Assembly (NCBI GenBank): GCA_025354985.1
Contig: JANXLU010000068.1
Coordinates: 62,001 to 126,000 of the forward strand
Reading direction: 5' to 3'
DNA length: 64,000 nt
Source of the DNA: Chloroflexota bacterium
GTDB lineage: Bacteria > Chloroflexota > Anaerolineae > J036 > Brachytrichaceae
Shown here: positions 1-64,000 of the stretch, in pieces
Layout of the letters: each line of letters opens with the position of its first letter
Position numbering within the stretch: position 1 is the stretch's first letter
Program-made: the position numbers and the translations under genes
Notes under the pieces: model-generated
What the model was told of the DNA's origin: nothing
The model's input: the letters and a program-made list of their open reading frames with translations, nothing else
Databases searched by the model: none

Positions 1-9
1 TCTACGAAT

Positions 10-1800
10 TTGTCTCGCATTCGAAACTTTTGCATCATTGCCCATGTCGATCACGGCAAGAGCACGCTGGCGGATCGACTTTTGGAATCCACCGGCACCG
101 TCACCAAGCGCGAGATGCAGTCTCAATTGCTCGACAGCATGGATCTTGAACGAGAGAAAGGTGTAACCATCAAGGCATCCGCCGTGCGAATGGACTACAC
201 GGCCGATAGCGGTGAAACCTTTGAAATCAACCTCATCGATACGCCGGGACACGTCGACTTTACATACGAGGTAAGCCGGGCTCTAAATGCGTGTGAGGGC
301 GCCCTGCTCGTAGTTGATGCCTCGCAGGGCGTTGAAGCTCAGACTCTGGCAAACCTGTATCTGGCGATCGATGCCGGCCTTCACGTGATTCCAGTCATCA
401 ACAAAATCGACCTCCCCCATGCCCGACCCGATGAGGTCGCGGAAGAAGTGGGCAATCTGTTGGGTGACGACCCGACGGAGATTCTCAAGATCAGCGCGAA
501 AGAAGGCAAGGGCATTCGCGAGGTTCTTGAACGCGTTGTACGTGACGTCCCCCCTCCAAAAGGTGATTCGGATAAGCCGCTCCAGGCATTGATCTTCGAC
601 AGCCACTATGATGCGTATAAGGGCGTGATCGCATACGTCCGCGTCATAAATGGCCATATAGACATGAAGACAAAATTGCGCATGTGTGCAACTGGTGCGC
701 TATGTGATGCCATCGAGATTGGAAACTTTACACCGCGCATGAATCCACTTCCCGAAATCAACGCGGGCGAGGTAGGCTATATTGCCACGGGATTTAAGAC
801 TGTGCGTGAATGTCGCGTGGGTGACACGCTGGTAAATGCCAGTAATCCGGCGGAACCTTTAATGGGGTACAAGCCGGCCAAGCCAATGGTCTTTGCTGGG
901 GTGTTCCCAACCTACACGGATGAATATCCATTGCTGCGCGATGCACTTGACAAATTGCAACTAAACGATGCGTCATTGACCTTTGTACCTGAAAACAGTA
1001 CGGCTTTGGGGTTTGGTTATCGCGTTGGGTTTCTTGGCATGTTCCACATGGAAATCATTCAAGAGCGGATCGAGCGGGAATATGATCTCGATATCGTTGT
1101 CACCGCACCAAGCGTGGAATACGAGGCGATTTTGAGCAACGGTGACCTAATCAAGCTGGATAGACCATCCGACATGCCCGACCCAAGCAAGCTGACTGAG
1201 ATGCGTGAACCCTGGATGAAAATTCAGGTGTTTACCCCAAAGGAGTACATCGGCCCGATCATGGAGCTGGTTACCAAGCGCCGTGGACAGAGCGTTAATA
1301 TGGAGTACCTGGATTCAAACAGAGTACTGCTAAGCTACCGTATTCCTCTGGCCGAATTGATTGTCGATTTCTACGATCGGCTAAAGTCCATCAGCAAGGG
1401 CTATGCGTCTTTGGATTACAGCTTTGACAGTTATGACACCGGTGATCTGGTCAAGATGGACATTCTCATTAATGGTGATCCACTTGACGCGCTTTCCATG
1501 ATTGTGCACCGCGATGATGCCCAACACAAGGGCTCGTTGCTCACCCGCAAAATGAAGGACATTATTCCGCGCCAAATGTTCGAAGTGCCGATACAGGCCG
1601 CCTTGGGCGCCAAAATAATAGCCCGCGAAACCGTACGTGCCATGCGCAAGGATGTTTTGGCAAAGTGCTATGGCGGCGACATTACCCGCAAGCGCAAGCT
1701 TTTGGAAAAGCAAAAGGAAGGCAAAAAGCGCATGAAGATGGTGGGCTCGGTAGAAATCCCACAAGAGGCGTTTATGGCAATGCTTAAGCTCGACGATTGA
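10..1800 (+). CDS. lepA: Elongation factor 4 (LepA), GTPase
   Basis: Ribosome back-translocating GTPase of the translation factor family, 596 residues, the usual LepA length. The protein opens with the typical LepA N-terminus ([16 protein letters not shown]), giving the P-loop G1 motif AHVDHGKS at about residues 11-18. G3 is DTPGH and G4 is NKID. The C-terminal LepA-specific domain ends in the basic stretch [17 protein letters not shown]. The start shown is a TTG at position 10. The codons before it stay open to the window edge, so a start upstream of the window cannot be excluded, but conserved homology begins here. The RluA-type gene follows after 15 bp on the same strand. Confidence 0.96.
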
Positions 1801-1815
1801 CGTGACAACACCGCT

Positions 1816-2493
1816 GTGGAAATCCTGTATGAAGACGCTGATCTTCTGGCGGTAGACAAACCGGCGGGAATGGTGACTACGCCGGCCGCGGGCCACCCAC
1901 CGTCATTACTGTCCACGCTGAGCGCCACCCATAGTGGCTTGCTCGCCGTTCATCGGCTCGATGAAGAAACGACCGGCGTCGTTTTGTTTGCGCGGAATGA
2001 AGCGGCACACCGCGAGCTAAGTAGACAGTTCGAGGAGCATACTGTGGTCAAACAATATCGCGCAATAGTAGGTTCAAATCCGTGGTGGACACGCCAAACG
2101 ATTTCAGCCGCGCTCCTCGAAGATGCCGATAGGCAACACCGCACCCGTCCTGACCCGCAGAATGGAAAATCCGCTCGAACTGACTTTCAGGTGCTGCTAC
2201 GCTTTGCTCAAACAGCACTAATTGGGGCCTCGCCGCAAACCGGCCGCACCCACCAAATTCGCGCCCACCTTGCCATACTTGGTATTGCGATCCTCGGCGA
2301 TGCGTTGTACGCCGCCACGTTGCGCCCATCCCAACCCCCACTTGCGCGTCAGCGCATGCTGCTACACGCACATTCCATCCGCTTTATTCATCCCGCAACA
2401 GCTTTGGATACCACAATCTGCGCGCCACTGCCTGCAGATTTTGCCCAGACACTGACACAGCAGGCGGGAGTCAGGGTTTCACACGGAAGGTAG
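1816..2493 (+). CDS. RluA-family pseudouridine synthase
   Basis: RNA pseudouridine synthase of the RluA family, which isomerises uridine in rRNA or tRNA. The catalytic motif HRLDEETTG is at about residues 46-54, with Asp49 as the expected nucleophile. The later motif GRTHQIRAHLA is typical of the family. There is no N-terminal S4 domain, so at 225 residues this is the short, catalytic-domain-only form (like RluA/TruC rather than RluD). The start is a GTG 15 bp after lepA, and the two genes probably share a transcript. The exact RNA target cannot be read from the sequence. Confidence 0.9.
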   Translation: MEILYEDADLLAVDKPAGMVTTPAAGHPPSLLSTLSATHSGLLAVHRLDEETTGVVLFARNEAAHRELSRQFEEHTVVKQYRAIVGSNPWWTRQTISAALLEDADRQHRTRPDPQNGKSARTDFQVLLRFAQTALIGASPQTGRTHQIRAHLAILGIAILGDALYAATLRPSQPPLARQRMLLHAHSIRFIHPATALDTTICAPLPADFAQTLTQQAGVRVSHGR

Positions 2494-2564
2494 GATAAAA
2501 CAGCCCGGCCCCGCGCCGTTTGTCCAGCGTTGGGCCGTCATGTTCCAAGTGAAGGCGAACGTGC

Positions 2565-3632
2565 CTAGGCGTCTGGCGCAGCGGCCAACGCTTTGTTCAA
2601 GTTATCCGAGAGTTTGTTATAGGCGGCTTCGCTAATTTCGCCATTCGCAAACCGCATATCAAGCTTTGTCAATGATTCTTGAATTTGCACCTTTGTCGTG
2701 CGCAAAGCCGCATGCGTCGCATCTGCCGCGACAGCCGGTTGAGCCGCCGCCGAAACGGCGCCCGGTGTGGGCAATGGTTGCGCTATTGCACTGTTCACTG
2801 CCTGTCCCATTACACCACCTATGCCCATTCCAGCGCCCAGTCCGGCCCCCATCGCAGCCAACCCGCCACCCGGGTTTTTGGCGGCTTCCAACATGGCTTG
2901 TCCAGCTTGATATTGCATGTAGTTCACACCGATTGCTCCGAGAGCCCCTCTTTGCGCAATGGCGTGTTTTACTTCATCACTTGGCTCGACTTGAGCGACG
3001 ATCACCTTTTTCAGTGTCAAACCAATTTCGGCAAAATCCGGTTGTGCGGCCGCTTGAATGGCCGGCCCCAACTCAGGCATCAGCTTTGACAGGTTCAGCA
3101 GGCTTTTGGACTCCATGGTTGCTCCAAACGTGCCATTAACTTGCGACAGCAATATTCCGCGCAAATAGTCCTGCAGGTCAGAGGTGTTATATACACCTTG
3201 CACGCCCACCACCTGCTCAATAAATTTGCGCGGCTCGGCTACACTCATCGCATAGTTTCCAAACGCCTTAAGCTGTACCATGCCCAGAATACTGTCTGGA
3301 ACCGTAATATCACCAGGCGTGCCCCACTTCAAATCCAGAAAATCCTTGGTGGTGATGAAATAAACTTCGGCGGGAAATGGCGTCTTATTGTTGGTGGCAA
3401 GTTTGAGAATGCCCGAAATGATAGGCAGGTTGCGCGCATCCAGCGTATATCGCCCCTCGGAAAACAAATCCATCACCTTGCCATCCTTTACGAACATGGC
3501 CACCTGTGACGGGCGCACAATCAATTGCGAGCCAAACCGAATGTCGCCCTGACCTTCGTCAGGCACCCGCTGCATGATTTCGTCCTTGCCTTGATCAGGC
3601 CATTCAATTACATCAATAATTCTCAATCCCAT
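2565..3632 (-). CDS. SPFH/Band-7 domain protein (YdjI-like)
   Basis: A 355-residue protein of the SPFH superfamily group often labelled virion core protein-like or YdjI-like. It has an N-terminal beta-rich SPFH core (about residues 20-240, including the region ending in KKVIVAQVEPSDEV). A Gly/Ala-rich low-complexity linker (about 250-310) follows, and then a short C-terminal helical pair (LTKLDMRFANGEISEAAYNKL) resembling a SHOCT module. There is no transmembrane segment or zinc ribbon. A strong ribosome-binding site, AGGAGA, lies about 7 bp before the ATG. It is the last gene of the minus-strand run after thymidylate kinase. A membrane-scaffold or envelope-stress role is only an inference from the family. 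Confidence 0.8.
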   Translation of the reverse strand: MGLRIIDVIEWPDQGKDEIMQRVPDEGQGDIRFGSQLIVRPSQVAMFVKDGKVMDLFSEGRYTLDARNLPIISGILKLATNNKTPFPAEVYFITTKDFLDLKWGTPGDITVPDSILGMVQLKAFGNYAMSVAEPRKFIEQVVGVQGVYNTSDLQDYLRGILLSQVNGTFGATMESKSLLNLSKLMPELGPAIQAAAQPDFAEIGLTLKKVIVAQVEPSDEVKHAIAQRGALGAIGVNYMQYQAGQAMLEAAKNPGGGLAAMGAGLGAGMGIGGVMGQAVNSAIAQPLPTPGAVSAAAQPAVAADATHAALRTTKVQIQESLTKLDMRFANGEISEAAYNKLSDNLNKALAAAPDA

Positions 3633-3652
3633 GTCTTATCTCCTGAAAGTTC

Positions 3653-4285
3653 CTAAAGATTCTTCCGCAACCAGACCGGTGCATGCGCACGGATGGCCGC
3701 GACCATATTTTCGATCACGATCTCGATGGCGGGGTTGGCATCCACCACTTCAACGATCTCACCACGACTGCGCACAAAATGTATGGCACGGCCATAATTG
3801 GCGCGAATTTCTGCAAGGCTGTCATCAAACAGCTCAAGCGGTTCATTTCGCTTTAAGATTCTGCGTCGGCTTTCCTCGGTCGAGACGTCAAAGAACAAAT
3901 GCAAATCCGGCCGTCGCGCGCCCGCGTTCAAGGTCATAACGTCCGCCATGGTCATGCCATCCGTGGCCTGATACGCCAGCGAAGAAAGATAATACCTGTC
4001 GCAAATGACCATAGTGTTAGCTTTGCTTAAATACGGCGCAATCACGCGGTCAACATGGTCGCTGCGGTTTGCGGCATATGCCAGCGCAAGTGTGCGATTA
4101 CTGACGGCAATTTCCCTGCGCAATGCACTGCGAATAAATTTTCCGCCACAGCACTCATTTTCCGGTTCGTACGTTCGCAAAACCGAAACGTGAGTTTGCT
4201 GACGCATCCGTTCCTCAAACTTCCGCGTAACCTCCGTTTTACCCGATCCTTCCAGCCCTTCAACAATTACGAAAAATGACGTCAT
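3653..4285 (-). CDS. tmk: Thymidylate kinase
   Basis: dTMP kinase, which phosphorylates dTMP to dTDP for DNA synthesis. The P-loop EGLEGSGKT is at about residues 8-16, the DRYYLSS motif that positions the nucleotide is mid-protein, and an arginine-rich LID segment (ESRRRILKRNEP) follows. The 210-residue length fits the family. The ATG at 4285 was chosen over a longer upstream reading because it sits just before the P-loop strand and overlaps the stop of the preceding gene as TGATG, which implies translational coupling. It lies between the zinc-ribbon membrane protein and the SPFH gene on one transcript. Confidence 0.93.
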   Translation of the reverse strand: MTSFFVIVEGLEGSGKTEVTRKFEERMRQQTHVSVLRTYEPENECCGGKFIRSALRREIAVSNRTLALAYAANRSDHVDRVIAPYLSKANTMVICDRYYLSSLAYQATDGMTMADVMTLNAGARRPDLHLFFDVSTEESRRRILKRNEPLELFDDSLAEIRANYGRAIHFVRSRGEIVEVVDANPAIEIVIENMVAAIRAHAPVWLRKNL

Positions 4286-4791
4286 CAACTCAAGAATGAT
4301 TCGGCGCCACAATACGGGCACTTGACCAGGCCCTTGCCGGCAAGTTCAAGCGCACCGCCGCATTTGGGGCACTTGCCGTCCTTAAGCTTTGCCGCATCAA
4401 CCGAAAAGAGTGTGCCCGCATCCCAGTCAATATAGCCGCTAAATAGCTGCTTGCCAACCAGGTCCTTGACGAGTTCGCGCACTTCATCACGGCTTGCGTT
4501 AATTTCCAATGCCGCGTCGCGAAGTTGCACCTGTCCTTTCGTCAGGACAAGATTCAATAGCTTCCTCTCCTTCGCAATCGCGGCATCTTCAATTGATTCG
4601 CTCCGCCCCTTATTAAACAGATATAGACCAACGCCGGCTAAAGGCAGGCCAATAAGCGCACCAATGCCAACGCCCAAAACGCGTGCGGAACTATCCAAAC
4701 CCTTGAGGTTCAGCGTCCAAAACGAGGCGATAAGAAAAATCGCCCCACCCAATCCGATCAGGATATAAGCTGAAAGTTTGCTCGAATTCAT
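4285..4791 (-). CDS. Membrane protein with C-terminal zinc ribbon
   Basis: About 168 residues, no named family recognised. Two transmembrane helices (about residues 7-25 and 35-60) are followed by a cytoplasmic helical region that looks like a small winged-helix domain (LRDAALEINASRDEVRELVKDLV). The C-terminus is a zinc ribbon with CPKCGG and CPYCG pairs. The stop overlaps the tmk start. An in-frame TTG at 4815 would add eight residues. The ATG at 4791 is preferred because it directly precedes the helix region. It follows the DUF2207 gene by about 40 bp and probably shares its transcript. Zinc binding is predicted from the four cysteines, and the function is unknown. Confidence 0.75.
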   Translation of the reverse strand: MNSSKLSAYILIGLGGAIFLIASFWTLNLKGLDSSARVLGVGIGALIGLPLAGVGLYLFNKGRSESIEDAAIAKERKLLNLVLTKGQVQLRDAALEINASRDEVRELVKDLVGKQLFSGYIDWDAGTLFSVDAAKLKDGKCPKCGGALELAGKGLVKCPYCGAESFLS

Positions 4792-4831
4792 TAGTTTATT
4801 CTTGGAGATTGCCAACTATTCAATTTCTACG

Positions 4832-6778
4832 TCAGCCCCAGCCTCCACCACCACCGCCCGAGCTGCCACCACCGCCTGATCCACCCCCGCTCCAACCACT
4901 ACCACCACTCCATCCAGACCCACCGCTGGTTCCGCTGGAAACCACGGGCGCCGGTGTTGATTGAAAGGTGGATGCCGTGCTCACCAACATGGCTGTCAAT
5001 CCGGCGTTCAAATTGGTAAGTCCGCCGGATAGACCCTGGCTTAGATCACCCAAACCGCCCCCTCGTTGCTCTCGTGCGGCACCCGTAACATCTGGAGCTC
5101 CGCCAATTGTGGAAGTGTGCCCCGTGTCACCGACGACTCTGGACTGCGTCCCCGGAATGGTTGTGCCGTAACCTCCGTAATAGCCGCCATATGGATAACC
5201 ATACGGCACGTACCAAGGTGGCATCGGGGTGTTCACCTGAGAGAACTTTTTGATCCAACTCGTTTCCAGGCCGAACGCAACCGCAAACGGCAAATACTTG
5301 TCAAACTGCTCAGTGGCATTCTGCACGGTTGTATATTTCTCAATGTTTTGAAGATATCGTTTAAAGGCATTTGCCTTGGCCTTGGCTTCGCTGCCCGAGC
5401 GTGTCGCTCGTGGCATGGCTGGAGCCACGATGAGCATTAGCACGCCCGTGATAAAGATTCCAATCGGCACACAGAAGAATAAATTCGTCAACCCGCTGAG
5501 TGTTGTACTCGCGCAAAAAGACAACGCGCCTGCGACAAGTAGAAATATCCCCACAGCCGAAAACGAACTTCGGACTGTTGCCGGGGATGAACTATAAAGT
5601 CCCTGCGACACAAGTTGCGCATACAGGGCATTTTTCAGCTGAGGCAACTTGAGGTAGAACTGATCCTTCAACGATGATAAATTTCGATCAGACTGAACCC
5701 CTATGGCGATAATTAGCGCTTTCTCGTGGGCTGCAAGGCGCTCAAGTTCACTAAATTGCGGTCCGGGCCCAATAGTCCAGTCCGTTACCTTGCGGTAACC
5801 GGCGACTTCGGTCACTTGGTTCTCGGTCATTGTCAGCACGCCCCGTCGTGCAAGGTCAATCAGGGTGGCAACAATGTCCTGTAGATCCGCCTTTTCATCT
5901 ACCAATGTTCCGGCGATTCCAGGCGTGAGACTACTGGGCGGCGACGGTAAAAAATCGGCAATTTTGCCGACATTTGGGTCCTTACCTCTGGTCTGCCAAA
6001 GTGCAAAAACGCCCGCCGGGCCAACAAGCGCCGCAATGGCGCCAAGCACTCCCGCGACCAGATCATTCCGCGGCTTCTGGTTCTCGTCAAAATTACGCTG
6101 GTCGTCAAACGCTTGTTGCCAGGGTGGCGCTACGCCCGTAATAACGCCGTGCGGGATCTGCACTCGAACTTCAAATAGCTGTCCGCTCGGAATGGGCTCG
6201 GTCGCTTCCGCCGTTACAACCGTTTCATTTTGGCCGCTCAACCTGGCCTTGGTGCCATAAGTCTCCGCGCTGGTTGCGCTGGAACCACCAGGTAAATGCA
6301 CGACTGCTCTGGAGGCCAGCACGCTAAATCCGTTTCGATCCGCATATACGCAGGACCAGTAAATTTGGTCTCCAGCAGGATAATATCGTGTTGCACCTTT
6401 TACGGTGTACATTAGCTGAAACGTGCGTGTCTCGTTTTCTGCGGGTGTTGAAAAATAAAATTTAAGGCGCTGACTACCGGTGCTGGTTGGTCCAGTCTCA
6501 ACTTTTAATGTCTGGGTTCCTTCAGTTGCCTTTACATCAGTGATCAGGGTTAGTCGGTCTTGATTGATATCCCTAAAACCAAACCCAAATGACCCACTGG
6601 TAAAGTGAATCGTATTCGTTTCGACAATGCGCAAATCCCCGTTGGGCAGCACCGTAATGTCACAGTCAAGCCGGTTCCAAACCAGCGTTTTTGACGCCTG
6701 ATCAAGGCTTGAACCACTAACCGTGGCCACGCCAAAAACCATGAAAAAAGTGAAGGCACAGGCAAGTCTTCGAATCAC
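4832..6778 (-). CDS. DUF2207 membrane protein
   Basis: A large membrane protein of the DUF2207 family, about 648 residues from the GTG at 6778. A signal peptide (RRLACAFTFFMVFGVATVSG) leads into an extracellular beta-rich region of about 250 residues. A transmembrane helix follows, then a cytoplasmic part, two close transmembrane helices (about residues 420-465) and a C-terminal Gly/Ser/Trp-rich tail. That tail is typical of this family. The longer open frame to 7120 is rejected because it runs antisense through the divergent gene. A TATAAT on the minus strand at 6791-6786 ends 7 nt before the GTG, which supports this start and a leaderless mRNA. Function unknown. Confidence 0.85.
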   Translation of the reverse strand: MIRRLACAFTFFMVFGVATVSGSSLDQASKTLVWNRLDCDITVLPNGDLRIVETNTIHFTSGSFGFGFRDINQDRLTLITDVKATEGTQTLKVETGPTSTGSQRLKFYFSTPAENETRTFQLMYTVKGATRYYPAGDQIYWSCVYADRNGFSVLASRAVVHLPGGSSATSAETYGTKARLSGQNETVVTAEATEPIPSGQLFEVRVQIPHGVITGVAPPWQQAFDDQRNFDENQKPRNDLVAGVLGAIAALVGPAGVFALWQTRGKDPNVGKIADFLPSPPSSLTPGIAGTLVDEKADLQDIVATLIDLARRGVLTMTENQVTEVAGYRKVTDWTIGPGPQFSELERLAAHEKALIIAIGVQSDRNLSSLKDQFYLKLPQLKNALYAQLVSQGLYSSSPATVRSSFSAVGIFLLVAGALSFCASTTLSGLTNLFFCVPIGIFITGVLMLIVAPAMPRATRSGSEAKAKANAFKRYLQNIEKYTTVQNATEQFDKYLPFAVAFGLETSWIKKFSQVNTPMPPWYVPYGYPYGGYYGGYGTTIPGTQSRVVGDTGHTSTIGGAPDVTGAAREQRGGGLGDLSQGLSGGLTNLNAGLTAMLVSTASTFQSTPAPVVSSGTSGGSGWSGGSGWSGGGSGGGGSSGGGGGGWG

Positions 6779-6784
6779 ATCGGT

Positions 6785-6791
6785 TATTATA
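6785..6791. promoter_or_regulatory. Bidirectional -10 between DUF2207 and 6798 genes
   Basis: The 19-bp gap between two divergent start codons contains overlapping -10 hexamers. TATTAT (6785-6790, plus) ends 7 nt before the ATG at 6798. TATAAT (6791-6786, minus) ends 7 nt before the GTG at 6778. Both transcripts would start at or next to the start codon. The hexamers are read directly; promoter activity is inferred. Confidence 0.65.
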
Positions 6792-6797
6792 TGAGCG

Positions 6798-8477
6798 ATG
6801 CGTACGATGACGCGCGAGTCTGCGCTGTGGTGGGCGATATTGGTTTTTGTCGTTGCAACGCGTGCCTTAAACCTTGACAATAGTCCGCTTGGCAACCCCG
6901 AAGCCAAGATGGCACTCTCGGCACTAGGTCTGGCAACCGGGGTTCCGCAAGCGTTTTCAAATCCATTGCTTGGCGCGCTACAGGCAGCCCTTTTTTCTAT
7001 TGGCGGCTCAAATAACGTCCTCGCACGATTGCCAGCCGCTATTGCCGGGGTGACGCTGGTCATGTTGCCAATGATTGGGCGTGACCAACTTGGCCGCGCC
7101 CGCGCTTTAATCTTCTCCATGCTATTGGCGCTGTCGCCAACGATTTGGTTCGAATCGCGTTCGGCGGATGGTGCGGTAATTGCCTGGTGCCTGGCACTTT
7201 ACCTGCTACTGCAACTCAAAAACAAGTATGCCTCCGCCGCCGCGGCCGGATTGTTGGCAGCCTGTGGTGCCGACGCATTCCTTCCAGCGCTGTCGTTGCT
7301 TGTCGTGCGCGTACTTATTCAGTTGTCGGTTCCTCAGGAGTCCAGGCAGCCTTCTCCAATAGATCGATACACCGTTTTAATTGGAGCGTTCGCCTTCCTG
7401 CTCGGATCCACGGGTTTGCTGTTTAATCAGCCTGGGCTTGGCGGCGCGTTCAACGGGTTTGCCACGTCGCTTATCGGGATGTTTCGTTCGGGCGGCGTTT
7501 CGTTCGCAAGGCTCATGCTTGGTCTTATTGTTTACGAGCTGCCAATAATATGCGTTGCAGTCGCAACCTTGAGCTTGCTCTGGCGGCAAACTCGACCGCC
7601 GGTCCTTTGGTTAGCCTTGTGTGTCTTGGGTCTACTGGGCGCAATCGCGTTGCAACCTGGCTTTGCCGCTGCCTTGATACCGTTCGTAATCGGCACATGT
7701 GCGCTGGCATCCAGCGGTATCGCAAGTCTCGTCCACGCAATTTCCGATGACGTCTCGACTGGTTACTGGCCAATAACCCTGTCACTGACTGGTCTTACGG
7801 TGGTGTTCGTGGGGTTTGCCGGCGTTGCGGCACTGCAATACAGCAACCAGGGACTGACAGGACCCATACTGGCCATATGTGTTGCCGCGCTTGCGTTGAT
7901 CGGCGTATGTCTGATGAGCGCAGTGCGCGTTTCAGTCATGGTTCCAATCCGCGGCGTAATGCTTGGATTGGGGCTCTGGAGCGCAATCTATATTTTCAGC
8001 GCGGGCTTCAATCTGACTCAATTCCGCCCGAATAATCCCGGCGAGCCATATGTGGCGGCTGCAACCACAGACGACCTAACGGAGCTGCAGCGCGAGTTGG
8101 AAATGCTTGGCACACGTGCATTCAGTGATCCACATGCGCTTCCCTTGACCGTGGATGATTCGGCATCTCCAGCGCTACGCTGGATTTTACGTGACGAACG
8201 CCGGGTGCAGTTTGGCCCGGTGACTGCTACAGACAGCGCAATACTTGTGCCGATGGGGGGGCAGCCACAAGACAAATACACCTATATTGGCGACGCCTTT
8301 ACCGTCGAACAGAGCACGAGCCTGCGTTCAATCCGCTGCAAATATATCGGGGATAAAACCGACTGTTCCGCCTATACGCGCTGGTTGCTGCAACGACAAA
8401 CAGACAGTGTCAGACCCACACAATGGATTTTATGGGTTCGTTCAGACACGGCGGCACTGCTCAGCGGTCGGCGTTGA
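6798..8477 (+). CDS. GT39-like polytopic membrane glycosyltransferase
   Basis: A 559-residue protein with about a dozen predicted transmembrane helices, resembling the GT-C/GT39 (ArnT/PMT-like) lipid-linked glycosyltransferases and the Chloroflexi proteins that accompany Agl23. The first luminal loop, where GT-C enzymes keep their acidic catalytic residues, reads LDNSPLGNPEAKMAL. An Asp and a Glu are present, but the usual contiguous DE pair is not. The last 150 residues are predicted extracytoplasmic. The start is supported by a -10 7 nt upstream. It sits 40 bp before the larger Agl23-like gene, and the two probably act together in surface glycan assembly (inference from family context). Confidence 0.7.
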   Translation: MRTMTRESALWWAILVFVVATRALNLDNSPLGNPEAKMALSALGLATGVPQAFSNPLLGALQAALFSIGGSNNVLARLPAAIAGVTLVMLPMIGRDQLGRARALIFSMLLALSPTIWFESRSADGAVIAWCLALYLLLQLKNKYASAAAAGLLAACGADAFLPALSLLVVRVLIQLSVPQESRQPSPIDRYTVLIGAFAFLLGSTGLLFNQPGLGGAFNGFATSLIGMFRSGGVSFARLMLGLIVYELPIICVAVATLSLLWRQTRPPVLWLALCVLGLLGAIALQPGFAAALIPFVIGTCALASSGIASLVHAISDDVSTGYWPITLSLTGLTVVFVGFAGVAALQYSNQGLTGPILAICVAALALIGVCLMSAVRVSVMVPIRGVMLGLGLWSAIYIFSAGFNLTQFRPNNPGEPYVAAATTDDLTELQRELEMLGTRAFSDPHALPLTVDDSASPALRWILRDERRVQFGPVTATDSAILVPMGGQPQDKYTYIGDAFTVEQSTSLRSIRCKYIGDKTDCSAYTRWLLQRQTDSVRPTQWILWVRSDTAALLSGRR

Positions 8478-8517
8478 AATTTTGTAATGTCTTGCGTGTA
8501 CGATTAACTTCTGATTC

Positions 8518-11500
8518 ATGATTACCACACCTGGCGCCCGAGAAAATTCCTGGCTTGATCGCTCTTTATTTGGCAAGCTGGATTACGAGAAACTCGCATA
8601 TATCGCATTGATTGTTTTGGCAATTGCCTCCCGATTCTATGACTTGGGAACGCGTGCAATGAGCCATGACGAGAGCCTGCATACGTATTTTTCCTACAAT
8701 CTTTCAATAGGAAAGGGGTTCCAACACACTCCCTTAATGCACGGCCCCTTTCTCTTCCACATCACGGCATTAAGCTATTTCCTATTTGGAGATAGTGACT
8801 TCAGCAGTCGACTGCCATACGCCCTTATGGGCGTTGCATCTGTTGGCCTGCCATGGCTGTTTCGGCGTTGGCTCGGACGTACTGGTGCCCTTTCCGTGGC
8901 CCTGTTTATTTTGATTTCACCAAGCAATCTATATTACGACCGCTATATCCGTCAGGAAGCCAGCATCATTGTGTGGAATCTCCTGACTGTCTTTTCAACC
9001 TGGCGGTACATGGAAACCCGCCAAAACAAGTGGCTGTACTTGCTCACGGGAGTGCTGGCATTTCACGGCGCCGATAAGTCAACCAATTTCTTTACGGTAG
9101 CCCAGGCGGCCGCGTTTTTGGGTCCTCTTACGCTACTGCAGGTAATTCAAGCGCATGAGAAACCGATCCGTGCCATTGGGTTTGTTGCGGCGGTTGGTGC
9201 GGCGATAGCAGGGTTGAGTGTTGCATTTGTATTGGTCGCCAAACTACTCATCCGATCACTCACACCGACGGTTAATATTTCCGCCGACGCCGGCGTGGCC
9301 ATGAATTCCGGTGCTGTGGTTGTCCTGCTACTTCTGGTCGCTGCGGCTTCTGTTGGAACGTTTGTGTTGAGCAGGCTTTTCAGTCGGCTCTTTGGCACAT
9401 GGATGCAACGTACCAGCGAGGCGGCGCCGGCATTTAGCCCCTTGGTCATCATGGTGACCAGTACGCTGTTTATGGCATCCGCCGCATTGTTGCCAGTTCT
9501 TAATCCGATTTGGCGATTGCTAACCAGTGAAGACCTGGTCGCCCTCGATATGTTGGGGAACATGAGCAACCTCAACAGTAATGTCAGCGTCGTGTATGTC
9601 ATGTTGGCGCTAAGCCTTGCCCTAATATCGGTGGCCGTGGCCATCGGTCTGGCATGGAATGCTCGAATGTGGGTGCGCGTGATCGGTCTATTTCTTGCAA
9701 TAACCGTGCCTCTGTTCACAACCCTGTTTACGAACCCGGCGGGCATTGCCACCGGTTTCGTGGGGCAACTTGGTTATTGGATGGCGCAGCAGGGGGTCAT
9801 GCGTGGCAGCCAGCCCTGGTACTATTACTTTATCGTCGTTCCACTATACGAATACATGCTCGTATTTGGGGCGTTAATTGCTCTTGCCCTATTCCTGTAT
9901 AGAGCGGTGACGAGCAGATCCTTCGCACCGTCTCCAGAATTTAGTGTCGAACCCTCCCATGACGACGACCCATCGGAACCTTATGACGCGCCTACTCCTG
10001 CCCCACGCCGGACACTGGTTGTACCGAAGAGCCGGGTGATCAACCTTGGCTTCATGGAGATTCAGCTTCAAAGAAACGAAACGGTCGACGCCGAAACAGG
10101 CGAGCCGGTGCAAGCCGGCTCACGTCGCCTGGCGCCGGCAAAAGGGACTGCCATTGGATTAGCCTCAAACGGCCCCCGGCAAATCACAGATTTTGGACTA
10201 CTGTTTCCTGCATTTCTGATCTGGTTTATGGTCAGCAACTGGCTTACATATTCTGCCGCGGGTGAGAAGATGCCCTGGCTGACCATTCATATAGCTCTGC
10301 CAATGGCGATGTTAACGGGCTGGCTGCTGGACGCCGTGGTAACTGCAGTTGGCCCGCGCTGGTCCAAGCTTGAATCATCATCAAAGTGGTGGCTGGTCGC
10401 ACTGAGCATATTGGCCGTTGTGTTTTCGGTTCAGGTTCTCAGCAGCATTGGCGCCTGGCCCTCGGATGTTACGGCCAGGACTGGTGCGTTAACGGCATTG
10501 GTCGTAAAAGTCATCGCGCTTGGCGTTACACTCGCCGGGCTCTGGCGCGTCATTGGAAACCGCGGCCTGATCGTCCGAGGAATACTACTGGCGACATTTG
10601 CCTTCCTGTCCATTCTTACAGCGCGTACCGCAATCATCGCAAGTTACATCAACTTTGACTACACGAAGGAGTTTCTGTTCTATGCTCACGGCGGGAATAC
10701 CGTCAAGACCGGGCTTGATCAATTAAGTGAGCTGAGCAAGCGCTTAAACGGCGGAAACACGATTAAGGTTGGTTACGACAGTGACAGCAGTTGGCCCATC
10801 AGCTGGTACATGCGTGATTTCCCAAATTCCGGTTTGATTGGAGATGCGCTGCCCAACAACTACAAGGAATATGACGCGTTTATCATTGGGGATTACAACA
10901 AGCAGCGGGATGACATCATCGCCAAACTCAAGGATGAATACACCCAATACAAATACATGCTTGTCTGGTGGCCGATGGAAGATTACAAGAATCTTGATTT
11001 GCCATCCATCTGGAAAAACCTGTCAAATCCGCGTTGGCGCGCGGCAATTTGGGAAATAGTTTTCAACCGCGAATACAAAAAATATTCCGAGTTTTACAAT
11101 ATTTCTTCGCTTACACCCGAGACATGGTCACCCGGGCACCCATACTTTCTGTTCGTCCGGAATGACGTGGCAGCACGTGTTTGGGATTACAGATCCGGAG
11201 CCGTGGCAACTGGTCAGGGTAACGCGAGTTTGCCGCCCCCCCCCCAGCCCGTTGTTGTAAACAAGAATACGGGCTACGGACAGATTGCTCTGCTAAATAA
11301 TCAACAAGTGGTGGTCGACTTCAAGAATAACAAAGTCACACTTCTCGATGCAAATGGAGACATCGTCGCGTCATGGGGCGGGCTTGGTAGTCAAACGGGC
11401 AAATTCAATGCCCCTTGGGGCGTCGCAGTTGACGCACAGGGAAGTATCCTCATCGCAGATACGTTCAACCACCGCATTCAGCGCTTTGACCGCGACGGAA

Positions 11501-12102
11501 ACTTCCTGAGCACGTGGGGAGGACCGGGTGTAACAAAAGACCCGGGCACGGGTAAGTCGACCCAATTCTTCGGCCCGCGCGATATAGCATTCGATAAGAA
11601 GGGGCAAATGCTTGTCACTGATACCGGAAACAAACGTATCCAGGTTTTTGACAATGATGGCAATTTCATTTCTCAATTTGGCACGGAAGGCACACAACCC
11701 GGTCAATTCAACGAACCCGTTGGTCTGGCAGTTGACGCTAATGGAAGCATCTTTGTGGCGGATACTTGGAATAAGCGCATTCAAGTATTTAGTCCCGAAT
11801 TCGTTTTTATGCGGCAATTTCAAGTGCAAGAATGGCAGGATATGAGACCCGAGGATCTGCAAGCGGTTGATAACAAACCCTACCTGGCCGTTAACGGTGG
11901 CACATTGTTTGCCTCCAGCCCGAAGAGCCACAAAGTATTGGCGTTTAATTCAACCACCGGACAACGACTGGAGACACCCGGTATCTCGTTGGGTGCAAAT
12001 TCCCTGCCAACTGGTTTAATAGTCTCATCAAACCAGTTATACGTTAGTGATGGCAATGGTGGCGGCGTACAAATATTTGATCTGGACACCTCTCTTCGCT
12101 AG
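8518..12102 (+). CDS. Agl23-like membrane protein fused to NHL beta-propeller
   Basis: 1194 residues. The N-terminal about 900 residues form a GT-C-type membrane domain matching the flippase-activity-associated Agl23 family (TIGR03663 type). The signature region is RAMSHDESLHTYFSYNL at about residues 43-59, with the acidic HDE in the first loop. Many transmembrane helices surround a soluble insertion at about 480-560. From about residue 915 there are NHL-type propeller blades (repeats such as GVAVDAQGSILIADTFNHRIQRF and GLAVDANGSIFVADTWNKRIQVF). A proline linker encoded by ten consecutive C bases (11236-11245) joins the two parts. In archaea Agl23 is linked to N-glycan assembly. The role here is presumably sugar transfer or export to the surface, with the propeller outside the cell. 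Confidence 0.82.
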   Translation: MITTPGARENSWLDRSLFGKLDYEKLAYIALIVLAIASRFYDLGTRAMSHDESLHTYFSYNLSIGKGFQHTPLMHGPFLFHITALSYFLFGDSDFSSRLPYALMGVASVGLPWLFRRWLGRTGALSVALFILISPSNLYYDRYIRQEASIIVWNLLTVFSTWRYMETRQNKWLYLLTGVLAFHGADKSTNFFTVAQAAAFLGPLTLLQVIQAHEKPIRAIGFVAAVGAAIAGLSVAFVLVAKLLIRSLTPTVNISADAGVAMNSGAVVVLLLLVAAASVGTFVLSRLFSRLFGTWMQRTSEAAPAFSPLVIMVTSTLFMASAALLPVLNPIWRLLTSEDLVALDMLGNMSNLNSNVSVVYVMLALSLALISVAVAIGLAWNARMWVRVIGLFLAITVPLFTTLFTNPAGIATGFVGQLGYWMAQQGVMRGSQPWYYYFIVVPLYEYMLVFGALIALALFLYRAVTSRSFAPSPEFSVEPSHDDDPSEPYDAPTPAPRRTLVVPKSRVINLGFMEIQLQRNETVDAETGEPVQAGSRRLAPAKGTAIGLASNGPRQITDFGLLFPAFLIWFMVSNWLTYSAAGEKMPWLTIHIALPMAMLTGWLLDAVVTAVGPRWSKLESSSKWWLVALSILAVVFSVQVLSSIGAWPSDVTARTGALTALVVKVIALGVTLAGLWRVIGNRGLIVRGILLATFAFLSILTARTAIIASYINFDYTKEFLFYAHGGNTVKTGLDQLSELSKRLNGGNTIKVGYDSDSSWPISWYMRDFPNSGLIGDALPNNYKEYDAFIIGDYNKQRDDIIAKLKDEYTQYKYMLVWWPMEDYKNLDLPSIWKNLSNPRWRAAIWEIVFNREYKKYSEFYNISSLTPETWSPGHPYFLFVRNDVAARVWDYRSGAVATGQGNASLPPPPQPVVVNKNTGYGQIALLNNQQVVVDFKNNKVTLLDANGDIVASWGGLGSQTGKFNAPWGVAVDAQGSILIADTFNHRIQRFDRDGNFLSTWGGPGVTKDPGTGKSTQFFGPRDIAFDKKGQMLVTDTGNKRIQVFDNDGNFISQFGTEGTQPGQFNEPVGLAVDANGSIFVADTWNKRIQVFSPEFVFMRQFQVQEWQDMRPEDLQAVDNKPYLAVNGGTLFASSPKSHKVLAFNSTTGQRLETPGISLGANSLPTGLIVSSNQLYVSDGNGGGVQIFDLDTSLR
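11236..11245 (+). repeat. C10 homopolymer tract inside coding sequence
   Basis: Ten consecutive C residues encode the proline linker between the membrane domain and the NHL propeller of the Agl23-like protein. It is the longest mononucleotide run I noticed in any coding sequence here. Slippage by one base would frameshift the propeller while leaving the membrane domain intact. Confidence 0.85.
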
Positions 12103-12262
12103 GGTTCAATGGAAGAAGAGTGCCAGAGTCAGAGCGGAAATTTGATTGGCTGCGATCCCGCAACAGCCGCCAATTGTGGTGGCGCCCTGCCCCTCCCACC
12201 CGACCCCTGTTACGGCAGAGTGCGACGGCGATAAAGAATTGGTCAGAGTCCAACTAAAATCT
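12103..12262. other. Intergenic, no feature seen
   Basis: About 160 bp between the convergent Agl23-like and holA genes. No tRNA-like fold, strong terminator hairpin with a T-run, or convincing short gene was seen. The open frames crossing it show no recognisable domain. Confidence 0.5.
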
Positions 12263-13288
12263 TCATTTGTGCGCGTCACCCAGTTCAGCAATGAGCACAT
12301 CGAGTGCAGTAACGTCGTCCATCGCGCCCGTTTTGATCGCCTCATCAGCGTCTTGGACCAAGCGATGCGCACGTATCAAGTCGGTCATGGAAAACCTTTT
12401 GGACTGTTCAAGTGCTTTTCCAGCCGGGAATGGTTTCATGCCTAGCTTTTCACCAAGTGATTGTGCAGTCATTCGATCATTTTCCTTGGCGATGATGAGC
12501 AGGCGAGTCTGCCGTTGAATCATGCTCAAAACAACCAGTGGGCTTTCACCCCTTGCCAGAACCCCGCGAACCACTGTGAAGGCCTCTGCAGTGCGCCGCT
12601 GGCTGATTGCATCGGTAAATTTGAAAATGTCGGCGACATCCTCCTCTTGTACAAGCGTTTGAACGTCGCCCACCGTTATGCTGCGGCCAAGTGCATACGG
12701 CACCAGCTTGTCCAGCTCCATTTCAAGTTTTCGCAAATACAGCCGCGTATCATCGGCCAAATGGTCGCGGTCGTTTTTGTTGCCTCGGTTTATCCGCGTT
12801 GACAGCAACTGGGCCGCCGGCGGCTGAATGTCCCCACCCTTGGTCTTTACACGGTCGTGAATCCATGCGAAGACATTGTCAGGCAAGGGGAATTCGCGCA
12901 GGTGCGTTGCACTGGCATCCTTCCTTGCGCACTGCAGCACAGGATGCGTGGAACCGGGAAGCTCATCCTCGACAAACAAAAGGTCGGAGTCATCAGGCAA
13001 CTCTGGAAGGTAGGCAGCCAGCTTCTCGGCCTCCTCGTCGTCAGATTTTTGTCGTTTACGCCTTTGATCAGCCTTGCCAAGATAGTAGCGGGCGACAATT
13101 AACCTTCGCTCGACGAAAAATCCCGCTGAATCGCAAGACCGCTGAAGCTCTGAAAACGAAGCGTGCGAATCCAGAAAAGTCAAATTAAATGCGTCACCGT
13201 TTGCGTTGTCCTTTGCAAATGACGCCTGAAGGACGCGAACCGCCTCGTCGCGTGCAATCGCATCGGCCCCAAAGAGTATTTGCCACAT
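12263..13288 (-). CDS. holA: DNA polymerase III subunit delta
   Basis: Clamp-loader delta subunit, which opens the beta sliding clamp. About 341 residues, close to the family norm. The sequence opens with the delta N-terminal fold (WQILFGADAIARDEAV) and carries the C-terminal collar domain (DIFKFTDAISQRRTAEAFTVV, then ESPLVVLSMIQRQTRLLIIAKEN), both typical of HolA. The ATG at 13288 lies one base after the epimerase stop, so it is probably the last gene of the minus-strand operon starting at 16589. A TTG nine bases upstream would overlap the epimerase. holB, its clamp-loader partner, lies at 29551-30561. Confidence 0.9.
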   Translation of the reverse strand: MWQILFGADAIARDEAVRVLQASFAKDNANGDAFNLTFLDSHASFSELQRSCDSAGFFVERRLIVARYYLGKADQRRKRQKSDDEEAEKLAAYLPELPDDSDLLFVEDELPGSTHPVLQCARKDASATHLREFPLPDNVFAWIHDRVKTKGGDIQPPAAQLLSTRINRGNKNDRDHLADDTRLYLRKLEMELDKLVPYALGRSITVGDVQTLVQEEDVADIFKFTDAISQRRTAEAFTVVRGVLARGESPLVVLSMIQRQTRLLIIAKENDRMTAQSLGEKLGMKPFPAGKALEQSKRFSMTDLIRAHRLVQDADEAIKTGAMDDVTALDVLIAELGDAHK

Positions 13289-13289
13289 C

Positions 13290-14279
13290 CTATTCAATCA
13301 CGCCATTCGCCTTATACCAGGCAAATGTCCGCTCCACTGTTTCACGTAAGGGCCGTGTGGTCAGGCCCAAATCGTGCCTGGCCCGGCTGCTGTCAAACCA
13401 GAAAGTTTCACATGAATATCTAAGTTGATCACCCGACAGAGGAAACTTAATTTTTGCCAGCCGTTGCAGCCCATCCATAACATGCGAAATGCCAAACGCT
13501 GGTGCGCGTGCAATCCGCAGCATCGGCCGTGGCTTGCGCCCGGCGATTCCGTTTGCAAGGTTGGCAAGCTCTTGGTGATGAACGTTTTCGCCACCGAGGA
13601 TATACCGGGCGCCACTCGCTCCGTGTTCATAGGCTGCAATATGACCTGCGCACGCATCCGACACATCGACAACGCAAATTCCACCGTCCGTAAAGGCTTG
13701 AATTCCATGTCTCGCGGCCTGCACTACGATACCGCCACCAATGACATTAACATCACGTGGACCCATAATGACCGCCGGATTGACCACGACCACATCCTGA
13801 CCTTCTGACACTGCTTGAACCACGGCTTGTTCCGCCATAAATTTGCTGTGGCCGTAGTAAAACCTGCTGGGCGCAATATCAAAGGTTGCAAACTCATCCC
13901 GCATCGTTCCAAATTCCGGCACGCCCAAACTGGCAACGCTGCTCGTAAATATCACGCGCCTGACGCCACAGATGCGCGCCGCCTGCAAAACGTTGCGCGT
14001 GCCCTGAACATTCACGTTATACATCGCGTCACGCGAGGTGTTCCAATAATTCGCAACTGCGGCAACGTGAAATACGACATCCACGTCCTTCATCGCAGCC
14101 ACAAGGGATGGCAGGTCAGTTACGTCGCCGTATGCAGCCTGATGTCTAACGCCGGAAAGGATGGCCACGTTTGATGACTTGCGTACGAGACCACGCGCCG
14201 ACCAACCGCGCTGCGCAATCATTTCTACAAGGTTGGCGCCGACAAACCCCGAGGCGCCCGTGATCAATGCTTGTGTCAT
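13290..14279 (-). CDS. NAD-dependent epimerase/dehydratase (DFR-like extended SDR)
   Basis: Extended short-chain dehydrogenase/reductase, 329 residues. The NAD(P)-binding motif GASGFVGANL is at about residues 7-16. The catalytic Ser/Tyr/Lys set is present as FTSS at about residues 120-123 and YYGHSK at about 150-155. The sequence resembles dihydroflavonol reductases and hopanoid-associated sugar epimerases, but I cannot choose a substrate. Its start overlaps the preceding histone-deacetylase-like gene by four bases (ATGA), and its stop is one base before the holA ATG, so the four genes form a tight minus-strand operon. Confidence 0.82.
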   Translation of the reverse strand: MTQALITGASGFVGANLVEMIAQRGWSARGLVRKSSNVAILSGVRHQAAYGDVTDLPSLVAAMKDVDVVFHVAAVANYWNTSRDAMYNVNVQGTRNVLQAARICGVRRVIFTSSVASLGVPEFGTMRDEFATFDIAPSRFYYGHSKFMAEQAVVQAVSEGQDVVVVNPAVIMGPRDVNVIGGGIVVQAARHGIQAFTDGGICVVDVSDACAGHIAAYEHGASGARYILGGENVHHQELANLANGIAGRKPRPMLRIARAPAFGISHVMDGLQRLAKIKFPLSGDQLRYSCETFWFDSSRARHDLGLTTRPLRETVERTFAWYKANGVIE

Positions 14280-15322
14280 CTCAGGTTGTGCAGTATGCGC
14301 GCACGATCCACGATTGAACCCACACGCTCCAAGGTTGCGCCATCCTCTGGTTCACTACCGAAAGGATCCACCCCTGTTGGCTCAGAACCTGAAAGTTGCT
14401 GCACCAAGTCCCCAACACCGATAGACAGCACATCCAAATCATAGCCACCTTCCAGAACGGCGACGATTTTGCCCCCACTGTGCTGGCCCGCGATCCTCAT
14501 CACCACGTCCGTCATCTTGCGATAACCCATTAGGCTAAGACCCATTCCTGCCAGAGGATCCCGCCAATGTGCGTCATATCCCGTGGAAACAATCACTATT
14601 TCGGGCTTGAATCGATCGGCAATCGGCTCTAGAACGTGGTCCATAACGCCAAGATATCCCTCATCGGCCGTACCTGCCGGCAGCGGAACGTTGACGGTAT
14701 AGCCGGACCCCGCCCCAAGCCCGACATCAGTCAATTTCCCGCTACCGGGATAAATGCCCCACTGATGCGCGCTGAAATACATCACGCGTGGATCATCATA
14801 GAAGAGTGATTCGGTGCCGTTGCCATGGTGCACATCCCAATCGACTATTAGCACACGTGACAGTCCGTGATTGTTAAGTGCCTCGAAGGCGGCGATTGCG
14901 GTACTATTCGTGAGGCAAAACCCTTCAGCATGGTCGGCAAACGCGTGGTGGCCGGGGGGGCGCGCCAGTAAGATGCCAGCCTTTACGTCTCCATGCAAAA
15001 CGTCCCGCATCGCCTGCTGTGCGCCGCCGGCGGCCAGTGCGGCAACGTCAAAACTATACTCATTGACATAAGTATCGCCATCCAACATACCGCCGCCGTG
15101 GGCACAAAAGTCCTGAAGCCTCTCAAGATACCGAATGGAATGCACGCCCGCAAGTTCGGTCATCGACGCAGGCGCAAAGGGCATTGCGTTCATCCCTCTA
15201 AATTCCCGGCTGCGAGCGTCAAGCACACGATGGATCGCCCGTATTCGATCCGCACACTCCGGATGCCCCGGCTGATTGTGCAACGCAAAATCACCGTGTG
15301 TGTAAACGCCGACGCCAATCAT
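14276..15322 (-). CDS. Histone deacetylase family (class II-like) amidohydrolase
   Basis: A 348-residue zinc-dependent deacetylase of the arginase/deacetylase fold. It shows the substrate-channel motif RPPGHHA and the metal-binding DWDVHHGNGT, followed by FSAHQWGIYPGSG. The late STGYDAHWRDPLAG segment carries a third metal ligand. Bacterial homologues act on acetylated polyamines or small amides (acetylpolyamine amidohydrolase, AcuC), and the exact substrate here is unknown. The ATG at 15322 gives the usual N-terminus and lies one base after the MFS stop. The open frame extending to 15379 would overlap the transporter. Its end overlaps the epimerase gene by four bases. Confidence 0.85.
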   Translation of the reverse strand: MIGVGVYTHGDFALHNQPGHPECADRIRAIHRVLDARSREFRGMNAMPFAPASMTELAGVHSIRYLERLQDFCAHGGGMLDGDTYVNEYSFDVAALAAGGAQQAMRDVLHGDVKAGILLARPPGHHAFADHAEGFCLTNSTAIAAFEALNNHGLSRVLIVDWDVHHGNGTESLFYDDPRVMYFSAHQWGIYPGSGKLTDVGLGAGSGYTVNVPLPAGTADEGYLGVMDHVLEPIADRFKPEIVIVSTGYDAHWRDPLAGMGLSLMGYRKMTDVVMRIAGQHSGGKIVAVLEGGYDLDVLSIGVGDLVQQLSGSEPTGVDPFGSEPEDGATLERVGSIVDRARILHNLR

Positions 15323-15323
15323 G

Positions 15324-16589
15324 CTATGTTCGGCCTGATGCCCGTAAGTTTTTCGCCTCGGTAATGCCAAGTCGAACAATCAACACCCCGATGATCAGAA
15401 TTATTGCATTAACAACAAATGGACCTTCCTTAAAGCCCTCGCTCAACCCACCCATCAACAGCGGCCCAATAACCTTGCCACTGCTCTGGGCCAGGGTATA
15501 CATGCCAAACGCAGCACCCCGATGCTTGCCACCAGTGACATCGGCCACCAGAGCTTGTTCGGCGGGAATGCTCGCCGCGTATGCCAATGCCTCAATCAGC
15601 CCAAACGCCGCAAATACAGCGAGCTTGGCTTGTACCGTCCAGCCTCCAAGGAAACTAAATGCCACCAGTGCCAACGATATGGCCGCGCTCACAGATAGAG
15701 CCACAATCATGGGCGGCTTCCGCCCCACCCGATCGCTTAACCCCCCAAAACGGCTTGGCGCGAGTCCACTTACGATGGCGCCGGGCACATAGGCCAAACC
15801 AATCCAGGTGACGTTGGAAGTTACAAATCGTTCAATAAATGTCAGGATAAATGGCTGTATCGAATATGCCGACGCGCTGGTCAAAAGAACCACTACCAAA
15901 ATAATGTTCAATTTGTGGTCTCGAAAACTTAATCGGTCGGAGGAAGCTCCAACCGTCCCAGATTTGGGCATGGTCTCAGGAATTAACATCCAGGCCAGGA
16001 CCAGACTGGCTACGGCGCCAACGCCATACAGTGCAAATCCATAAATCCAAACATTCCTGGTAATGTGCAGCTCACCCTGCGGATCCCAACCGCTGGAAAG
16101 CAGAATTGGCAGGAGCAGAATCGCGCCCCAGATACCGCCGCGATACTGTGATTCTTCCGTCAACCCAAAACTGCTTCCCCTGCCACTGTCGTTCGCAAGA
16201 TCGTAGGTGATGGTGTATGCGGCCAACAGTATGGTGCCCAAGCCCAACCCGTGTAAAAACTGGGCGAAAAACAGACCCAGCTTCCCATTACTTAGGGCAA
16301 ACATGACCAGGGATACGATCATGAAACATATTCCGGTCAACAATACGGGCTTTCGACCAACACGATCAAGCAATCTACCGAACAAAGGCCGCGACACTGC
16401 GGCCATAAGCGCACTGGTGGCATATAACCCACCAATTTCCAGTCCAGTTGTTTGAAACTGACCGGAATAAATTGGAAGTCCAGCAATTACAGTCGTTATG
16501 GAAAGACACGCAAGCACAATAATCCAGCGCATCCGGGCCAGAATTTGTGCAGTGCTTTGGGGTGATACCGTAGTAGTAGCGTCAGTCAT
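15324..16589 (-). CDS. MFS transporter
   Basis: Major facilitator superfamily permease, 421 residues with 12 predicted transmembrane helices. The loop 2-3 signature appears as GRLLDRVGRKPVLL in the first half and as GGLSDRVGRKPPMI in the second half. It is the first gene of the operon that continues into the deacetylase, epimerase and holA. A minus-strand TACAAT lies about 30 bp upstream (16626-16621), followed by a short leader with AGGGA near the ATG. The substrate is not recognisable; drug/metabolite efflux is the default family guess. Confidence 0.85.
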   Translation of the reverse strand: MTDATTTVSPQSTAQILARMRWIIVLACLSITTVIAGLPIYSGQFQTTGLEIGGLYATSALMAAVSRPLFGRLLDRVGRKPVLLTGICFMIVSLVMFALSNGKLGLFFAQFLHGLGLGTILLAAYTITYDLANDSGRGSSFGLTEESQYRGGIWGAILLLPILLSSGWDPQGELHITRNVWIYGFALYGVGAVASLVLAWMLIPETMPKSGTVGASSDRLSFRDHKLNIILVVVLLTSASAYSIQPFILTFIERFVTSNVTWIGLAYVPGAIVSGLAPSRFGGLSDRVGRKPPMIVALSVSAAISLALVAFSFLGGWTVQAKLAVFAAFGLIEALAYAASIPAEQALVADVTGGKHRGAAFGMYTLAQSSGKVIGPLLMGGLSEGFKEGPFVVNAIILIIGVLIVRLGITEAKNLRASGRT

Positions 16590-16642
16590 GCATCATCCCT
16601 GGTGCAGCCAGGAGAGCACGATTGTATCGCGGCGATATTGGG

Positions 16643-17419
16643 TTAGGCAAACTGACCGGCAGCGTCAAGCGCAATCTGGATCGCCCGATCAACCGCAGAC
16701 GCGCGTTGTTCCACAACTACGTGCTCGCTTTCGGTTCGTTGTGCAACCACGCCGCAAATACAAGCCGCTCGAAAACTGTAGACCCCCGCCATTTTGAATA
16801 ATGTGCCGGCTTCCATTTCATAGTTGACAATGTTTAATGCCCGGAACTCGTCTGTCTGACCCTGCAAGTGGCGCAATAAATGTGGGTTTGCGGATGAACT
16901 GGATCGCTCCTGGCCCTCGAAGAAGGTGTCAACGCTGGCAGTTATACCCACTTTATGGGGCACGCCCAGTCTTATGGCCGAATTCGCCAGGGCAACGGTC
17001 AAAAACGGGTCAGCAGCCGCCGGATAATCAACGGGAGCAACGTCGTTTGCTGCTCCCTGCCGGCAAAGTGCCGCATAACTGATTACGACGTCACCGGCGT
17101 GAACATCGGCCTGAATACTACCGCATGTCCCAATTCTTATAATCGTTCGAATACCCGCCTGAAACAATTCATTAACGACGATACTTAGTGAAGGCGCTCC
17201 CATGCCGCTTGTAGCGGAAATGACAGACCGGCCATTTGCCAACGTGCACTGATAGCTGTTAAGCCCGCGATACTCCGAAAGTATCTTCGGCTCCGTGCAA
17301 TACTTTTGGGCGATGGTTGTCGCCCTGTTCGGGTCACCACTTAGAAATGCCAGTGTTGGGGGCTGTGAACCCAGGTCGTTGCGACCAAAACCGATGTGAT
17401 ACAGCCTGTCAGAAGACAT
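16643..17419 (-). CDS. udp: Uridine phosphorylase-type nucleoside phosphorylase
   Basis: Phosphorolytic nucleoside phosphorylase of the PNP/UDP family, 258 residues. It has the N-terminal phosphate loop LSGDPNRA, the GTCGSIQ segment, and the late base/ribose site EMEAGTLFKMA with the conserved Glu-Met-Glu. The order and spacing resemble uridine phosphorylase, cleaving uridine to uracil and ribose 1-phosphate, but inosine or other nucleosides are possible. The ATG at 17419 is preferred over a much longer open frame because TACAAT on the minus strand (17432-17427) ends 7 nt before it, which implies a leaderless transcript. It has no overlap with the MFS operon next to it. Confidence 0.85.
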   Translation of the reverse strand: MSSDRLYHIGFGRNDLGSQPPTLAFLSGDPNRATTIAQKYCTEPKILSEYRGLNSYQCTLANGRSVISATSGMGAPSLSIVVNELFQAGIRTIIRIGTCGSIQADVHAGDVVISYAALCRQGAANDVAPVDYPAAADPFLTVALANSAIRLGVPHKVGITASVDTFFEGQERSSSSANPHLLRHLQGQTDEFRALNIVNYEMEAGTLFKMAGVYSFRAACICGVVAQRTESEHVVVEQRASAVDRAIQIALDAAGQFA

Positions 17420-17549
17420 GATGGGAATTGTACGAGACATTCGCGGCGAAAATCCAATAAATTCCAAACGATAAACTCGTAAGCTGCAACGGTATGCGAT
17501 CCACAGCCGGATTAATGGCCGTCGGTAGGTCAGCAAAACGACGATAGTT

Positions 17550-17854
17550 TTGCCATTTTTTGATCCGCTGTATTTCCTTTTTTTGCTTCCGGGACTGCTA
17601 TTTGCCATGTGGGCACAACGGCACGTTCGGTTGACATATATAAAGTATTCGGCGATTGGCACACGCAGTGGGATCACGGGTGTTGCCGCTCACGTTGGAG
17701 GAGTCCGGCTTTTTGGGCAGGTGACGAATTGGCCGGCGCCCGCCAGGTTCTCAACGCTGCGGCCTTTACATATATCGCGGCCGCAGCTCAGGCGTTACTC
17801 CAGCCTACCTATTTCATCACCCGGTTTGGCTCGGGCAGGCGCCGTCGCCTCTAG
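17550..17854 (+). pseudogene. Remnant of YugP-type membrane zinc metallopeptidase
   Basis: A decayed gene. The first 45 codons (from 17550) read MPFFDPLYFLFLLPGLLF and on to a tyrosine- and serine-containing end typical of the N-terminus of YugP-family membrane metallopeptidases. The normal middle, including the HExxH zinc site, is missing. Downstream pieces match the family C-terminus only if the frame changes twice. LEESGFLG is read in the second frame (about 17691-17714). DELAGARQVLNAAAFTYIAAA and a short membrane tail follow in the third (about 17723-17854). Family members are about 225-230 residues, so roughly 380 bp have been lost. The 129-codon open frame starting here is not a functional gene. 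Confidence 0.75.
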
Positions 17855-17867
17855 ATTTGCCGAACGG

Positions 17868-18689
17868 TTAATCCTTGTGTGCCTTGCGCACATGGCTGAT
17901 ACCCTTTACATCCTGAATCCTTTGCTTACTAACTATTAGGCTTTCACCTACCAACACGGCGCCGGCGCCAAAGTTGCCCACCAGTTGCACATCTTCCGGC
18001 GTATATATCCCGCTTTCGCTGACGATGCATTTAAGGTGCCGTGCATTATTGATAAGAACCCGGGCGCAGCGACCGGTCGTTTCAAGATCAACGGTAAATG
18101 TTTTGAGGTCTCGGTTGTTGATCCCGATGATTTCTGCACCGCATTTCAACGCACGCGCCGATTCAACCTCATCATGCACCTCCACAAGCGTCGCCAGCCC
18201 AAGAGATTGCGCACATTGGGAAAAGTCGGCCAGCATGCTGTCATCCAGTGCCGCAACAATTAGCAGTACCGCGTCTGCGCCCGCTGCGCGCGCTTCGTGT
18301 AACTGATATTCGTCGATGATGAAGTCCTTTCGCAAAATGGGCAAACGTACGGCGGCCTTGACCAGGCTCACATACGACAAGTGCCCGCGGAAAAATCGTT
18401 CATCGGTAAGCACGCTAATGGCATGGGCCCCGCCCTGCTGGTAATCGCGGGCATACGCCGCAGGGTCAAACTGCTCGCCGGCCACCAGGTCTCCCTTGCT
18501 TGGTGACGCCCGCTTCACCTCGGCGATAAGCGCGACAACACCGTCGGAATCACAAATTGCAGAGGAGAAGTCTCGCGGTTCCACCGCCTCGCTTGCCAGC
18601 CGGCGCATGGCGCTCAATGGGACGCGTTTACGCCTGTCCGGCAGTTCCACTTCTGCCTTATGCAAAAGAATCTGATCGAGAATGTTCAT
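17868..18689 (-). CDS. trpC: Indole-3-glycerol phosphate synthase
   Basis: TIM-barrel enzyme of tryptophan biosynthesis that closes the indole ring from CdRP. It is 273 residues with the family landmarks VALIAEVKRASPSKGDL, LRKDFIIDEYQ (catalytic Lys), EVHDEVESARAL, GINNRDLKTF and SESGI. The ATG at 18689 is chosen because an AAGGT ribosome-binding site precedes it and the N-terminus MNILDQILLHK is typical. No other trp gene is adjacent, so trpC is isolated from its pathway here. It is divergent from the phosphodiesterase-sbcC pair. Confidence 0.93.
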   Translation of the reverse strand: MNILDQILLHKAEVELPDRRKRVPLSAMRRLASEAVEPRDFSSAICDSDGVVALIAEVKRASPSKGDLVAGEQFDPAAYARDYQQGGAHAISVLTDERFFRGHLSYVSLVKAAVRLPILRKDFIIDEYQLHEARAAGADAVLLIVAALDDSMLADFSQCAQSLGLATLVEVHDEVESARALKCGAEIIGINNRDLKTFTVDLETTGRCARVLINNARHLKCIVSESGIYTPEDVQLVGNFGAGAVLVGESLIVSKQRIQDVKGISHVRKAHKD

Positions 18690-18753
18690 TGTTTTACCTT
18701 GCGGCTTGCACCTCATGCGATGATATATGATGCCGGGCGCTACACAGGGTTCG

Positions 18754-19431
18754 GTGAACGTGACTTCAATCCAGACATTCGACTATTCACATTTATTTGC
18801 CAATCAGAACGCCACTGTCGGAGGTGCAATCACAGTCGGCGTGCTTTCTGATTCACATATACCCTTCCGCCAGGCGACAATGCCAACCAAGGTTTCAGAA
18901 TGGTTTTCCGACTGCAACCTTATCCTGCATGCCGGCGACCTGGAGGATCCAGACATTTTGGTTGCACTGCGCGCCCTGGCGCCAACCCACGCAGTAGCGG
19001 GCAACATTCATTGGACCTACGCGAGTGGCACTCACGACCTTGATATGCCGCGCCAGTTGTCAGTTATCGCCGGATCACACCACATTTGGATGACCCACGG
19101 GCATTGGAACTTCAGACATACGTTCATTGACAAGGTAAACGTTGCCGCCCGATTTGGCGTGGGAAAACTGGGTTTACCAGTCCGCGGCCGCACCTTGCAA
19201 ATGGCAAATGTCGAGATCGTAAACCGCCTTGCCAACTACAAACCCGGGACAGCCAGCCTCGTAATTTTTGGTCACACACACGCGCGATTGGCATTGACTC
19301 GGGCCGGCACGCTATATTTCAATCCGGGCGCGGTTGTTGGCGCGGAAGGTGGATTGGCCCCCCGCAGCATAGGCAAACTTCACCTGTTTCCCGATGGTCG
19401 CATGGACCATGAGTGGACGGACCTGCCATGA
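18754..19431 (+). CDS. YfcE/MJ0936-type metallophosphodiesterase
   Basis: Small calcineurin-like phosphoesterase of about 225 residues. Metal-site motifs are present in order: SDSHIP, HAGDLED, GNIHW (the usual aspartate after GN is replaced), MTHGHW and GHTHARLA. These define the YfcE/MJ0936 class rather than the longer SbcD/Mre11 nucleases. The start is uncertain. GTG at 18754 has a GGG-containing leader, ATGs at 18727 and 18730 would add nine or eight residues, and homology begins only near residue 30. Its TGA overlaps the sbcC ATG by four bases, so the two proteins are made together. That pairing suggests a role beside SbcC, but nuclease activity is only a guess. Confidence 0.8.
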   Translation: MNVTSIQTFDYSHLFANQNATVGGAITVGVLSDSHIPFRQATMPTKVSEWFSDCNLILHAGDLEDPDILVALRALAPTHAVAGNIHWTYASGTHDLDMPRQLSVIAGSHHIWMTHGHWNFRHTFIDKVNVAARFGVGKLGLPVRGRTLQMANVEIVNRLANYKPGTASLVIFGHTHARLALTRAGTLYFNPGAVVGAEGGLAPRSIGKLHLFPDGRMDHEWTDLP

Positions 19432-21998
19432 TCCCTATTCGCCTGGAACTTAAGAACTTTATGGCGTATCGCGACAGCGATCCGCTTGATTTGTCGGGTC
19501 TTCATACAGTCGTGCTGACGGGCGAGAATGGCGCTGGAAAAAGCACCATTCTGGATGGCATCACGTTTGCACTTTGGGGGCAGGCGCGCGCACGAAGCGA
19601 TGATGCGCTCATTTCACAGGAAGAACAGGAAATGCGGGTAGCACTCACGTTTCGTGAAGGGCCCAACACCTACCAAGTGGTGCGCACGCGGAAACTCGGT
19701 CGGGCGACCGGACGAGCCCGGCAACCACTTTCAAGTGGATCGGTCGACTTGTTTATCGGTGAAAGCGGAACTTGGCGCAGCCTAAGTGAACCGAGGCAGC
19801 GCGAGACGGATGCGCGAATTCAAGCACTCCTCAATTTGAGCTATGACACGTTTATTAACTCTGCATATCTCAAACAAGGTCGCGCCGACGAGTTCGCGAT
19901 AAAAACGCCTGCGGAACGCAAGACTCTGCTTGCCGAGATACTCAGTCTTGATACTTGGCAGGTTTATGACATCAGGGCCAAGACACGCGCCGACAAGCTC
20001 GAGGAAGCAGAGCGCATCAAACGTGCGGAATGCGCTGTACAGGAGGCTGAACTCTTACGGCTCCCCGAGTACGAGCGTGAACTGCAACTGATTGCGAGTG
20101 CGCAGACCGAAATGGAGCTGCAATTTGAGCATCTTCAGGACCAACACACTCGAATGGAGAAGCTTCGTGAACGCTGGACCCAGGTGCACCGACAGATCAC
20201 CCAGACTCACGAGCGGATTACGGTTGCCGCTGGCGAACAAAATCGAATGGCGGCCCGACTCTCAACGCATATTGCGACCCGCACAGATTTTGAAAATGCA
20301 CGTTCTGATCGCGCGCGAATCGAACAGGGCTACATGGATCTGGAGCGCACGCGGGCGTTGAACGATGAGCTAAACCTAAAGGTGAGCAGTTTGGTTTCGT
20401 TAAACGCGCGCAAAACCGCGGCCGAAAATTCCATCGCCCAACAGCGACAGTCCGTTGAGCGAGCCCGCGACGAAGCCGACCGGGTGGTCGAACGATTGTC
20501 AGCAGTTGCAGATTCGCTGCGCGAGAGACCAGCTTTGGCGGACATGCTTGCCGTTGAAAACGTCCTATCGGCACTTGCCACCGAGCGCGACCAATCCCTG
20601 ATTGAGATTTCGGATATACGCGAAAGCCTTGCGGCTAATAATGAACAAAATCGCCAGCTTAAACGGGAAATGCTCGTGATAAAGAGCAGGATGGAAGCAC
20701 TCAGATCGGCAGGTGCGGTCTGCGATTCATGTGGACGGGAGCTTGATGAACCAAGCCGCGCCCGGTTGTTGGCGGAAATGCAAACCGCCGGCAAACAGCT
20801 TGGTGACAGCCACCGTGGCAATGACGACGCAATTGCCTCGGGACAAGAACGCCGTCAGCGTCTTGAAATTCGCATACGCGAAATCGATGGCAGGCTTGTG
20901 GGGCGAAGCAAGTTACAACGCGACAGTTCTGCCGCTCAAGTACGCGTGATGGCAGCCGAGCAAGCGATGCTTGAGCTCCCGTCAGCACAAGAAGTCTTGG
21001 CCGGGCGCCAACGCATTCTCGATGCTGCCGACTATGCACATGAGGCACAAGCCCAACTTGCGGGCGTTCACGCCGAGCTTGCCAATCTGGGCTATGACGG
21101 GGCTGAACATTCCAAAATTCGAGACCAAATAATCCCGTCTTTGCAGCCGTTCGCAATGCTAAAGTCGAGATTGGATCGCGCAGAGTTCGGTCTGGTTCAG
21201 GAACAGGGCAACATAGACGCTCTTGAGGCCCAGCTTCGGCGCCAGGGTGAACTAATTTCAATTGAACATGCTGGACTCGTTACGCTTAAGAACGAGGTGG
21301 CTGAAATAGAGCTTGCACGGGTCAATGAATCCGCCATCGCCACTGATCTTGCCCGCATACGGACGGATTTGTTCACGATCAGCCGGAAAGTAGGTGCAGC
21401 TCACCAGAGAGTGAATGCCTGTCATGCGTTGAAATCTACGCTTGAATTGGCTCGGGACGATCTTCGGCAGCTCGAGAGGGACCGCGCCTTGATAAAGGAG
21501 CTTCGTGAGGCATTCGGTAGAAATGGTGTGCCAGCCATGATTATTGAGGTAGTCCTTCCGGAGATCGAGGCAACGGCAAATGCCTTGCTCGCACGCATGA
21601 ACGGGCGCATGCGCGTGCATTTTGAAACGCAGCGCCTCAACAAGTCAAACGAAGTAACCGAGACCCTGGAAATTCGAATTGAGGACGAACTGGGTGAACG
21701 ACCTTACGAAATGTTTAGTGGCGGTGAGGCATTTCGAATCAACTTTGCAATTCGGATTGCACTTAGCAAACTCTTGGCGCATCGTCAGGGTGCAAAGCTT
21801 CAAACGTTGTTTATCGATGAAGGCTTTGGAACACAGGATGCCCAGGGGCGTGAGAAACTCATTGAGGCAATTCGCGTAATCGAACCCGATTTCGAACGAA
21901 TTTTCGTTATTACACACATTGAGGAGCTTAAAGACGCTTTCCCTGCCAGAATAGAGGTGATTAAAACCCAAAAAGGAAGCTATGCCCGAATCGTGTGA
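19428..21998 (+). CDS. sbcC: SbcC/Rad50-type SMC-like ATPase
   Basis: DNA repair ATPase of the Rad50/SbcC family, 856 residues. The Walker A motif (GENGAGKST) is at about residues 34-42 after the N-terminal KNFMAYRD. Long coiled coils flank a zinc hook with CDSC at about residues 430-435. The C-terminal half carries the ABC signature FSGGEAFRINFAIRIALS, Walker B (LFIDEGFG) and the late histidine switch (FVITHIEEL). The ATG overlaps the upstream phosphodiesterase stop as ATGA. The expected nuclease partner SbcD is not next to it; a smaller YfcE-like enzyme occupies that place. Confidence 0.92.
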   Translation: MIPIRLELKNFMAYRDSDPLDLSGLHTVVLTGENGAGKSTILDGITFALWGQARARSDDALISQEEQEMRVALTFREGPNTYQVVRTRKLGRATGRARQPLSSGSVDLFIGESGTWRSLSEPRQRETDARIQALLNLSYDTFINSAYLKQGRADEFAIKTPAERKTLLAEILSLDTWQVYDIRAKTRADKLEEAERIKRAECAVQEAELLRLPEYERELQLIASAQTEMELQFEHLQDQHTRMEKLRERWTQVHRQITQTHERITVAAGEQNRMAARLSTHIATRTDFENARSDRARIEQGYMDLERTRALNDELNLKVSSLVSLNARKTAAENSIAQQRQSVERARDEADRVVERLSAVADSLRERPALADMLAVENVLSALATERDQSLIEISDIRESLAANNEQNRQLKREMLVIKSRMEALRSAGAVCDSCGRELDEPSRARLLAEMQTAGKQLGDSHRGNDDAIASGQERRQRLEIRIREIDGRLVGRSKLQRDSSAAQVRVMAAEQAMLELPSAQEVLAGRQRILDAADYAHEAQAQLAGVHAELANLGYDGAEHSKIRDQIIPSLQPFAMLKSRLDRAEFGLVQEQGNIDALEAQLRRQGELISIEHAGLVTLKNEVAEIELARVNESAIATDLARIRTDLFTISRKVGAAHQRVNACHALKSTLELARDDLRQLERDRALIKELREAFGRNGVPAMIIEVVLPEIEATANALLARMNGRMRVHFETQRLNKSNEVTETLEIRIEDELGERPYEMFSGGEAFRINFAIRIALSKLLAHRQGAKLQTLFIDEGFGTQDAQGREKLIEAIRVIEPDFERIFVITHIEELKDAFPARIEVIKTQKGSYARIV

Positions 21999-22016
21999 GT
22001 TTCCAACTATTTCGAT

Positions 22017-22727
22017 ATGAACAGACTAATTGTCCGATCTTGGATGGTCCATCTCTACACAGCATTGGGCCTGTTTTGCGCCCTATACGCCATGATCGGC
22101 GTGCTTGATGGCAATGCACAAATGACGTTTGGATGGCTGGGCGTCGCCCTCATCATAGACAGCACTGACGGCATGTTGGCCAGAAAATTCAAAGTTTGGG
22201 AAGCCGTGCCTCGATTCGATGGACGGAAACTGGACGATATAACCGACTATATCAATTACGCGCTTATCCCCATTTTTGCTTGTTACCGCTTTGGTCTGGT
22301 CGGCTGGCCCTATGTCCCACTGTTGGGTTTCGTGCTGCTTGCCGCCGCATATGGCTTTTGCATGGATCATGCCAAAACAGACGACGGCTTCTTTACCGGG
22401 TTTCCAAACTATTGGAATGTGCTCGTACTCTATCTTTTCTTCTTTCAGGCGCCACAATGGCTCAATGTATTGATATTGCTTTTCTTTGCCATCACGGTCT
22501 TTGTGCCGGTCAAATATCTGTATCCATCCAAGACGCCGGTACTAAAGCCGCTCAATATCGCAATTAGCAGTCTATGGATTCTTGCAGCGCTATATATGGT
22601 CGTCAACATCTCAAAGATAAGCCCAATCATTTTGTGGGTTTCTCTTATTGGTCCGGTCTACTACGTCGGGCTGTCACTTGTATTGCATGCCATAGGCTAT
22701 CACCGTGATAACTCGGTTACGATCTAA
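22017..22727 (+). CDS. pcs: Phosphatidylcholine synthase (CDP-alcohol phosphatidyltransferase)
   Basis: Integral membrane enzyme of 236 residues in the CDP-alcohol phosphatidyltransferase family. The catalytic pattern Dx2DGx2ARx(8)Gx3Dx3D is seen as DSTDGMLAR, then DGRKLDDITDY. The rest follows bacterial phosphatidylcholine synthase: an early SWMVHLYTALG, later AKTDDGFFTGFPNYWNVLVLY, then KTPVLKPLNIA. The enzyme joins CDP-diacylglycerol and choline to make phosphatidylcholine. It begins 18 bp after sbcC. It is notable beside the PmtA-PSD fusion at 43064, which would supply the other route. A different CDP-alcohol substrate cannot be excluded from sequence alone. Confidence 0.82.
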   Translation: MNRLIVRSWMVHLYTALGLFCALYAMIGVLDGNAQMTFGWLGVALIIDSTDGMLARKFKVWEAVPRFDGRKLDDITDYINYALIPIFACYRFGLVGWPYVPLLGFVLLAAAYGFCMDHAKTDDGFFTGFPNYWNVLVLYLFFFQAPQWLNVLILLFFAITVFVPVKYLYPSKTPVLKPLNIAISSLWILAALYMVVNISKISPIILWVSLIGPVYYVGLSLVLHAIGYHRDNSVTI

Positions 22728-22774
22728 CAAGCAGCACAAGGTTGCTAGATGTCAAATCCGTACACAGGCCGGCT

Positions 22775-23368
22775 TTAGCTATTCCCCAGCAGTGCAGTCA
22801 ATTTTTGTTTTACACTCGGCCAGTCGTCATCAACAATCGAATACATGACCGACGAGCGCTCAAAGCCATCGGGCATGCGTTTATTCTTTCGCATAACGCC
22901 TTCTCGCATGGCGCCCAAGCGTTCAATGGCCCGCTGACTGCGCTCATTCCGAACATCTGATTGAATCTGCACGCGTTGACAGCCAAAGCCTTCAAACGCA
23001 TTGGACAACAACAAGAATTTACTCTCAGTATTTACCCTGCTGCGTCGATACGGCGCGCCATACCAAGTTCCTCCAATCTCGACACTGAAATTAGCCCTGT
23101 CAATCGCAATATACCGCGTAAGTCCTATTGGTTGATCCTCGGACAAATGCCAAACCGTATAGCACAGATCGGTGCCACGCAGTTGCCTGGTCAACAAGTC
23201 GTTCATGGTCGCGCGAAGATGATCCAACGTGGTCACGTTTCCATACGGCATAAATTGCCAAATTTCGGGCTCAAGCGCATGGGGCAACAGCCTATCCGAA
23301 TGATCCAGACTCATGGGAACCAAACGCACCGTGCTACCCGTAAGATCGCCATGGTCAGTCGTCATCAT
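22775..23368 (-). CDS. GNAT acetyltransferase (RimJ/RimL-like)
   Basis: 197-residue N-acetyltransferase of the GNAT fold. Recognisable parts are the N-terminal VRLVPMSLDHSDRLL, the central EIGGTWYGAPYRRSRVNTESKFLLL and the acetyl-CoA/peptide region VRNERSQRAIERLGAMREGVMR, which is typical of RimJ/RimL-type N-terminal acetylases and related small-molecule acetylases. The target is unknown. Its start overlaps the xseB stop by four bases (ATGA), so it is the second gene of a two-gene leaderless operon. It converges on pcs, with about 47 bp between the stops and no strong terminator seen. Confidence 0.85.
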   Translation of the reverse strand: MMTTDHGDLTGSTVRLVPMSLDHSDRLLPHALEPEIWQFMPYGNVTTLDHLRATMNDLLTRQLRGTDLCYTVWHLSEDQPIGLTRYIAIDRANFSVEIGGTWYGAPYRRSRVNTESKFLLLSNAFEGFGCQRVQIQSDVRNERSQRAIERLGAMREGVMRKNKRMPDGFERSSVMYSIVDDDWPSVKQKLTALLGNS

Positions 23369-23604
23369 ATCGATTCTGGCAGCAGCTGCCGGACTCTTAA
23401 ATCAACCTGTTCGAGGTATGTATTACAGGTGGAAACTAGCACGCGTCCACGTTCATGTAAGGCAAGCGAAATTTCAAGTGTCATCTCGCCGGATTCCATC
23501 TGTGTGACGATTGATTCCAATTCGCGCAAGGCTGCTTCAAACGACACGGGTTCTTCACCAGGCTGCTCCAATTCCGTGCTTTGCTGTGTCGCTTTCTTCG
23601 CCAT
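23365..23604 (-). CDS. xseB: Exodeoxyribonuclease VII small subunit
   Basis: 79-residue XseB, the small helical subunit that binds XseA to form ExoVII. The conserved core SFEAALRELESIVTQMESGEMTLEISLALHERG is typical, after a short basic N-terminus. The length is normal. xseA is not in the window. A minus-strand TATACT (23618-23613) ends 8 nt before the ATG and implies a leaderless mRNA. The gene is divergent from tRNA-Sec and shares that -10 region. It is followed by the GNAT gene with an ATGA overlap. Confidence 0.9.
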   Translation of the reverse strand: MAKKATQQSTELEQPGEEPVSFEAALRELESIVTQMESGEMTLEISLALHERGRVLVSTCNTYLEQVDLRVRQLLPESI

Positions 23605-23611
23605 GGCGTGT

Positions 23612-23618
23612 TAGTATA
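23612..23618. promoter_or_regulatory. Bidirectional -10 between xseB and tRNA-Sec
   Basis: TATACT on the minus strand (23618-23613) ends 8 nt before the xseB ATG. TAGTAT on the plus strand (23612-23617) lies 14 nt before the first base of tRNA-Sec. The near-palindrome TAGTATAC serves both. The overlapping hexamers are seen; activity is inferred. Confidence 0.55.
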
Positions 23619-23631
23619 CGCGCTGACTGTG

Positions 23632-23725
23632 GAGGGTGGAAACGTCCCGGTGGGCGTCCTGGTCTTCAAAACCAGTGGCAGGCTGCATGGCAGGCTGCGG
23701 TGAGTTCGACACTCATGCGCCCTCG
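23632..23725 (+). tRNA. selC: tRNA-Sec (anticodon UCA)
   Basis: Selenocysteine tRNA. The anticodon stem CTGGT/ACCAG encloses the loop CTTCAAA with anticodon TCA (23666-23668). The D-stem has six pairs (ACGTCC with GGGCGT) around a four-base loop, a hallmark of tRNA-Sec. The variable arm is long and can pair as GCAG/CTGC and CTGC/GCAG around an ATG loop with one G-G mismatch. The T-stem is GTGAG/CTCAT. The acceptor stem has seven good pairs plus a G-G at the eighth. CCA is not encoded. The S51 peptidase start codon follows after two or three bases. It implies that the genome encodes selenoproteins; no selA, selB or selD is in the window. Confidence 0.9.
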
Positions 23726-23727
23726 TT

Positions 23728-24417
23728 ATGGGTTACATACTTTTACAAGGCGGTGCGGAATTTAGTGGCCGGATGGCTGATTCTGACAACCGCGCAATTG
23801 AGCTGGCCGGCGGGCCGGACGTGAAAATAATGGTCCTTCCGACTGCCGCTGCCGCCGATCAAAGACAGGATCAGGTTGGTCAAAACGCACTGGCTTGGTT
23901 TCACTCGCTGGGCGCAACCAATGTGGAAGTACTTCCCATCATTGACCGGGATAGTGCTGAAAGCCTGACAAACCGCAAGGCTTTGCGTGAGGCAAAACTA
24001 ATTTACCTGCCAAGTGGCAATGCCGCCTATTTGGCCCAGGTCCTGCGCGCCAGCTCGGCGCACGAGGCCATGCAGGATGCGTATGAAAACGGCGCCGTGA
24101 TTGCCGGAAGCAGTGCCGGTGCCGTGGTTATGAGTGATCCATATTTCGACAATATCAGCCAGCGCTCGCAGAAGGGTCTGGGCTTTATCCAGAAAATTTG
24201 CCTGCTCCCCAGCCATGATCAGATTGGCTCCCGCTGGGCAAACCGCGTCCGCACCGTAATTCCGATGGCCACTCTTATCGGCCTGGATGAACAGACTGGC
24301 ATTATTCAGGAGGGCGAAGACTGGCACGTGCTGGGCGCCGGGGTCGCCAGCGTTTATCGCGGGAGCGAAATTCGCCAATTCGCATCCGGTGAGTCATTTA
24401 CGCTTACTAAGCGTTAG
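23728..24417 (+). CDS. Peptidase S51 (cyanophycinase/PepE-like)
   Basis: Serine peptidase of the S51 family, 229 residues. The nucleophile elbow is GSSAGAVVM (central Ser), and the N-terminus MGYILLQGGAEFSGRM matches the GGGEF start of cyanophycinases. The oxyanion-side loop reads LPSGNAAYL. The length is closer to aspartyl dipeptidase PepE than to typical cyanophycinase (about 270 or more residues), so the substrate is open. The ATG lies directly after tRNA-Sec with no room for a promoter or ribosome-binding site. It is therefore probably co-transcribed with the tRNA and released as a leaderless mRNA by 3' processing. Confidence 0.82.
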   Translation: MGYILLQGGAEFSGRMADSDNRAIELAGGPDVKIMVLPTAAAADQRQDQVGQNALAWFHSLGATNVEVLPIIDRDSAESLTNRKALREAKLIYLPSGNAAYLAQVLRASSAHEAMQDAYENGAVIAGSSAGAVVMSDPYFDNISQRSQKGLGFIQKICLLPSHDQIGSRWANRVRTVIPMATLIGLDEQTGIIQEGEDWHVLGAGVASVYRGSEIRQFASGESFTLTKR

Positions 24418-24445
24418 AGCGGTGCCGCTTACCGCGGCACCGCTC
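24417..24445. terminator. Hairpin between convergent S51 peptidase and leuS
   Basis: A perfect 12-bp stem, GAGCGGTGCCGC with GCGGCACCGCTC, around the loop TTACC begins at the last base of the S51 stop codon. There is only a short T-run, so termination strength is uncertain, but the position between convergent genes fits a bidirectional terminator. Confidence 0.7.
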
Positions 24446-24459
24446 CGTTTGCACCCAGG

Positions 24460-27237
24460 CTAAAGCACGATGTTTACAAGTCGGCCCTTCACATAAACGA
24501 CTTGTTTGCCTGTCTGGGCACCCATAAACTTTTTCGCGCCTTCGGTCCCGAGCGCGAGCGCCTTAATGCTGTCATCGGACGTATTTGCCATAACCGTGAT
24601 CCGATCACGAATTTTCCCTTGAACCTGTACGACAATTGTGATGTGATCTTGAACTAGTGCGCTTTGATCAACAATCGGCCACGATTGTTGATGGATGGAA
24701 TAAGGGTGTCCCATGGCCTCCCACATTTCCTCGGCCATGTGTGGCGCGACTGGTGCAACCATCCGCACCATGGCGTCCACGCTTTCCATCCATTGATGGG
24801 AGCCACGCAGACCCGCTTCACGCGCCCTGCCCAGCGCGTTTGTAAACTCCATAAGCGCGCTGATAACCGTGTTAAACGCAAACGACTCAATGTCGTGTCC
24901 AACCTTGGCGATTGTGTGATGCGTAATGCGTCGCAGCTCGCGCTCACTCATCAGGTCTCCGTCCTTGCTGTTTGAAACTTTTGTCAGGCCAATATCTCGT
25001 GCGGGCTCGCCTTCATCATCCACATTAAGAACAAGCCGCCAAACGCGTTCAAGCCAGCGCCGAACGCCGGGCACTCCCTTTGTATTCCATGGCACTTGCT
25101 GGGTAAAGTCACTGATAAACAATTCAAACCCGCGCAACGCATCGGCGCCGTCTTCTGCCACAACACCGTCAGGCGCAATCACATTGCCTTTGCTTTTGCT
25201 CATCTTCTCGAATCGTTCCTTACCGGTCGCGGGATCAACGACAGGCTCGGCACCAAGAATCATCCCCTGATTTCGCAGCGTTCGGAATGGCTCAGTGTAT
25301 GAGGCATAGCCCAGGTCGAACATGACCTTCATCCACATGCGCGCATACAAAAGATGCAAAACGGCATGCTCGGCGCCGCCGACGTAGGTATCAACCGGCC
25401 CCCACTCATTCGCGGCCTCTTTTGAAAATGGCATCTGGTCGTTAAACCGATCCATAAACCGCAGGAAATACCACGAGCTGCAGGCCCATGTGGCCATGGT
25501 GTCGGTTTCCCTCCGCCCGGTTGGAGTGTTTACCCATTCGGAAATCGTGGCCAGAGGTGACTCTCCCGTGGCCGTTGCCTCATAACTCTGCACATTAGGC
25601 AACTCGAGAGGGAGTTGAGCTTCATCCAGCAACACCTCGCCATCGTCCGTGTGAATGATGGGAATTGGCGTTCCCCAATACCGCTGCCGACTGATTAGCC
25701 AATCCCGGAGCCGATAATTCACCCGCGCTCGCCCGTGCTTCGCCGTCGTCAGAATAGCGGTTGCGGCAGCAATTGCGTCCTGGGAGCGCATGCCATTCAG
25801 CGGCCCGCTATTAATCATGACCCCCTCTCCATCAACAGCTTGTTCTGTTTTGGCTACAAGCGCATCAATCAGAGGCTGCGTAATCTCCGCTGAACGCGGC
25901 GTTCCATGCATATTGAGTTCGCCATTTGGATAGACAACGGGGATGATCGGAAGATGATATTTTTTGGCAAACTCCCAGTCCCGCTGATCGCCCCATGGTA
26001 CGGCCATGATAGCCCCCGTGCCATAACCCGTCAGAACGTAATCGGCAATCCAAATCGGAATGCGACTGTCATTTGCCGGATTAATGGCGAAGGCGCCAGT
26101 AAACACACCGGTCTTATCCTTGTTTTCAGCGGTTCGTTCGTCGTCAGTTTTGGCTTTTGATGCGATAACGTACTGTTCCACCTCATGCAAACGACCTTGC
26201 GTCGTAATCACCGCAACCAAAGGATGTTCTGGTGAAAGCACCATGAATGTAGCGCCCCACAATGTGTCTGGTCGCGTTGTAAAAACCTCGATCGATTCCG
26301 TATAACTTGCCGGATTGGCTGCAACCGGCGCATTTGGCACAGCCAGGTCAAAGTGGACCTCTGCGCCCTCCGATCGGCCCACCCAATTCCGCTGCATCAA
26401 CACAATCTTATTTGGCCAATCCAACAATTCCAGGTCGTGTACCAGTCGATCAGCGTACGCCGTGATTCGGAAATACCACTGGCGCATGACTTTCTTCTCA
26501 ACCAATGCGCCACTGCGCCAGGCGCGACCATTTTCCACTTCCTCATTCGCCACGACCACTTTGTCCACTGGGTCCCAGTTCACGGTGCTGTTCCCGCGAT
26601 AAGCGAGGCGAAATGACATCAGAGTGGCATTCCGTTGCTTGCGTGACATGGCCCGCCATTCTTCTGCCGAGATCAACGGATACTTGAGTGGCGAGCGTTC
26701 ACTCACATCATGGAATGCCGTACTGCCGGAAATCGCCAGTTCCTCCTCCAGCTTGTCAATTGGAACCGCCTTATCCAGCCTCGGGTCGTACCACGAATTA
26801 AAGAACCTCAGGAAAATCCACTGCGTCCACTTATAAAACTCGGGTGTGGCCGTGTTAAGTACCAGGCTCCAGTCATAGCTCAGACCAAGCAGATCCATTT
26901 GCCGGCGAAAATTGGTCGTAAACCGTTCATTAAGTTCATGCGGATTCAGCTTGAACTTTATCGCTGCGTTTTCGGTTGGCAACCCAAATGCGTCGAACCC
27001 CATTGGATGCAGCACGTTGAATCCTTTCATCCGGAAATAACGGGCAAATACATCTGTGGCACAGTAATTTCTGGCGTGCCCCACACTCAATCCGTCGCCG
27101 GACGGATATGGATACATGTCAAGGACGTACTGCTTGGGTTTGCCATTGGTGGGGTCGGGCGTTCGATAGAGGTCATCCGCCTTCCACCGGGCCTGCCATT
27201 TTGGTTCAATTTCTTGCGGAATGTATTTGTGTGCCAT
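24460..27237 (-). CDS. leuS: Leucyl-tRNA synthetase
   Basis: Class I aminoacyl-tRNA synthetase charging tRNA-Leu, 925 residues. The HIGH-equivalent is in MYPYPSGDGLSVGHARNY. The CP1 editing domain shows TTRPDTLWGATFMVLSPEHPL and the aspartate-bearing GTGAIMAVPWGDQRDWEFA. The KMSKS loop is present as KMSKSKGNV. The chosen ATG at 27237 gives the usual MAHKYIPQEIEPKWQ start and lies after the T-box terminator; the longer open frame to 27300 runs into the leader. Expression is predicted to rise when uncharged tRNA-Leu pairs with the upstream T-box. Confidence 0.96.
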   Translation of the reverse strand: MAHKYIPQEIEPKWQARWKADDLYRTPDPTNGKPKQYVLDMYPYPSGDGLSVGHARNYCATDVFARYFRMKGFNVLHPMGFDAFGLPTENAAIKFKLNPHELNERFTTNFRRQMDLLGLSYDWSLVLNTATPEFYKWTQWIFLRFFNSWYDPRLDKAVPIDKLEEELAISGSTAFHDVSERSPLKYPLISAEEWRAMSRKQRNATLMSFRLAYRGNSTVNWDPVDKVVVANEEVENGRAWRSGALVEKKVMRQWYFRITAYADRLVHDLELLDWPNKIVLMQRNWVGRSEGAEVHFDLAVPNAPVAANPASYTESIEVFTTRPDTLWGATFMVLSPEHPLVAVITTQGRLHEVEQYVIASKAKTDDERTAENKDKTGVFTGAFAINPANDSRIPIWIADYVLTGYGTGAIMAVPWGDQRDWEFAKKYHLPIIPVVYPNGELNMHGTPRSAEITQPLIDALVAKTEQAVDGEGVMINSGPLNGMRSQDAIAAATAILTTAKHGRARVNYRLRDWLISRQRYWGTPIPIIHTDDGEVLLDEAQLPLELPNVQSYEATATGESPLATISEWVNTPTGRRETDTMATWACSSWYFLRFMDRFNDQMPFSKEAANEWGPVDTYVGGAEHAVLHLLYARMWMKVMFDLGYASYTEPFRTLRNQGMILGAEPVVDPATGKERFEKMSKSKGNVIAPDGVVAEDGADALRGFELFISDFTQQVPWNTKGVPGVRRWLERVWRLVLNVDDEGEPARDIGLTKVSNSKDGDLMSERELRRITHHTIAKVGHDIESFAFNTVISALMEFTNALGRAREAGLRGSHQWMESVDAMVRMVAPVAPHMAEEMWEAMGHPYSIHQQSWPIVDQSALVQDHITIVVQVQGKIRDRITVMANTSDDSIKALALGTEGAKKFMGAQTGKQVVYVKGRLVNIVL

Positions 27238-27240
27238 TTG

Positions 27241-27289
27241 GAAAAATAAAAAACGCCACTCGTCCCTTAGCTCAGGGACGAGTGGCGTT
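27241..27289 (-). terminator. T-box regulated terminator
   Basis: The perfect 16-bp stem AACGCCACTCGTCCCT/AGGGACGAGTGGCGTT (27252-27267 with 27274-27289) is followed on the minus strand by a run of Ts, four bases before the leuS ATG. It lies directly after the T-box sequence, the expected place of the alternative terminator structure. Confidence 0.93.
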
Positions 27290-27477
27290 CGTGGTACCAC
27301 CCTGATTTGCGAAGCCTCAGATGCGTGGCTTCACCTTATTTCTGGCGAATCAGTCGCCTCCGGCCCACCTCGCCGACGAGTTCAGTCTTACCGGTGTGCA
27401 ATTCCGTACTATGGGGCTCACACCTCGCCTTCCCCACTCGCTGGGCACATGACTTACTACTTCGGGTCACGGATGTG
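27241..27477 (-). promoter_or_regulatory. Leucine T-box leader of leuS
   Basis: A T-box riboswitch. The conserved T-box sequence AGGGTGGTACCACG occupies 27303-27290. Stem I can be drawn: CCGA pairs with TCGG, AGTC with GACT, and TGTGC with GCACA. The specifier loop has AGTAGTA on one side and GAACTCG on the other. Its specifier codon is CTC (Leu) at 27380-27378, matching leuS. Further stems (GGCGA/TCGCC, GAAGCC/GGCTTC) precede the T-box. A 16-bp terminator competes with the antiterminator. Uncharged tRNA-Leu(GAG) is expected to allow read-through into leuS. A -10 TACAAT (27490-27485) directly abuts the tRNA-Ala 3' end. Confidence 0.93.
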
Positions 27478-27490
27478 CAATTAAATTGTA

Positions 27491-27563
27491 TGGACCTGAG
27501 GGGATTTGAACCCCTGACCTTCTCAATGCCATTGAGACGCGCTCCCAACTGCGCTACAGGCCC
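27491..27563 (-). tRNA. tRNA-Ala (anticodon GGC)
   Basis: A 73-nt cloverleaf. The acceptor GGGCCTG pairs with CAGGTCC (one G-T), and the anticodon stem TCTCA/TGAGA encloses ATGGCAT with anticodon GGC. The T-arm is AGGGG TTCAAAT CCCCT. CCA is not encoded. A -10 TATAAT at 27583-27578 stands 14 nt upstream. The T-box promoter begins at the next base after the discriminator. Confidence 0.95.
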
Positions 27564-27615
27564 GCACTGCGCATCAAATTATAACAGGTATGGCGGGTGT
27601 GGATCATCCCACCCT

Positions 27616-27621
27616 TATACT
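27616..27621 (+). promoter_or_regulatory. -10 element of CoxG-like gene (leaderless)
   Basis: TATACT ends 7 nt before the ATG at 27629, so transcription should begin at the start codon. No ribosome-binding site is visible. Confidence 0.55.
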
Positions 27622-27628
27622 TGTAACA

Positions 27629-28078
27629 ATGAAACTTGAAGGCACCCAACACATCGCCGCTTCGCGGGAAAAAGTCTACGCATACTTCACCGACGCCAAT
27701 TTTGTCAGTCAATGCGCTCCGGGCGTCGAGAAACTCGAGGAGCTTGAGCCCGGTAAAAAGTTTCGCATTGTGGTTGGCGTTGGTTTTGGTGCCATAAAAG
27801 CCTCGTTTAATACAGATGTCGAGTTCGTAGAAAAGCGCTTGAACGAATACGCGCGTATCAAGGCGACTGGAAAGGCCCCAGGCAGTGGTGCCAACGTTTC
27901 CGCCGACCTTACCTTAAGCGCCACAAGCGCCTCCACGACGGATCTGCATTGGGTAGCCGACGTTAGTATCAATGGTGCCATTGCGTTGGTTGCAAATAGA
28001 TTGATGGGCAGTGTCGCTCAGAAGTTAAGTGGCGAGTTCTTTGCCTGTGCACAGGGCAAAATTGAAAGTGCGGAATAG
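27629..28078 (+). CDS. coxG: CoxG-like SRPBCC protein
   Basis: 149-residue START/SRPBCC-fold protein of the carbon monoxide dehydrogenase subunit G family. The N-terminus MKLEGTQHIAASREKVYAYF and the segment CAPGVEKLEELEPG are typical. CoxG proteins help assemble or anchor molybdenum hydroxylases such as aerobic CO dehydrogenase, but no catalytic coxSLM genes are nearby, so that role is inferred. The ATG at 27629 is favoured by homology and by the -10 spaced for a leaderless transcript. The next gene, a solute-binding lipoprotein, starts one base after its stop. Confidence 0.8.
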   Translation: MKLEGTQHIAASREKVYAYFTDANFVSQCAPGVEKLEELEPGKKFRIVVGVGFGAIKASFNTDVEFVEKRLNEYARIKATGKAPGSGANVSADLTLSATSASTTDLHWVADVSINGAIALVANRLMGSVAQKLSGEFFACAQGKIESAE

Positions 28079-28079
28079 G

Positions 28080-29570
28080 GTGCGCCAAACCATCCATACG
28101 CGAAAGACGCTAACACGATTACTGGCCCTGGTTGCAGCGATCGCACTCTCTGCTTGCTCAAGCATTCCGCAGGCATTGGTAGACGCGATCCCGGTCGATC
28201 GCCTGCTGCCTGGTGCTGCGACGGCCGCCCCCATTCGACAGCTGAAGCAGGTTACGGCGCCGCCCATGGGAGTCACAACGGCGGAGCTGGTGCGACAGCG
28301 TAGTACGATACGCGTCGGAGTACGGTTCGACGCCCCACCTTTGAGCAGCGTCAACGAATCTGGCGAGCTCGAAGGCATGGATATTGATATTGCCCGCGAA
28401 ATGGCCCGCCGATGGCTGGGCAGTGGCAAGTTAATCGAGTTTGTGCAGGTGACCAACGCCAGCGCACCCGAAAAAATTCGCCTGCGCCAGATTGATTTGG
28501 CCCTGGGTGGATTGGTGCACACACGCGATGCCGAGGATGGCGCCGATTTTGGGTTGCAGTATTTTGAAGATGGCGAAGCCATCCTGACACGTGCAAACGC
28601 GTTTAAAGACCTGAAATCTTTGTCCCGTCAAACACTTGAATACGTCGACTTCCCGACACTGGATGCAGTGCGAACTGCCCAGATTATCGCCAACATAACG
28701 ACAACCCTCCTGAGTAATACCTCGTACGAGCGAGCTGTCCAGGACCTTAAAGCCGGCAAAGCCGTTGGAGTCGCCGGTAATTTGCGCAGGCTGCGCCTTG
28801 AGGTATTAAAAGACCCGCAGTTTCAAATTCTGCAAGTTATCCAGCGTAACTCTGTCGCAATAATGATTCCTGAAAATGATTCCGCTTGGAGCAAGCTCGT
28901 TGATGCGACGCTAGCAAATTTGATGCGCGATGGCACGTTTTCGTCCATTTATGCCAAGTGGTGGCAAACACCTCCAACGTTGCCGCGTTTGGATCCGGCA
29001 ATTGAAGACACAAACATTGCAACCTTGTCCGCTCGGCGCACCATTTCAGACTCATTGACAAGCCTTCGTCTTGCTCGCACAGCACGTATTGGTTTTATCG
29101 CCGGCAACGATGGGTTGGTTGCGGTCGACGCAAAGAATCAGCCGGTCGGTTTCGAAATCGATCTGTCTCGTGAACTATCCAAACGGTGGTTCGGTGCAGA
29201 TGCCGCAGTCCAGTTTGTTCCAGTTCCTGCCGCCCAACTTTCCGCCATGCTGCTTGGTGACAAAATTAACCTCGCCGTTGGAGCAATCGATCAGGGTCGG
29301 CTTGCTGGGACCGGGTTAACCCTGTCCGAGCCAACGTTTTTGCCAGTCAATGGAATCACTCGAACGGTATCGATACGTTCTCCCATCGGGTTTGCGCTGC
29401 CTGAAAATTCCAGCGAACTACGGGACCTCGTCAACATGACGGTGCAGGACACAATTAAGGACGGCACCTATGCCAAACTGTATCGCAAATGGTTTGGCGC
29501 AAACGCCCCCCTTCCAGATTTACCGATATGGAAAGGTGATTACAACCCAATTACAAAGCTTGTAAAGTGA
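28080..29570 (+). CDS. Lipoprotein with two tandem solute-binding domains
   Basis: About 496 residues from the GTG at 28080. A lipoprotein signal ending LALVAAIALSAC gives the acylated Cys. It is followed by two family 3 periplasmic binding domains. The first (about residues 75-320) is complete: STIRVGVRFDAPPLSSVNESGELEGMDIDIAREMARRW and on to FSSIYAKWW. The second (about 335-490) starts RIGFIAGNDGLVAVDAKNQPVGFEIDLSREL, is shorter, and has lost part of its middle. It is probably tethered to the membrane. No ABC permease or ATPase is adjacent, so it may be a sensor or use a remote transporter. Its 3' end overlaps the convergent holB by 20 bp. Confidence 0.8.
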   Translation: MRQTIHTRKTLTRLLALVAAIALSACSSIPQALVDAIPVDRLLPGAATAAPIRQLKQVTAPPMGVTTAELVRQRSTIRVGVRFDAPPLSSVNESGELEGMDIDIAREMARRWLGSGKLIEFVQVTNASAPEKIRLRQIDLALGGLVHTRDAEDGADFGLQYFEDGEAILTRANAFKDLKSLSRQTLEYVDFPTLDAVRTAQIIANITTTLLSNTSYERAVQDLKAGKAVGVAGNLRRLRLEVLKDPQFQILQVIQRNSVAIMIPENDSAWSKLVDATLANLMRDGTFSSIYAKWWQTPPTLPRLDPAIEDTNIATLSARRTISDSLTSLRLARTARIGFIAGNDGLVAVDAKNQPVGFEIDLSRELSKRWFGADAAVQFVPVPAAQLSAMLLGDKINLAVGAIDQGRLAGTGLTLSEPTFLPVNGITRTVSIRSPIGFALPENSSELRDLVNMTVQDTIKDGTYAKLYRKWFGANAPLPDLPIWKGDYNPITKLVK

Positions 29571-30561
29571 TGCCGGTTGGAATGTCAAACATCATGACAT
29601 CCAGTGCAAGACGTATGTTTAAATCCCGCTCAATGCGAGACTTGGCGGACGCCACGGCACCCATAGCGGCGAAAGCTTGCAATGCCGAAACAAGTCCTTG
29701 GCGCATCGCATCTCGCCACATAAACATTATCTGTTCGAGTTGATCGCCAATGACATCGCGGTCTTGCTTCGCCATCTGCTCGGCATATGCAAACCGACCC
29801 GTCATGTCAGCGTTAAGTGCAGTCACAAACGCTCGCAATTGCTCGAGGCGGTTTGAGAGCATGTCGTTGTCACGTTGCGCGGCAATGGCCCAACCAATTC
29901 GCCTATTCGCCAGCTTGGCCAACCGTTCCGCGTCGCTCTGCGGTGCGCCACGCCGAACGAGCTCATGTTCAATGAGCGCCTGTGCTGGGGACCGCAGCGT
30001 CATAACCTGGCATCGAGACGCCATGGTTGGCAATACACTCTCAACGCTTGGCGCCGTCAACACAAGTACCACCGCTGGATTTGGCTCCTCCAACGTCTTC
30101 AGAAATGCATTCTTAGCCGCGTCATGCAGCAAATCCGCACGTTCAATGATCGCAACCCGGTAAGCGCTTTCAACTGGAAACAGAGCTAGCGTATGCAACA
30201 ATTCGCGAATGGGCTCAACTTTGATGATACCGCCATCCGGGCGTATCCAGGAAAGATCCGGATGGCGATTCTCATCCACCAGCTTGTTTACGCGCACGCG
30301 GTCCCCACTAGGTAAGGCCAGCAACACACGCGCCAGTGCCAGTGCCAGTGTGGTTTTGCCAATTGAATGGGCCCCGACAAGCAAAATACTCTGAGCCAGC
30401 GTATTGAATTCAATCGCCCGACTCAGCCTTTTTGCGGCCCAGGTGTGGCCAATAACTGGCCAATCTTGTGACAGGTGAACCGCCTGCGGCTGCAATACCG
30501 GGTCCTGTTGCTGGTGCGTATTCAATTCACGTCCAATTCTATGCCTGACACTTCTCTGCAT
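29551..30561 (-). CDS. holB: DNA polymerase III subunit delta prime
   Basis: AAA+ clamp-loader subunit of about 336 residues. The N-terminal region WPVIGHTWAAKRLSRAIEF and the P-loop GAHSIGKTTLALALARVLL are typical, as are the KNAFLKTLEEPNPAVVLVLTAP strand and the sensor-like TMASRCQVMTLR. The zinc-binding cysteines found in many delta prime proteins are absent. The ATG at 30561 is chosen because a minus-strand TATATT (30583-30578) lies upstream of it; a TTG at 30591 would lie ahead of that promoter. It pairs functionally with holA (12263-13288). Confidence 0.87.
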   Translation of the reverse strand: MQRSVRHRIGRELNTHQQQDPVLQPQAVHLSQDWPVIGHTWAAKRLSRAIEFNTLAQSILLVGAHSIGKTTLALALARVLLALPSGDRVRVNKLVDENRHPDLSWIRPDGGIIKVEPIRELLHTLALFPVESAYRVAIIERADLLHDAAKNAFLKTLEEPNPAVVLVLTAPSVESVLPTMASRCQVMTLRSPAQALIEHELVRRGAPQSDAERLAKLANRRIGWAIAAQRDNDMLSNRLEQLRAFVTALNADMTGRFAYAEQMAKQDRDVIGDQLEQIMFMWRDAMRQGLVSALQAFAAMGAVASAKSRIERDLNIRLALDVMMFDIPTGITLQAL

Positions 30562-30655
30562 CGAGCTCCCCACTGGCAATATAACGGGCAAAAACCTGCA
30601 CCGGTTTGGCTGACGCCGCTTCGGGGCTCAAGCTTCACGTATCATCACCATAGCG

Positions 30656-31783
30656 ATGCAAGTAGCAATGCTCTCCAAGGCGCTGATTTCGGCCGCCTAT
30701 AGAAAAAAACTAAAATATATGGCCCCGCTGGTGGCCCACCTTTCTGCCTTTGTACCAACCACGTGGGGCCATCAAACCTTCGAATATGGTAACGATGCGG
30801 GCTATGAAGTAACCCAACTCGGCTTGCGCTTTAGTGGCAGTTATCACCTGCATTACTATCCTGGATTTCGATCGGCACTGTCATCCTTATCACCGCAATC
30901 GGATCTTGTGGTTCACGTTGATGAGGAGCCATACAACCTGGCCACCTACCTTGCGCTTCGTGATGCACACGCTATTCATGCGCGGACGATCTTCTTCAGT
31001 TGGCAAAATATCTACCATAATTACCCGCCACCGTTTAGTTGGATGGAGCAATATGCGTATAAGAACTGCGACGCCGCAATTGCGGGCAATAACGACGCCG
31101 CTGCAGTAATGCGCGCGAAAGGTGCAATGTTGCCAATCCATGTTCTACCCCAATTTGGCGTCGATGAACACTGGCTTGATACCGGGCACCGCCCAGATCC
31201 TGCTGCCAAAGGGCTTTTCGTGGCAGGCTTTGCAGGCAGGCTCGTTCCTGAAAAGGGCGTCGACCTTCTCTTGCAAGCAGTTTCAAAACTGCCTGGCGTT
31301 TTTGTCAAAATTGTCGGAGATGGACCAGAACGGCATGCGCTGGGCTCCCTTGCAGCCACCCTTGGATGTGCCGATCGTGTGTCGTTCTCTTCCGCATTGC
31401 CTTCGGAAAAAATGCCCGAGTTTTACGCAACTCTGGATACATTGATACTGCCAAGTCGCACCCTCCCAAACTGGAAGGAACAGTTTGGGAGGGTGCTGAT
31501 CGAAGCGATGGCTTGCGGCGTTCCCGTCATAGGCGCGCGAAGCGGGGAAATTCCAAATTTGATCGGCGCTACGGCCGGTCTGCAGTTCGAGGAAGGTGAT
31601 CCCTTATCTCTGCGCACCCAGCTGGAGCAACTCTCGACAAACGCACCGTTGGCGCACACGCTGCAGGAGCGTGGGCGCACTCGAGTACGGGAAAGCTTCA
31701 CCATGCGCCAGATTGCCGAACGCACCATCGCGATTTACAACTCATTGGACGCACCAATTGCGCCCGGCCGCATGCGCAAGTAG
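30656..31783 (+). CDS. Glycosyltransferase family 4
   Basis: GT-B fold glycosyltransferase, 375 residues. The C-terminal domain carries FAGRLVPEKGVDLLLQA, then the nucleotide-sugar site WKEQFGRVLIEAMACGVPVIGARSGEIP, with the EX7E pattern. The N-terminal half is less conserved, as usual for acceptor domains (HVDEEPYNLATYLALRDA). Acceptor and sugar are unknown; cell-surface glycan or glycolipid synthesis is likely. TATCAT (30640-30645) ends 10 nt before the ATG. It is divergent from holB, and acs follows after 75 bp. Confidence 0.87.
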   Translation: MQVAMLSKALISAAYRKKLKYMAPLVAHLSAFVPTTWGHQTFEYGNDAGYEVTQLGLRFSGSYHLHYYPGFRSALSSLSPQSDLVVHVDEEPYNLATYLALRDAHAIHARTIFFSWQNIYHNYPPPFSWMEQYAYKNCDAAIAGNNDAAAVMRAKGAMLPIHVLPQFGVDEHWLDTGHRPDPAAKGLFVAGFAGRLVPEKGVDLLLQAVSKLPGVFVKIVGDGPERHALGSLAATLGCADRVSFSSALPSEKMPEFYATLDTLILPSRTLPNWKEQFGRVLIEAMACGVPVIGARSGEIPNLIGATAGLQFEEGDPLSLRTQLEQLSTNAPLAHTLQERGRTRVRESFTMRQIAERTIAIYNSLDAPIAPGRMRK

Positions 31784-31858
31784 AATCACCTTTAACTGCT
31801 CCAACTTTTCGGGGTTGGACCCAACATAAAATAATGTTCCACCAAGAAAGGATCAAGT

Positions 31859-33775
31859 ATGTCTGACACGCCATCCAAATCCGCGACCGATCATTCAATT
31901 GTCTATCAACCCTCGGCTTTGGTTCGGGCCCGTGCCCGCATAACTGATTGGGATGCAACCAATGCAGCAGCTGACGCCGCCCCACTCAAGTTCTGGGAGG
32001 AGCGTGCCGCAGAATTGGGCTGGTTTCGCAATTGGGATCAAACGCTGGATGATTCCAACAAACCATTCTTCAAATGGTTTGTTGGCGGCGTTTGCAATAT
32101 CGTCCACAACGCAATTGACCGTCACCAAGTGACTTATCGCAAGAACAAGCTGGCATATATCTGGCAGGGTGAGGACGGAACCGAGCGCTTTATGAGCTAC
32201 GGCGAGCTTCACCGCGAAGTAAGCCTGTTTGCAAATGTGCTCAAAGGTTTGGGTGTCGTCAAAGGGGACCGCGTGACGATTTATATGGGTCGCGTAATTG
32301 AGTTGCCGATCGCGATGCTGGCGTGCGCCAAAATTGGCGCAATCCACTCGGTGGTTTATGGTGGCTTCTCGGATGCAGCCCTGCGCGGGCGCATTATTGA
32401 TTCCAACAGCAAGGTGTTGGTAACCTGTGATGGCGCATTCGTAAGCGGAAAGCATATCGACCTCAAGGAGATTTGCGACCGGGCGCTAATATCCGATCCG
32501 CCCTGCCCGGTCACTGATGTTGTGGTCTATAAGCGGACCGGGCGTGCGGTCACCATGTACGATTCCGAAGGTCGCCACGATCACTGGTGGCACGAATTAA
32601 TGGCCAAAGCCAGCCCGGTGTGCGCCACTGAGCAAATGGGTTCGGAAGATCCATTGTTCATTTTGTACACATCTGGCAGCACGGGCAAACCCAAGGCGCT
32701 GCTCCATACCCACGGCGGTTACAGCGTTTATACCTACACCACGTTCCGCTACGTTTTTGACATTCAAGACGATGACCGTTTCTGGTGCGCGGCGGATCCG
32801 GGTTGGATCACTGGTCACAGCTACATCGTGTACGCTCCACTTATGAACGGTGCAACCAGCGTCATGTATGAGGGTGGCCCCAGCTATCCCGCACCCGATC
32901 GTTGGTGGAGTATTGTTGCCAAATATGGCGTGACCATTCTTTACACTGCGCCTACGGCAATAAGAGGTCTTATGCGCTTTGGTGCCGCGCATCCTGCAAA
33001 GCACGATCTGAGCAGCCTGCGCCTCCTGGGTTCGGTCGGTGAGCCGATTAATCCCGAGGCGTGGAAGTGGTTCTACGAGAACATTGGGGGAAGCCGGTGT
33101 CCCATCATGGATACCTGGTGGCAGACCGAAACCGGTGGATTTATGATTACGCCAACACCGGTTGTACCGCTAAAGCCGGGTAGCGGCACCCGTCCGTTCT
33201 TCACAATCAAGGCCGAAATCGTCGATGAAACCGGCGCCCCAGTGCCTGCGGAAGGAGAGGGGTTTTTGACCATCCTCAACTCCTGGCCGGGTATGGCCCG
33301 CACAATTTATGGCGATCCCGACCGGTATAAAGAAACTTACTGGTCGCGGTTCCCGGGGCGCTACTTTACCGGTGACAGTGCGCGAATGGATGCAGACGGC
33401 TATTATTGGATAATCGGTCGTGTAGATGACGTCCTTAAAGTCAGTGGCTACCGCTTCGGAACTGCCGAGATCGAAAGTGCGCTCGTCAGCCATCCGGCGG
33501 TGGCCGAGGCGGCCGTCATTGGCCTGCCCCATGAGGTGCGCGGAAACGCCATATACGGCTACGTCTTGCTGCGCTCCGGTGTCATGGCTTCGCCCGAGTT
33601 GGCTGAAGAATTGCGCAACCATGTTGCCCGCATGGTTGGGCCAATAGCCAAACCAGAGCGCGTCGAAATTGTCGACAAACTGCCAAAGACCCGGAGTGGG
33701 AAAATTATGCGCAGGCTGCTAAAGTCCCGCGCACAAGGTCTGCCCGAAGGCGATATTTCGACGCTTGAAGAGTAA
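31859..33775 (+). CDS. acs: Acetyl-CoA synthetase
   Basis: AMP-forming acetate-CoA ligase, 638 residues, close to the canonical length. The AMP-binding P-loop appears as YTSGSTGKPK, followed by the acyl-adenylate core WWQTETGG. Hinge and late motifs (FTGDSARMDADGYYWIIGRVDDVLKVSG) lead to the C-terminal PKTRSGKIMRR, which holds the lysine acetylated in regulated Acs proteins. It has a real leader, with AAAGGA about 7 bp before the ATG and a possible TAAAAT -10 at 31827-31832. It probably assimilates acetate, together with the dehydrogenase that follows. Confidence 0.95.
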   Translation: MSDTPSKSATDHSIVYQPSALVRARARITDWDATNAAADAAPLKFWEERAAELGWFRNWDQTLDDSNKPFFKWFVGGVCNIVHNAIDRHQVTYRKNKLAYIWQGEDGTERFMSYGELHREVSLFANVLKGLGVVKGDRVTIYMGRVIELPIAMLACAKIGAIHSVVYGGFSDAALRGRIIDSNSKVLVTCDGAFVSGKHIDLKEICDRALISDPPCPVTDVVVYKRTGRAVTMYDSEGRHDHWWHELMAKASPVCATEQMGSEDPLFILYTSGSTGKPKALLHTHGGYSVYTYTTFRYVFDIQDDDRFWCAADPGWITGHSYIVYAPLMNGATSVMYEGGPSYPAPDRWWSIVAKYGVTILYTAPTAIRGLMRFGAAHPAKHDLSSLRLLGSVGEPINPEAWKWFYENIGGSRCPIMDTWWQTETGGFMITPTPVVPLKPGSGTRPFFTIKAEIVDETGAPVPAEGEGFLTILNSWPGMARTIYGDPDRYKETYWSRFPGRYFTGDSARMDADGYYWIIGRVDDVLKVSGYRFGTAEIESALVSHPAVAEAAVIGLPHEVRGNAIYGYVLLRSGVMASPELAEELRNHVARMVGPIAKPERVEIVDKLPKTRSGKIMRRLLKSRAQGLPEGDISTLEE

Positions 33776-33788
33776 AGCACAATATCAG

Positions 33789-34976
33789 ATGTGGTTTTTT
33801 AGGTCTCCCACCCTCGTACTTGGCCAGGATTCGCTGCTGCATCTTGCCGAACTGCGAGGCAGCCGTGCATTTGTCATAACCGATTCAACCGTTCGCAAGG
33901 CCCATTTGGTTGACCCCGTGCTGATACAACTTGAACACGCAGGCATGAAAACTCAGGTCTACGACCGGATAAATGCAAAGTCGGATCTGGACTCGGCCCA
34001 ATCCGGCGCCGAAGTCATGGCCGCGTTTGATCCAGACTGGATCGTTGCCGTTGGTGGAGGTAACGTGCTGGATTCCGCAAAGGCCATGTGGGTGCTGTTT
34101 GAAAACCCCGACATTAACCTGTTGGAAATGAGCCCGCTTGACCCGATCACGCTTCGCGAAAGTGCGCGCCTCATTTGCATACCCACAACGGCGGGCGCTG
34201 GCGGAGAAGCTACATGCTCGTTTATGTTAAACCTTCCAGCTGACGTTGAGTCTGCGGAGCGAACCATAACGCTGAGTCACCCTGCCTGCATGCCGGACTT
34301 TGCCATTACCGACCCGACGATGACGGCCACCTTGTCACCGGACATAACGGCCGATACCGGTCTGGAGGCGCTTGCGCAAGCCATCGAAGCGTTTTCCTCT
34401 ACTTGGAGCAATGAGGTGTCCGACGGTCTGAGCCTTGTTGCAATCAAGCAACTATATGAATATCTTCCACAGGCACACGCAAGCGGCGACATGCCAAGCC
34501 GTGAAAAAGTTGGCAGTGCTGCCACGTTGGCGGGGCTCGCACAGGCAAACAGCATGCCGGGTACGGCACAGGCAATGGCATGGTCAGCGGCGACGTCACT
34601 GGACATGCCGCACGGCTTGGCATGCACCCTCTTTCTGTCTTATGTCATCGAATATAGCAGTAATCGTGTGGACCATGAGGACGACGTTTCACGGTATTCT
34701 GAAATCGAAAACTATCTGGGCGCGCCAGCCGAAAGCGAAACCGGCGCAGGCCGATCGCTTGCAAAGCGCCTCCGAAATTTGTTGATTGAACTGGGTCAGC
34801 CGGTGTCGCTTGGCGGTATGGGCTTGAGTCGTACTAAATTTGATGAGCTGTTGCCAATGCTGGTGGACAACACGCTGTCAGATACGGCACTATTCACATC
34901 ACCCAGGCAACCGGATCAGGAAGATTTGACAAAGTTATTCGAACGCGCCTATTCCGGTGAGTCAGCTGATTTCTAA
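33789..34976 (+). CDS. Iron-type alcohol dehydrogenase with altered metal site
   Basis: Group III (iron-containing) alcohol dehydrogenase fold, 395 residues, most like the dehydrogenase half of AdhE. NAD-binding motifs are intact (VGGGNVLDSAK and PTTAGAGGEAT). Three of the four canonical metal ligands are replaced: D is E193, H is Q197, H is Q261, and only H275 remains. The catalytic-site His two turns after the third ligand is W265. The spacing (14 residues between Q261 and H275) confirms the alignment. The ATG at 33789 gives the usual MWFFRSP start; an upstream TTG would overlap acs. It follows acs by 13 bp and may serve acetate/acetaldehyde metabolism if still active. Confidence 0.8.
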   Translation: MWFFRSPTLVLGQDSLLHLAELRGSRAFVITDSTVRKAHLVDPVLIQLEHAGMKTQVYDRINAKSDLDSAQSGAEVMAAFDPDWIVAVGGGNVLDSAKAMWVLFENPDINLLEMSPLDPITLRESARLICIPTTAGAGGEATCSFMLNLPADVESAERTITLSHPACMPDFAITDPTMTATLSPDITADTGLEALAQAIEAFSSTWSNEVSDGLSLVAIKQLYEYLPQAHASGDMPSREKVGSAATLAGLAQANSMPGTAQAMAWSAATSLDMPHGLACTLFLSYVIEYSSNRVDHEDDVSRYSEIENYLGAPAESETGAGRSLAKRLRNLLIELGQPVSLGGMGLSRTKFDELLPMLVDNTLSDTALFTSPRQPDQEDLTKLFERAYSGESADF

Positions 34977-35002
34977 CCCAAGAAGTCATTTAATTGTTGC
35001 CA

Positions 35003-36304
35003 ATGCGTGTCGCCTTTATTAGTTATCACACCTCGCCGCTTGCCACATTGGGTGGTAAAGATACGGGTGGCATGAATGTATTCGTGCGCGAAACGGCGCG
35101 CGAAATGGCGCGTCGGGGCATCCTGGTCGATGTGTATGTCCGCAAAACAAGCCCGGATCAAAAGCAGGTGGATGACGTGCTTGCCCCGGGTGTACGAGTT
35201 ATTCACGTATCCGCCGGTCCACCGTCGGCCGTAGCCAAAGCAGAATTACGGAAATTCGTGCCTGAATTTGTTGAACAAGTGTGCGAATTCAGCCATGCAG
35301 AAGCGACAAGTGGACTTCTGAAAGGATCGTCTCCCCCCGATGCGACATCCAATTATGACGTAGTGCATGCGCATTATTGGTTGAGCGGTTTGGCTGCGGA
35401 ACAGCTCACAACCTGCTGGGGCGCCAAGTTTGTACAAACCTTCCACACTCTTGCCGAGCTGAAGAACCAGGTTGCCTTGCGCCCTGAAGACATGGAAAGC
35501 GATGTCCGTGTTCAGGCGGAATGCCACCTGTGCGAACGTGCAGATCGAATTACCGCCGCAACCCAGGTTGAATGGAGTCAACTGGTTCACCTCTATGGCG
35601 CCGGCAGCAGTCGGATTCGAATTGTCCCGCCTGGCGTTGATATTAGCGTGTTTAACCACGTCGCCCAAAGCTATGCACGCCAAACAATCGGCGTGCCGGT
35701 CAATGTAAAGCTAATCTTATTCGCCGGCCGCATCGAACCTCTGAAGGGCATTGATACACTTTTCCAAGCCATTGCGGAGCTTCGAACACGAGAGTTGAAG
35801 TGGTTCGAATGCAAAATGCTACAGGTCGCCATCATTGGCGGTGACCCGAGCGAAGCAGGTCAAAAAACGAACCCTGAAATGGCCCGGCTGATAAATCTAA
35901 GGCGAGACCTGCATCTGGATGATGTTATTACCTTTGAAGGAGCTCAGAATCAGGATTCGCTCCATGACTACTTTAACGCGGCGGACTGCGTGGTGATGCC
36001 ATCGCATTACGAAAGCTTTGGCATGGTCGCGCTCGAAGCCATGGCGTGTGGAACGCCCGTAATCGCGTCCGATGTAGGCGGACTGAGCAAGTTGGTCCGC
36101 GACGAGGTAACCGGTTTGCTGTTTGAGGCCCGCGACCATATGGCCCTGGCCGATGAGATTGCACTCCTGCTTGGTGATGAAGCGTTTCGCCGCACAATGG
36201 GACATCGGGCTGAATGTTATGCCGCCGATTACAGTTGGCAGCGCATTGTCGACAAGCTGGTGGCGGTATACGCCGAAGTGAGCCCAAAAGTCCTGCTACC
36301 GTGA
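35003..36304 (+). CDS. Glycosyltransferase family 4 (MshA/sucrose-synthase-like)
   Basis: GT-B glycosyltransferase of 433 residues. The N-terminus (FISYHTSPLATLGGKDTGGMNVFVRE) contains the GGMNV loop of the MshA and sucrose-phosphate-synthase-like GT4 group. The acceptor domain has HAHYWLSG and FHTLAELK. The donor domain shows FAGRIEPLKGIDTLF and the EX7E motif in YESFGMVALEAMACGTPVIASDVGG. The sugar and acceptor are unassigned. The ATG at 35003 matches the family start. Its stop overlaps the murI GTG by four bases. Confidence 0.88.
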   Translation: MRVAFISYHTSPLATLGGKDTGGMNVFVRETAREMARRGILVDVYVRKTSPDQKQVDDVLAPGVRVIHVSAGPPSAVAKAELRKFVPEFVEQVCEFSHAEATSGLLKGSSPPDATSNYDVVHAHYWLSGLAAEQLTTCWGAKFVQTFHTLAELKNQVALRPEDMESDVRVQAECHLCERADRITAATQVEWSQLVHLYGAGSSRIRIVPPGVDISVFNHVAQSYARQTIGVPVNVKLILFAGRIEPLKGIDTLFQAIAELRTRELKWFECKMLQVAIIGGDPSEAGQKTNPEMARLINLRRDLHLDDVITFEGAQNQDSLHDYFNAADCVVMPSHYESFGMVALEAMACGTPVIASDVGGLSKLVRDEVTGLLFEARDHMALADEIALLLGDEAFRRTMGHRAECYAADYSWQRIVDKLVAVYAEVSPKVLLP

Positions 36305-37044
36305 TTGGTATCTTTGACTCGGGCGTCGGCGGCTTGAGCGTCCTTCGAGAAATTCGCCGCCTGTTACCTGCTGCTGACCTTACCTATGTCGCCGATCAAG
36401 CGCACATGCCGTACGGAGACCGTTCTCTTGACGAATTATGTCGCTTAAGTGTCTCCGTGGTCGACCAATTGCTGGCCCTTGGCGCAACCACGATCGTAAT
36501 AGCCTGCAACACCGCCAGTGCCGCAGCCCTAACCCACGTACGGGACCTTTACCCAGACACGCAGTTTGTGGGTATGGAACCCGCCCTAAAACCTGCTTGT
36601 GAGTTGTCGAAAACCAAGGTCGTCGGAGTCATTGCAACAAGGGCCACATTCCAGGGACAGCTCTTTCAAAGTCTGCTTGAACGCCACGCCAAGGACGTTA
36701 CGGTTTTGCAGCGCGTTTGCGATGGATTGGTCGAAGCCATTGAACGAACAGAACTCACATCGACCGCTACGCGCGCGATCCTGGAACGCGAATTATGTCC
36801 GTTACGTTATCAGGGCATGGATGCGCTGGTTCTGGGTTGCACCCATTTTCCGTTTGTCCGACCACTTATTGAGCAGGTGTGCGGTAAGGCTATTCAAATA
36901 GTTGATCCGGGCCCGGCAGTCGCCAGGCAAGTTTTGCGGACTTACTCAAAAGCCGATCACGACGGTGGCGGGCAAACTATGCTTATCAGTACGGGCAATC
37001 AGGAGCGGTTCGTTGCTCAGGCACACGCGCTCGTTGGACTGTAA
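36301..37044 (+). CDS. murI: Glutamate racemase
   Basis: Supplies D-glutamate for peptidoglycan. The 247-residue protein begins VIGIFDSGVGGLSVLREIR at a GTG that overlaps the preceding stop (GTGA). The two catalytic cysteines are seen in IVIACNTASAA and VLGCTHFPFV. PYGDRS, which lines the active site, is also present. The longer open frame starting at 36214 is rejected because it would overlap the glycosyltransferase over 90 bp. Its presence argues that this organism makes peptidoglycan with D-Glu. Confidence 0.93.
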   Translation: MIGIFDSGVGGLSVLREIRRLLPAADLTYVADQAHMPYGDRSLDELCRLSVSVVDQLLALGATTIVIACNTASAAALTHVRDLYPDTQFVGMEPALKPACELSKTKVVGVIATRATFQGQLFQSLLERHAKDVTVLQRVCDGLVEAIERTELTSTATRAILERELCPLRYQGMDALVLGCTHFPFVRPLIEQVCGKAIQIVDPGPAVARQVLRTYSKADHDGGGQTMLISTGNQERFVAQAHALVGL

Positions 37045-37298
37045 ACACGCGATCGGTTACGCTGCGCCTCTAAACCGCTACTCAACTCGAATTAAGAACT
37101 TTTGTTCTCATCGCGTGCTATCGTCCACAAAAGATATCGCTAATCAGGCCAATGGTGGAGGAACCCCGCAACGTCGTCCACAGGCATGCAGGGAACATAC
37201 AAGCAGGTGAGACATTTTGAGTCATTTTCGGGTCAATCCGTGCCGATCTTGAGACATTTTCGAGCCGAATACAATACGTGCGAAATGAGTGTGTGGTT
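37045..37298. other. Gene-free stretch with iterated motif
   Basis: About 250 bp between murI and the acyl-CoA-dehydrogenase-like gene. The first about 160 bp show nothing recognisable. The last part carries the TGAG(A/T)CATTTT repeats and a -10-like TACAAT (37270-37275). Confidence 0.6.
37208..37264 (+). repeat. Three copies of TGAG(A/T)CATTTT
   Basis: Copies lie at 37208-37218 (TGAGACATTTT), 37218-37232 (TGAGTCATTTTCGGG) and 37250-37264 (TGAGACATTTTCGAG). The last sits 5 bp before a TACAAT -10, and part of it reads TTGAGA, a possible -35. They could be an operator for the downstream gene, or the end of a lost IS21-type element, whose termini carry such iterated repeats. No transposase remains. 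Confidence 0.6.
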
Positions 37299-38456
37299 AT
37301 GAGCGCAACGAACCCGGTTGAAATGTGCAGGGCACTTGGAGCGAAGTTTGCCACCCGTGCGGACACTCATGATCGCGATGGGTCATTCGCATTTGAGAAC
37401 GTGGCGGATCTCGACGCAGTCGGTCTTGGGGCGCTGACGATCCCTATCAGCGAAGGCGGGTTGGGTGCCGGCGTTTTACAAACTGTTAAGGCCCTGGAAG
37501 AAATCAGCATCGGCGATGCCAGCACCGGGCTGGGTTGTGCCATGCAGTGGTATGCCACTGGCAACCTCGCCATGCAAAACGTATGGTCCGCTGCGCACTT
37601 TTCGGCGCTATGCAAGGAAATCGTGAAGAACAATGCCTGGGTAAACAACGTCGCCAGCGAGCCCGACATGGGCAGTCCATCTCGTGGCGGTCTGCCATCA
37701 ACGCTGGCGGTCCCGGTCAGCGGCGGATATCTCATAACCGGCCGCAAAAGCTGGGTCACCTGGGCGCCAGCATTAACTTATTTTATTTTGTGGGCGCGAC
37801 TCGGTGAACAAACAGGTGTGTTTTGCGTCCGGCGGGATGCTCCCGGCGTTCGCCTTCACGACAATTGGAAGGACGCGCTGGCACTTCGGGCCAGTGGCAG
37901 CTGCGACGTTGAATTGACGGAGGTATTCGTCCCCAACGAATGGTTGGTCGAAGTACGCGAGGCCGGCAAAACAAATACGGGCACCCTGCCAAGTGGGTGG
38001 AGCACCTGCGCATTCGCAGCTACGTACCTTGGAATCGGCGTTTCCGCCCTCAACTGTTTGGCCGCGTATGCGCACCAGCGCATTCCAACGGCTCTTGGCA
38101 AGCCAATCGCCTCACTTGCCCACATTCAGCGCATTATTGGTCAGATGGACGTCACACTGCGTGCCGCGCGAAGCGTGTTGCATTCAGCGGCCAAACGCTG
38201 GGATGACGACGCTGATGCCCGCCCAAACATGTCCGCAGAGCTCGCTGCCGCCAAGTATTTGTGCACGAATGCCAGCGTCGTCTCAACAGACCTCGCACTT
38301 CGAGCAGCGGGTGCAAGCGGATTGGACCGACGGCTTCCACTCGAGCGCTTACTACGTGATGCACGCGCGGGTCTTATGCACCCACCCCAGGACGAGGTCG
38401 CGCTTGAAGGCATGGGCCGCGCCGTTCTTGATTCCGTCAAGCAATGGCGGAGTTAA
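37299..38456 (+). CDS. Acyl-CoA dehydrogenase-fold flavoprotein
   Basis: About 385 residues with the acyl-CoA dehydrogenase architecture: N-terminal helical domain, mid beta-domain (LITGRKSWVTWAP for flavin binding) and C-terminal helices ending RLLRDARAGLMHPPQDEVALEGMG. The YEGT-type catalytic glutamate seen in fatty acyl-CoA dehydrogenases is not present at the expected place (MHPPQD instead). The protein may therefore be a flavin-dependent monooxygenase of the DszC/HpaB-like branch or an inactive member. The start is uncertain: ATG 37299 is shown, with GTGs at 37278 and 37293 also in frame. Its end overlaps the pentapeptide gene by 13 bp. Confidence 0.78.
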   Translation: MSATNPVEMCRALGAKFATRADTHDRDGSFAFENVADLDAVGLGALTIPISEGGLGAGVLQTVKALEEISIGDASTGLGCAMQWYATGNLAMQNVWSAAHFSALCKEIVKNNAWVNNVASEPDMGSPSRGGLPSTLAVPVSGGYLITGRKSWVTWAPALTYFILWARLGEQTGVFCVRRDAPGVRLHDNWKDALALRASGSCDVELTEVFVPNEWLVEVREAGKTNTGTLPSGWSTCAFAATYLGIGVSALNCLAAYAHQRIPTALGKPIASLAHIQRIIGQMDVTLRAARSVLHSAAKRWDDDADARPNMSAELAAAKYLCTNASVVSTDLALRAAGASGLDRRLPLERLLRDARAGLMHPPQDEVALEGMGRAVLDSVKQWRS

Positions 38457-39244
38457 GCCGCCACGAGGTCATTCTGCTATTGGCCCGCGGACCCGTTCGC
38501 CTAAGTGGCGTCGACCTGACGGGTCTTGACCTGCGCAACCTTAACTTTGACCAGGCGGATCTGCGCGGTGCAGATTTGCAGGCGGCAAATCTTTCCGGTG
38601 CGTTATTGCGTGAGGCCAACTGCGTGGGAGCTTCGTTTGAGCAGGCCACCCTGCTGAACACGGATTTCACCGGGGCAATCCTGGTTACGTGCATTTTTGC
38701 CGATGCGGTCATGGCGCGGTGCCGCGCAGGTGAAGCCGTGTTTACAGGAGCAGAATTGGCGGGCGTAGACCTGCAAGATGCCCTTTTGACCGATGCCAAG
38801 TTTATGCAAGCCGATCTAACCAATGCAAATCTAGCCCGTGCCAACCTGACCGGTGCGCGAATGGCGCAGGCACACCTCACGGGCGCAAACTTAACCGATG
38901 TCACACTCAAGCGCGCAGAGTTGACCGATGCAAACTTGGACGACGCAAATTGTGTGCGAGCAGATTTGACCGGCGCCTTCTTGCAACGCGCCAGCCTCAT
39001 TAGGGCAAATTTGTCATGGTCAAAGTTGCGCGATGCCAACCTAACCGAATCCCAACTAACCGCGGCAAACCTGACCGATGCCGACTGTGTAGGGGCTAAT
39101 TTACGAGCGGCAAACCTGAAACGCGTAAACTTTACCAACACCTCCCTGCTCAATTCCTCACTTCGGGAAGCCCTGATCGACGAAGGCGCACTTCTGAATG
39201 CTGTGCTCGGGCAAACCGTGTTGCCAAACGGCAGTGGCATCTAG
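38444..39244 (+). CDS. Pentapeptide-repeat protein
   Basis: 266 residues, mostly tandem pentapeptides of the A(D/N)LxX type (for example LRGADLQAANLSGALLREAN, and ANLTGARMAQAHLTGANLTD further on). The repeats run from about residue 20 to the end and fold as a right-handed quadrilateral beta-helix. No signal peptide or extra domain is seen. Some members mimic DNA and protect gyrase (Qnr/MfpA), but nothing here singles out that role. It starts inside the last codons of the dehydrogenase-like gene, so the two are co-expressed. The long minus-strand open frame over it is a repeat-derived shadow. Confidence 0.9.
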   Translation: MAELSRHEVILLLARGPVRLSGVDLTGLDLRNLNFDQADLRGADLQAANLSGALLREANCVGASFEQATLLNTDFTGAILVTCIFADAVMARCRAGEAVFTGAELAGVDLQDALLTDAKFMQADLTNANLARANLTGARMAQAHLTGANLTDVTLKRAELTDANLDDANCVRADLTGAFLQRASLIRANLSWSKLRDANLTESQLTAANLTDADCVGANLRAANLKRVNFTNTSLLNSSLREALIDEGALLNAVLGQTVLPNGSGI

Positions 39245-39277
39245 CTGAGCTTCCTCGCATCTGGGCGTGGTAGAAGT

Positions 39278-39632
39278 GTTCAGGTTCATCTGTAAGCCGG
39301 ATTCTGTCGTTAAAGATGATCATCTCTCTGCGTCGCGCATCACTGCGAACGTCAAGCTGCCTACCTGCGCATCAGCGGGCCGCCTCATCTGCGCGCTTTG
39401 GCATTGCTCCGGGTGGGGTTTACCTGGCCGGTCCATCACTGAGCCGCCGGTGCGCTCTTACCGCACCTTTTCACCCTTGCCAGTTGCCTGGCGGTTTATT
39501 TCTGTGGCACTATCCGTTGCAAAAAGCGATTGCTTCCCGCACCTTGTCGTTAACAAGCACCCTGCCCTGTGGAGTCCGGACTTTCCTCGACAACTTTTTT
39601 AGGCTTGTCGCGATCACCCAACGAACCTGAAC
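39278..39632 (-). ncRNA. rnpB: RNase P RNA (class A)
   Basis: Catalytic RNA of tRNA 5' maturation, about 355 nt. P1 is formed by GTTCAGGTTC (5' end, 39632 side) and GAACCTGAAC (3' end). The hallmark GAGGAAAGTCCGGACTCC lies near the 5' end, and ACAGAATCCGGCTTACAGAT near the 3' end. It is transcribed on the minus strand from a -10 TATAAT at 39644-39639, 6 nt upstream of the first base. That -10 overlaps the one for the divergent reductase. Confidence 0.95.
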
Positions 39633-39638
39633 CCTCCC

Positions 39639-39646
39639 ATTATAAT
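39639..39646. promoter_or_regulatory. Palindromic bidirectional -10 ATTATAAT (rnpB / FNR)
   Basis: The octamer ATTATAAT is its own reverse complement and gives a perfect TATAAT on each strand. On minus it is 6 nt from the rnpB 5' end (39632). On plus it ends 8 nt before the ATG of the reductase (39655), so that mRNA would be leaderless. Only 22 bp separate the two genes. Confidence 0.75.
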
Positions 39647-39654
39647 TGCCATCT

Positions 39655-40752
39655 ATGACCATTGATTCAGCAACTGCTCCCGTATCGCCGAGCCCCAGCG
39701 TCAAACCTTCCTTTGCAAACTCGGCCACCTCACCAGCGGCTACGGAAACAGTGGTTGACACACGAGACATTGCTGACGTCATCATTATTGGGGCGGGTCC
39801 CAGTGGATTGTTTGGCGCTTTCTACGGCGGCCTCCGCGAAATGAGCGTAAAAATAATCGATGCGCTTGAGGATGCGGGGGGCCAGCTAACCGCGCTGTAT
39901 CCGGAAAAAGTGATCTACGATGTCCCGGGGTTTCAAAAAATTCAGAGCATAGATCTGGTCAAAAACCTCGTGGATCAAGCCATGATGTGGAAGCCTGCAC
40001 TTTGTCTTGGTGAACGCGTCCAATCCATTGTCAAGGGACCAGATGGCGTATTTGCGCTCACCACCGGCAAGGCAGTCCACAACGGAAAAACAGTGGTTAT
40101 TTGCGCCGGTGTTGGCGCCTTCCAGCCCAAGAAACTTCCAAATCCTGAGCTGGTTCAATATGAAGGTCGCGGCCTTTTCTATTCTGTCAAGGAAAAAGCC
40201 TCCTTTCGCGGAAAGAATGTATTGATTGTGGGCGGCGGTGATAGTGCAGTGGATTGGGCCTTGAATCTAAAAGATTACGCCAAGAAAATTACACTCATTC
40301 ATCGACGCGACGAGTTCCGTGCGCATGGGTCGTCGGTGACGTCGTTGATGAGCTCTCCAGTGGACGTCAAAACGTTTTACGAATTAAAGACCGCTGGCGG
40401 CTCAGGCAAAATCGAAAACGCCACAATATTTGACAACCGCACCAAGCAGGAAACGATAATTCCCGTGGATGCGATCATTCTGACGCTTGGTTTTAGCGTG
40501 GATCTTGGACCCATCAAAACTTGGGGGCTCGATATGATTGGGACGCGCTACATCAAAATCAACAGCCGGATGGAGACAAGCACACCCGGCATGTATGCCG
40601 CGGGTGATATCGCAGCGGAGCCCGACATAGAACCCATGAATTTGATTGTTGACGGGTTTGCCCAAGCCACGCGCGCTGTAAATTTCGCATATCAATACCT
40701 CAACCCGGGCACCAAGGCCTTCCCTGGTCATTCATCTGAAAAGAAGCTGTAG
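39655..40752 (+). CDS. Ferredoxin-NADP+ reductase, thioredoxin-reductase-like type
   Basis: Flavoprotein of 365 residues. A Ser/Ala/Pro-rich N-terminal tail of about 40 residues precedes the FAD site IIIGAGPSGLFGAFYGGLRE. The NADP site is LIVGGGDSAVDWALNL, and the late FAD motif is MYAAGDIAAEP. The redox CxxC of thioredoxin reductase is absent, which with VIYDVPGFQKI points to the YumC/FNR type that moves electrons between NADPH and ferredoxin or flavodoxin. A perfect -10 8 nt upstream supports the ATG at 39655. Confidence 0.88.
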   Translation: MTIDSATAPVSPSPSVKPSFANSATSPAATETVVDTRDIADVIIIGAGPSGLFGAFYGGLREMSVKIIDALEDAGGQLTALYPEKVIYDVPGFQKIQSIDLVKNLVDQAMMWKPALCLGERVQSIVKGPDGVFALTTGKAVHNGKTVVICAGVGAFQPKKLPNPELVQYEGRGLFYSVKEKASFRGKNVLIVGGGDSAVDWALNLKDYAKKITLIHRRDEFRAHGSSVTSLMSSPVDVKTFYELKTAGGSGKIENATIFDNRTKQETIIPVDAIILTLGFSVDLGPIKTWGLDMIGTRYIKINSRMETSTPGMYAAGDIAAEPDIEPMNLIVDGFAQATRAVNFAYQYLNPGTKAFPGHSSEKKL

Positions 40753-40770
40753 GGAGTCCGGCTTACCGGG

Positions 40771-40776
40771 TACAAT
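40771..40776 (+). promoter_or_regulatory. -10 element of tRNA-Arg
   Basis: TACAAT ends 9 nt before the first base of tRNA-Arg, the expected promoter spacing. Confidence 0.6.
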
Positions 40777-40785
40777 GGAGATTAG

Positions 40786-40859
40786 GCGCTTGTAGTTCAA
40801 ATGGATAGAACACCGCCGTCCTAAGGCGGGTGTTGTGGGTTCAAGTCCTGCCAAGCGCA
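40786..40859 (+). tRNA. tRNA-Arg (anticodon CCU)
   Basis: A 74-nt cloverleaf. The acceptor is GCGCTTG with CAAGCGC, and the anticodon stem CCGCC/GGCGG encloses GTCCTAA with anticodon CCT. The T-arm begins GTGGGTTCAAGTCC. CCA is not encoded; the discriminator is A. Confidence 0.95.
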
Positions 40860-40869
40860 CTGTGTCTTA

Positions 40870-40910
40870 AGGCCCGGATGGAGATAGCTTCCATACGGGC
40901 CTGTTTTTTT
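40870..40910 (+). terminator. Intrinsic terminator after tRNA-Arg
   Basis: AGGCCCGGATGGA and TCCATACGGGCCT form a long stem with one mismatch, followed by a run of seven Ts. It ends only 3-4 nt before the ATG of the aminotransferase, so read-through or a start within the T-run would be needed for that gene. Confidence 0.85.
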
Positions 40911-40913
40911 GTC

Positions 40914-42014
40914 ATGGCAAAACACATCAAATTGTTTATCCCCGGACCAATTGAAGTACGCAAAGAGATTCTGGACGCCCAAACAAAGTGGATGATTGGC
41001 CACCGCGGCAAACCATTCGAAGAGCTCTATGCCGGCATCCAAACCAAGATTCGTCCGGTATTTCAAACAACCAGCCGGGTATTCATAAGCACAAGCAGCG
41101 GCACCGGCTTGTGGGAAGCCGCTGCGCGAAATTGTGTTCCCGACGATGGAACCGTGCTCGCCACCGTTTGCGGCGCATTTAGCGAACGCTGGGCGGATGT
41201 ATTCTCCCGCTGTGGAAAACCGACGGTCACCCTGACTGTGCAGGAAGGGAAGCCGATAACTCCCGAACTGCTCGAACTTGAAATAAGCAAAGCTGCACGA
41301 CCCTTTGATGCAATTGCCATTGTCCACAACGAGACGAGCTGTGGGGTCATCAATCCGCTGGCGGAACTTGTCGCGGTGATCAAACGCCTTACACCGAATA
41401 CGCTCATATTGGTTGATGCCGTCAGCTCACTTGGTGGTGTCGACATTAATTTTGACGGTTTGGGGCTGGACGTGCTTCTAACGTCGTCGCAAAAGTGCTT
41501 TGGCCTGCCTCCCGGCCTCAGCTTTGCGGCGGTAAGTGATCGTGCACTCGAACGCGCCCGCTCCATAAAAAATCGTGGTTACTATTTTGATTTCGTCGAG
41601 ATGGAGGCATTTGGCAAAAAGAACAACACGCCCAGTACCCCTGCGATTTCTCTGCTACATGCGCTTGACGTGCAGTTGGATGCGATGCATGCAGAGGGAC
41701 TCGCCAACAGATATGCCCGCCATAAGCGCCTTGCGACTATGACGCGCGAATGGGTTCACGAATCCAACCTCGAAGTGTTTGCAGAGCAGGGATTCCAATC
41801 CCCGACTGTTACATGTGTCCGCAACACACGCAAGCTGGATGTTTCAGCGCTGAATCGGTACTTGGAGACCAAGGGCATGGTCATCAGTGACGGCTACGGC
41901 AAATTAAAGGACACAACCTTCCGCATAGCACATATGGCCGATACCAGTGAGGCGGACCTGCAGGAATTACTCACGCATCTCAATGACTTCGTTGCCTGCT
42001 CAGCGCCTCTTTGA
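40914..42014 (+). CDS. Class V aminotransferase (SerC/AGXT-like)
   Basis: PLP-dependent aminotransferase of 366 residues. The opening KLFIPGPIEVRKEI is typical of alanine-glyoxylate and serine-glyoxylate aminotransferases and of SerC-like enzymes. The PLP-binding aspartate is in LVDAVSSLGG, and the Schiff-base lysine is in TSSQKCFGLPPG. Serine or phosphoserine metabolism is likely; the exact donor is uncertain. The ATG at 40914 lies right after the terminator of tRNA-Arg with no obvious promoter or ribosome-binding site, an odd arrangement. It converges on the TPR gene with about 40 bp between stops. Confidence 0.85.
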   Translation: MAKHIKLFIPGPIEVRKEILDAQTKWMIGHRGKPFEELYAGIQTKIRPVFQTTSRVFISTSSGTGLWEAAARNCVPDDGTVLATVCGAFSERWADVFSRCGKPTVTLTVQEGKPITPELLELEISKAARPFDAIAIVHNETSCGVINPLAELVAVIKRLTPNTLILVDAVSSLGGVDINFDGLGLDVLLTSSQKCFGLPPGLSFAAVSDRALERARSIKNRGYYFDFVEMEAFGKKNNTPSTPAISLLHALDVQLDAMHAEGLANRYARHKRLATMTREWVHESNLEVFAEQGFQSPTVTCVRNTRKLDVSALNRYLETKGMVISDGYGKLKDTTFRIAHMADTSEADLQELLTHLNDFVACSAPL

Positions 42015-42054
42015 GGCACTGATGAGCCGCGGATCTTGACGCACATTCGCACAT

Positions 42055-43011
42055 TCATTGAGAGTTTTGCATCAGCATGCCCAACCGAAGCTTGGCTGAA
42101 GCAAGTACGACATCGTTGTGCTGTTCTTCGGCCAACCGCGTGCACGTTTGGAGATCATCCAAGGCTGCGGTCAGGTCCAGACGTCTATCCGCATCCGTCA
42201 AGCGTGATGAACGCCGAACTTCGTAAGCGCTGGCCCGCAAATAATATGCATCGATAAGTTGCGGATGCAACGAAATTTCGGCTGAAAAATCACTGATGGC
42301 CTTGTCCGGCTTGTCCAACCTGAGATAGACCTGTCCGCGCTCCAGATACAGATCGGAATCGCCAAGTCGTTTCTTAAGCGCGTCAAATGCGGTATCCGAC
42401 TGATTCGAAAATCCCAGGGATTCAGAGAGTGCAGCTTGCCAGGTCAAAAGCGTGACATTCGTGGGAGTAATCTGCAGCCCTGCAGCAATGGCTGTTGCTC
42501 CAAGTTCATAATTCCGGGATCGAACGGCATTTTCAGCGGCCGATGTTGCGTCACCGACCGGGTTTGGCGGAAACAACTGCGCCCTAAATACATACCCAAG
42601 CGCAAAAATGGCAGCCATTACCAAAGCAACAGTCCCAATCGCACGCAAGTTTTTGGCATGCCCTGCTGCGACAATCGTGTCAAGACCCCAATAGGAGTCA
42701 TTGACAACCCCGTTCTGTTCGGTTCGAAAGCGCGCATAGGCACGCGGGCCACCCACCAGTTGCACCACTTTTCCCGCCTGACGAACCAGATTGGTTTCCA
42801 TGCTCTCGATGCGTCCGTCTTCGGCTCTTAAATCCAAACCTTCACCACGCAATTTTTGGCAAAGTTTGTCAACGCTGTCAAAATCCATAATAAGCTGTTG
42901 CGCCGTTGTCCGTGACGAAAGATTTACCAGTCCCCGCTCGCAATCATCCAGCAGGGAGCGCAACAAGTCGGCATCGTTCAACGGCACGGATTCTTGCTGC
43001 AATTTTCCCAT
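42055..43011 (-). CDS. TPR-containing membrane protein
   Basis: About 318 residues, not a named family. The N-terminal 115 residues are soluble and include a helical region (LLRSLLDDCERGLVNLSSR). A single transmembrane helix lies at about 120-141 (GTVALVMAAIFALGYVF). The C-terminal 165 residues contain tetratricopeptide-like repeats (DSDLYLERGQVYLRLDKPDKAISDFSAEI and the units either side). The ATG at 43011 is chosen because the minus-strand TACAAT (43026-43021) ends 9 nt before it; the open frame to 43308 would run across the divergent gene. It is probably a scaffold protein with unknown partners. Confidence 0.75.
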   Translation of the reverse strand: MGKLQQESVPLNDADLLRSLLDDCERGLVNLSSRTTAQQLIMDFDSVDKLCQKLRGEGLDLRAEDGRIESMETNLVRQAGKVVQLVGGPRAYARFRTEQNGVVNDSYWGLDTIVAAGHAKNLRAIGTVALVMAAIFALGYVFRAQLFPPNPVGDATSAAENAVRSRNYELGATAIAAGLQITPTNVTLLTWQAALSESLGFSNQSDTAFDALKKRLGDSDLYLERGQVYLRLDKPDKAISDFSAEISLHPQLIDAYYLRASAYEVRRSSRLTDADRRLDLTAALDDLQTCTRLAEEQHNDVVLASAKLRLGMLMQNSQ

Positions 43012-43050
43012 CGCCTTCGGATTGTACTTTGGCTGTCCCAATTCAAAGAC

Positions 43051-43056
43051 TAAAAT
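43051..43056 (+). promoter_or_regulatory. -10 element of PmtA-PSD gene (leaderless)
   Basis: TAAAAT ends 7 nt before the ATG at 43064. A nearer ATG at 43055 lies inside the hexamer, so 43064 is the more likely start. Confidence 0.55.
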
Positions 43057-43063
43057 GAATTGC

Positions 43064-44392
43064 ATGTCTGCTTTGGATGAGGTTTCGTTTTTTGCCAGCC
43101 AGTTGGTCGCCGGTGCCACGGACGTTGGTGCTGTCCTTCCCACCTCGAAATTTGCAGCCCGCGCCATGGTGGCAGAAATCGCACGTACAACGGGTCCGCG
43201 TCGAATTCTTGAAGTTGGCTGTGGCACCGGTCCCATCACTGCCGAGCTTGTAAAAATCCTTGGGCCTGACGACCGCTTAATTTTGTGCGACATCAACGCA
43301 CCATTCATCGATTACATCCGACGCAGATTCGAAAAGGAAGCAGAATTCGTCGCCGTCCGTGATCAAGTGGAACTCTACGATTGCAGTGTGACAGACCTGC
43401 CCGAAGAGCCAGCCTATGATTTTATTGTCAGTGCGTTGCCATTTACCAGGCTGGGCGAGACGCTCACCCGCGAGATACTGGCAAAGTACGAGCGCATGCT
43501 AACACCCGACGGTGTGCTTACCTACATTGAATATGCGTATTTGCGATCGGTAAAGGACGCCGTAACCGGATCGTCGAATTCTGCCTCGATCGTCGTCGAT
43601 GAATTGCTTCGCAAACATGAATTCCGCCGCGATACAGTGTGGCGAAACGCTCCGCCTGCGTGGGTGCACCATCTGCGTTTTCTTCCTGCCAGGCTCGCCT
43701 TTGCCAGGCGGATTTTGCCGATGGCCCACAATCAGCGCTTTACGCTGGGGCAGATGACCTTTGATGGTGATGCCGCCAGGTTCATGCTGGGTAGCGCCCT
43801 ACTTGCATGGATCTTGGCCCGTTTCTCCCGACGGATGCCGTGGCCGCTGGCATTGGCCGCTGGCGTTGCCGGCGCATGGTTTTTGCGTGACCCCGATCGG
43901 TCCGCGGCAGCCACCGACGCAACCGAAGATTCGATATACAGCGCGTGTGACGGTCGGGTGATTGCAATTGAACGTGTTCATGATGCGCGCTTTGGCGAAG
44001 GCGATTGGCTTCGCATCGCCGCATTCCTGGACGTAACGGATGTCCATATGAACCGCTCGCCCGTAGCCGGCAAGGTCATAAACGTAATCCGTGAACCTGG
44101 TGGCCATGCGGTTGCGAGTGGTTCGAACGCGGAGTCCAATGAGTCCACCTACACTGTCGTTGAATCTGTTTCAGGTCACACCGTCGTAGTGGCACAACGG
44201 GTTGGCGCCATAGCCCGTAGAATCGTAAACCGCGCTCGCCCAGGCAGCCTGATCGCTCGTGGCGAAAAGTTTGGCCTAATTCGATTCGGTTCACGAACCG
44301 ACGTCTATCTTCCGTTTGAACACACGGCATGCCTGATACAAGTTGGCGACGTCATCGTGGGTGGCGAGACCAAAATAGCGTCATTCAGCTAA
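43064..44392 (+). CDS. Fused phospholipid N-methyltransferase and phosphatidylserine decarboxylase
   Basis: A 442-residue two-domain enzyme. Residues 1-215 are a PmtA-type SAM methyltransferase: GAVLPTSKFAARAM, then the SAM site ILEVGCGTGPIT and VSALPFTRLG. Residues about 225-442 are a short-form phosphatidylserine decarboxylase: two hydrophobic helices, FLRDPDRS, CDGRVIAIERV, FLDVTDVHMNRSPVAGKV, and the self-cleavage site IRFGSRTDVYLP. Ser410 should become the pyruvoyl group. One chain would thus decarboxylate phosphatidylserine to ethanolamine lipid and methylate it toward phosphatidylcholine. Cleavage at Gly409-Ser410 would leave the methyltransferase attached to the beta chain. No pssA is adjacent. 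The upstream open frame to 42791 is antisense to the TPR gene and rejected. Confidence 0.85.
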   Translation: MSALDEVSFFASQLVAGATDVGAVLPTSKFAARAMVAEIARTTGPRRILEVGCGTGPITAELVKILGPDDRLILCDINAPFIDYIRRRFEKEAEFVAVRDQVELYDCSVTDLPEEPAYDFIVSALPFTRLGETLTREILAKYERMLTPDGVLTYIEYAYLRSVKDAVTGSSNSASIVVDELLRKHEFRRDTVWRNAPPAWVHHLRFLPARLAFARRILPMAHNQRFTLGQMTFDGDAARFMLGSALLAWILARFSRRMPWPLALAAGVAGAWFLRDPDRSAAATDATEDSIYSACDGRVIAIERVHDARFGEGDWLRIAAFLDVTDVHMNRSPVAGKVINVIREPGGHAVASGSNAESNESTYTVVESVSGHTVVVAQRVGAIARRIVNRARPGSLIARGEKFGLIRFGSRTDVYLPFEHTACLIQVGDVIVGGETKIASFS

Positions 44393-44411
44393 TCTCGAGA
44401 GGCATACCACG

Positions 44412-44951
44412 TTGAACATTACGTCAACAAACCTCACACTTTATAGTGCATCACCGGAGCTTTTGCGTGCCCAGTTGACCTCTACTGCGGCGCTCGCAGC
44501 GTGTCTGAACGCCGTCGCACCCGACGATTGGCCTTCCAGTGAAACAACCATACAAGACGAAATTCACCTGGAATATCTTGAGCGTGATCCACAACTTGCC
44601 GGTTGGTTGACATGGTTTGCAATTTTGACTTCGACGCGCCAACTTGTTGGTACGGGGGGCTATAAGGGCAAACCCGAGAATGGCGTCGCCGAGTTGCGCT
44701 TGTCTGTTGTCCCGTCGTGTCGCAACTCGGGTATCGCAACCGAAATGGCCATTGCGCTGACCAATTGGGCCTTCGGCCAGCAGGGTGTTTCCAAAATAAC
44801 CGGTCGCATTCTTGCCACGAACCGTGCATCACGCAGATTGGTTACCAAAGCGGGGTTTAAGGAAGTCTCCGGTCCGAATGAATACGGTGAATTCATATAC
44901 GTCATTGAACCCGCTGCAGCCCTGCAAGCCCGGACGAAGGCCGCCTTGTAG
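44412..44951 (+). CDS. GNAT acetyltransferase
   Basis: 179-residue N-acetyltransferase resembling RimL-type GNATs. The acetyl-CoA loop is RLSVVPSCRNSGIATEMAIAL, and the late region VSKITGRILATNRASRRLVTKAGFKEV is characteristic. The start is a TTG with GAGAGG about 8 bp upstream. It follows the PmtA-PSD gene by 19 bp and likely shares its transcript. The substrate is unknown. Confidence 0.83.
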   Translation: MNITSTNLTLYSASPELLRAQLTSTAALAACLNAVAPDDWPSSETTIQDEIHLEYLERDPQLAGWLTWFAILTSTRQLVGTGGYKGKPENGVAELRLSVVPSCRNSGIATEMAIALTNWAFGQQGVSKITGRILATNRASRRLVTKAGFKEVSGPNEYGEFIYVIEPAAALQARTKAAL

Positions 44952-44968
44952 AATGCTTTCTCACAACG

Positions 44969-45643
44969 ATGTCTGATTTCGTTTCGCTGCTGGAGCGGTT
45001 GTCCAGGTTGACCACAACGCCGCTTTTAATTGGCTTGTTGGTAACCGTGTCCGGCATGCTCCTGATAAGAAACTGGCGATTGTCGCTGCCGCTCATGATT
45101 GCCCAATATGTCGTGGTTGGAATTCTAATGGCGCGCTCTGTCCAGCCTGGGCTGGCACTCATAAAACTAGCCTCTGGCGTCCTTGTTTGCCTGGCCCTTA
45201 GTGTCGCCGCCCAACGCGCCGACGATCAACGCTCAAAGCGCGGTGAAAGCGTGGCGTCGGATCGAATTGCCGGCGTATCTTGGCGACAAATTCCGGCCCG
45301 GTTGCTCGTGCGCGCCGCAGCGCTGGGCCTAATGCTTACCGTGGCCTTTGGAGCCGCCCAACGTCTAAATATTCCCGGCGTGCCGCGTGAACTACTATTT
45401 TCCGCCACAATTCTTGCTGCCTGCGCCATGCTGCTCATAGCCACGTCGCCTGAAGCCTTGAATGCCGGGCTTGGCGTGTTGATGCTTATTAGCGCTGTTG
45501 AATTGGGCTACACCCCGCTTGAATCAAGCGCGAGCGTCAGTGTAATACTCGGCATGATGACGCTAATGGTCGGAATGACCATTGCATATTTGACCCTTGC
45601 CGACAGCGCACCCGACGACGCGCCCGTCGCCATTCAATCATGA
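44969..45643 (+). CDS. Polytopic membrane protein, possibly HyfE/NuoK-like
   Basis: 224 residues with about six to seven hydrophobic helices and a short basic loop near residue 85 (DDQRSKRGES). It resembles the HyfE/MnhC-type small membrane subunits of respiratory and hydrogenase-4 complexes in length and arrangement, but I do not recognise a diagnostic motif. Its stop overlaps the start of the NuoN-like gene by four bases (ATGA), which is the best argument for a partner role. A TAGAAT lies 14 nt before the ATG. Confidence 0.55.
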   Translation: MSDFVSLLERLSRLTTTPLLIGLLVTVSGMLLIRNWRLSLPLMIAQYVVVGILMARSVQPGLALIKLASGVLVCLALSVAAQRADDQRSKRGESVASDRIAGVSWRQIPARLLVRAAALGLMLTVAFGAAQRLNIPGVPRELLFSATILAACAMLLIATSPEALNAGLGVLMLISAVELGYTPLESSASVSVILGMMTLMVGMTIAYLTLADSAPDDAPVAIQS

Positions 45644-47058
45644 TTCCGCTGGCACTGGCAATAGTCGTCACGCCATGCCTTGCGGCAATACCGGCATACT
45701 TGTTGCGCCGATGGCGAATTGCGGAGTTAATGTGCGCACTGATCTCCTGCACGGCAGTTTGTTTGGCACTATTGGTTGCAAATTCGGATTCAAACGCCGG
45801 GGCAAGCTCATTTCTTACAACCTCGCCGGTCCTGATATTTGGCCGTAGCCTTCAGATACACGGATTTGACCAATACATGCTTCTTGCCTTATTTGCCAGC
45901 AGCATTATCATTTTTGGTCTTTCGTGGCGCTCATCAAATGGATGGACCTTTGTTCCCATCGGTTTGGTCGTCCTTGGGCTCCTTTCAGCGGCAATCATCG
46001 TCAGACCGTTCATATTTTCAATCCTTTTGATGGAAGTGGTGGCCGCGCTCGTGGCGCTCATGATCCAGGCCGAGCACATCGGAGAGCGAAGCACGCTGGG
46101 TGCCATTCGGTTTCTAGCCGTAACGACCATCGCACTACCCGCACTCATCGCCGCAAATTATCTGATGAATCAGGGTAGCGAATCACTAGACGCGGCGCTG
46201 CAGCTTGGAGTACGAGAACCTGCCTCACTGCTGCTGGCCCTCGGATTCGTTCTTCTAATGGGCGCCTTTCCGCTCTACACTTGGACGCATACATTGACGC
46301 GTGACGCACCGCCAATTGTTACGGCATTTGTTGCAACGTGCACGCTGTGCGCCGTTCCGGTCATCGTAATCGCGGTTCAGCAGGAAATCCCCTGGCTGCA
46401 AGGACGGGATTCGCTTCCATTGCTGCGCACATTTGGCATCTTGTCAATTGTATTTGGTGGAGCCCTGGCCTGGGCACAAAGATCATTTGCACGCGTGCTG
46501 GCCTGCGCTATCAGCGTTGAATCGGGTGCATCCTTGCTGCTGCTCCAACTCGGAACCGTTGAATCACTCCAGTCGCTCGTTGTGGGCATGATGATGCGTA
46601 GTGTCTCGCTGGGAGTATTGGCGATCGGCCTGGACATACTGAGGGCATCCCGCGAGAAAGATGACTTCAAATTGCTGCGCGGTGCGTTTCATGCCGGGCC
46701 CAGCGCTCGTGTCGCAGCCTTCGCATTGGCGACCGGAGGGCTGTCACTAGCCGGTCTACCCGGCACTGCCGGATTTCTGAGTGAATGGCTGCGATCGCGC
46801 GCCGTCGCTTCCACCGACCCTGAACTGGCAGCGTTGATGCTGGTGGCCGGTGCCAGCATTGCGGCAGGTTTTTTGCGCGGGATATCTGCAATGCTGGCGC
46901 GTAGTTCCACCTTGATTCATGTGCCTGTTCGGCTGCGCCGCTCGGAATTCATCAGCGTGGCAGGTGTAGCCTTTTCAGTTGTTATCCTTGGGCTCGCGCC
47001 ACAATGGGTGCTTATGTTGGCGCGTGTGGCTGGTTTGGCCATTGTCAATGCACGTTAG
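45640..47058 (+). CDS. NuoN/MrpD-like proton-conducting membrane subunit
   Basis: 472 residues, about 13-14 transmembrane helices, matching the proton-antiporter membrane fold of NuoL/M/N, MrpA/D and HyfF. The conserved core region is AFPLYTWTHTLTRDAPPIVTAFVATC, followed by GGLSLAGLPGTAGFLSEWL. Many family members carry a lysine in the helix after the PLYTWT-type motif and a Glu early on; several expected charged positions look neutral here. No NADH-, Fe-S- or Ni-containing subunits lie nearby. It is coupled to the preceding membrane gene by ATGA and is followed by an MFS gene. Confidence 0.78.
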   Translation: MIPLALAIVVTPCLAAIPAYLLRRWRIAELMCALISCTAVCLALLVANSDSNAGASSFLTTSPVLIFGRSLQIHGFDQYMLLALFASSIIIFGLSWRSSNGWTFVPIGLVVLGLLSAAIIVRPFIFSILLMEVVAALVALMIQAEHIGERSTLGAIRFLAVTTIALPALIAANYLMNQGSESLDAALQLGVREPASLLLALGFVLLMGAFPLYTWTHTLTRDAPPIVTAFVATCTLCAVPVIVIAVQQEIPWLQGRDSLPLLRTFGILSIVFGGALAWAQRSFARVLACAISVESGASLLLLQLGTVESLQSLVVGMMMRSVSLGVLAIGLDILRASREKDDFKLLRGAFHAGPSARVAAFALATGGLSLAGLPGTAGFLSEWLRSRAVASTDPELAALMLVAGASIAAGFLRGISAMLARSSTLIHVPVRLRRSEFISVAGVAFSVVILGLAPQWVLMLARVAGLAIVNAR

Positions 47059-47143
47059 TGACAATGAAGACTTGGGCGGACCTCCAAAACACAAAGTTCA
47101 CAACGCAATTATCATGGGCTTCGACAAAAGTAGCACAACTGCG

Positions 47144-48484
47144 ATGAATACAACCACTGCATCTTCAATTAGTCTGGATAAGGACAATAAGCGCGAGGTA
47201 TTTGGCTGGAGTATGTATGACTGGGCCAACAGCGCATTCAGCACCACCGTAGTGGCGGTTTTTCTCGGCCCCTATTTGTCGGGACTTGCGGATGCCGTTG
47301 CAAAGGCAAACGCCACCACCACAGTCCTCCTTTTTGGCATTCCGCTGGCCCCTTCTTCAATCTTCTCGTATGCCACTTCGCTCTCGGTACTGCTTCAAGT
47401 GTTCTTTCTCCCGCTGCTCGGCGCAATTGCAGACTACAGCAACCTGCGCAAGCGCATGATGTTCATATTTGCAACCGCGGGGGCCATTGCAACCATTGCT
47501 TTTTTTGGCGTAACAGGCGGTCTTTGGTGGCTTGGCGCGTTGCTTTACATCATTGCCAACCTCGCATTTGGCGCCTCGATCGTGTTCTACAACTCTTTTT
47601 TGGGCGATATCGCCAGCGCGGGTCGTCGAGATTTTGTATCGTCACATGGATTCGCCCTTGGATATCTTGGCGGCGGTATCCTGCTATTACTGAACATCAT
47701 CCTGTTCTTCGCGCGCGGCCAATTGGGTATCGACGCTTCGCTCGCCACGAGAATAAACCTGGCATCGGCAGGTGTTTGGTGGTTGCTCTTCTCACAAGTT
47801 ACTTTTCAAAGACTACGAAACAGGGCCGCCGCACGCCAGTTGCCTCCTGGATCGAGCTACGTCAGGGTTGGCATCTCGCAGCTGCGAGAAACCTTCAAAG
47901 AGGTTCGACATTATCCACACACCATCGCGTATTTACTCGCCTACCTGGTCTATAACGACGGCATTCAAACGGTCATTAGTCAGGCTGCGGTTTTCGGATC
48001 GGAGGAACTAAAACTAGATCTTGGCGTCCTTAGCGCGGTCGTGCTTATGATCCAATTCGTCGCGTTTGGTGGCAGTTACCTGTTTGATCGGATTGCACGG
48101 CGCATAGGAGCCAAGCGCGCCATCATGATTAGTCTGGTAGTTTGGGCCGGACTAACAATATATGCGTTTGGATTTTTGTATACCGCAACCCAATTTTTTG
48201 CCCTTGGTGCAATCCTGGCCCTGGTCCTTGGCGGGTCGCAAGCCCTGAGCCGAAGCTTATTTTCGCAAATGATTCCCAAAGGTCGCGAGAGTGAATTCTT
48301 CTCTTTCTATGAGATTAGTGAACGTGGAACCAGCTGGATGGGTCCGCTAGTCTTTGGTCTCGTCAATCAGTTTACGGGCAGCCTTCGTCTGGCCATCCTG
48401 TCACTAATCGCATTCTTCATTGTGGGAATTGTTTTGCTATGGCGCGCAAACACCGACAGGGCGATTAAAGAAGCGTCTGCATGA
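47144..48484 (+). CDS. MFS transporter of UMF1 (Atg22-like) family
   Basis: Twelve-helix permease of about 446 residues. The signature EVFGWSMYDWANSAFSTTV near the N-terminus is the diagnostic UMF1/Atg22 motif, and the later DRIARRIGAKRAIM is the loop between helices 8 and 9. Substrates are unknown; yeast Atg22 exports amino acids from vacuoles. The start is uncertain: ATG at 47144 is shown, while 47114 and 47050 are in frame and the last would overlap the previous gene. Its stop overlaps the mocA-like start by four bases. Confidence 0.83.
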   Translation: MNTTTASSISLDKDNKREVFGWSMYDWANSAFSTTVVAVFLGPYLSGLADAVAKANATTTVLLFGIPLAPSSIFSYATSLSVLLQVFFLPLLGAIADYSNLRKRMMFIFATAGAIATIAFFGVTGGLWWLGALLYIIANLAFGASIVFYNSFLGDIASAGRRDFVSSHGFALGYLGGGILLLLNIILFFARGQLGIDASLATRINLASAGVWWLLFSQVTFQRLRNRAAARQLPPGSSYVRVGISQLRETFKEVRHYPHTIAYLLAYLVYNDGIQTVISQAAVFGSEELKLDLGVLSAVVLMIQFVAFGGSYLFDRIARRIGAKRAIMISLVVWAGLTIYAFGFLYTATQFFALGAILALVLGGSQALSRSLFSQMIPKGRESEFFSFYEISERGTSWMGPLVFGLVNQFTGSLRLAILSLIAFFIVGIVLLWRANTDRAIKEASA

Positions 48485-49092
48485 ACGTTTGCGCAATTGT
48501 GCTCGCCGCGGGAAGTAGTCGGCGTTTCGGCATGAACAAATTGCTGCTTCCATTTGGTGATCAATCGGTTATCCAATCCACCTTGGCCACGGTGGTGGCG
48601 GCAGAAATAACCCACATCAAAGTCGTCACCGGGCATGACGCCACGCTGATCGAGCAGGAAGTTACCCAATTTTGCGACGCCCGTGTCACACTTGTCAGGA
48701 ATGCCGACCATGACGCGGGAGAAATGTTGTCATCCATCAAGGTCGGTCTCCGGGCCTTGGAGGGAACCGATGCGTTGGCTGCTTTGGTGGTTTTGGGTGA
48801 CCAACCACTATTGCAGGGGTCCGTTTTGCGCTCACTTTTGGCGCGGCATAAGCAACATCCGGGCGAAATTATCGCCCCTGTCTATCGCAACCAGCGCGGT
48901 CATCCCGTCCTTTTTCCGAGGCGATTCTGGGCAGAGCTGCTTGAGCTACCGCCAGATGGCAATCCGCGTGATGTCATTCGCAAACACGGTGGCGACCTTC
49001 AACTGCTGGAGGCGCCCGACGACACGATTCTGCTGGACGTTGATACGGCGGATGCGTATGCCCACGTAAAATTGCGGGCTGGATTGACCTAA
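48481..49092 (+). CDS. mocA: MocA-like molybdenum cofactor cytidylyltransferase
   Basis: Nucleotidyltransferase of the MobA/MocA superfamily, 203 residues. The nucleotide loop AIVLAAGSSRRFGMNKLLLPFG is at the N-terminus, VVLGDQPLL is the metal-binding segment, and RGHPVLF and LLDVDTADAY complete the MocA pattern. MocA adds CMP to molybdopterin for xanthine-oxidase-type hydroxylases. It sits in an operon after the MFS gene (ATGA overlap). With CoxG-like, MoaB-like and tRNA-Sec genes in the same window, a role in molybdenum hydroxylase maturation is plausible, though other nucleotidyl transfers are possible. Confidence 0.82.
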   Translation: MNVCAIVLAAGSSRRFGMNKLLLPFGDQSVIQSTLATVVAAEITHIKVVTGHDATLIEQEVTQFCDARVTLVRNADHDAGEMLSSIKVGLRALEGTDALAALVVLGDQPLLQGSVLRSLLARHKQHPGEIIAPVYRNQRGHPVLFPRRFWAELLELPPDGNPRDVIRKHGGDLQLLEAPDDTILLDVDTADAYAHVKLRAGLT

Positions 49093-49115
49093 CGAATTTG
49101 AAGCAGGTCAGTCGA

Positions 49116-49121
49116 TACAAT
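49116..49121 (+). promoter_or_regulatory. -10 element of NBR1-Ig lipoprotein gene (leaderless)
   Basis: TACAAT ends 7 nt before the GTG at 49129, so transcription should start at the start codon. It is likely the promoter for the run from 49129 to rlmN. Confidence 0.6.
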
Positions 49122-49128
49122 AAGTGCC

Positions 49129-49914
49129 GTGCGCATTTGGAAAATCGTTGCAGGTTTGGCGGTGTGCCTGTCTGCCTGCACGGCAACACCGACAAACGTG
49201 CGACCCGTGATCACCATCCTAACGCCGATCGACGGAGCTCGCGTAACGATGGGACAGCCTGTTAACGTCATTGTGGCGGCTGCAAGTAGCAACAACATTA
49301 GCAGGGTGGAAATTCGGGCTGACGGCACCTTGCTTGGATCACTGCCAAATGATCCGCCGACAAATTCATTTAGTGGACGGGTCTCATTTGCTCCCGACAA
49401 GCAGGGAATTGTGCAGCTAACCACCGTGGCAATTGATTCGCTTGGTGGATCGAGCGATGTGCTTCGCGTCCAGCTTATTGTCGAACCGCCGCCCCTGCCA
49501 GTAAATCAAGACTTGCCCATCCAACCGACGACAGTATCGCAGTCCGCCAGCCGCGAGCCACAACCGGCCACAGGTTGCACCTGGAACTCGGCTTTTGTCG
49601 CCGATGTTTCAATTCCCGACAAGACTGTAATCCATGGTGGCGAAGGCTTCATCAAGACGTGGCGCCTGAAAAACACAAGTACATGTGATTGGCCGGACAA
49701 TTTCGAGCTGTATTTTGTGAGCGGAGACAAGATGAGCGCGCTTGCAAGCACACGAATTTTGCCGGCTCATCGGGGTGACTCAGTCGATGTTAGTATGGGA
49801 TTTCTGGCCCCGCGCAGCAACGGAGACTATACGAGTATTTGGCAGCTGCGCGCTGTCGGTGGACAGCCATTTGGCACCAAGTTCTATGTCACAATCAAGG
49901 TTACTGATCAATGA
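49129..49914 (+). CDS. Lipoprotein with NBR1-type Ig domain
   Basis: 261 residues from a GTG. A lipoprotein signal (KIVAGLAVCLSAC) is followed by an Ig-like domain (about residues 25-120, ITILTPIDGARVTMGQPVNVIV) and a proline-rich linker. The last 115 residues are an Ig-like domain of the NBR1 four-tryptophan type (FIKTWRLKNTSTCDWPDNFELYFVSGDKM), a domain common in Chloroflexi surface proteins. The stop overlaps the MoxR ATG by four bases. The protein is expected on the outer face of the membrane, and its ligand is unknown. Confidence 0.87.
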   Translation: MRIWKIVAGLAVCLSACTATPTNVRPVITILTPIDGARVTMGQPVNVIVAAASSNNISRVEIRADGTLLGSLPNDPPTNSFSGRVSFAPDKQGIVQLTTVAIDSLGGSSDVLRVQLIVEPPPLPVNQDLPIQPTTVSQSASREPQPATGCTWNSAFVADVSIPDKTVIHGGEGFIKTWRLKNTSTCDWPDNFELYFVSGDKMSALASTRILPAHRGDSVDVSMGFLAPRSNGDYTSIWQLRAVGGQPFGTKFYVTIKVTDQ

Positions 49915-50879
49915 ATCCAGAACAATTTAACGAAATCGCAAAACGTATTGAAACCGAGGTAGCGAGGGTCATTATTGGTCAAAGCGAGGTGCTGCGCCTC
50001 ACAATGATTGCGGTAATCGCAAATGGTCACGTCCTACTTGAAGGTATGCCGGGTCTGGGAAAAACATCGCTGGTCCGTGCCTTTTCCCAGACGTTGGATC
50101 TGCGGTTCTCGCGCATCCAATTCACGCCCGACCTGATGCCCGCTGATATCGTTGGAACCGATATTCTCGAAGAGCAGGAATCCGGCAAGCGTGCGTTCCG
50201 GTTTCAAGCCGGACCGGTATTTGCAAACCTCCTCCTGGCGGATGAAATTAACCGGGCTACACCTAAAACCCAAAGCGCGTTGCTGGAAGCGATGCAGGAA
50301 CGAACGGTAACCGTGCTTGGTCGCACTTATCGCGTCGAAGCGCCGTTTTTCGTGTTGGCAACCCAGAACCCGATTGAAATGGAAGGAACATATCCATTGC
50401 CAGAGGCGCAGTTGGATCGCTTTATGTTTAAGCTGAATGTCGGTTTTCCCGGTTTGGACGAGCTCACAACCATTATCGAAAACACTACTGCCGACAAGAC
50501 AACCAAGGCTTCCAAGGTTACTGATGCGCGGACGTTATTGGAGATGGGAATGTTGGCCCGTCAGGTTCCCGCACCCAGCCAAGTAACGAGATTCGCCGCC
50601 GCCGTGATCGGCGCAACCCACCCTGATGGCGCTGACGCACCGGACCTCGTAAAGCGCTTTGTGCGATTTGGCAGTAGCCCGCGCGGCGCGCAAGCCCTAC
50701 TTTTGGGCGCCCGGGTGTTGGCCCTTCTAAATGGCCGCTTCAATGTGGCGCTCGATGATGTGAAGGCGCTGGCGCCAGCCGCGCTGCGCCATCGCATCAT
50801 GTTGAACTATGAGGGTCAAGGCGAGGGTATACGAACCGACGACGTCGTAACCGCAGTCCTGGGTTCGGTCAAGGCGTAG
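49911..50879 (+). CDS. MoxR-family AAA+ ATPase
   Basis: MoxR-type chaperone ATPase, 322 residues. The P-loop is EGMPGLGKT, Walker B is LLADEINRATPKTQSALLEAMQE, and the sensor 1 region is FFVLATQNPIEMEGTYPLPEAQLDRFMF. MoxR proteins usually act with DUF58 or von Willebrand proteins to insert metals or assemble complexes. Here the neighbours are an NBR1-Ig lipoprotein before (ATGA overlap) and a TPR-like membrane protein after (adjacent codons), with no DUF58 gene, so the client is unclear. Confidence 0.92.
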   Translation: MNPEQFNEIAKRIETEVARVIIGQSEVLRLTMIAVIANGHVLLEGMPGLGKTSLVRAFSQTLDLRFSRIQFTPDLMPADIVGTDILEEQESGKRAFRFQAGPVFANLLLADEINRATPKTQSALLEAMQERTVTVLGRTYRVEAPFFVLATQNPIEMEGTYPLPEAQLDRFMFKLNVGFPGLDELTTIIENTTADKTTKASKVTDARTLLEMGMLARQVPAPSQVTRFAAAVIGATHPDGADAPDLVKRFVRFGSSPRGAQALLLGARVLALLNGRFNVALDDVKALAPAALRHRIMLNYEGQGEGIRTDDVVTAVLGSVKA

Positions 50880-51923
50880 GTGACCGAAATCGATTCCGTA
50901 GAAATTCCGGTGGTGGCTTCACCGGAAATAAGCCGGCGTAGACGTCGTCTGCTCCTAGGCGCCTTGGGCTCAGTCGCATCCGCATGTGCCTTACTGGGTC
51001 TGATGGCGGGCTCCGGCTACGCCGGCTTCTCGCGGGGCCTATCCGAACGCCCAACCCGCAGTAGTGGTGCAAATGCGCAGGACCCAGCCTACCTTGTTGA
51101 TCAATATCAGCGCTGCATAGATGCAATTTCAGCGGCAAACGGACCGCGGGCGCAGGCTTATTGTGAGGAGGTGCTGCGTTTGCAGCCGGGCAACAAAGGC
51201 GCCCAGGAACTGCGAGCCACCGCCCTGGCGATTCAAATCCCAGCGACGCTTGAAAGTCATCCCCCACCAATTCGGGTGCAAGCTGAAGACAAAAAAGTGG
51301 CATTTGAACAGTTTCAAAGCGCTCTGGCTAGCTCTAATTGGGACGTGACAATCAATTACGGAGAGGCGCTGCGCGCGCTTGACAAGACCTACGAGCGAGC
51401 CACGGTGGAGGCGGGTCTATATAAGGCTCTTGTTACGCGCGGCGGTGGTGCAATAAACAAGGGCGAGTTGGAGGCCGGTCTGTTTGATTTTGAAGTCGCT
51501 GCAGAGATCAAAAAACTGGACGACCGCACGGAAGGCATGAGGGTGGTTGTCAGTCTCTATCAGGACGCGCAGTATTTTTACGGGGCCGATTGGGACGGTG
51601 CAATCTCAAAGTATCGCCAGGTTTATGCCGCCTCGCCCGGGTTTCGTGACACAGCAAGAAAGCTATACGAGTCATACTGGCGAAGCGGCGAAGAAAATGA
51701 TGCCAGACGTGATTATTGCCAGGCCGAAAAGCGTTATACAAGTGCCTTGCAACTTTTTGTGACCGCAGAAATTCAGGCCAAACACACGTTGGCCCAAACG
51801 TATTGCCTGGCAACACCCCCAATTTTGCTCACCGCTGGACCAGGTACCAGCATTCCGGTTGCTGGCACATCTGCTCCGGGCTCCGTTCCTTTGGGCTATG
51901 CGAGCCCGACGCCAAAGCCATGA
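50880..51923 (+). CDS. Membrane-anchored protein with TPR-like repeats
   Basis: 347 residues from a GTG immediately after the MoxR stop. A short cytoplasmic tail (about 40 residues, with the basic SRRRRR) leads to one transmembrane helix (LLLGALGSVASACALLGLMAG), then an outside region with TPR-like helices (AQAYCEEVLRLQPGNKGAQELRATALA and GADWDGAISKYRQVYAASPGF). The C-terminus is Gly/Pro/Ser-rich. It is likely the partner of MoxR and the NBR1-Ig lipoprotein. Its TGA overlaps the mutY ATG by four bases. No named family recognised. Confidence 0.72.
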   Translation: MTEIDSVEIPVVASPEISRRRRRLLLGALGSVASACALLGLMAGSGYAGFSRGLSERPTRSSGANAQDPAYLVDQYQRCIDAISAANGPRAQAYCEEVLRLQPGNKGAQELRATALAIQIPATLESHPPPIRVQAEDKKVAFEQFQSALASSNWDVTINYGEALRALDKTYERATVEAGLYKALVTRGGGAINKGELEAGLFDFEVAAEIKKLDDRTEGMRVVVSLYQDAQYFYGADWDGAISKYRQVYAASPGFRDTARKLYESYWRSGEENDARRDYCQAEKRYTSALQLFVTAEIQAKHTLAQTYCLATPPILLTAGPGTSIPVAGTSAPGSVPLGYASPTPKP

Positions 51924-53020
51924 GCCAGGGCGACGATCCTGATATTGCCAAACCACTGCTTAAGTGGTTTCATAAACACAAGCGAGTTCTTCCCTGGCGG
52001 GCAACACCACGAGACCCTTATCGGGTTTGGATTGCCGAGATCATGCTCCAGCAAACCCAGGTCGCCACCGTAATTCCTTATTTTGAAAAATGGATGCAAG
52101 ACTTCCCGACTGTCGCACACCTGGCGAATGCGTCGCTGGATGACGTGCTAAAAAGGTGGGAAGGTCTTGGTTACTATGCGCGTGCCAGAAACGCGCACAA
52201 AGCCGCCGGCGTGATCCACCATGAACTGCGGGACATGCTCCCAAATACAACCGCCGGATTGATGACGCTTCCGGGCATCGGCCCATACACAGCTGCGGCG
52301 GTTGCGAGTCTTGCATTTGACCGTGATGCCGCCGCGTTGGACGGAAATATCAAGCGGGTTATGACCCGGCTGGCCGGCCTGAAGGCGCCGAACACGAAAC
52401 TGTTGCAGGATTTGTGTACCGCGGCCCTTCCTTCAGGGAAAGCAGGAGCTTTTAACGAGGCACTGATGGATCTGGGTGCCACAATATGCACTCTGAAAGC
52501 GCCAAATTGCGGCAAGTGCCCGATACGAACTCAGTGCAAAGCGTATGCCACCGGTCACCCGGAAACCTACGCGGGCGCAAAACAACGAATGGCGCGACCC
52601 CGCAGGGGAGTGGTGACGCTCGTATTACAAAGCCCATCTACACGAATGCTTATGATTCAACGCCCTGCACGGGGGTTGCTTGGCGGGCTTTGGCAATTTC
52701 CCGGAGTGGATGCCCAAAGCACGGATTCAAGTTCAGGCGAGAGTCTTAACCGCATATGCGCGATGGTTCAGGCCGAAACCAGCGTGCCAGTTCTCCCGGA
52801 TTCATTGCATTACGTTGGCAAAATCACCCATGCCTTTACCCACTTTATCCAAACGCGATTTGTTTACGTGGGTTCCATTGTGGGCGACCTGCCGTGCGCC
52901 CCAGAGGCCCGCTGGGCTAATGAACGTGAAATAGCGACGATCGCCCTAACCAGAAGTGACAGTCGTATATTGGAGTTGCTTCGAACGAGCCTACCATCCA
53001 ATCGTACAATGGTGGAATGA
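51920..53020 (+). CDS. mutY: A/G-specific adenine DNA glycosylase
   Basis: Removes adenine mispaired with 8-oxoguanine. 366 residues. LPWR is near the N-terminus, EIMLQQTQVATV is the DNA-binding helix, and LPGIGPYTAAAVASLAF is the HhH motif. The catalytic aspartate is in ALDGNIKRVM. The [4Fe-4S] cluster is C-x6-C-x2-C-x5-C (CTLKAPNCGKCPIRTQC). A NUDIX-like C-terminal domain recognises 8-oxoG (RGLLGGLWQFPG). The ATG overlaps the preceding stop (ATGA) and the end overlaps rlmN (ATGA). Confidence 0.95.
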   Translation: MSQGDDPDIAKPLLKWFHKHKRVLPWRATPRDPYRVWIAEIMLQQTQVATVIPYFEKWMQDFPTVAHLANASLDDVLKRWEGLGYYARARNAHKAAGVIHHELRDMLPNTTAGLMTLPGIGPYTAAAVASLAFDRDAAALDGNIKRVMTRLAGLKAPNTKLLQDLCTAALPSGKAGAFNEALMDLGATICTLKAPNCGKCPIRTQCKAYATGHPETYAGAKQRMARPRRGVVTLVLQSPSTRMLMIQRPARGLLGGLWQFPGVDAQSTDSSSGESLNRICAMVQAETSVPVLPDSLHYVGKITHAFTHFIQTRFVYVGSIVGDLPCAPEARWANEREIATIALTRSDSRILELLRTSLPSNRTMVE

Positions 53021-54186
53021 CTCACTCGCTTGCCGCCAGCCTGTATGACCTAACCCATGAGCAATTGGTCAAACAGCTTGCCGATTGGGGCGAGCCCGCC
53101 TTTCGAGCCAAACAAATTAAGCGCTGGCTTTATCAACGATTTGTCAGTTCCGTTGAGGAGATGACCGACCTAAGCAAGGAGTTGCGCACCAAGCTCGAAA
53201 CGACCTATGTGTTGGGTCGTTATATATCCGCTGCAGATCGACGTAGCTTGGATGGATGGACGCGTAAATGGCTGCTACGGGCACCTGACGGCAGCGAAAT
53301 TGAGACGGTCCTGATGGAATATGACGGTGCCCGACGCACCGCGTGCATAAGCAGCCAGGCCGGCTGTGCGATGAACTGTTCATTTTGTGCGACGGGTCAA
53401 ATGGGGTTTTTGCGGAACATGCGCGTGGGTGAGATTGTTGAACAGCTGGTTTGGGTCGAGCGTGCCCTGCGTTCACCCACTTCGTTGTCAAACGAGCAAA
53501 CAATGGTCAAACAGACCCGCGCGACCGGACGCCGCACAAAGCCGGTAGATCCCAACGCTGATCCACGCGTGACGAATGTTGTAATGATGGGGATGGGCGA
53601 ACCATTTGCAAATTACAACCACGTCATGGAGGCAATTTCGCGCATGACTGAACCTGAATCCATGGGTGGAATTGGCTTGGGTGCGAGACGTGTTACCGTA
53701 AGCACGGTTGGCATCGTACCCGGAATTCGCAAATTCGCCGATGAAGCGGCTCAGGTAAATTTGGCGGTCAGTCTGCATGCAGGTACCGATGAGCTGCGCG
53801 ATCAACTGGTGCCCATCAATGCCAAGTATCCGCTCAAAGAGATCGCGCGATCAGTGCGAGACTATATCGATAAAACCAACCGCCGCGTCAGCTATGAGTG
53901 GGCGCTTATTGACGGCGTCAATGACACACCCGCGCAGGCGGAAGCCCTGGTTGAAGTGATACGAAAAACGTTCGATCCACAGGTGGAACGGCGCCATATG
54001 ATTCATGTAAACCTGATTCCCCTCAATCCAACCGGCGGCTTCCGCGGCTATGCCAGTCAAGGAGATCGAATTGAGCGTTTCTGCGCCGTGCTGGACAAGG
54101 TCGGAATACCCAACACAGTCCGGGCGAGACGCGGGATTGACATTGCCGCAGGCTGCGGACAATTAAAAGCCGCGGTGAATGTATAA
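53017..54186 (+). CDS. rlmN: 23S rRNA (adenine-C2)-methyltransferase RlmN
   Basis: Radical-SAM enzyme methylating C2 of A2503 in 23S rRNA (and A37 of some tRNAs). 389 residues, longer than most because of an insertion of about 35 residues (roughly 150-185) between the first domain and MMGMGEP. The cluster motif CAMNCSFCATGQ is present, and the C-terminal RARRGIDIAAGCGQL holds the second catalytic cysteine. The start overlaps the mutY stop. The stop codon lies within the tRNA-Val promoter. Confidence 0.94.
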   Translation: MTHSLAASLYDLTHEQLVKQLADWGEPAFRAKQIKRWLYQRFVSSVEEMTDLSKELRTKLETTYVLGRYISAADRRSLDGWTRKWLLRAPDGSEIETVLMEYDGARRTACISSQAGCAMNCSFCATGQMGFLRNMRVGEIVEQLVWVERALRSPTSLSNEQTMVKQTRATGRRTKPVDPNADPRVTNVVMMGMGEPFANYNHVMEAISRMTEPESMGGIGLGARRVTVSTVGIVPGIRKFADEAAQVNLAVSLHAGTDELRDQLVPINAKYPLKEIARSVRDYIDKTNRRVSYEWALIDGVNDTPAQAEALVEVIRKTFDPQVERRHMIHVNLIPLNPTGGFRGYASQGDRIERFCAVLDKVGIPNTVRARRGIDIAAGCGQLKAAVNV

Positions 54187-54187
54187 T
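54182..54187 (+). promoter_or_regulatory. -10 element of tRNA-Val, overlapping rlmN stop
   Basis: TATAAT includes the TAA stop codon of rlmN (54184-54186) and lies 10 nt before tRNA-Val. Confidence 0.65.
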
Positions 54188-54197
54188 ACTTCCCCTT

Positions 54198-54271
<74 letters not shown>

Positions 54272-54276
54272 TTTGT

Positions 54277-54310
54277 GAGAGGCGTCCTAATTGGACGCCT
54301 CTCTTTTTTT
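54277..54310 (+). terminator. Intrinsic terminator after tRNA-Val
   Basis: An 11-bp perfect stem, GAGAGGCGTCC/GGACGCCTCTC, with loop TAATT is followed by seven Ts. Confidence 0.93.
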
Positions 54311-54339
54311 GAGTGGCGACCGGCTACAATTTATCCGCC

Positions 54340-57282
54340 ATGAGCAAACGTCAAAGGTTGGTCCTCATCGATGGTCACTCGCTGGCATATCGCGCATACT
54401 TTGCCGCCGCAAATGCCGGCACCGGGTTCTCGGTCGTGCACGAAAATGGCACCGTTGAGCCGACCGGTGCGGTCTATTTCTTTTGCAACATGCTGCTGAA
54501 GGTGCTAAAGGAACAACAGCCCCAACTTATTGCAGTTGCCTTCGATGTTGGCCGAACCTTCCGGGATGACCTGTATTCTGAATACAAGGGCACACGCGAA
54601 AAGATGCCCGACGACCTTGGCCGACAAATAACCCGAATCCAACAAGTTGTGGATGCCATGGGCATGCCCATCTTTACTAAAGATGGGTTTGAAGCAGACG
54701 ATGTAATTGGAACGCTTGCGCGACGCGCCGCTGGTGAGGGGATGGATGTCGTGATTGTGAGTGGCGACCGCGATGGCACGCAATTGGTCAATCCAGCAAT
54801 TACCTTGATGACCAGTGGCCGCTCGTTTGACGACATCGTTATGTACGATGAGCAGCGTGTGTTTGAGAAATATGGTGTCAAACCGATTCAGATGATCGAC
54901 TACAAGGCTCTGGTCGGTGATACGAGTGACAATGTTCCCGGCGTACGTGGGATTGGTGAAAAGACCGCAGCAACGTTGTTGAATGAATTTGGGTCACTCG
55001 ATGGCATATATGCAAACCTGGAAAAAATCGCGGCAAAGCGCGCCCGCACTTCGCTAGAGTCAGATAGGGCGAACGCCTATTTGAGCAGGGAGTTGGTCAC
55101 CATTCGCACAGATCTGGATTTGGTGGTCGATTGGGCTGCATGTAGCTCCGAGCTGGACTATGCGCGCCTCATACCGCTTTTACGCGAGCTGAAGTTCGAC
55201 AGCATGATAAAGCGGCTAAATGTGCAATTATCAGCCGCTGGCGATGCGAGCGCTCCTGCCGCGCAACTGGTTCGAGACAACAACATTTCTGTCGGCGGGC
55301 AGGAGTCTCTCATTGATCCACCTTCTGAAGTACAACCTTCGGCCCACGAGGCGCCCAAATCATTCGCCACACTGCTCGTTTCCAGTGATGCGGACTTCAA
55401 GCGCCTGCTCGGGGACCTGAACAGTGCCGACGCCATTGCGTTCGACACCGAAACGACGGGAACGGACCCGTTGACCGACGAGATCGTAGGAATGAGTTTT
55501 GCGATCAAAAGTGGCGAGGCATGGTATCTGCCCTGTCATGTTGGCGCGGCGACAAGGCCCGCGACTGATACTTCCGCAGGTCAGGGGGCGCTCTTTGAAT
55601 CAAATCAAGCACCGTCCGCCCCCAGTTCGGACTGGAGTCTGGATGCCACCTCTCCAAAATTCGAGCCAATTGCGCTGGCCATGAAGCGCGCAGAGGTGGA
55701 GCTAATCTGTCACAACGCAAAGTTCGACCTCGCAGTGCTGCAGCAGCTTGGCGTGGTCTTCGAAAAGCTTACGTTTGACACTATGTTGGCGCAATTTGTA
55801 TGCGACCCGGCTTCACCACTGGGGCTAAAGCAATTGGCAAATATTCATCTCGGTTGGACCATGACCGAAATCAAAGAATTAATTGGAATCGGAAAGAAAC
55901 AGATTTCCATGCGCGAAGTGCCAATTGCGTTGGTAGCGCCCTATGCCGCCGCCGATGCTGCGGCCACTTGGGAGCTGGCCGTGATTCTGCGTATCCAGCT
56001 CAAGCAACTTGGCCAGGAAGAACTACTCAGAAAGGTTGAACTACCGCTTGTGCCGGTGCTGCTTGAAATGGAAACAAATGGTGTTGCCATCGATGTCAAA
56101 CACCTTGGCACCGTGTCGGTAGAGATCGACGCCCGCATCAAGGAGCTTGAACGACTAATATTTGAGCACGCAGGCGGCGGATTGTTCAATGTAAATAGTC
56201 CTCAACAACTCAGCGAGGTGTTGTTTGGTCGGCTGCAATTGCCCACTGATGCTTCGTCCCGCACAAGCACCAAAAGCAAAAGTGGCGCAACCATTTGGTC
56301 GACTGCGGCCGCCGTTTTGGAGAACCTGCGTGGACTACATCCAATCATCGAACCAATTCTTGAGCACCGCGAGCTGGCAAAACTGAAAGGCACCTATGTC
56401 GATGCGTTGCCCGAGCTGATCAACAAGCGCACCGGGCGTATTCATACGGACTTTAACCAGGCCGGGGCCATAACCGGGCGACTCTCTTCAAGTAATCCAA
56501 ATTTGCAAAATATACCGGTAAAAACTGAAATGGGTCGTCGCGTCCGTCAGGCCTTCATTGCTCGCAAGGGTGGCCGGATTCTCTCGGCGGATTACAGCCA
56601 GGTAGAGCTGCGCGTCCTGGCGCATCTTGCCGATGATGCCCGCATGAAGGAGGCTTTTGAGCGAAATGAGGATATCCATGCCACCACCGCCAGTGCCGTG
56701 TATGAAACGCCGCTCGAGTTCGTAACCCCGGCCCAGCGCAACAATGCCAAGCGGATTAACTTTGGAATTGCATATGGCATGGGTGCCTTTGCTCTGGCGC
56801 AAAACACGGGCATGACCAATGCTGAAGCCGGGGAATTCATCAAGCGCTATTTTGAACGCTTCCCTGCGGTAAAGGAGTTTCTAGAAACCACCAAGAAGCA
56901 CGCAGCGCAACAAGGATACGTCGAAACGGTGCTGGGTAGACGTCGCTATTTCCCCGAGCTAAGCCGACCCGGCACCAGCGAAATGCTGAAGCGCCGGGCG
57001 GAGCGAGAAGCCATCAATCACCCGGTTCAGGGCAGTGCGGCGGACATAATGAAATTGGCCATGATTAATATTCATCATGCCTTGCACGCACCTCATGCTG
57101 ACGGAAGACGCCTTCAGTGCAAGATGACGCTGCAGGTCCACGATGAGCTGGTCTTTGATTGCCCCGTGTCCGAAATTGAAGAAGTGGGTGCACTTGTAAA
57201 GCATGAAATGGAAACTGCCTACCTCCTCAGCGTCAAATTGCGAGCCGACGTGCACATAGGCGTAAATTGGGATGAGGCTTGA
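54340..57282 (+). CDS. polA: DNA polymerase I
   Basis: 980 residues in three parts. The 5'-3' exonuclease occupies about 1-300 (LIDGHSLAYRAYF, GFEADDVIGTLA). The 3'-5' exonuclease has intact acidic residues (DTE at about 369-371, HNAKFD, and YAAAD), so proofreading is likely active. The polymerase shows motif A DYSQVELRVLAHLA, motif B RxxxKxxxFGIAYG (AKRINFGIAYG) and motif C QVHDELVFD. The ATG at 54340 is supported by TACAAT 54325-54330, 9 nt upstream. Its TGA overlaps the HerA ATG by one base. Confidence 0.97.
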   Translation: MSKRQRLVLIDGHSLAYRAYFAAANAGTGFSVVHENGTVEPTGAVYFFCNMLLKVLKEQQPQLIAVAFDVGRTFRDDLYSEYKGTREKMPDDLGRQITRIQQVVDAMGMPIFTKDGFEADDVIGTLARRAAGEGMDVVIVSGDRDGTQLVNPAITLMTSGRSFDDIVMYDEQRVFEKYGVKPIQMIDYKALVGDTSDNVPGVRGIGEKTAATLLNEFGSLDGIYANLEKIAAKRARTSLESDRANAYLSRELVTIRTDLDLVVDWAACSSELDYARLIPLLRELKFDSMIKRLNVQLSAAGDASAPAAQLVRDNNISVGGQESLIDPPSEVQPSAHEAPKSFATLLVSSDADFKRLLGDLNSADAIAFDTETTGTDPLTDEIVGMSFAIKSGEAWYLPCHVGAATRPATDTSAGQGALFESNQAPSAPSSDWSLDATSPKFEPIALAMKRAEVELICHNAKFDLAVLQQLGVVFEKLTFDTMLAQFVCDPASPLGLKQLANIHLGWTMTEIKELIGIGKKQISMREVPIALVAPYAAADAAATWELAVILRIQLKQLGQEELLRKVELPLVPVLLEMETNGVAIDVKHLGTVSVEIDARIKELERLIFEHAGGGLFNVNSPQQLSEVLFGRLQLPTDASSRTSTKSKSGATIWSTAAAVLENLRGLHPIIEPILEHRELAKLKGTYVDALPELINKRTGRIHTDFNQAGAITGRLSSSNPNLQNIPVKTEMGRRVRQAFIARKGGRILSADYSQVELRVLAHLADDARMKEAFERNEDIHATTASAVYETPLEFVTPAQRNNAKRINFGIAYGMGAFALAQNTGMTNAEAGEFIKRYFERFPAVKEFLETTKKHAAQQGYVETVLGRRRYFPELSRPGTSEMLKRRAEREAINHPVQGSAADIMKLAMINIHHALHAPHADGRRLQCKMTLQVHDELVFDCPVSEIEEVGALVKHEMETAYLLSVKLRADVHIGVNWDEA

Positions 57283-58982
57283 TGAGTGACGCGGCATTTC
57301 CAGAACTCCACTTTCCCCTTGACCCCGCCCATAACAGGGCGGAAAAGTTGGGCATCGTCGTCGGCGGGTCACTTGCGGGCGGGCTGGAAGTCAAGCTTGA
57401 TCGCGATACGATTATCGAAGGGCTTGCAGTTGGGTCCTATGTCACTATTACCGGCCAAACAACACGAAAATTTATTGGCTTGATCACTGATATTGCGCTT
57501 GATGCTGTCGATGACACCGTTCGCAAATCCCCGCCAAATTTGGACAACGCCCTGCTCGCTAAAATATACCGAGGCGGGGCTGTATACGGAACGTTGCGTG
57601 TGCAACCACACCTGGTCCTTGAAACCGGTAATGCCGAGCCACGCCCGGTCAAGACCGTGCCAGCTCACTTTGCGCTCGTTTGCCGGGCCACACCCGCAGA
57701 GGTGCAGGCGATTTTTGCCTCACAACAAGGCGAGGATACAGCCCACCCATACACAATCGGGTCCAGTCTTGAGGACGAAAAACTCAAGATCAACATAAAC
57801 CTGGATCGACTAACCGAGCGCAGCACCGCCGTATTTGGACGAAGCGGTACCGGAAAAACATTTCTCACGCTGCCCTTGCTGGCGAGCGTGATCCAGCAGA
57901 AGGTCGCAAGCGCTTTGATCTTCGACATGCACAATGACTATGGCACAACGCTCAAGGGTGACAAGAATAAGAAGCTACCAGGCTTAAAGAAACTAGCCAG
58001 CATTTCTAACCGGGTCATCGTCGTCACACTGGATGAACAAAGTGCGCTTGCGCGCAAAAGTCAGCCGGAGTTTGCACTAAAAATTAGTTTTGACAAAATA
58101 GAACCTGAAGACTTGGAGAGCCTGAAGGCCGTGCTAAGTTTGTCAGACGTGCAGGCAAACGCGCTGTATTTATTGAAAAACAAATTTAAGGCCGACTGGC
58201 TCCAAAAGTTGATGGCAGATGAAGCGGATGACGACATTCGCGCCCTGTTCGACGGTAATAAGGTGACTGAAAGCACCTATTTCGCGATTCAGCGCAAACT
58301 GGGCCGATTGTTACACAAACTCGAATTTTTGACGGAAAACCCGGCTCAGAACTTTGTTGAACGCATCATTGGATACCTGACCCGGGGTGATAGTGTGGTC
58401 ATCGAGTTCGGAAGATACGGCAACGATTTGCCCGCTTATGTTTTTGTGGCGAACTACATTACGCGGCGCATCCATGCGCGGTATGTCGAAATGAAGGAGT
58501 CTGCAGAGGGTGGCGGAGGTGCCGAACCGCACAAGCTCGTCATCGTTATTGAAGAGGCCCACAAGTTCTTGGAACCGGCAGTAGCCGAGCACACAATTTT
58601 CGGAACAATTGCGCGAGAACTGCGAAAATACAACGTAACACTGCTCATAGTTGACCAACGTCCCAGCCAGATCGATTCCGAAGTCATGAGTCAGATTGGC
58701 ACGCGAATCACGTGTGCCTTGAGTGATGAGAAGGACATCGCCGCAGTTTTTACAGGCATCAGTGGTGCTCAAACACTAAAGCATGTCCTTGCATCTCTCG
58801 ATAGCAAGCAACAAGCGCTCCTGATGGGGCACGCCGTTCCGATGCCCGTGGTGGTTCGGACGGCATCTTATGACGAGGCCAAACAGAGCGAATACGATCT
58901 ACCGATCTCTGCAAACACAAGTAGTTCCGTCTCAAACAACCGCAAACTGGGACGTTCTGACGACGATGACAGCCTGATATAA
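57282..58982 (+). CDS. herA: HerA-type helicase/ATPase (DUF87)
   Basis: About 566 residues. An N-terminal beta-barrel (HAS-barrel-like region, about 15-110) is followed by the AAA-type motor with Walker A GRSGTGKTF near residue 190. LVIVIEEAHKFLEP is Walker B, and SQIGTRITCALSDEKDI follows with an arginine-finger-like segment. HerA works with the nuclease NurA in DNA end resection in archaea; bacterial homologues include defence-associated proteins. No NurA-like gene is adjacent. Translation is coupled to polA (TGATG), which favours a replication or repair role. Confidence 0.87.
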   Translation: MSDAAFPELHFPLDPAHNRAEKLGIVVGGSLAGGLEVKLDRDTIIEGLAVGSYVTITGQTTRKFIGLITDIALDAVDDTVRKSPPNLDNALLAKIYRGGAVYGTLRVQPHLVLETGNAEPRPVKTVPAHFALVCRATPAEVQAIFASQQGEDTAHPYTIGSSLEDEKLKININLDRLTERSTAVFGRSGTGKTFLTLPLLASVIQQKVASALIFDMHNDYGTTLKGDKNKKLPGLKKLASISNRVIVVTLDEQSALARKSQPEFALKISFDKIEPEDLESLKAVLSLSDVQANALYLLKNKFKADWLQKLMADEADDDIRALFDGNKVTESTYFAIQRKLGRLLHKLEFLTENPAQNFVERIIGYLTRGDSVVIEFGRYGNDLPAYVFVANYITRRIHARYVEMKESAEGGGGAEPHKLVIVIEEAHKFLEPAVAEHTIFGTIARELRKYNVTLLIVDQRPSQIDSEVMSQIGTRITCALSDEKDIAAVFTGISGAQTLKHVLASLDSKQQALLMGHAVPMPVVVRTASYDEAKQSEYDLPISANTSSSVSNNRKLGRSDDDDSLI

Positions 58983-58990
58983 CTGCATCC

Positions 58991-59509
58991 ATGACATCTG
59001 CATCTACGATTCAACACCGCGAAATTGCCCACCGTCAGGGCCCCGTATTGGTGGCGATCGTCACCGTTAGTGACACGCGGACTCGAGAAACAGACTCCGG
59101 AGGCGATCTCATAGAATCACGCATACGTTCCGCATCGCATGTGATTGCGTTTCGTGAAATCGTCAAGGATGAGCCAACACAAATTGGTCCGTTGTTGGAC
59201 AGAATCATTGAATCGACAGCTGCGCGGATAATTCTGTTCACGGGCGGCACCGGTATTGCACCACGCGACACGACTTATGACGTGCTGGCGCGCATGCTCG
59301 AAAAGCCCATGCCGGGCTTTGGGGAACTGTTCAGAATGCTAAGCTTCGCCGAGGTGGGTGCCGCGGCAATGCTCAGTCGCGCGACGGCTGGCACCTACCG
59401 AAATCGGGTGGTATTTTGCATGCCGGGCTCTCCAAACGCCGTGCAGGTGGCGATGGACAAACTGATCATGCCCGAGCTTGAGCACGTGGCGTGGGAAGTG
59501 ATTCGGTAA
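58991..59509 (+). CDS. moaB: MoaB/Mog-type molybdopterin biosynthesis protein
   Basis: 172-residue MoCF-fold protein. The phosphate and pterin site is in ILFTGGTGIAPRDTTYD, followed by MPGFGELFRMLSF and MPGSPNAVQVAMDKL. Members adenylate molybdopterin as a step in molybdenum insertion. It follows herA by 8 bp, with a weak -10-like TATAAC 7 nt before its own ATG. MocA at 48481 and CoxG at 27629 suggest a molybdoenzyme is present elsewhere in the genome. Confidence 0.88.
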   Translation: MTSASTIQHREIAHRQGPVLVAIVTVSDTRTRETDSGGDLIESRIRSASHVIAFREIVKDEPTQIGPLLDRIIESTAARIILFTGGTGIAPRDTTYDVLARMLEKPMPGFGELFRMLSFAEVGAAAMLSRATAGTYRNRVVFCMPGSPNAVQVAMDKLIMPELEHVAWEVIR

Positions 59510-59515
59510 CCGCCG

Positions 59516-59863
59516 CTATTGCATTCGGAGCAATACGGGAGCCTTGCTCCACAGACCTTCAAGATCATAGAATGTTCTGCGCCCGGGTGTAAAAAGGTGA
59601 ATAACCATGTCACCAAAGTCCATCAGCACCCAACCGGAATCCGACGATCCGTGCACTTTTGAATGAAGCGCCCGGTCGTTGCGTTTGAGCACATCCTTGA
59701 TGTTCTCTCCAATGGCGTCAAGCTGTTTACCAACGCCACCTGTCGCAATAATAAAGTAGTCTGTAACCGAAGACAATAGTCGCAAATCCAACAAAACGAT
59801 GTCTTCGGCCTTTTTGTCCGCGGCAGCAGCTACCGCAAGACGGGCGAGTCCAAGTGAATCCAC
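59516..59863 (-). CDS. rsfS: Ribosome silencing factor RsfS
   Basis: Binds ribosomal protein L14 and blocks subunit joining in starvation. 115 residues from GTG 59863. The family core AEDIVLLDLRLLSSVTDYFIIATG and the later WVLMDFGDMVIHLFTPGRRTFYDLE are intact. The longer ATG at 59872 is rejected because it lies in the -10: minus-strand TATAAT (59876-59871) ends 7 nt before the GTG. It is convergent with moaB, only 6 bp apart, and divergent from the membrane protein at 59891. Confidence 0.93.
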   Translation of the reverse strand: MDSLGLARLAVAAAADKKAEDIVLLDLRLLSSVTDYFIIATGGVGKQLDAIGENIKDVLKRNDRALHSKVHGSSDSGWVLMDFGDMVIHLFTPGRRTFYDLEGLWSKAPVLLRMQ

Positions 59864-59870
59864 TGCGCTC

Positions 59871-59878
59871 ATTATAAT
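59871..59878. promoter_or_regulatory. Palindromic bidirectional -10 ATTATAAT (rsfS / 59891)
   Basis: The same octamer as at rnpB. On minus, TATAAT (59876-59871) ends 7 nt before the rsfS GTG. On plus, TATAAT (59873-59878) ends 12 nt before the ATG at 59891. Confidence 0.7.
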
Positions 59879-59890
59879 GACAACTAGCCA

Positions 59891-61051
59891 ATGTCTGACT
59901 GGTTGCGCGTACTTCTGCTATTTCCGGGTATTTGCCTGTTGGTTGGAGCGTGTGTTTCTGTCAAACGGCTCCGCGATTCAACCCTGGTCGTAGCCGTGGC
60001 GACTGGTCTTGCAGTGTCGTTAACACTGCTTGGCTTCGCTAATTGGTTGTCCGATTCGGGCCCTGCATTGGCATTTCTATGTTTGCTGCCGCTGATTATC
60101 GGTGCCACCGTAAAACGTTCGCGTCGTGCGACTGAATCCCTCCCAAAACCACCGGCATTCGAAAGTGATTCGCGAGCTCTGATTGGCTTGGTGGCATTAT
60201 CAGCCGCTGGCTTGATCGAATCATCAGGAGGTGCGTCTACACGTGCGTCACCGGGCGAAAGCGCCATCTGGCAGCAGTTGCTCATTATTACGCTCGCGAC
60301 AGTATTGGCCGCCGTTTACGGATTCTTAATTGCCTCACGAGTCAATCTGTACTTTATAGTTGGTTCCGTAGCGGCAAGCATTCTTGTTCAACTTGGCGTA
60401 AATTCCATTTTTCTGACTTGTTGCACAGGCGTCGCGCTGACGATCATATGCGCACGTGTGATCGACTACGTATCACCTGGAAGGACTGATCTACAGCTTG
60501 GATTAACACTCTGGATGCCCAGTGTTTTTCTGGTGGCAACGCACACACTGGCGGGACCACGTGACCATATCTGGTTGTCGTTTTTGCTTTTCTTGGGTCT
60601 AACAATTGCGGCGTGGTCAATTGGCATTGTTATCACGCAGGTGGTCAAGTTGCAGCCGCATGAGCGATTGGTCCGGCAGGCCGCCAATCCGACCCTAAAC
60701 ATCCCGGAACATGAATCTGCGCCTGAAGCACAGCCGACTATGGTGGCAATCGCGCATGGAATGTCATTGGATGGCACGAACTCCGAGCAAACGGTATTTC
60801 CAATCGAAGTGCTGACAACAGAACTAGAACCTGAGGATGCTACAAATTTAACTCCTTTTGGAAATACGCCCGACAGGTTCGATTCACAAGATCAACCGGT
60901 CGAGCCTCAACAAGACATTTTGACCCGATTGCGAAACAAATCCCGCCGGGACCGTGCTCAGCCAGTTGGGCGGGCAGCTCACGTTGCGTATCCAAATTCT
61001 CTGCGACGTCGCAACATTATTGTTCCCGTCGGCAAGTCTGTTGTCAAGTAA
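59891..61051 (+). CDS. Polytopic membrane protein of unknown function
   Basis: 386 residues, no family recognised. About nine hydrophobic segments fill the first 260 residues (two near the N-terminus, the rest from about 95 onward, with WMPSVFLVATHTLAGPRDHIW as a loop). The last 125 residues are hydrophilic and acidic, ending in a basic cluster (NKSRRDRAQPVGRAAH). There is no signal peptide beyond the first helix. It lies between rsfS (divergent, shared promoter) and the MoxR-like/DUF2201 pair, 32 bp before the ATPase, and could be a membrane partner of that pair. Confidence 0.6.
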   Translation: MSDWLRVLLLFPGICLLVGACVSVKRLRDSTLVVAVATGLAVSLTLLGFANWLSDSGPALAFLCLLPLIIGATVKRSRRATESLPKPPAFESDSRALIGLVALSAAGLIESSGGASTRASPGESAIWQQLLIITLATVLAAVYGFLIASRVNLYFIVGSVAASILVQLGVNSIFLTCCTGVALTIICARVIDYVSPGRTDLQLGLTLWMPSVFLVATHTLAGPRDHIWLSFLLFLGLTIAAWSIGIVITQVVKLQPHERLVRQAANPTLNIPEHESAPEAQPTMVAIAHGMSLDGTNSEQTVFPIEVLTTELEPEDATNLTPFGNTPDRFDSQDQPVEPQQDILTRLRNKSRRDRAQPVGRAAHVAYPNSLRRRNIIVPVGKSVVK

Positions 61052-61082
61052 TTTTCTATGATTCTTCAGTGATAATCCGGAA

Positions 61083-62126
61083 ATGATTCCAGGAGATTTG
61101 TCCTATTTTCTTGACCAACTTATAAAGCAGAAACTGCAGCTAAGCACCATGATCTGGGGCCCGCCTGGGATAGGCAAGAGCAGCATTGTTGCGCAAACAG
61201 CTGCACGCCACAAAATCGGGTTTATCGACCTGCGGCTTAGCCAATTGGCACCCACCGACCTGCGCGGGTTGCCAGTTGCGGATCAAATAAACAAGGTGTC
61301 CAGTTGGCTGCCGCCTGAGTTCCTCCCGCGAAGTGGTGACGGCATCCTTTTCTTGGACGAGATAAATTTGGCGCCACCAACTATGCAAGGCATGGCCCAG
61401 CAGCTTATCCTTGACCGCCGAGTGGGAAGTTATGAGGTGCCTGACGGTTGGTTTATTTGGGCAGCGGGTAACCGCAAAGAAGACCGTGCAACTGTTTTCG
61501 ACATGCCGGCACCGCTTGCAAACAGGTTTATACACGTTGATGTGACGCCGGATCTTGAAAGCTTCAAGGAGTACGCGCTAGAAAACAACACGCAGGAGGA
61601 AATAATTGCATTTGTAGGATTTCGCCCAAACCTCTTGCACAAAATGGAGGCCCAACAGCCCGCCTGGCCCTCACCACGATCATGGATGATGGCAAGTAAA
61701 TTGATGCATGCCGGTCTTTCATTGGCACCCGCCATCGGCGCGCCAACCGCAACGGAGTTCAACGCGTTCTGCCAAATATATTCCGCGCTTCCAAACCTTA
61801 CAGCGATACTGGCGGGAGATTCCAATACCATTGACTTCCCGTCCGAGCCTTCAGTGCGCTATGCAACCGTCGTCGGACTGGCTGTTCGCGCTTCGGATGC
61901 ATCCGAGGCATATCATGCATACAAATGGCTGGTGCGCGTGGCGACGCCCGAATGGTTCCAGCTTTGCGCCATAGATATAAATCGCCGCATTCGGGCGCGC
62001 AAGGAACGTACCCGCCTCATGGAATTGATCGAGGCGGACGAAGATCTTAAGCGTGCTAGAGACGCTGTATTGCAGTTGGCTCAAGGCGACACCGTCGCAC
62101 GTGCACAATCGTTTGCACGCGCCTGA
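61083..62126 (+). CDS. MoxR-like AAA+ ATPase
   Basis: 347 residues. Walker A is WGPPGIGKSSIV near the N-terminus, Walker B is GILFLDEINLAPPTMQGMAQQL, and a sensor-like WAAGNRKEDRATVFDMPAPLANRFIH follows. This is the dynein-like AAA_5 group that pairs with VWA or DUF2201 proteins. GATAAT lies 6 nt before the ATG at 61083. The next gene, 15 bp downstream, is exactly such a partner. Confidence 0.88.
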   Translation: MIPGDLSYFLDQLIKQKLQLSTMIWGPPGIGKSSIVAQTAARHKIGFIDLRLSQLAPTDLRGLPVADQINKVSSWLPPEFLPRSGDGILFLDEINLAPPTMQGMAQQLILDRRVGSYEVPDGWFIWAAGNRKEDRATVFDMPAPLANRFIHVDVTPDLESFKEYALENNTQEEIIAFVGFRPNLLHKMEAQQPAWPSPRSWMMASKLMHAGLSLAPAIGAPTATEFNAFCQIYSALPNLTAILAGDSNTIDFPSEPSVRYATVVGLAVRASDASEAYHAYKWLVRVATPEWFQLCAIDINRRIRARKERTRLMELIEADEDLKRARDAVLQLAQGDTVARAQSFARA

Positions 62127-62141
62127 TCGCCCTGCCCCGCA

Positions 62142-63329
62142 ATGGATCAGATGTCCGCCCATTCCGCACCGCTGACACTAGACGAACGGCTGCTTACCAG
62201 CAAAAAGGTAAATGCAAGTATTTTTCGTATTTGTCAGCGCAGTGCATTCTTTGCGGCCCTGGCACTCCACGCACGTATAGAGATCACACGCGAATTGCCC
62301 ACGGCCGCCACCGACGGCAGATCCATTTTTGTCAATCCCGACTTTATCGAACCTCTGACCCTCACTCAGCAGGATGGTTTGATTCTCCACGAGGTGCTGC
62401 ACGCTGCGCTACAGCACGTGGCACGTCGTGGAACCCGGCACCCGCGTATTTGGAACATCGCTGCGGACATTGTTGTAAACGGCATGATTCGCGCCACCGG
62501 AGAGTATGACCTGCCTGAAGGAGGCGTGGAAAACCCTGGCCTGCAACACTTGTCTGTGGAAGAGGTTTATGAAAAGCTGATTGATCGATCCGACCAGGAA
62601 GAATTAGAACTCACTATCGTCGACCTAGTTGATGGGCCACCGTCTGATGCCGGCGGAACTGGAGAAGGTGCCAGCCAACCCAACATGTCGGCAAGTGAAT
62701 CTGAGTGGCGTGCCGCATTGGAGCAAGCCAGTCAAATTAGCCAGGCGGCAGGGCAAGGCCAACTTCCGGCAAATATGAAACGCGAAATTGCCGCGATTAC
62801 ACAAGCGGTTTTTGACTGGAAGTCACACCTTTGGCGCTACATGGTACAGACTCCCACAGACTTTGGTGAATATGACAAGCGATTTATTGGGGATGGGCTT
62901 TATTTGGAGACGCTCCAATCCGAAAATGTCCGTGTTGCAATCTGCGTCGATACCAGCGGTTCCATCGACCTCAGCTCGCTAACAGCGCTAATAACCGAAG
63001 TCCGCGCAATTGCCGAAAGCTACCCACATCTCAGGTGTGATTTGTACTATGCCGACACCAAGGTAGTGGGGCCATTTGCATTGACTGCTGATTCAGAGTT
63101 GCCTGCGCCAGTTGGAGGTGGTGGAACTGACTTTCGACCATTCTTTAAAGAATTGGATGAAAATTCTGATCCTTGGAAACCCACGGTCGCGGTTTATCTT
63201 ACGGATGGCTGGGGAGATTTCCCTGAAACACCATCTTCAATTCCGACACTTTGGGCAATCATCCCGGGCGGACGCGAAGCGGAACAGTTTCCATTTGGAG
63301 AAACGATTCGGCTTCTGCCCCACGCATAG
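62142..63329 (+). CDS. DUF2201 putative metallopeptidase with VWA-like domain
   Basis: 395 residues. The N-terminal part is a DUF2201 metallopeptidase-like domain with HEVLHAALQH at about residues 82-91 (zinc site), followed by WNIAADIVVNGMI. The C-terminal part is a VWA-like fold with a MIDAS-type VAICVDTSGSIDLSS near residue 267. The middle is a low-complexity acidic or Gln-rich linker (about 165-215). This pair with a MoxR-like ATPase is a known type of module, often tied to metal centre assembly or complex remodelling, with no client obvious here. Confidence 0.87.
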   Translation: MDQMSAHSAPLTLDERLLTSKKVNASIFRICQRSAFFAALALHARIEITRELPTAATDGRSIFVNPDFIEPLTLTQQDGLILHEVLHAALQHVARRGTRHPRIWNIAADIVVNGMIRATGEYDLPEGGVENPGLQHLSVEEVYEKLIDRSDQEELELTIVDLVDGPPSDAGGTGEGASQPNMSASESEWRAALEQASQISQAAGQGQLPANMKREIAAITQAVFDWKSHLWRYMVQTPTDFGEYDKRFIGDGLYLETLQSENVRVAICVDTSGSIDLSSLTALITEVRAIAESYPHLRCDLYYADTKVVGPFALTADSELPAPVGGGGTDFRPFFKELDENSDPWKPTVAVYLTDGWGDFPETPSSIPTLWAIIPGGREAEQFPFGETIRLLPHA

Positions 63330-63377
63330 GCCAATGCTGTCCAACTTGGAGAACCCATGTAAGCATTGCAATTCGTA

Positions 63378-63839
63378 TTAGCCTTGCGCGCTCCGCATGA
63401 GAAGTGCTTGCGACATCTCGGACAAAAACCCAACAGCTGCTCTATACAAATCCGTTCCACAGCATTTGCGCCAAACATCGCGTGCATTAAGCTCAGCTAC
63501 ACCCGGCCGCGAGAACACGACGTCGTATGCCGGGCCTAGATTCGATCGAGTATCGTTGGTGTCCCAGCCTGGAATAATGAAATGGCTGGCATCCACGAGC
63601 AGCGCCAACCCGGTGCCATGAGCCTGAAAGCTTTCGATCCAAAATGCCGGCCGACCTTCAAATTCGCGCAGCGAACCGAGCATTCCCCCTGCACCTGACG
63701 CACCCTCCCATGTGGTGTCAATTGTTATGTATGACGCGCCATATTGATCCCGAATTGACCATAAGTGCGCAGGCATTTCATACCCTTGCGTCTCGCCAAT
63801 CCATGGTCCTAAGAATCTCTGCTTTAGCTGCGTTGTCAC
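63378..63839 (-). CDS. Hypothetical protein
   Basis: 153 residues from a GTG that overlaps the stop of the preceding membrane gene (GTGA). No domain recognised and no signal peptide or transmembrane helix. The sequence has a beta-rich look with several Trp and Gly residues (LGPWIGETQGYEMPAHLWSI, and ITIDTTWEGASGAGGMLGSL). Two adjacent cysteines occur late (WRKCCGTD). It converges on the DUF2201 gene with about 48 bp between stops. The coupling to a membrane protein is the only functional clue. Confidence 0.6.
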   Translation of the reverse strand: MTTQLKQRFLGPWIGETQGYEMPAHLWSIRDQYGASYITIDTTWEGASGAGGMLGSLREFEGRPAFWIESFQAHGTGLALLVDASHFIIPGWDTNDTRSNLGPAYDVVFSRPGVAELNARDVWRKCCGTDLYRAAVGFLSEMSQALLMRSAQG

Positions 63840-64000
63840 ACCCGAGATTTTACCTGTCGCGCCAATAGTGCCAGGGTGACTGCAACCCCAACAAACAACA
63901 CCACGAGAAGGATAAGTTTGGCAATTCGCGGTATTGGCAAAAGTGACAAGGTACCGAGCAGCAGGCAGGCCGCGGAATAAATCACGACGATCGACCGGGC
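63836..64000 (-). CDS. Partial small membrane protein (C-terminal end)
   Basis: A 54-codon fragment open to the window edge, read on the minus strand. It contains two hydrophobic helices (VVIYSAACLLLGTLSLLPI and LILLVVLFVGVAVTLALLA) and ends RQVKSRV. The stop overlaps the start of the next gene by four bases. The start lies beyond the window. No family can be assigned from the fragment. Confidence 0.6.
   Translation of the reverse strand, partial: ARSIVVIYSAACLLLGTLSLLPIPRIAKLILLVVLFVGVAVTLALLARQVKSRV

Follow-up and report, generated by a model that had tools for sequence, protein, structure and literature searches.

Phosphatidylserine decarboxylase (PSD) and phospholipid N-methyltransferase (Pmt) are textbook enzymes, and the locus considered here raises the question of what a single polypeptide carrying both domains would do, and how such a polypeptide arose. 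The window, i.e., the whole analyzed stretch of 64,000 nucleotides, corresponds to positions 62001-126000 of contig C45 in a Chloroflexota (Anaerolineae) genome of 4.2 Mb and 98 contigs (G000). At 43064-44392 of its plus strand, a single stop-free frame encodes 442 aa and has full-length homologues; Pfam finds both domains in it, in agreement with the first-pass annotation, which had described one polypeptide with a methyltransferase and a PSD domain. An in-frame ATG at 43055, three codons upstream, is a possible alternative start. A minus-strand TPR-type frame is the divergent neighbor of the gene, and an acetyltransferase-like frame begins 19 bases after it. Elsewhere in the window, ARAGORN and Rfam concur on a selenocysteine tRNA gene (23632-23725, plus strand).

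Domains and key residues of the two halves

The N-terminal half (residues 1-209; 43064-43690, +) was recognized by Pfam and by profile and structure matches to Agrobacterium tumefaciens PmtA (AtPmtA; 9KO3). The Pfam family Methyltransf_25, of the class I SAM methyltransferases, covers residues 48-150 (1.4e-12) and exceeds its curated cut-off. In NCBIfam, the METHYLTRANSFERASE (methyltransferase) half scores 64.1 bits with OlsG (NF041658; cut-off 350) and 39.6 bits with PmtA (NF045881; cut-off 250), both falling far short; by sequence, it is a distant PmtA homologue and is not classed as a member. A profile built from seven fusions gave AtPmtA as the top match among 177,635 PDB sequences (E 2.4e-10). 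The AlphaFold2 model (mean pLDDT 83.9, pTM 0.80) superposes on 9KO3 with Z 17.9 and rmsd 2.6 over 156/164 residues, other methyltransferases tying at the top.

The SAM-binding motif E50-V-G-C-G-T-G56 (43211-43231, +) follows the E/DxGxGxG pattern and aligns with E58-LGPGTG64 of AtPmtA, and its Glu and Gly positions are invariant in the family alignment (A3). The SAM contact Glu84 of AtPmtA aligns with Asp76, and the Asp106 region is out of clear register. The C-terminal NxPPA motif N195-APPA199 (43646-43660, +) matches N185-IPPA of PmtA. Residues I155-E156-Y157 (43526-43534, +) occupy the head-group groove positions, as aligned with Ile159 and Tyr161 of AtPmtA through the annotated Agrobacterium and a Rhizobium Pmt. 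In AtPmtA, the groove tyrosine is required for activity, and methylation all the way to phosphatidylcholine (PC) is favored by Ile over Phe in the groove (PMC12139422); the enzyme of the window could, purely by analogy, go past mono-methylation. The groove tyrosine is replaced by Leu in one branch of the family (L072, L073).

The link between both halves consists of a pair of hydrophobic helices (235-254 and 260-273; 43766-43882, +), which are modeled as helices by AlphaFold2 and coincide with a hydropathy segment at 237-255; they are presumed to act as a membrane anchor.

The C-terminal half (residues 271-437; 43874-44374, +) matches PS_Dcarbxylase (PF02666) at 1.2e-29, with 103.9 bits against a gathering score of 22. 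Among the NCBIfam PSD equivalogs (PRK05305 series), the best score is 158.8 bits, under the cut-off of 225. The search of the full-length model against the PDB returned mainly methyltransferases, and the PSD half was therefore folded (36 sequences; pLDDT 89.2) and searched alone. It matched E. coli PSD in 7CNZ (Z 12.6, rmsd 3.7, 156 aligned) and 7CNY (Z 11.3, rmsd 2.1, 131 aligned); EIIA-Glc chains reached Z scores of up to 13.9, above those of PSD, and the identification of this half hence comes from its sequence and not from the fold alone. His328 (44045-44047, +), conserved in 34/37 sequences, corresponds in a HMMER alignment with 7CNW to E. coli His144, which is essential for decarboxylation (PMC9385802). 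Asp296 (43949-43951, +) is invariant in the 37 sequences. A second His of the E. coli enzyme, His147, is needed for maturation; a simple alignment (DVHMNRSP vs DYHRVHMP) places R331 at that position, and Arg is found there in 37/37 sequences, including the annotated Paracoccus PSD. This substitution, here and in the Paracoccus enzyme, indicates a short-form PSD and not one of the E. coli type.

The self-cleavage site F408-G409-S410 (44285-44293, +) keeps its Ser in 37/37 and its Gly in 36/37 sequences, and Ser410 would become the pyruvoyl group. Cleavage at this site would yield an alpha chain of 33 aa and 3.6 kDa (residues 410-442; 44291-44389, +) and a predicted beta chain of 45.0 kDa (residues 1-409) bearing the methyltransferase. 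Two further proposals of the first-pass annotation, that the key motifs of both halves are intact and that cleavage between Gly409 and Ser410 would keep the methyltransferase on the beta chain, are thus borne out by the sequence, with the FGS exactly at 408-410.

Pathway context and proposed function

The surroundings of the fusion point to phospholipid synthesis. At ten loci outside the genus of the window (L020-L023, L032, L069-L073), which cover most of the lineages there, a PssA-like (PS synthase) gene is adjacent and convergent to the fusion; the genomes concerned are those of Viridilinea, CPR1, BWSM_10, G206 and five relatives of the CPR1/BWSM_10 group (G450, G454, G456, G457 and G460). 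In the window's own genome, PssA-like genes are located at two contig ends. These sequences (L065 1-518 and L066 1-662; contigs C1 and C93) are near-identical, not identical; either a recent duplication or strain variation within the assembly could account for them.

A phosphatidylcholine synthase (Pcs) homologue of 236 aa is encoded 20 kb upstream of the fusion (22017-22727, +; NCBIfam PhCholSynPs 1.1e-45, under the curated cut-off). Homologues of Pcs occur in 9 of the 11 intact-fusion genomes tested, both Viridilinea counted, and in 29 of 400 sampled Chloroflexota; within this sample, they are found in 3/3 genomes with the core fusion vs 5/49 other PSD genomes (p 0.0025, on few independent lineages). 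To judge by these genes, the fusion hosts would make PC and, like rhizobia, have two routes to it. On the grounds of homology, gene context and this co-occurrence, the methyltransferase half very probably methylates phosphatidylethanolamine (PE) toward PC.

We consider it quite probable that the protein is a membrane-bound bifunctional enzyme that converts phosphatidylserine (PS) into PE and then into methylated PE or PC, and whose beta chain keeps the methyltransferase. The precursor would be held at the membrane by the helices joining its halves, and its C-terminal half would cut itself between Gly409 and Ser410, leaving the pyruvoyl group on the 33-residue alpha chain, whilst the 45 kDa beta chain would retain the methyltransferase. 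PssA would supply phosphatidylserine, the decarboxylase would turn it into PE, and the attached S-type-like phospholipid N-methyltransferase would use SAM to take PE to mono- and dimethyl-PE, and probably to PC. What we infer for this protein comprises its two activities, how far methylation proceeds, its anchoring in the membrane and a hand-over of PE between the two sites. The covalent link, together with the fact that the fusion is the sole PF02666 match in G000, with no other decarboxylase gene detected there, suggests that PE may be channeled. A stronger version, which we put forward as possible but on the doubtful side, is that with a sole decarboxylase every PE molecule would be made beside its own methyltransferase, committing the membrane to methylated lipids, and that the methyltransferase of a sister lineage would be a pseudoenzyme kept in the beta chain.

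Several observations count against the bifunctional reading. Both halves score far under the NCBIfam equivalog cut-offs, OlsG being the best-scoring methyltransferase family, and the groove tyrosine is replaced in L072 and L073. In addition, both Viridilinea carry a second, stand-alone decarboxylase; and a genome of the same family (G005) has a stand-alone methyltransferase homologue (L004 1486-2181; 37%) and a Pcs homologue, with no decarboxylase detected.

The methyltransferase half might alternatively act on another membrane lipid (e.g., ornithine lipid, like OlsG), the fusion providing only a shared anchor. The higher NCBIfam score of OlsG over PmtA speaks for this idea, and the same order is obtained in the relatives tested. 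It is nonetheless unlikely and not favored, since AtPmtA heads the PDB matches obtained with the family profile, although OlsG itself has no PDB entry known to us, and the PssA neighborhood and the co-occurrence of Pcs point to PE/PC lipids. An OlsB-type acyltransferase (PF13444) also has no match in G000, G002, G206 or Viridilinea, and is strong only in G001 among the fusion genomes, a search that covers the OlsB-type route alone.

Distribution, origin and partial decay of the fusion

The full-length fusion is present in two other genomes of the same genus (G001 and G002; 56 and 54% identity), in another Chloroflexota family, and, at 40-48% identity, in Candidatus Viridilinea halotolerans, Ca. 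V. mediisalina, bacterium CPR1 and bacterium BWSM_10. The last two are unclassified bacteria (CPR1 as unclassified Bacteria in NCBI), and the contig scan that found the Viridilinea, CPR1 and BWSM_10 fusions used two peptide patterns only. Relatives of CPR1 and BWSM_10 have intact fusions in G450, G454, G456, G457 and G460, and contig-cut copies in G452 and G458. Among 400 evenly sampled Chloroflexota, those with the core fusion are G000, G206 and Viridilinea, a rare and patchy occurrence in this phylum. Overall, the layout is conserved in many bacteria that are only distantly related to one another. Among the plasmid records searched, none contains most of the fusion protein.

In the tree of PSD halves, every fused row except that of G246 falls into one clade with support of 100/100, which indicates one old fusion; the one row labeled “single” inside this clade (L078) starts at a contig end. 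The subclades of the methyltransferase tree agree with those of the PSD tree, with poor deep resolution and few outgroups, and by itself this tree is no proof of a single origin, its outgroups being too few. The exception in G246 (L061 3664-5199) is also a methyltransferase-PSD fusion, which sits on a long branch elsewhere in the PSD tree and shows KLGSQ instead of FGSRT at the cleavage site; its separate placement and altered motif are best read as a second, independent fusion, the long-branch placement being unsure. The neighbors of this gene are a PssA-like gene and genes of ATP synthase. In G184, G351 and G410, the methyltransferase and decarboxylase are encoded by unfused genes that adjoin each other and a PssA-like gene.

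Nested within the fusion clade of the PSD tree, four genes keep the PSD half and its Ser, their N-terminal half being devoid of the GxGxG and SxxPF motifs (L074 19-1464, L075 1474-2883, L076 1480-2865 and L077 851-2083, in G451, G455, G461 and G453, respectively). Either the methylation step was lost there and the scaffold retained, or this half acquired a new role; this nested lineage with its decayed methyltransferase shows that methylation is dispensable in some hosts. The decay of the methyltransferase beside a conserved decarboxylase also lends some weight to the idea that the N-terminal half chiefly has a structural or regulatory role (membrane-binding or SAM-sensing), the protein being in effect a decarboxylase only. 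We regard this as improbable, given that the window gene and all 13 aligned intact fusions retain the SAM and NxPP motifs, and that a Pcs homologue is found in neither of the two decayed-methyltransferase genomes tested, which fits a loss of PC synthesis there.

The probability that sequencing or assembly joined two adjacent genes is practically nil: unfused neighboring pairs do exist in other Chloroflexota, but the same uninterrupted junction occurs in seven separately assembled genomes, including Viridilinea from cultured enrichments, with more among the CPR1/BWSM_10 relatives, and this recurring two-domain frame rules out a gene-joining frameshift. Both outcomes that the first-pass annotation had named as refuting it, a sequencing-induced frame and a lack of the domain pair in relatives, are contradicted: the same junction recurs in these genomes, and in others the unfused versions adjoin each other together with a PS synthase gene.

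Significance and comparison with known systems

The open-access literature on PSD/phospholipid N-methyltransferase fusions yielded no description of this layout, as the first-pass annotation had supposed, prior mention elsewhere being possible; lipid data for fusion-bearing organisms were likewise not found, including in the Viridilinea genome paper. Both domains are of known kinds; the novelty lies in their pairing, in how old this pairing is and in the decay that followed. The fusion would put the PE/PC branch point within one polypeptide, and gives a concrete test case for the hand-over of substrate between consecutive lipid enzymes at the membrane. Filamentous phototrophs such as Viridilinea, and likewise uncultured Anaerolineae, are predicted to contain methylated PE or PC. 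The family also offers a natural series for study, comprising unfused neighbors, a first fusion, a second one of independent origin and the secondary decay of one half.

Regarding the methyltransferase half, AtPmtA shares with it the SAM motif, the Ile and Tyr of the groove, the NxPPA motif and the fold; unlike the window protein, to which it is 22% identical, it is a stand-alone enzyme of 197 aa whose N terminus provides an amphipathic helix of its own (PMC12139422). OlsG is related in sequence, but it is a stand-alone ornithine-lipid N-methyltransferase. As for the other half, short-form PSDs (PRK05305/PF02666) have in common with it the FGS site, Asp296, the DVHxNRxP motif and N-terminal hydrophobic helices, with 30-57% identity to the aligned homologues; they are normally unfused proteins of 200-250 aa, whereas the window beta chain has about 225 extra residues. 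The closest parallel in gene order is a run on plasmid 1 of Paracoccus denitrificans PD1222 (L100 1357-3410), in which psd, pssA and a Pmt-like gene adjoin, thus bringing together the same three pathway steps; these are nevertheless three separate genes, and the methyltransferase resembles another Pmt type (NF045882, 157 bits, below cut-off). Finally, the LicCA fusion of Treponema denticola also combines two consecutive steps toward PC in one chain (PMC8590670); in contrast to the fusion described here, it belongs to the CDP-choline pathway and is made of unrelated domains.
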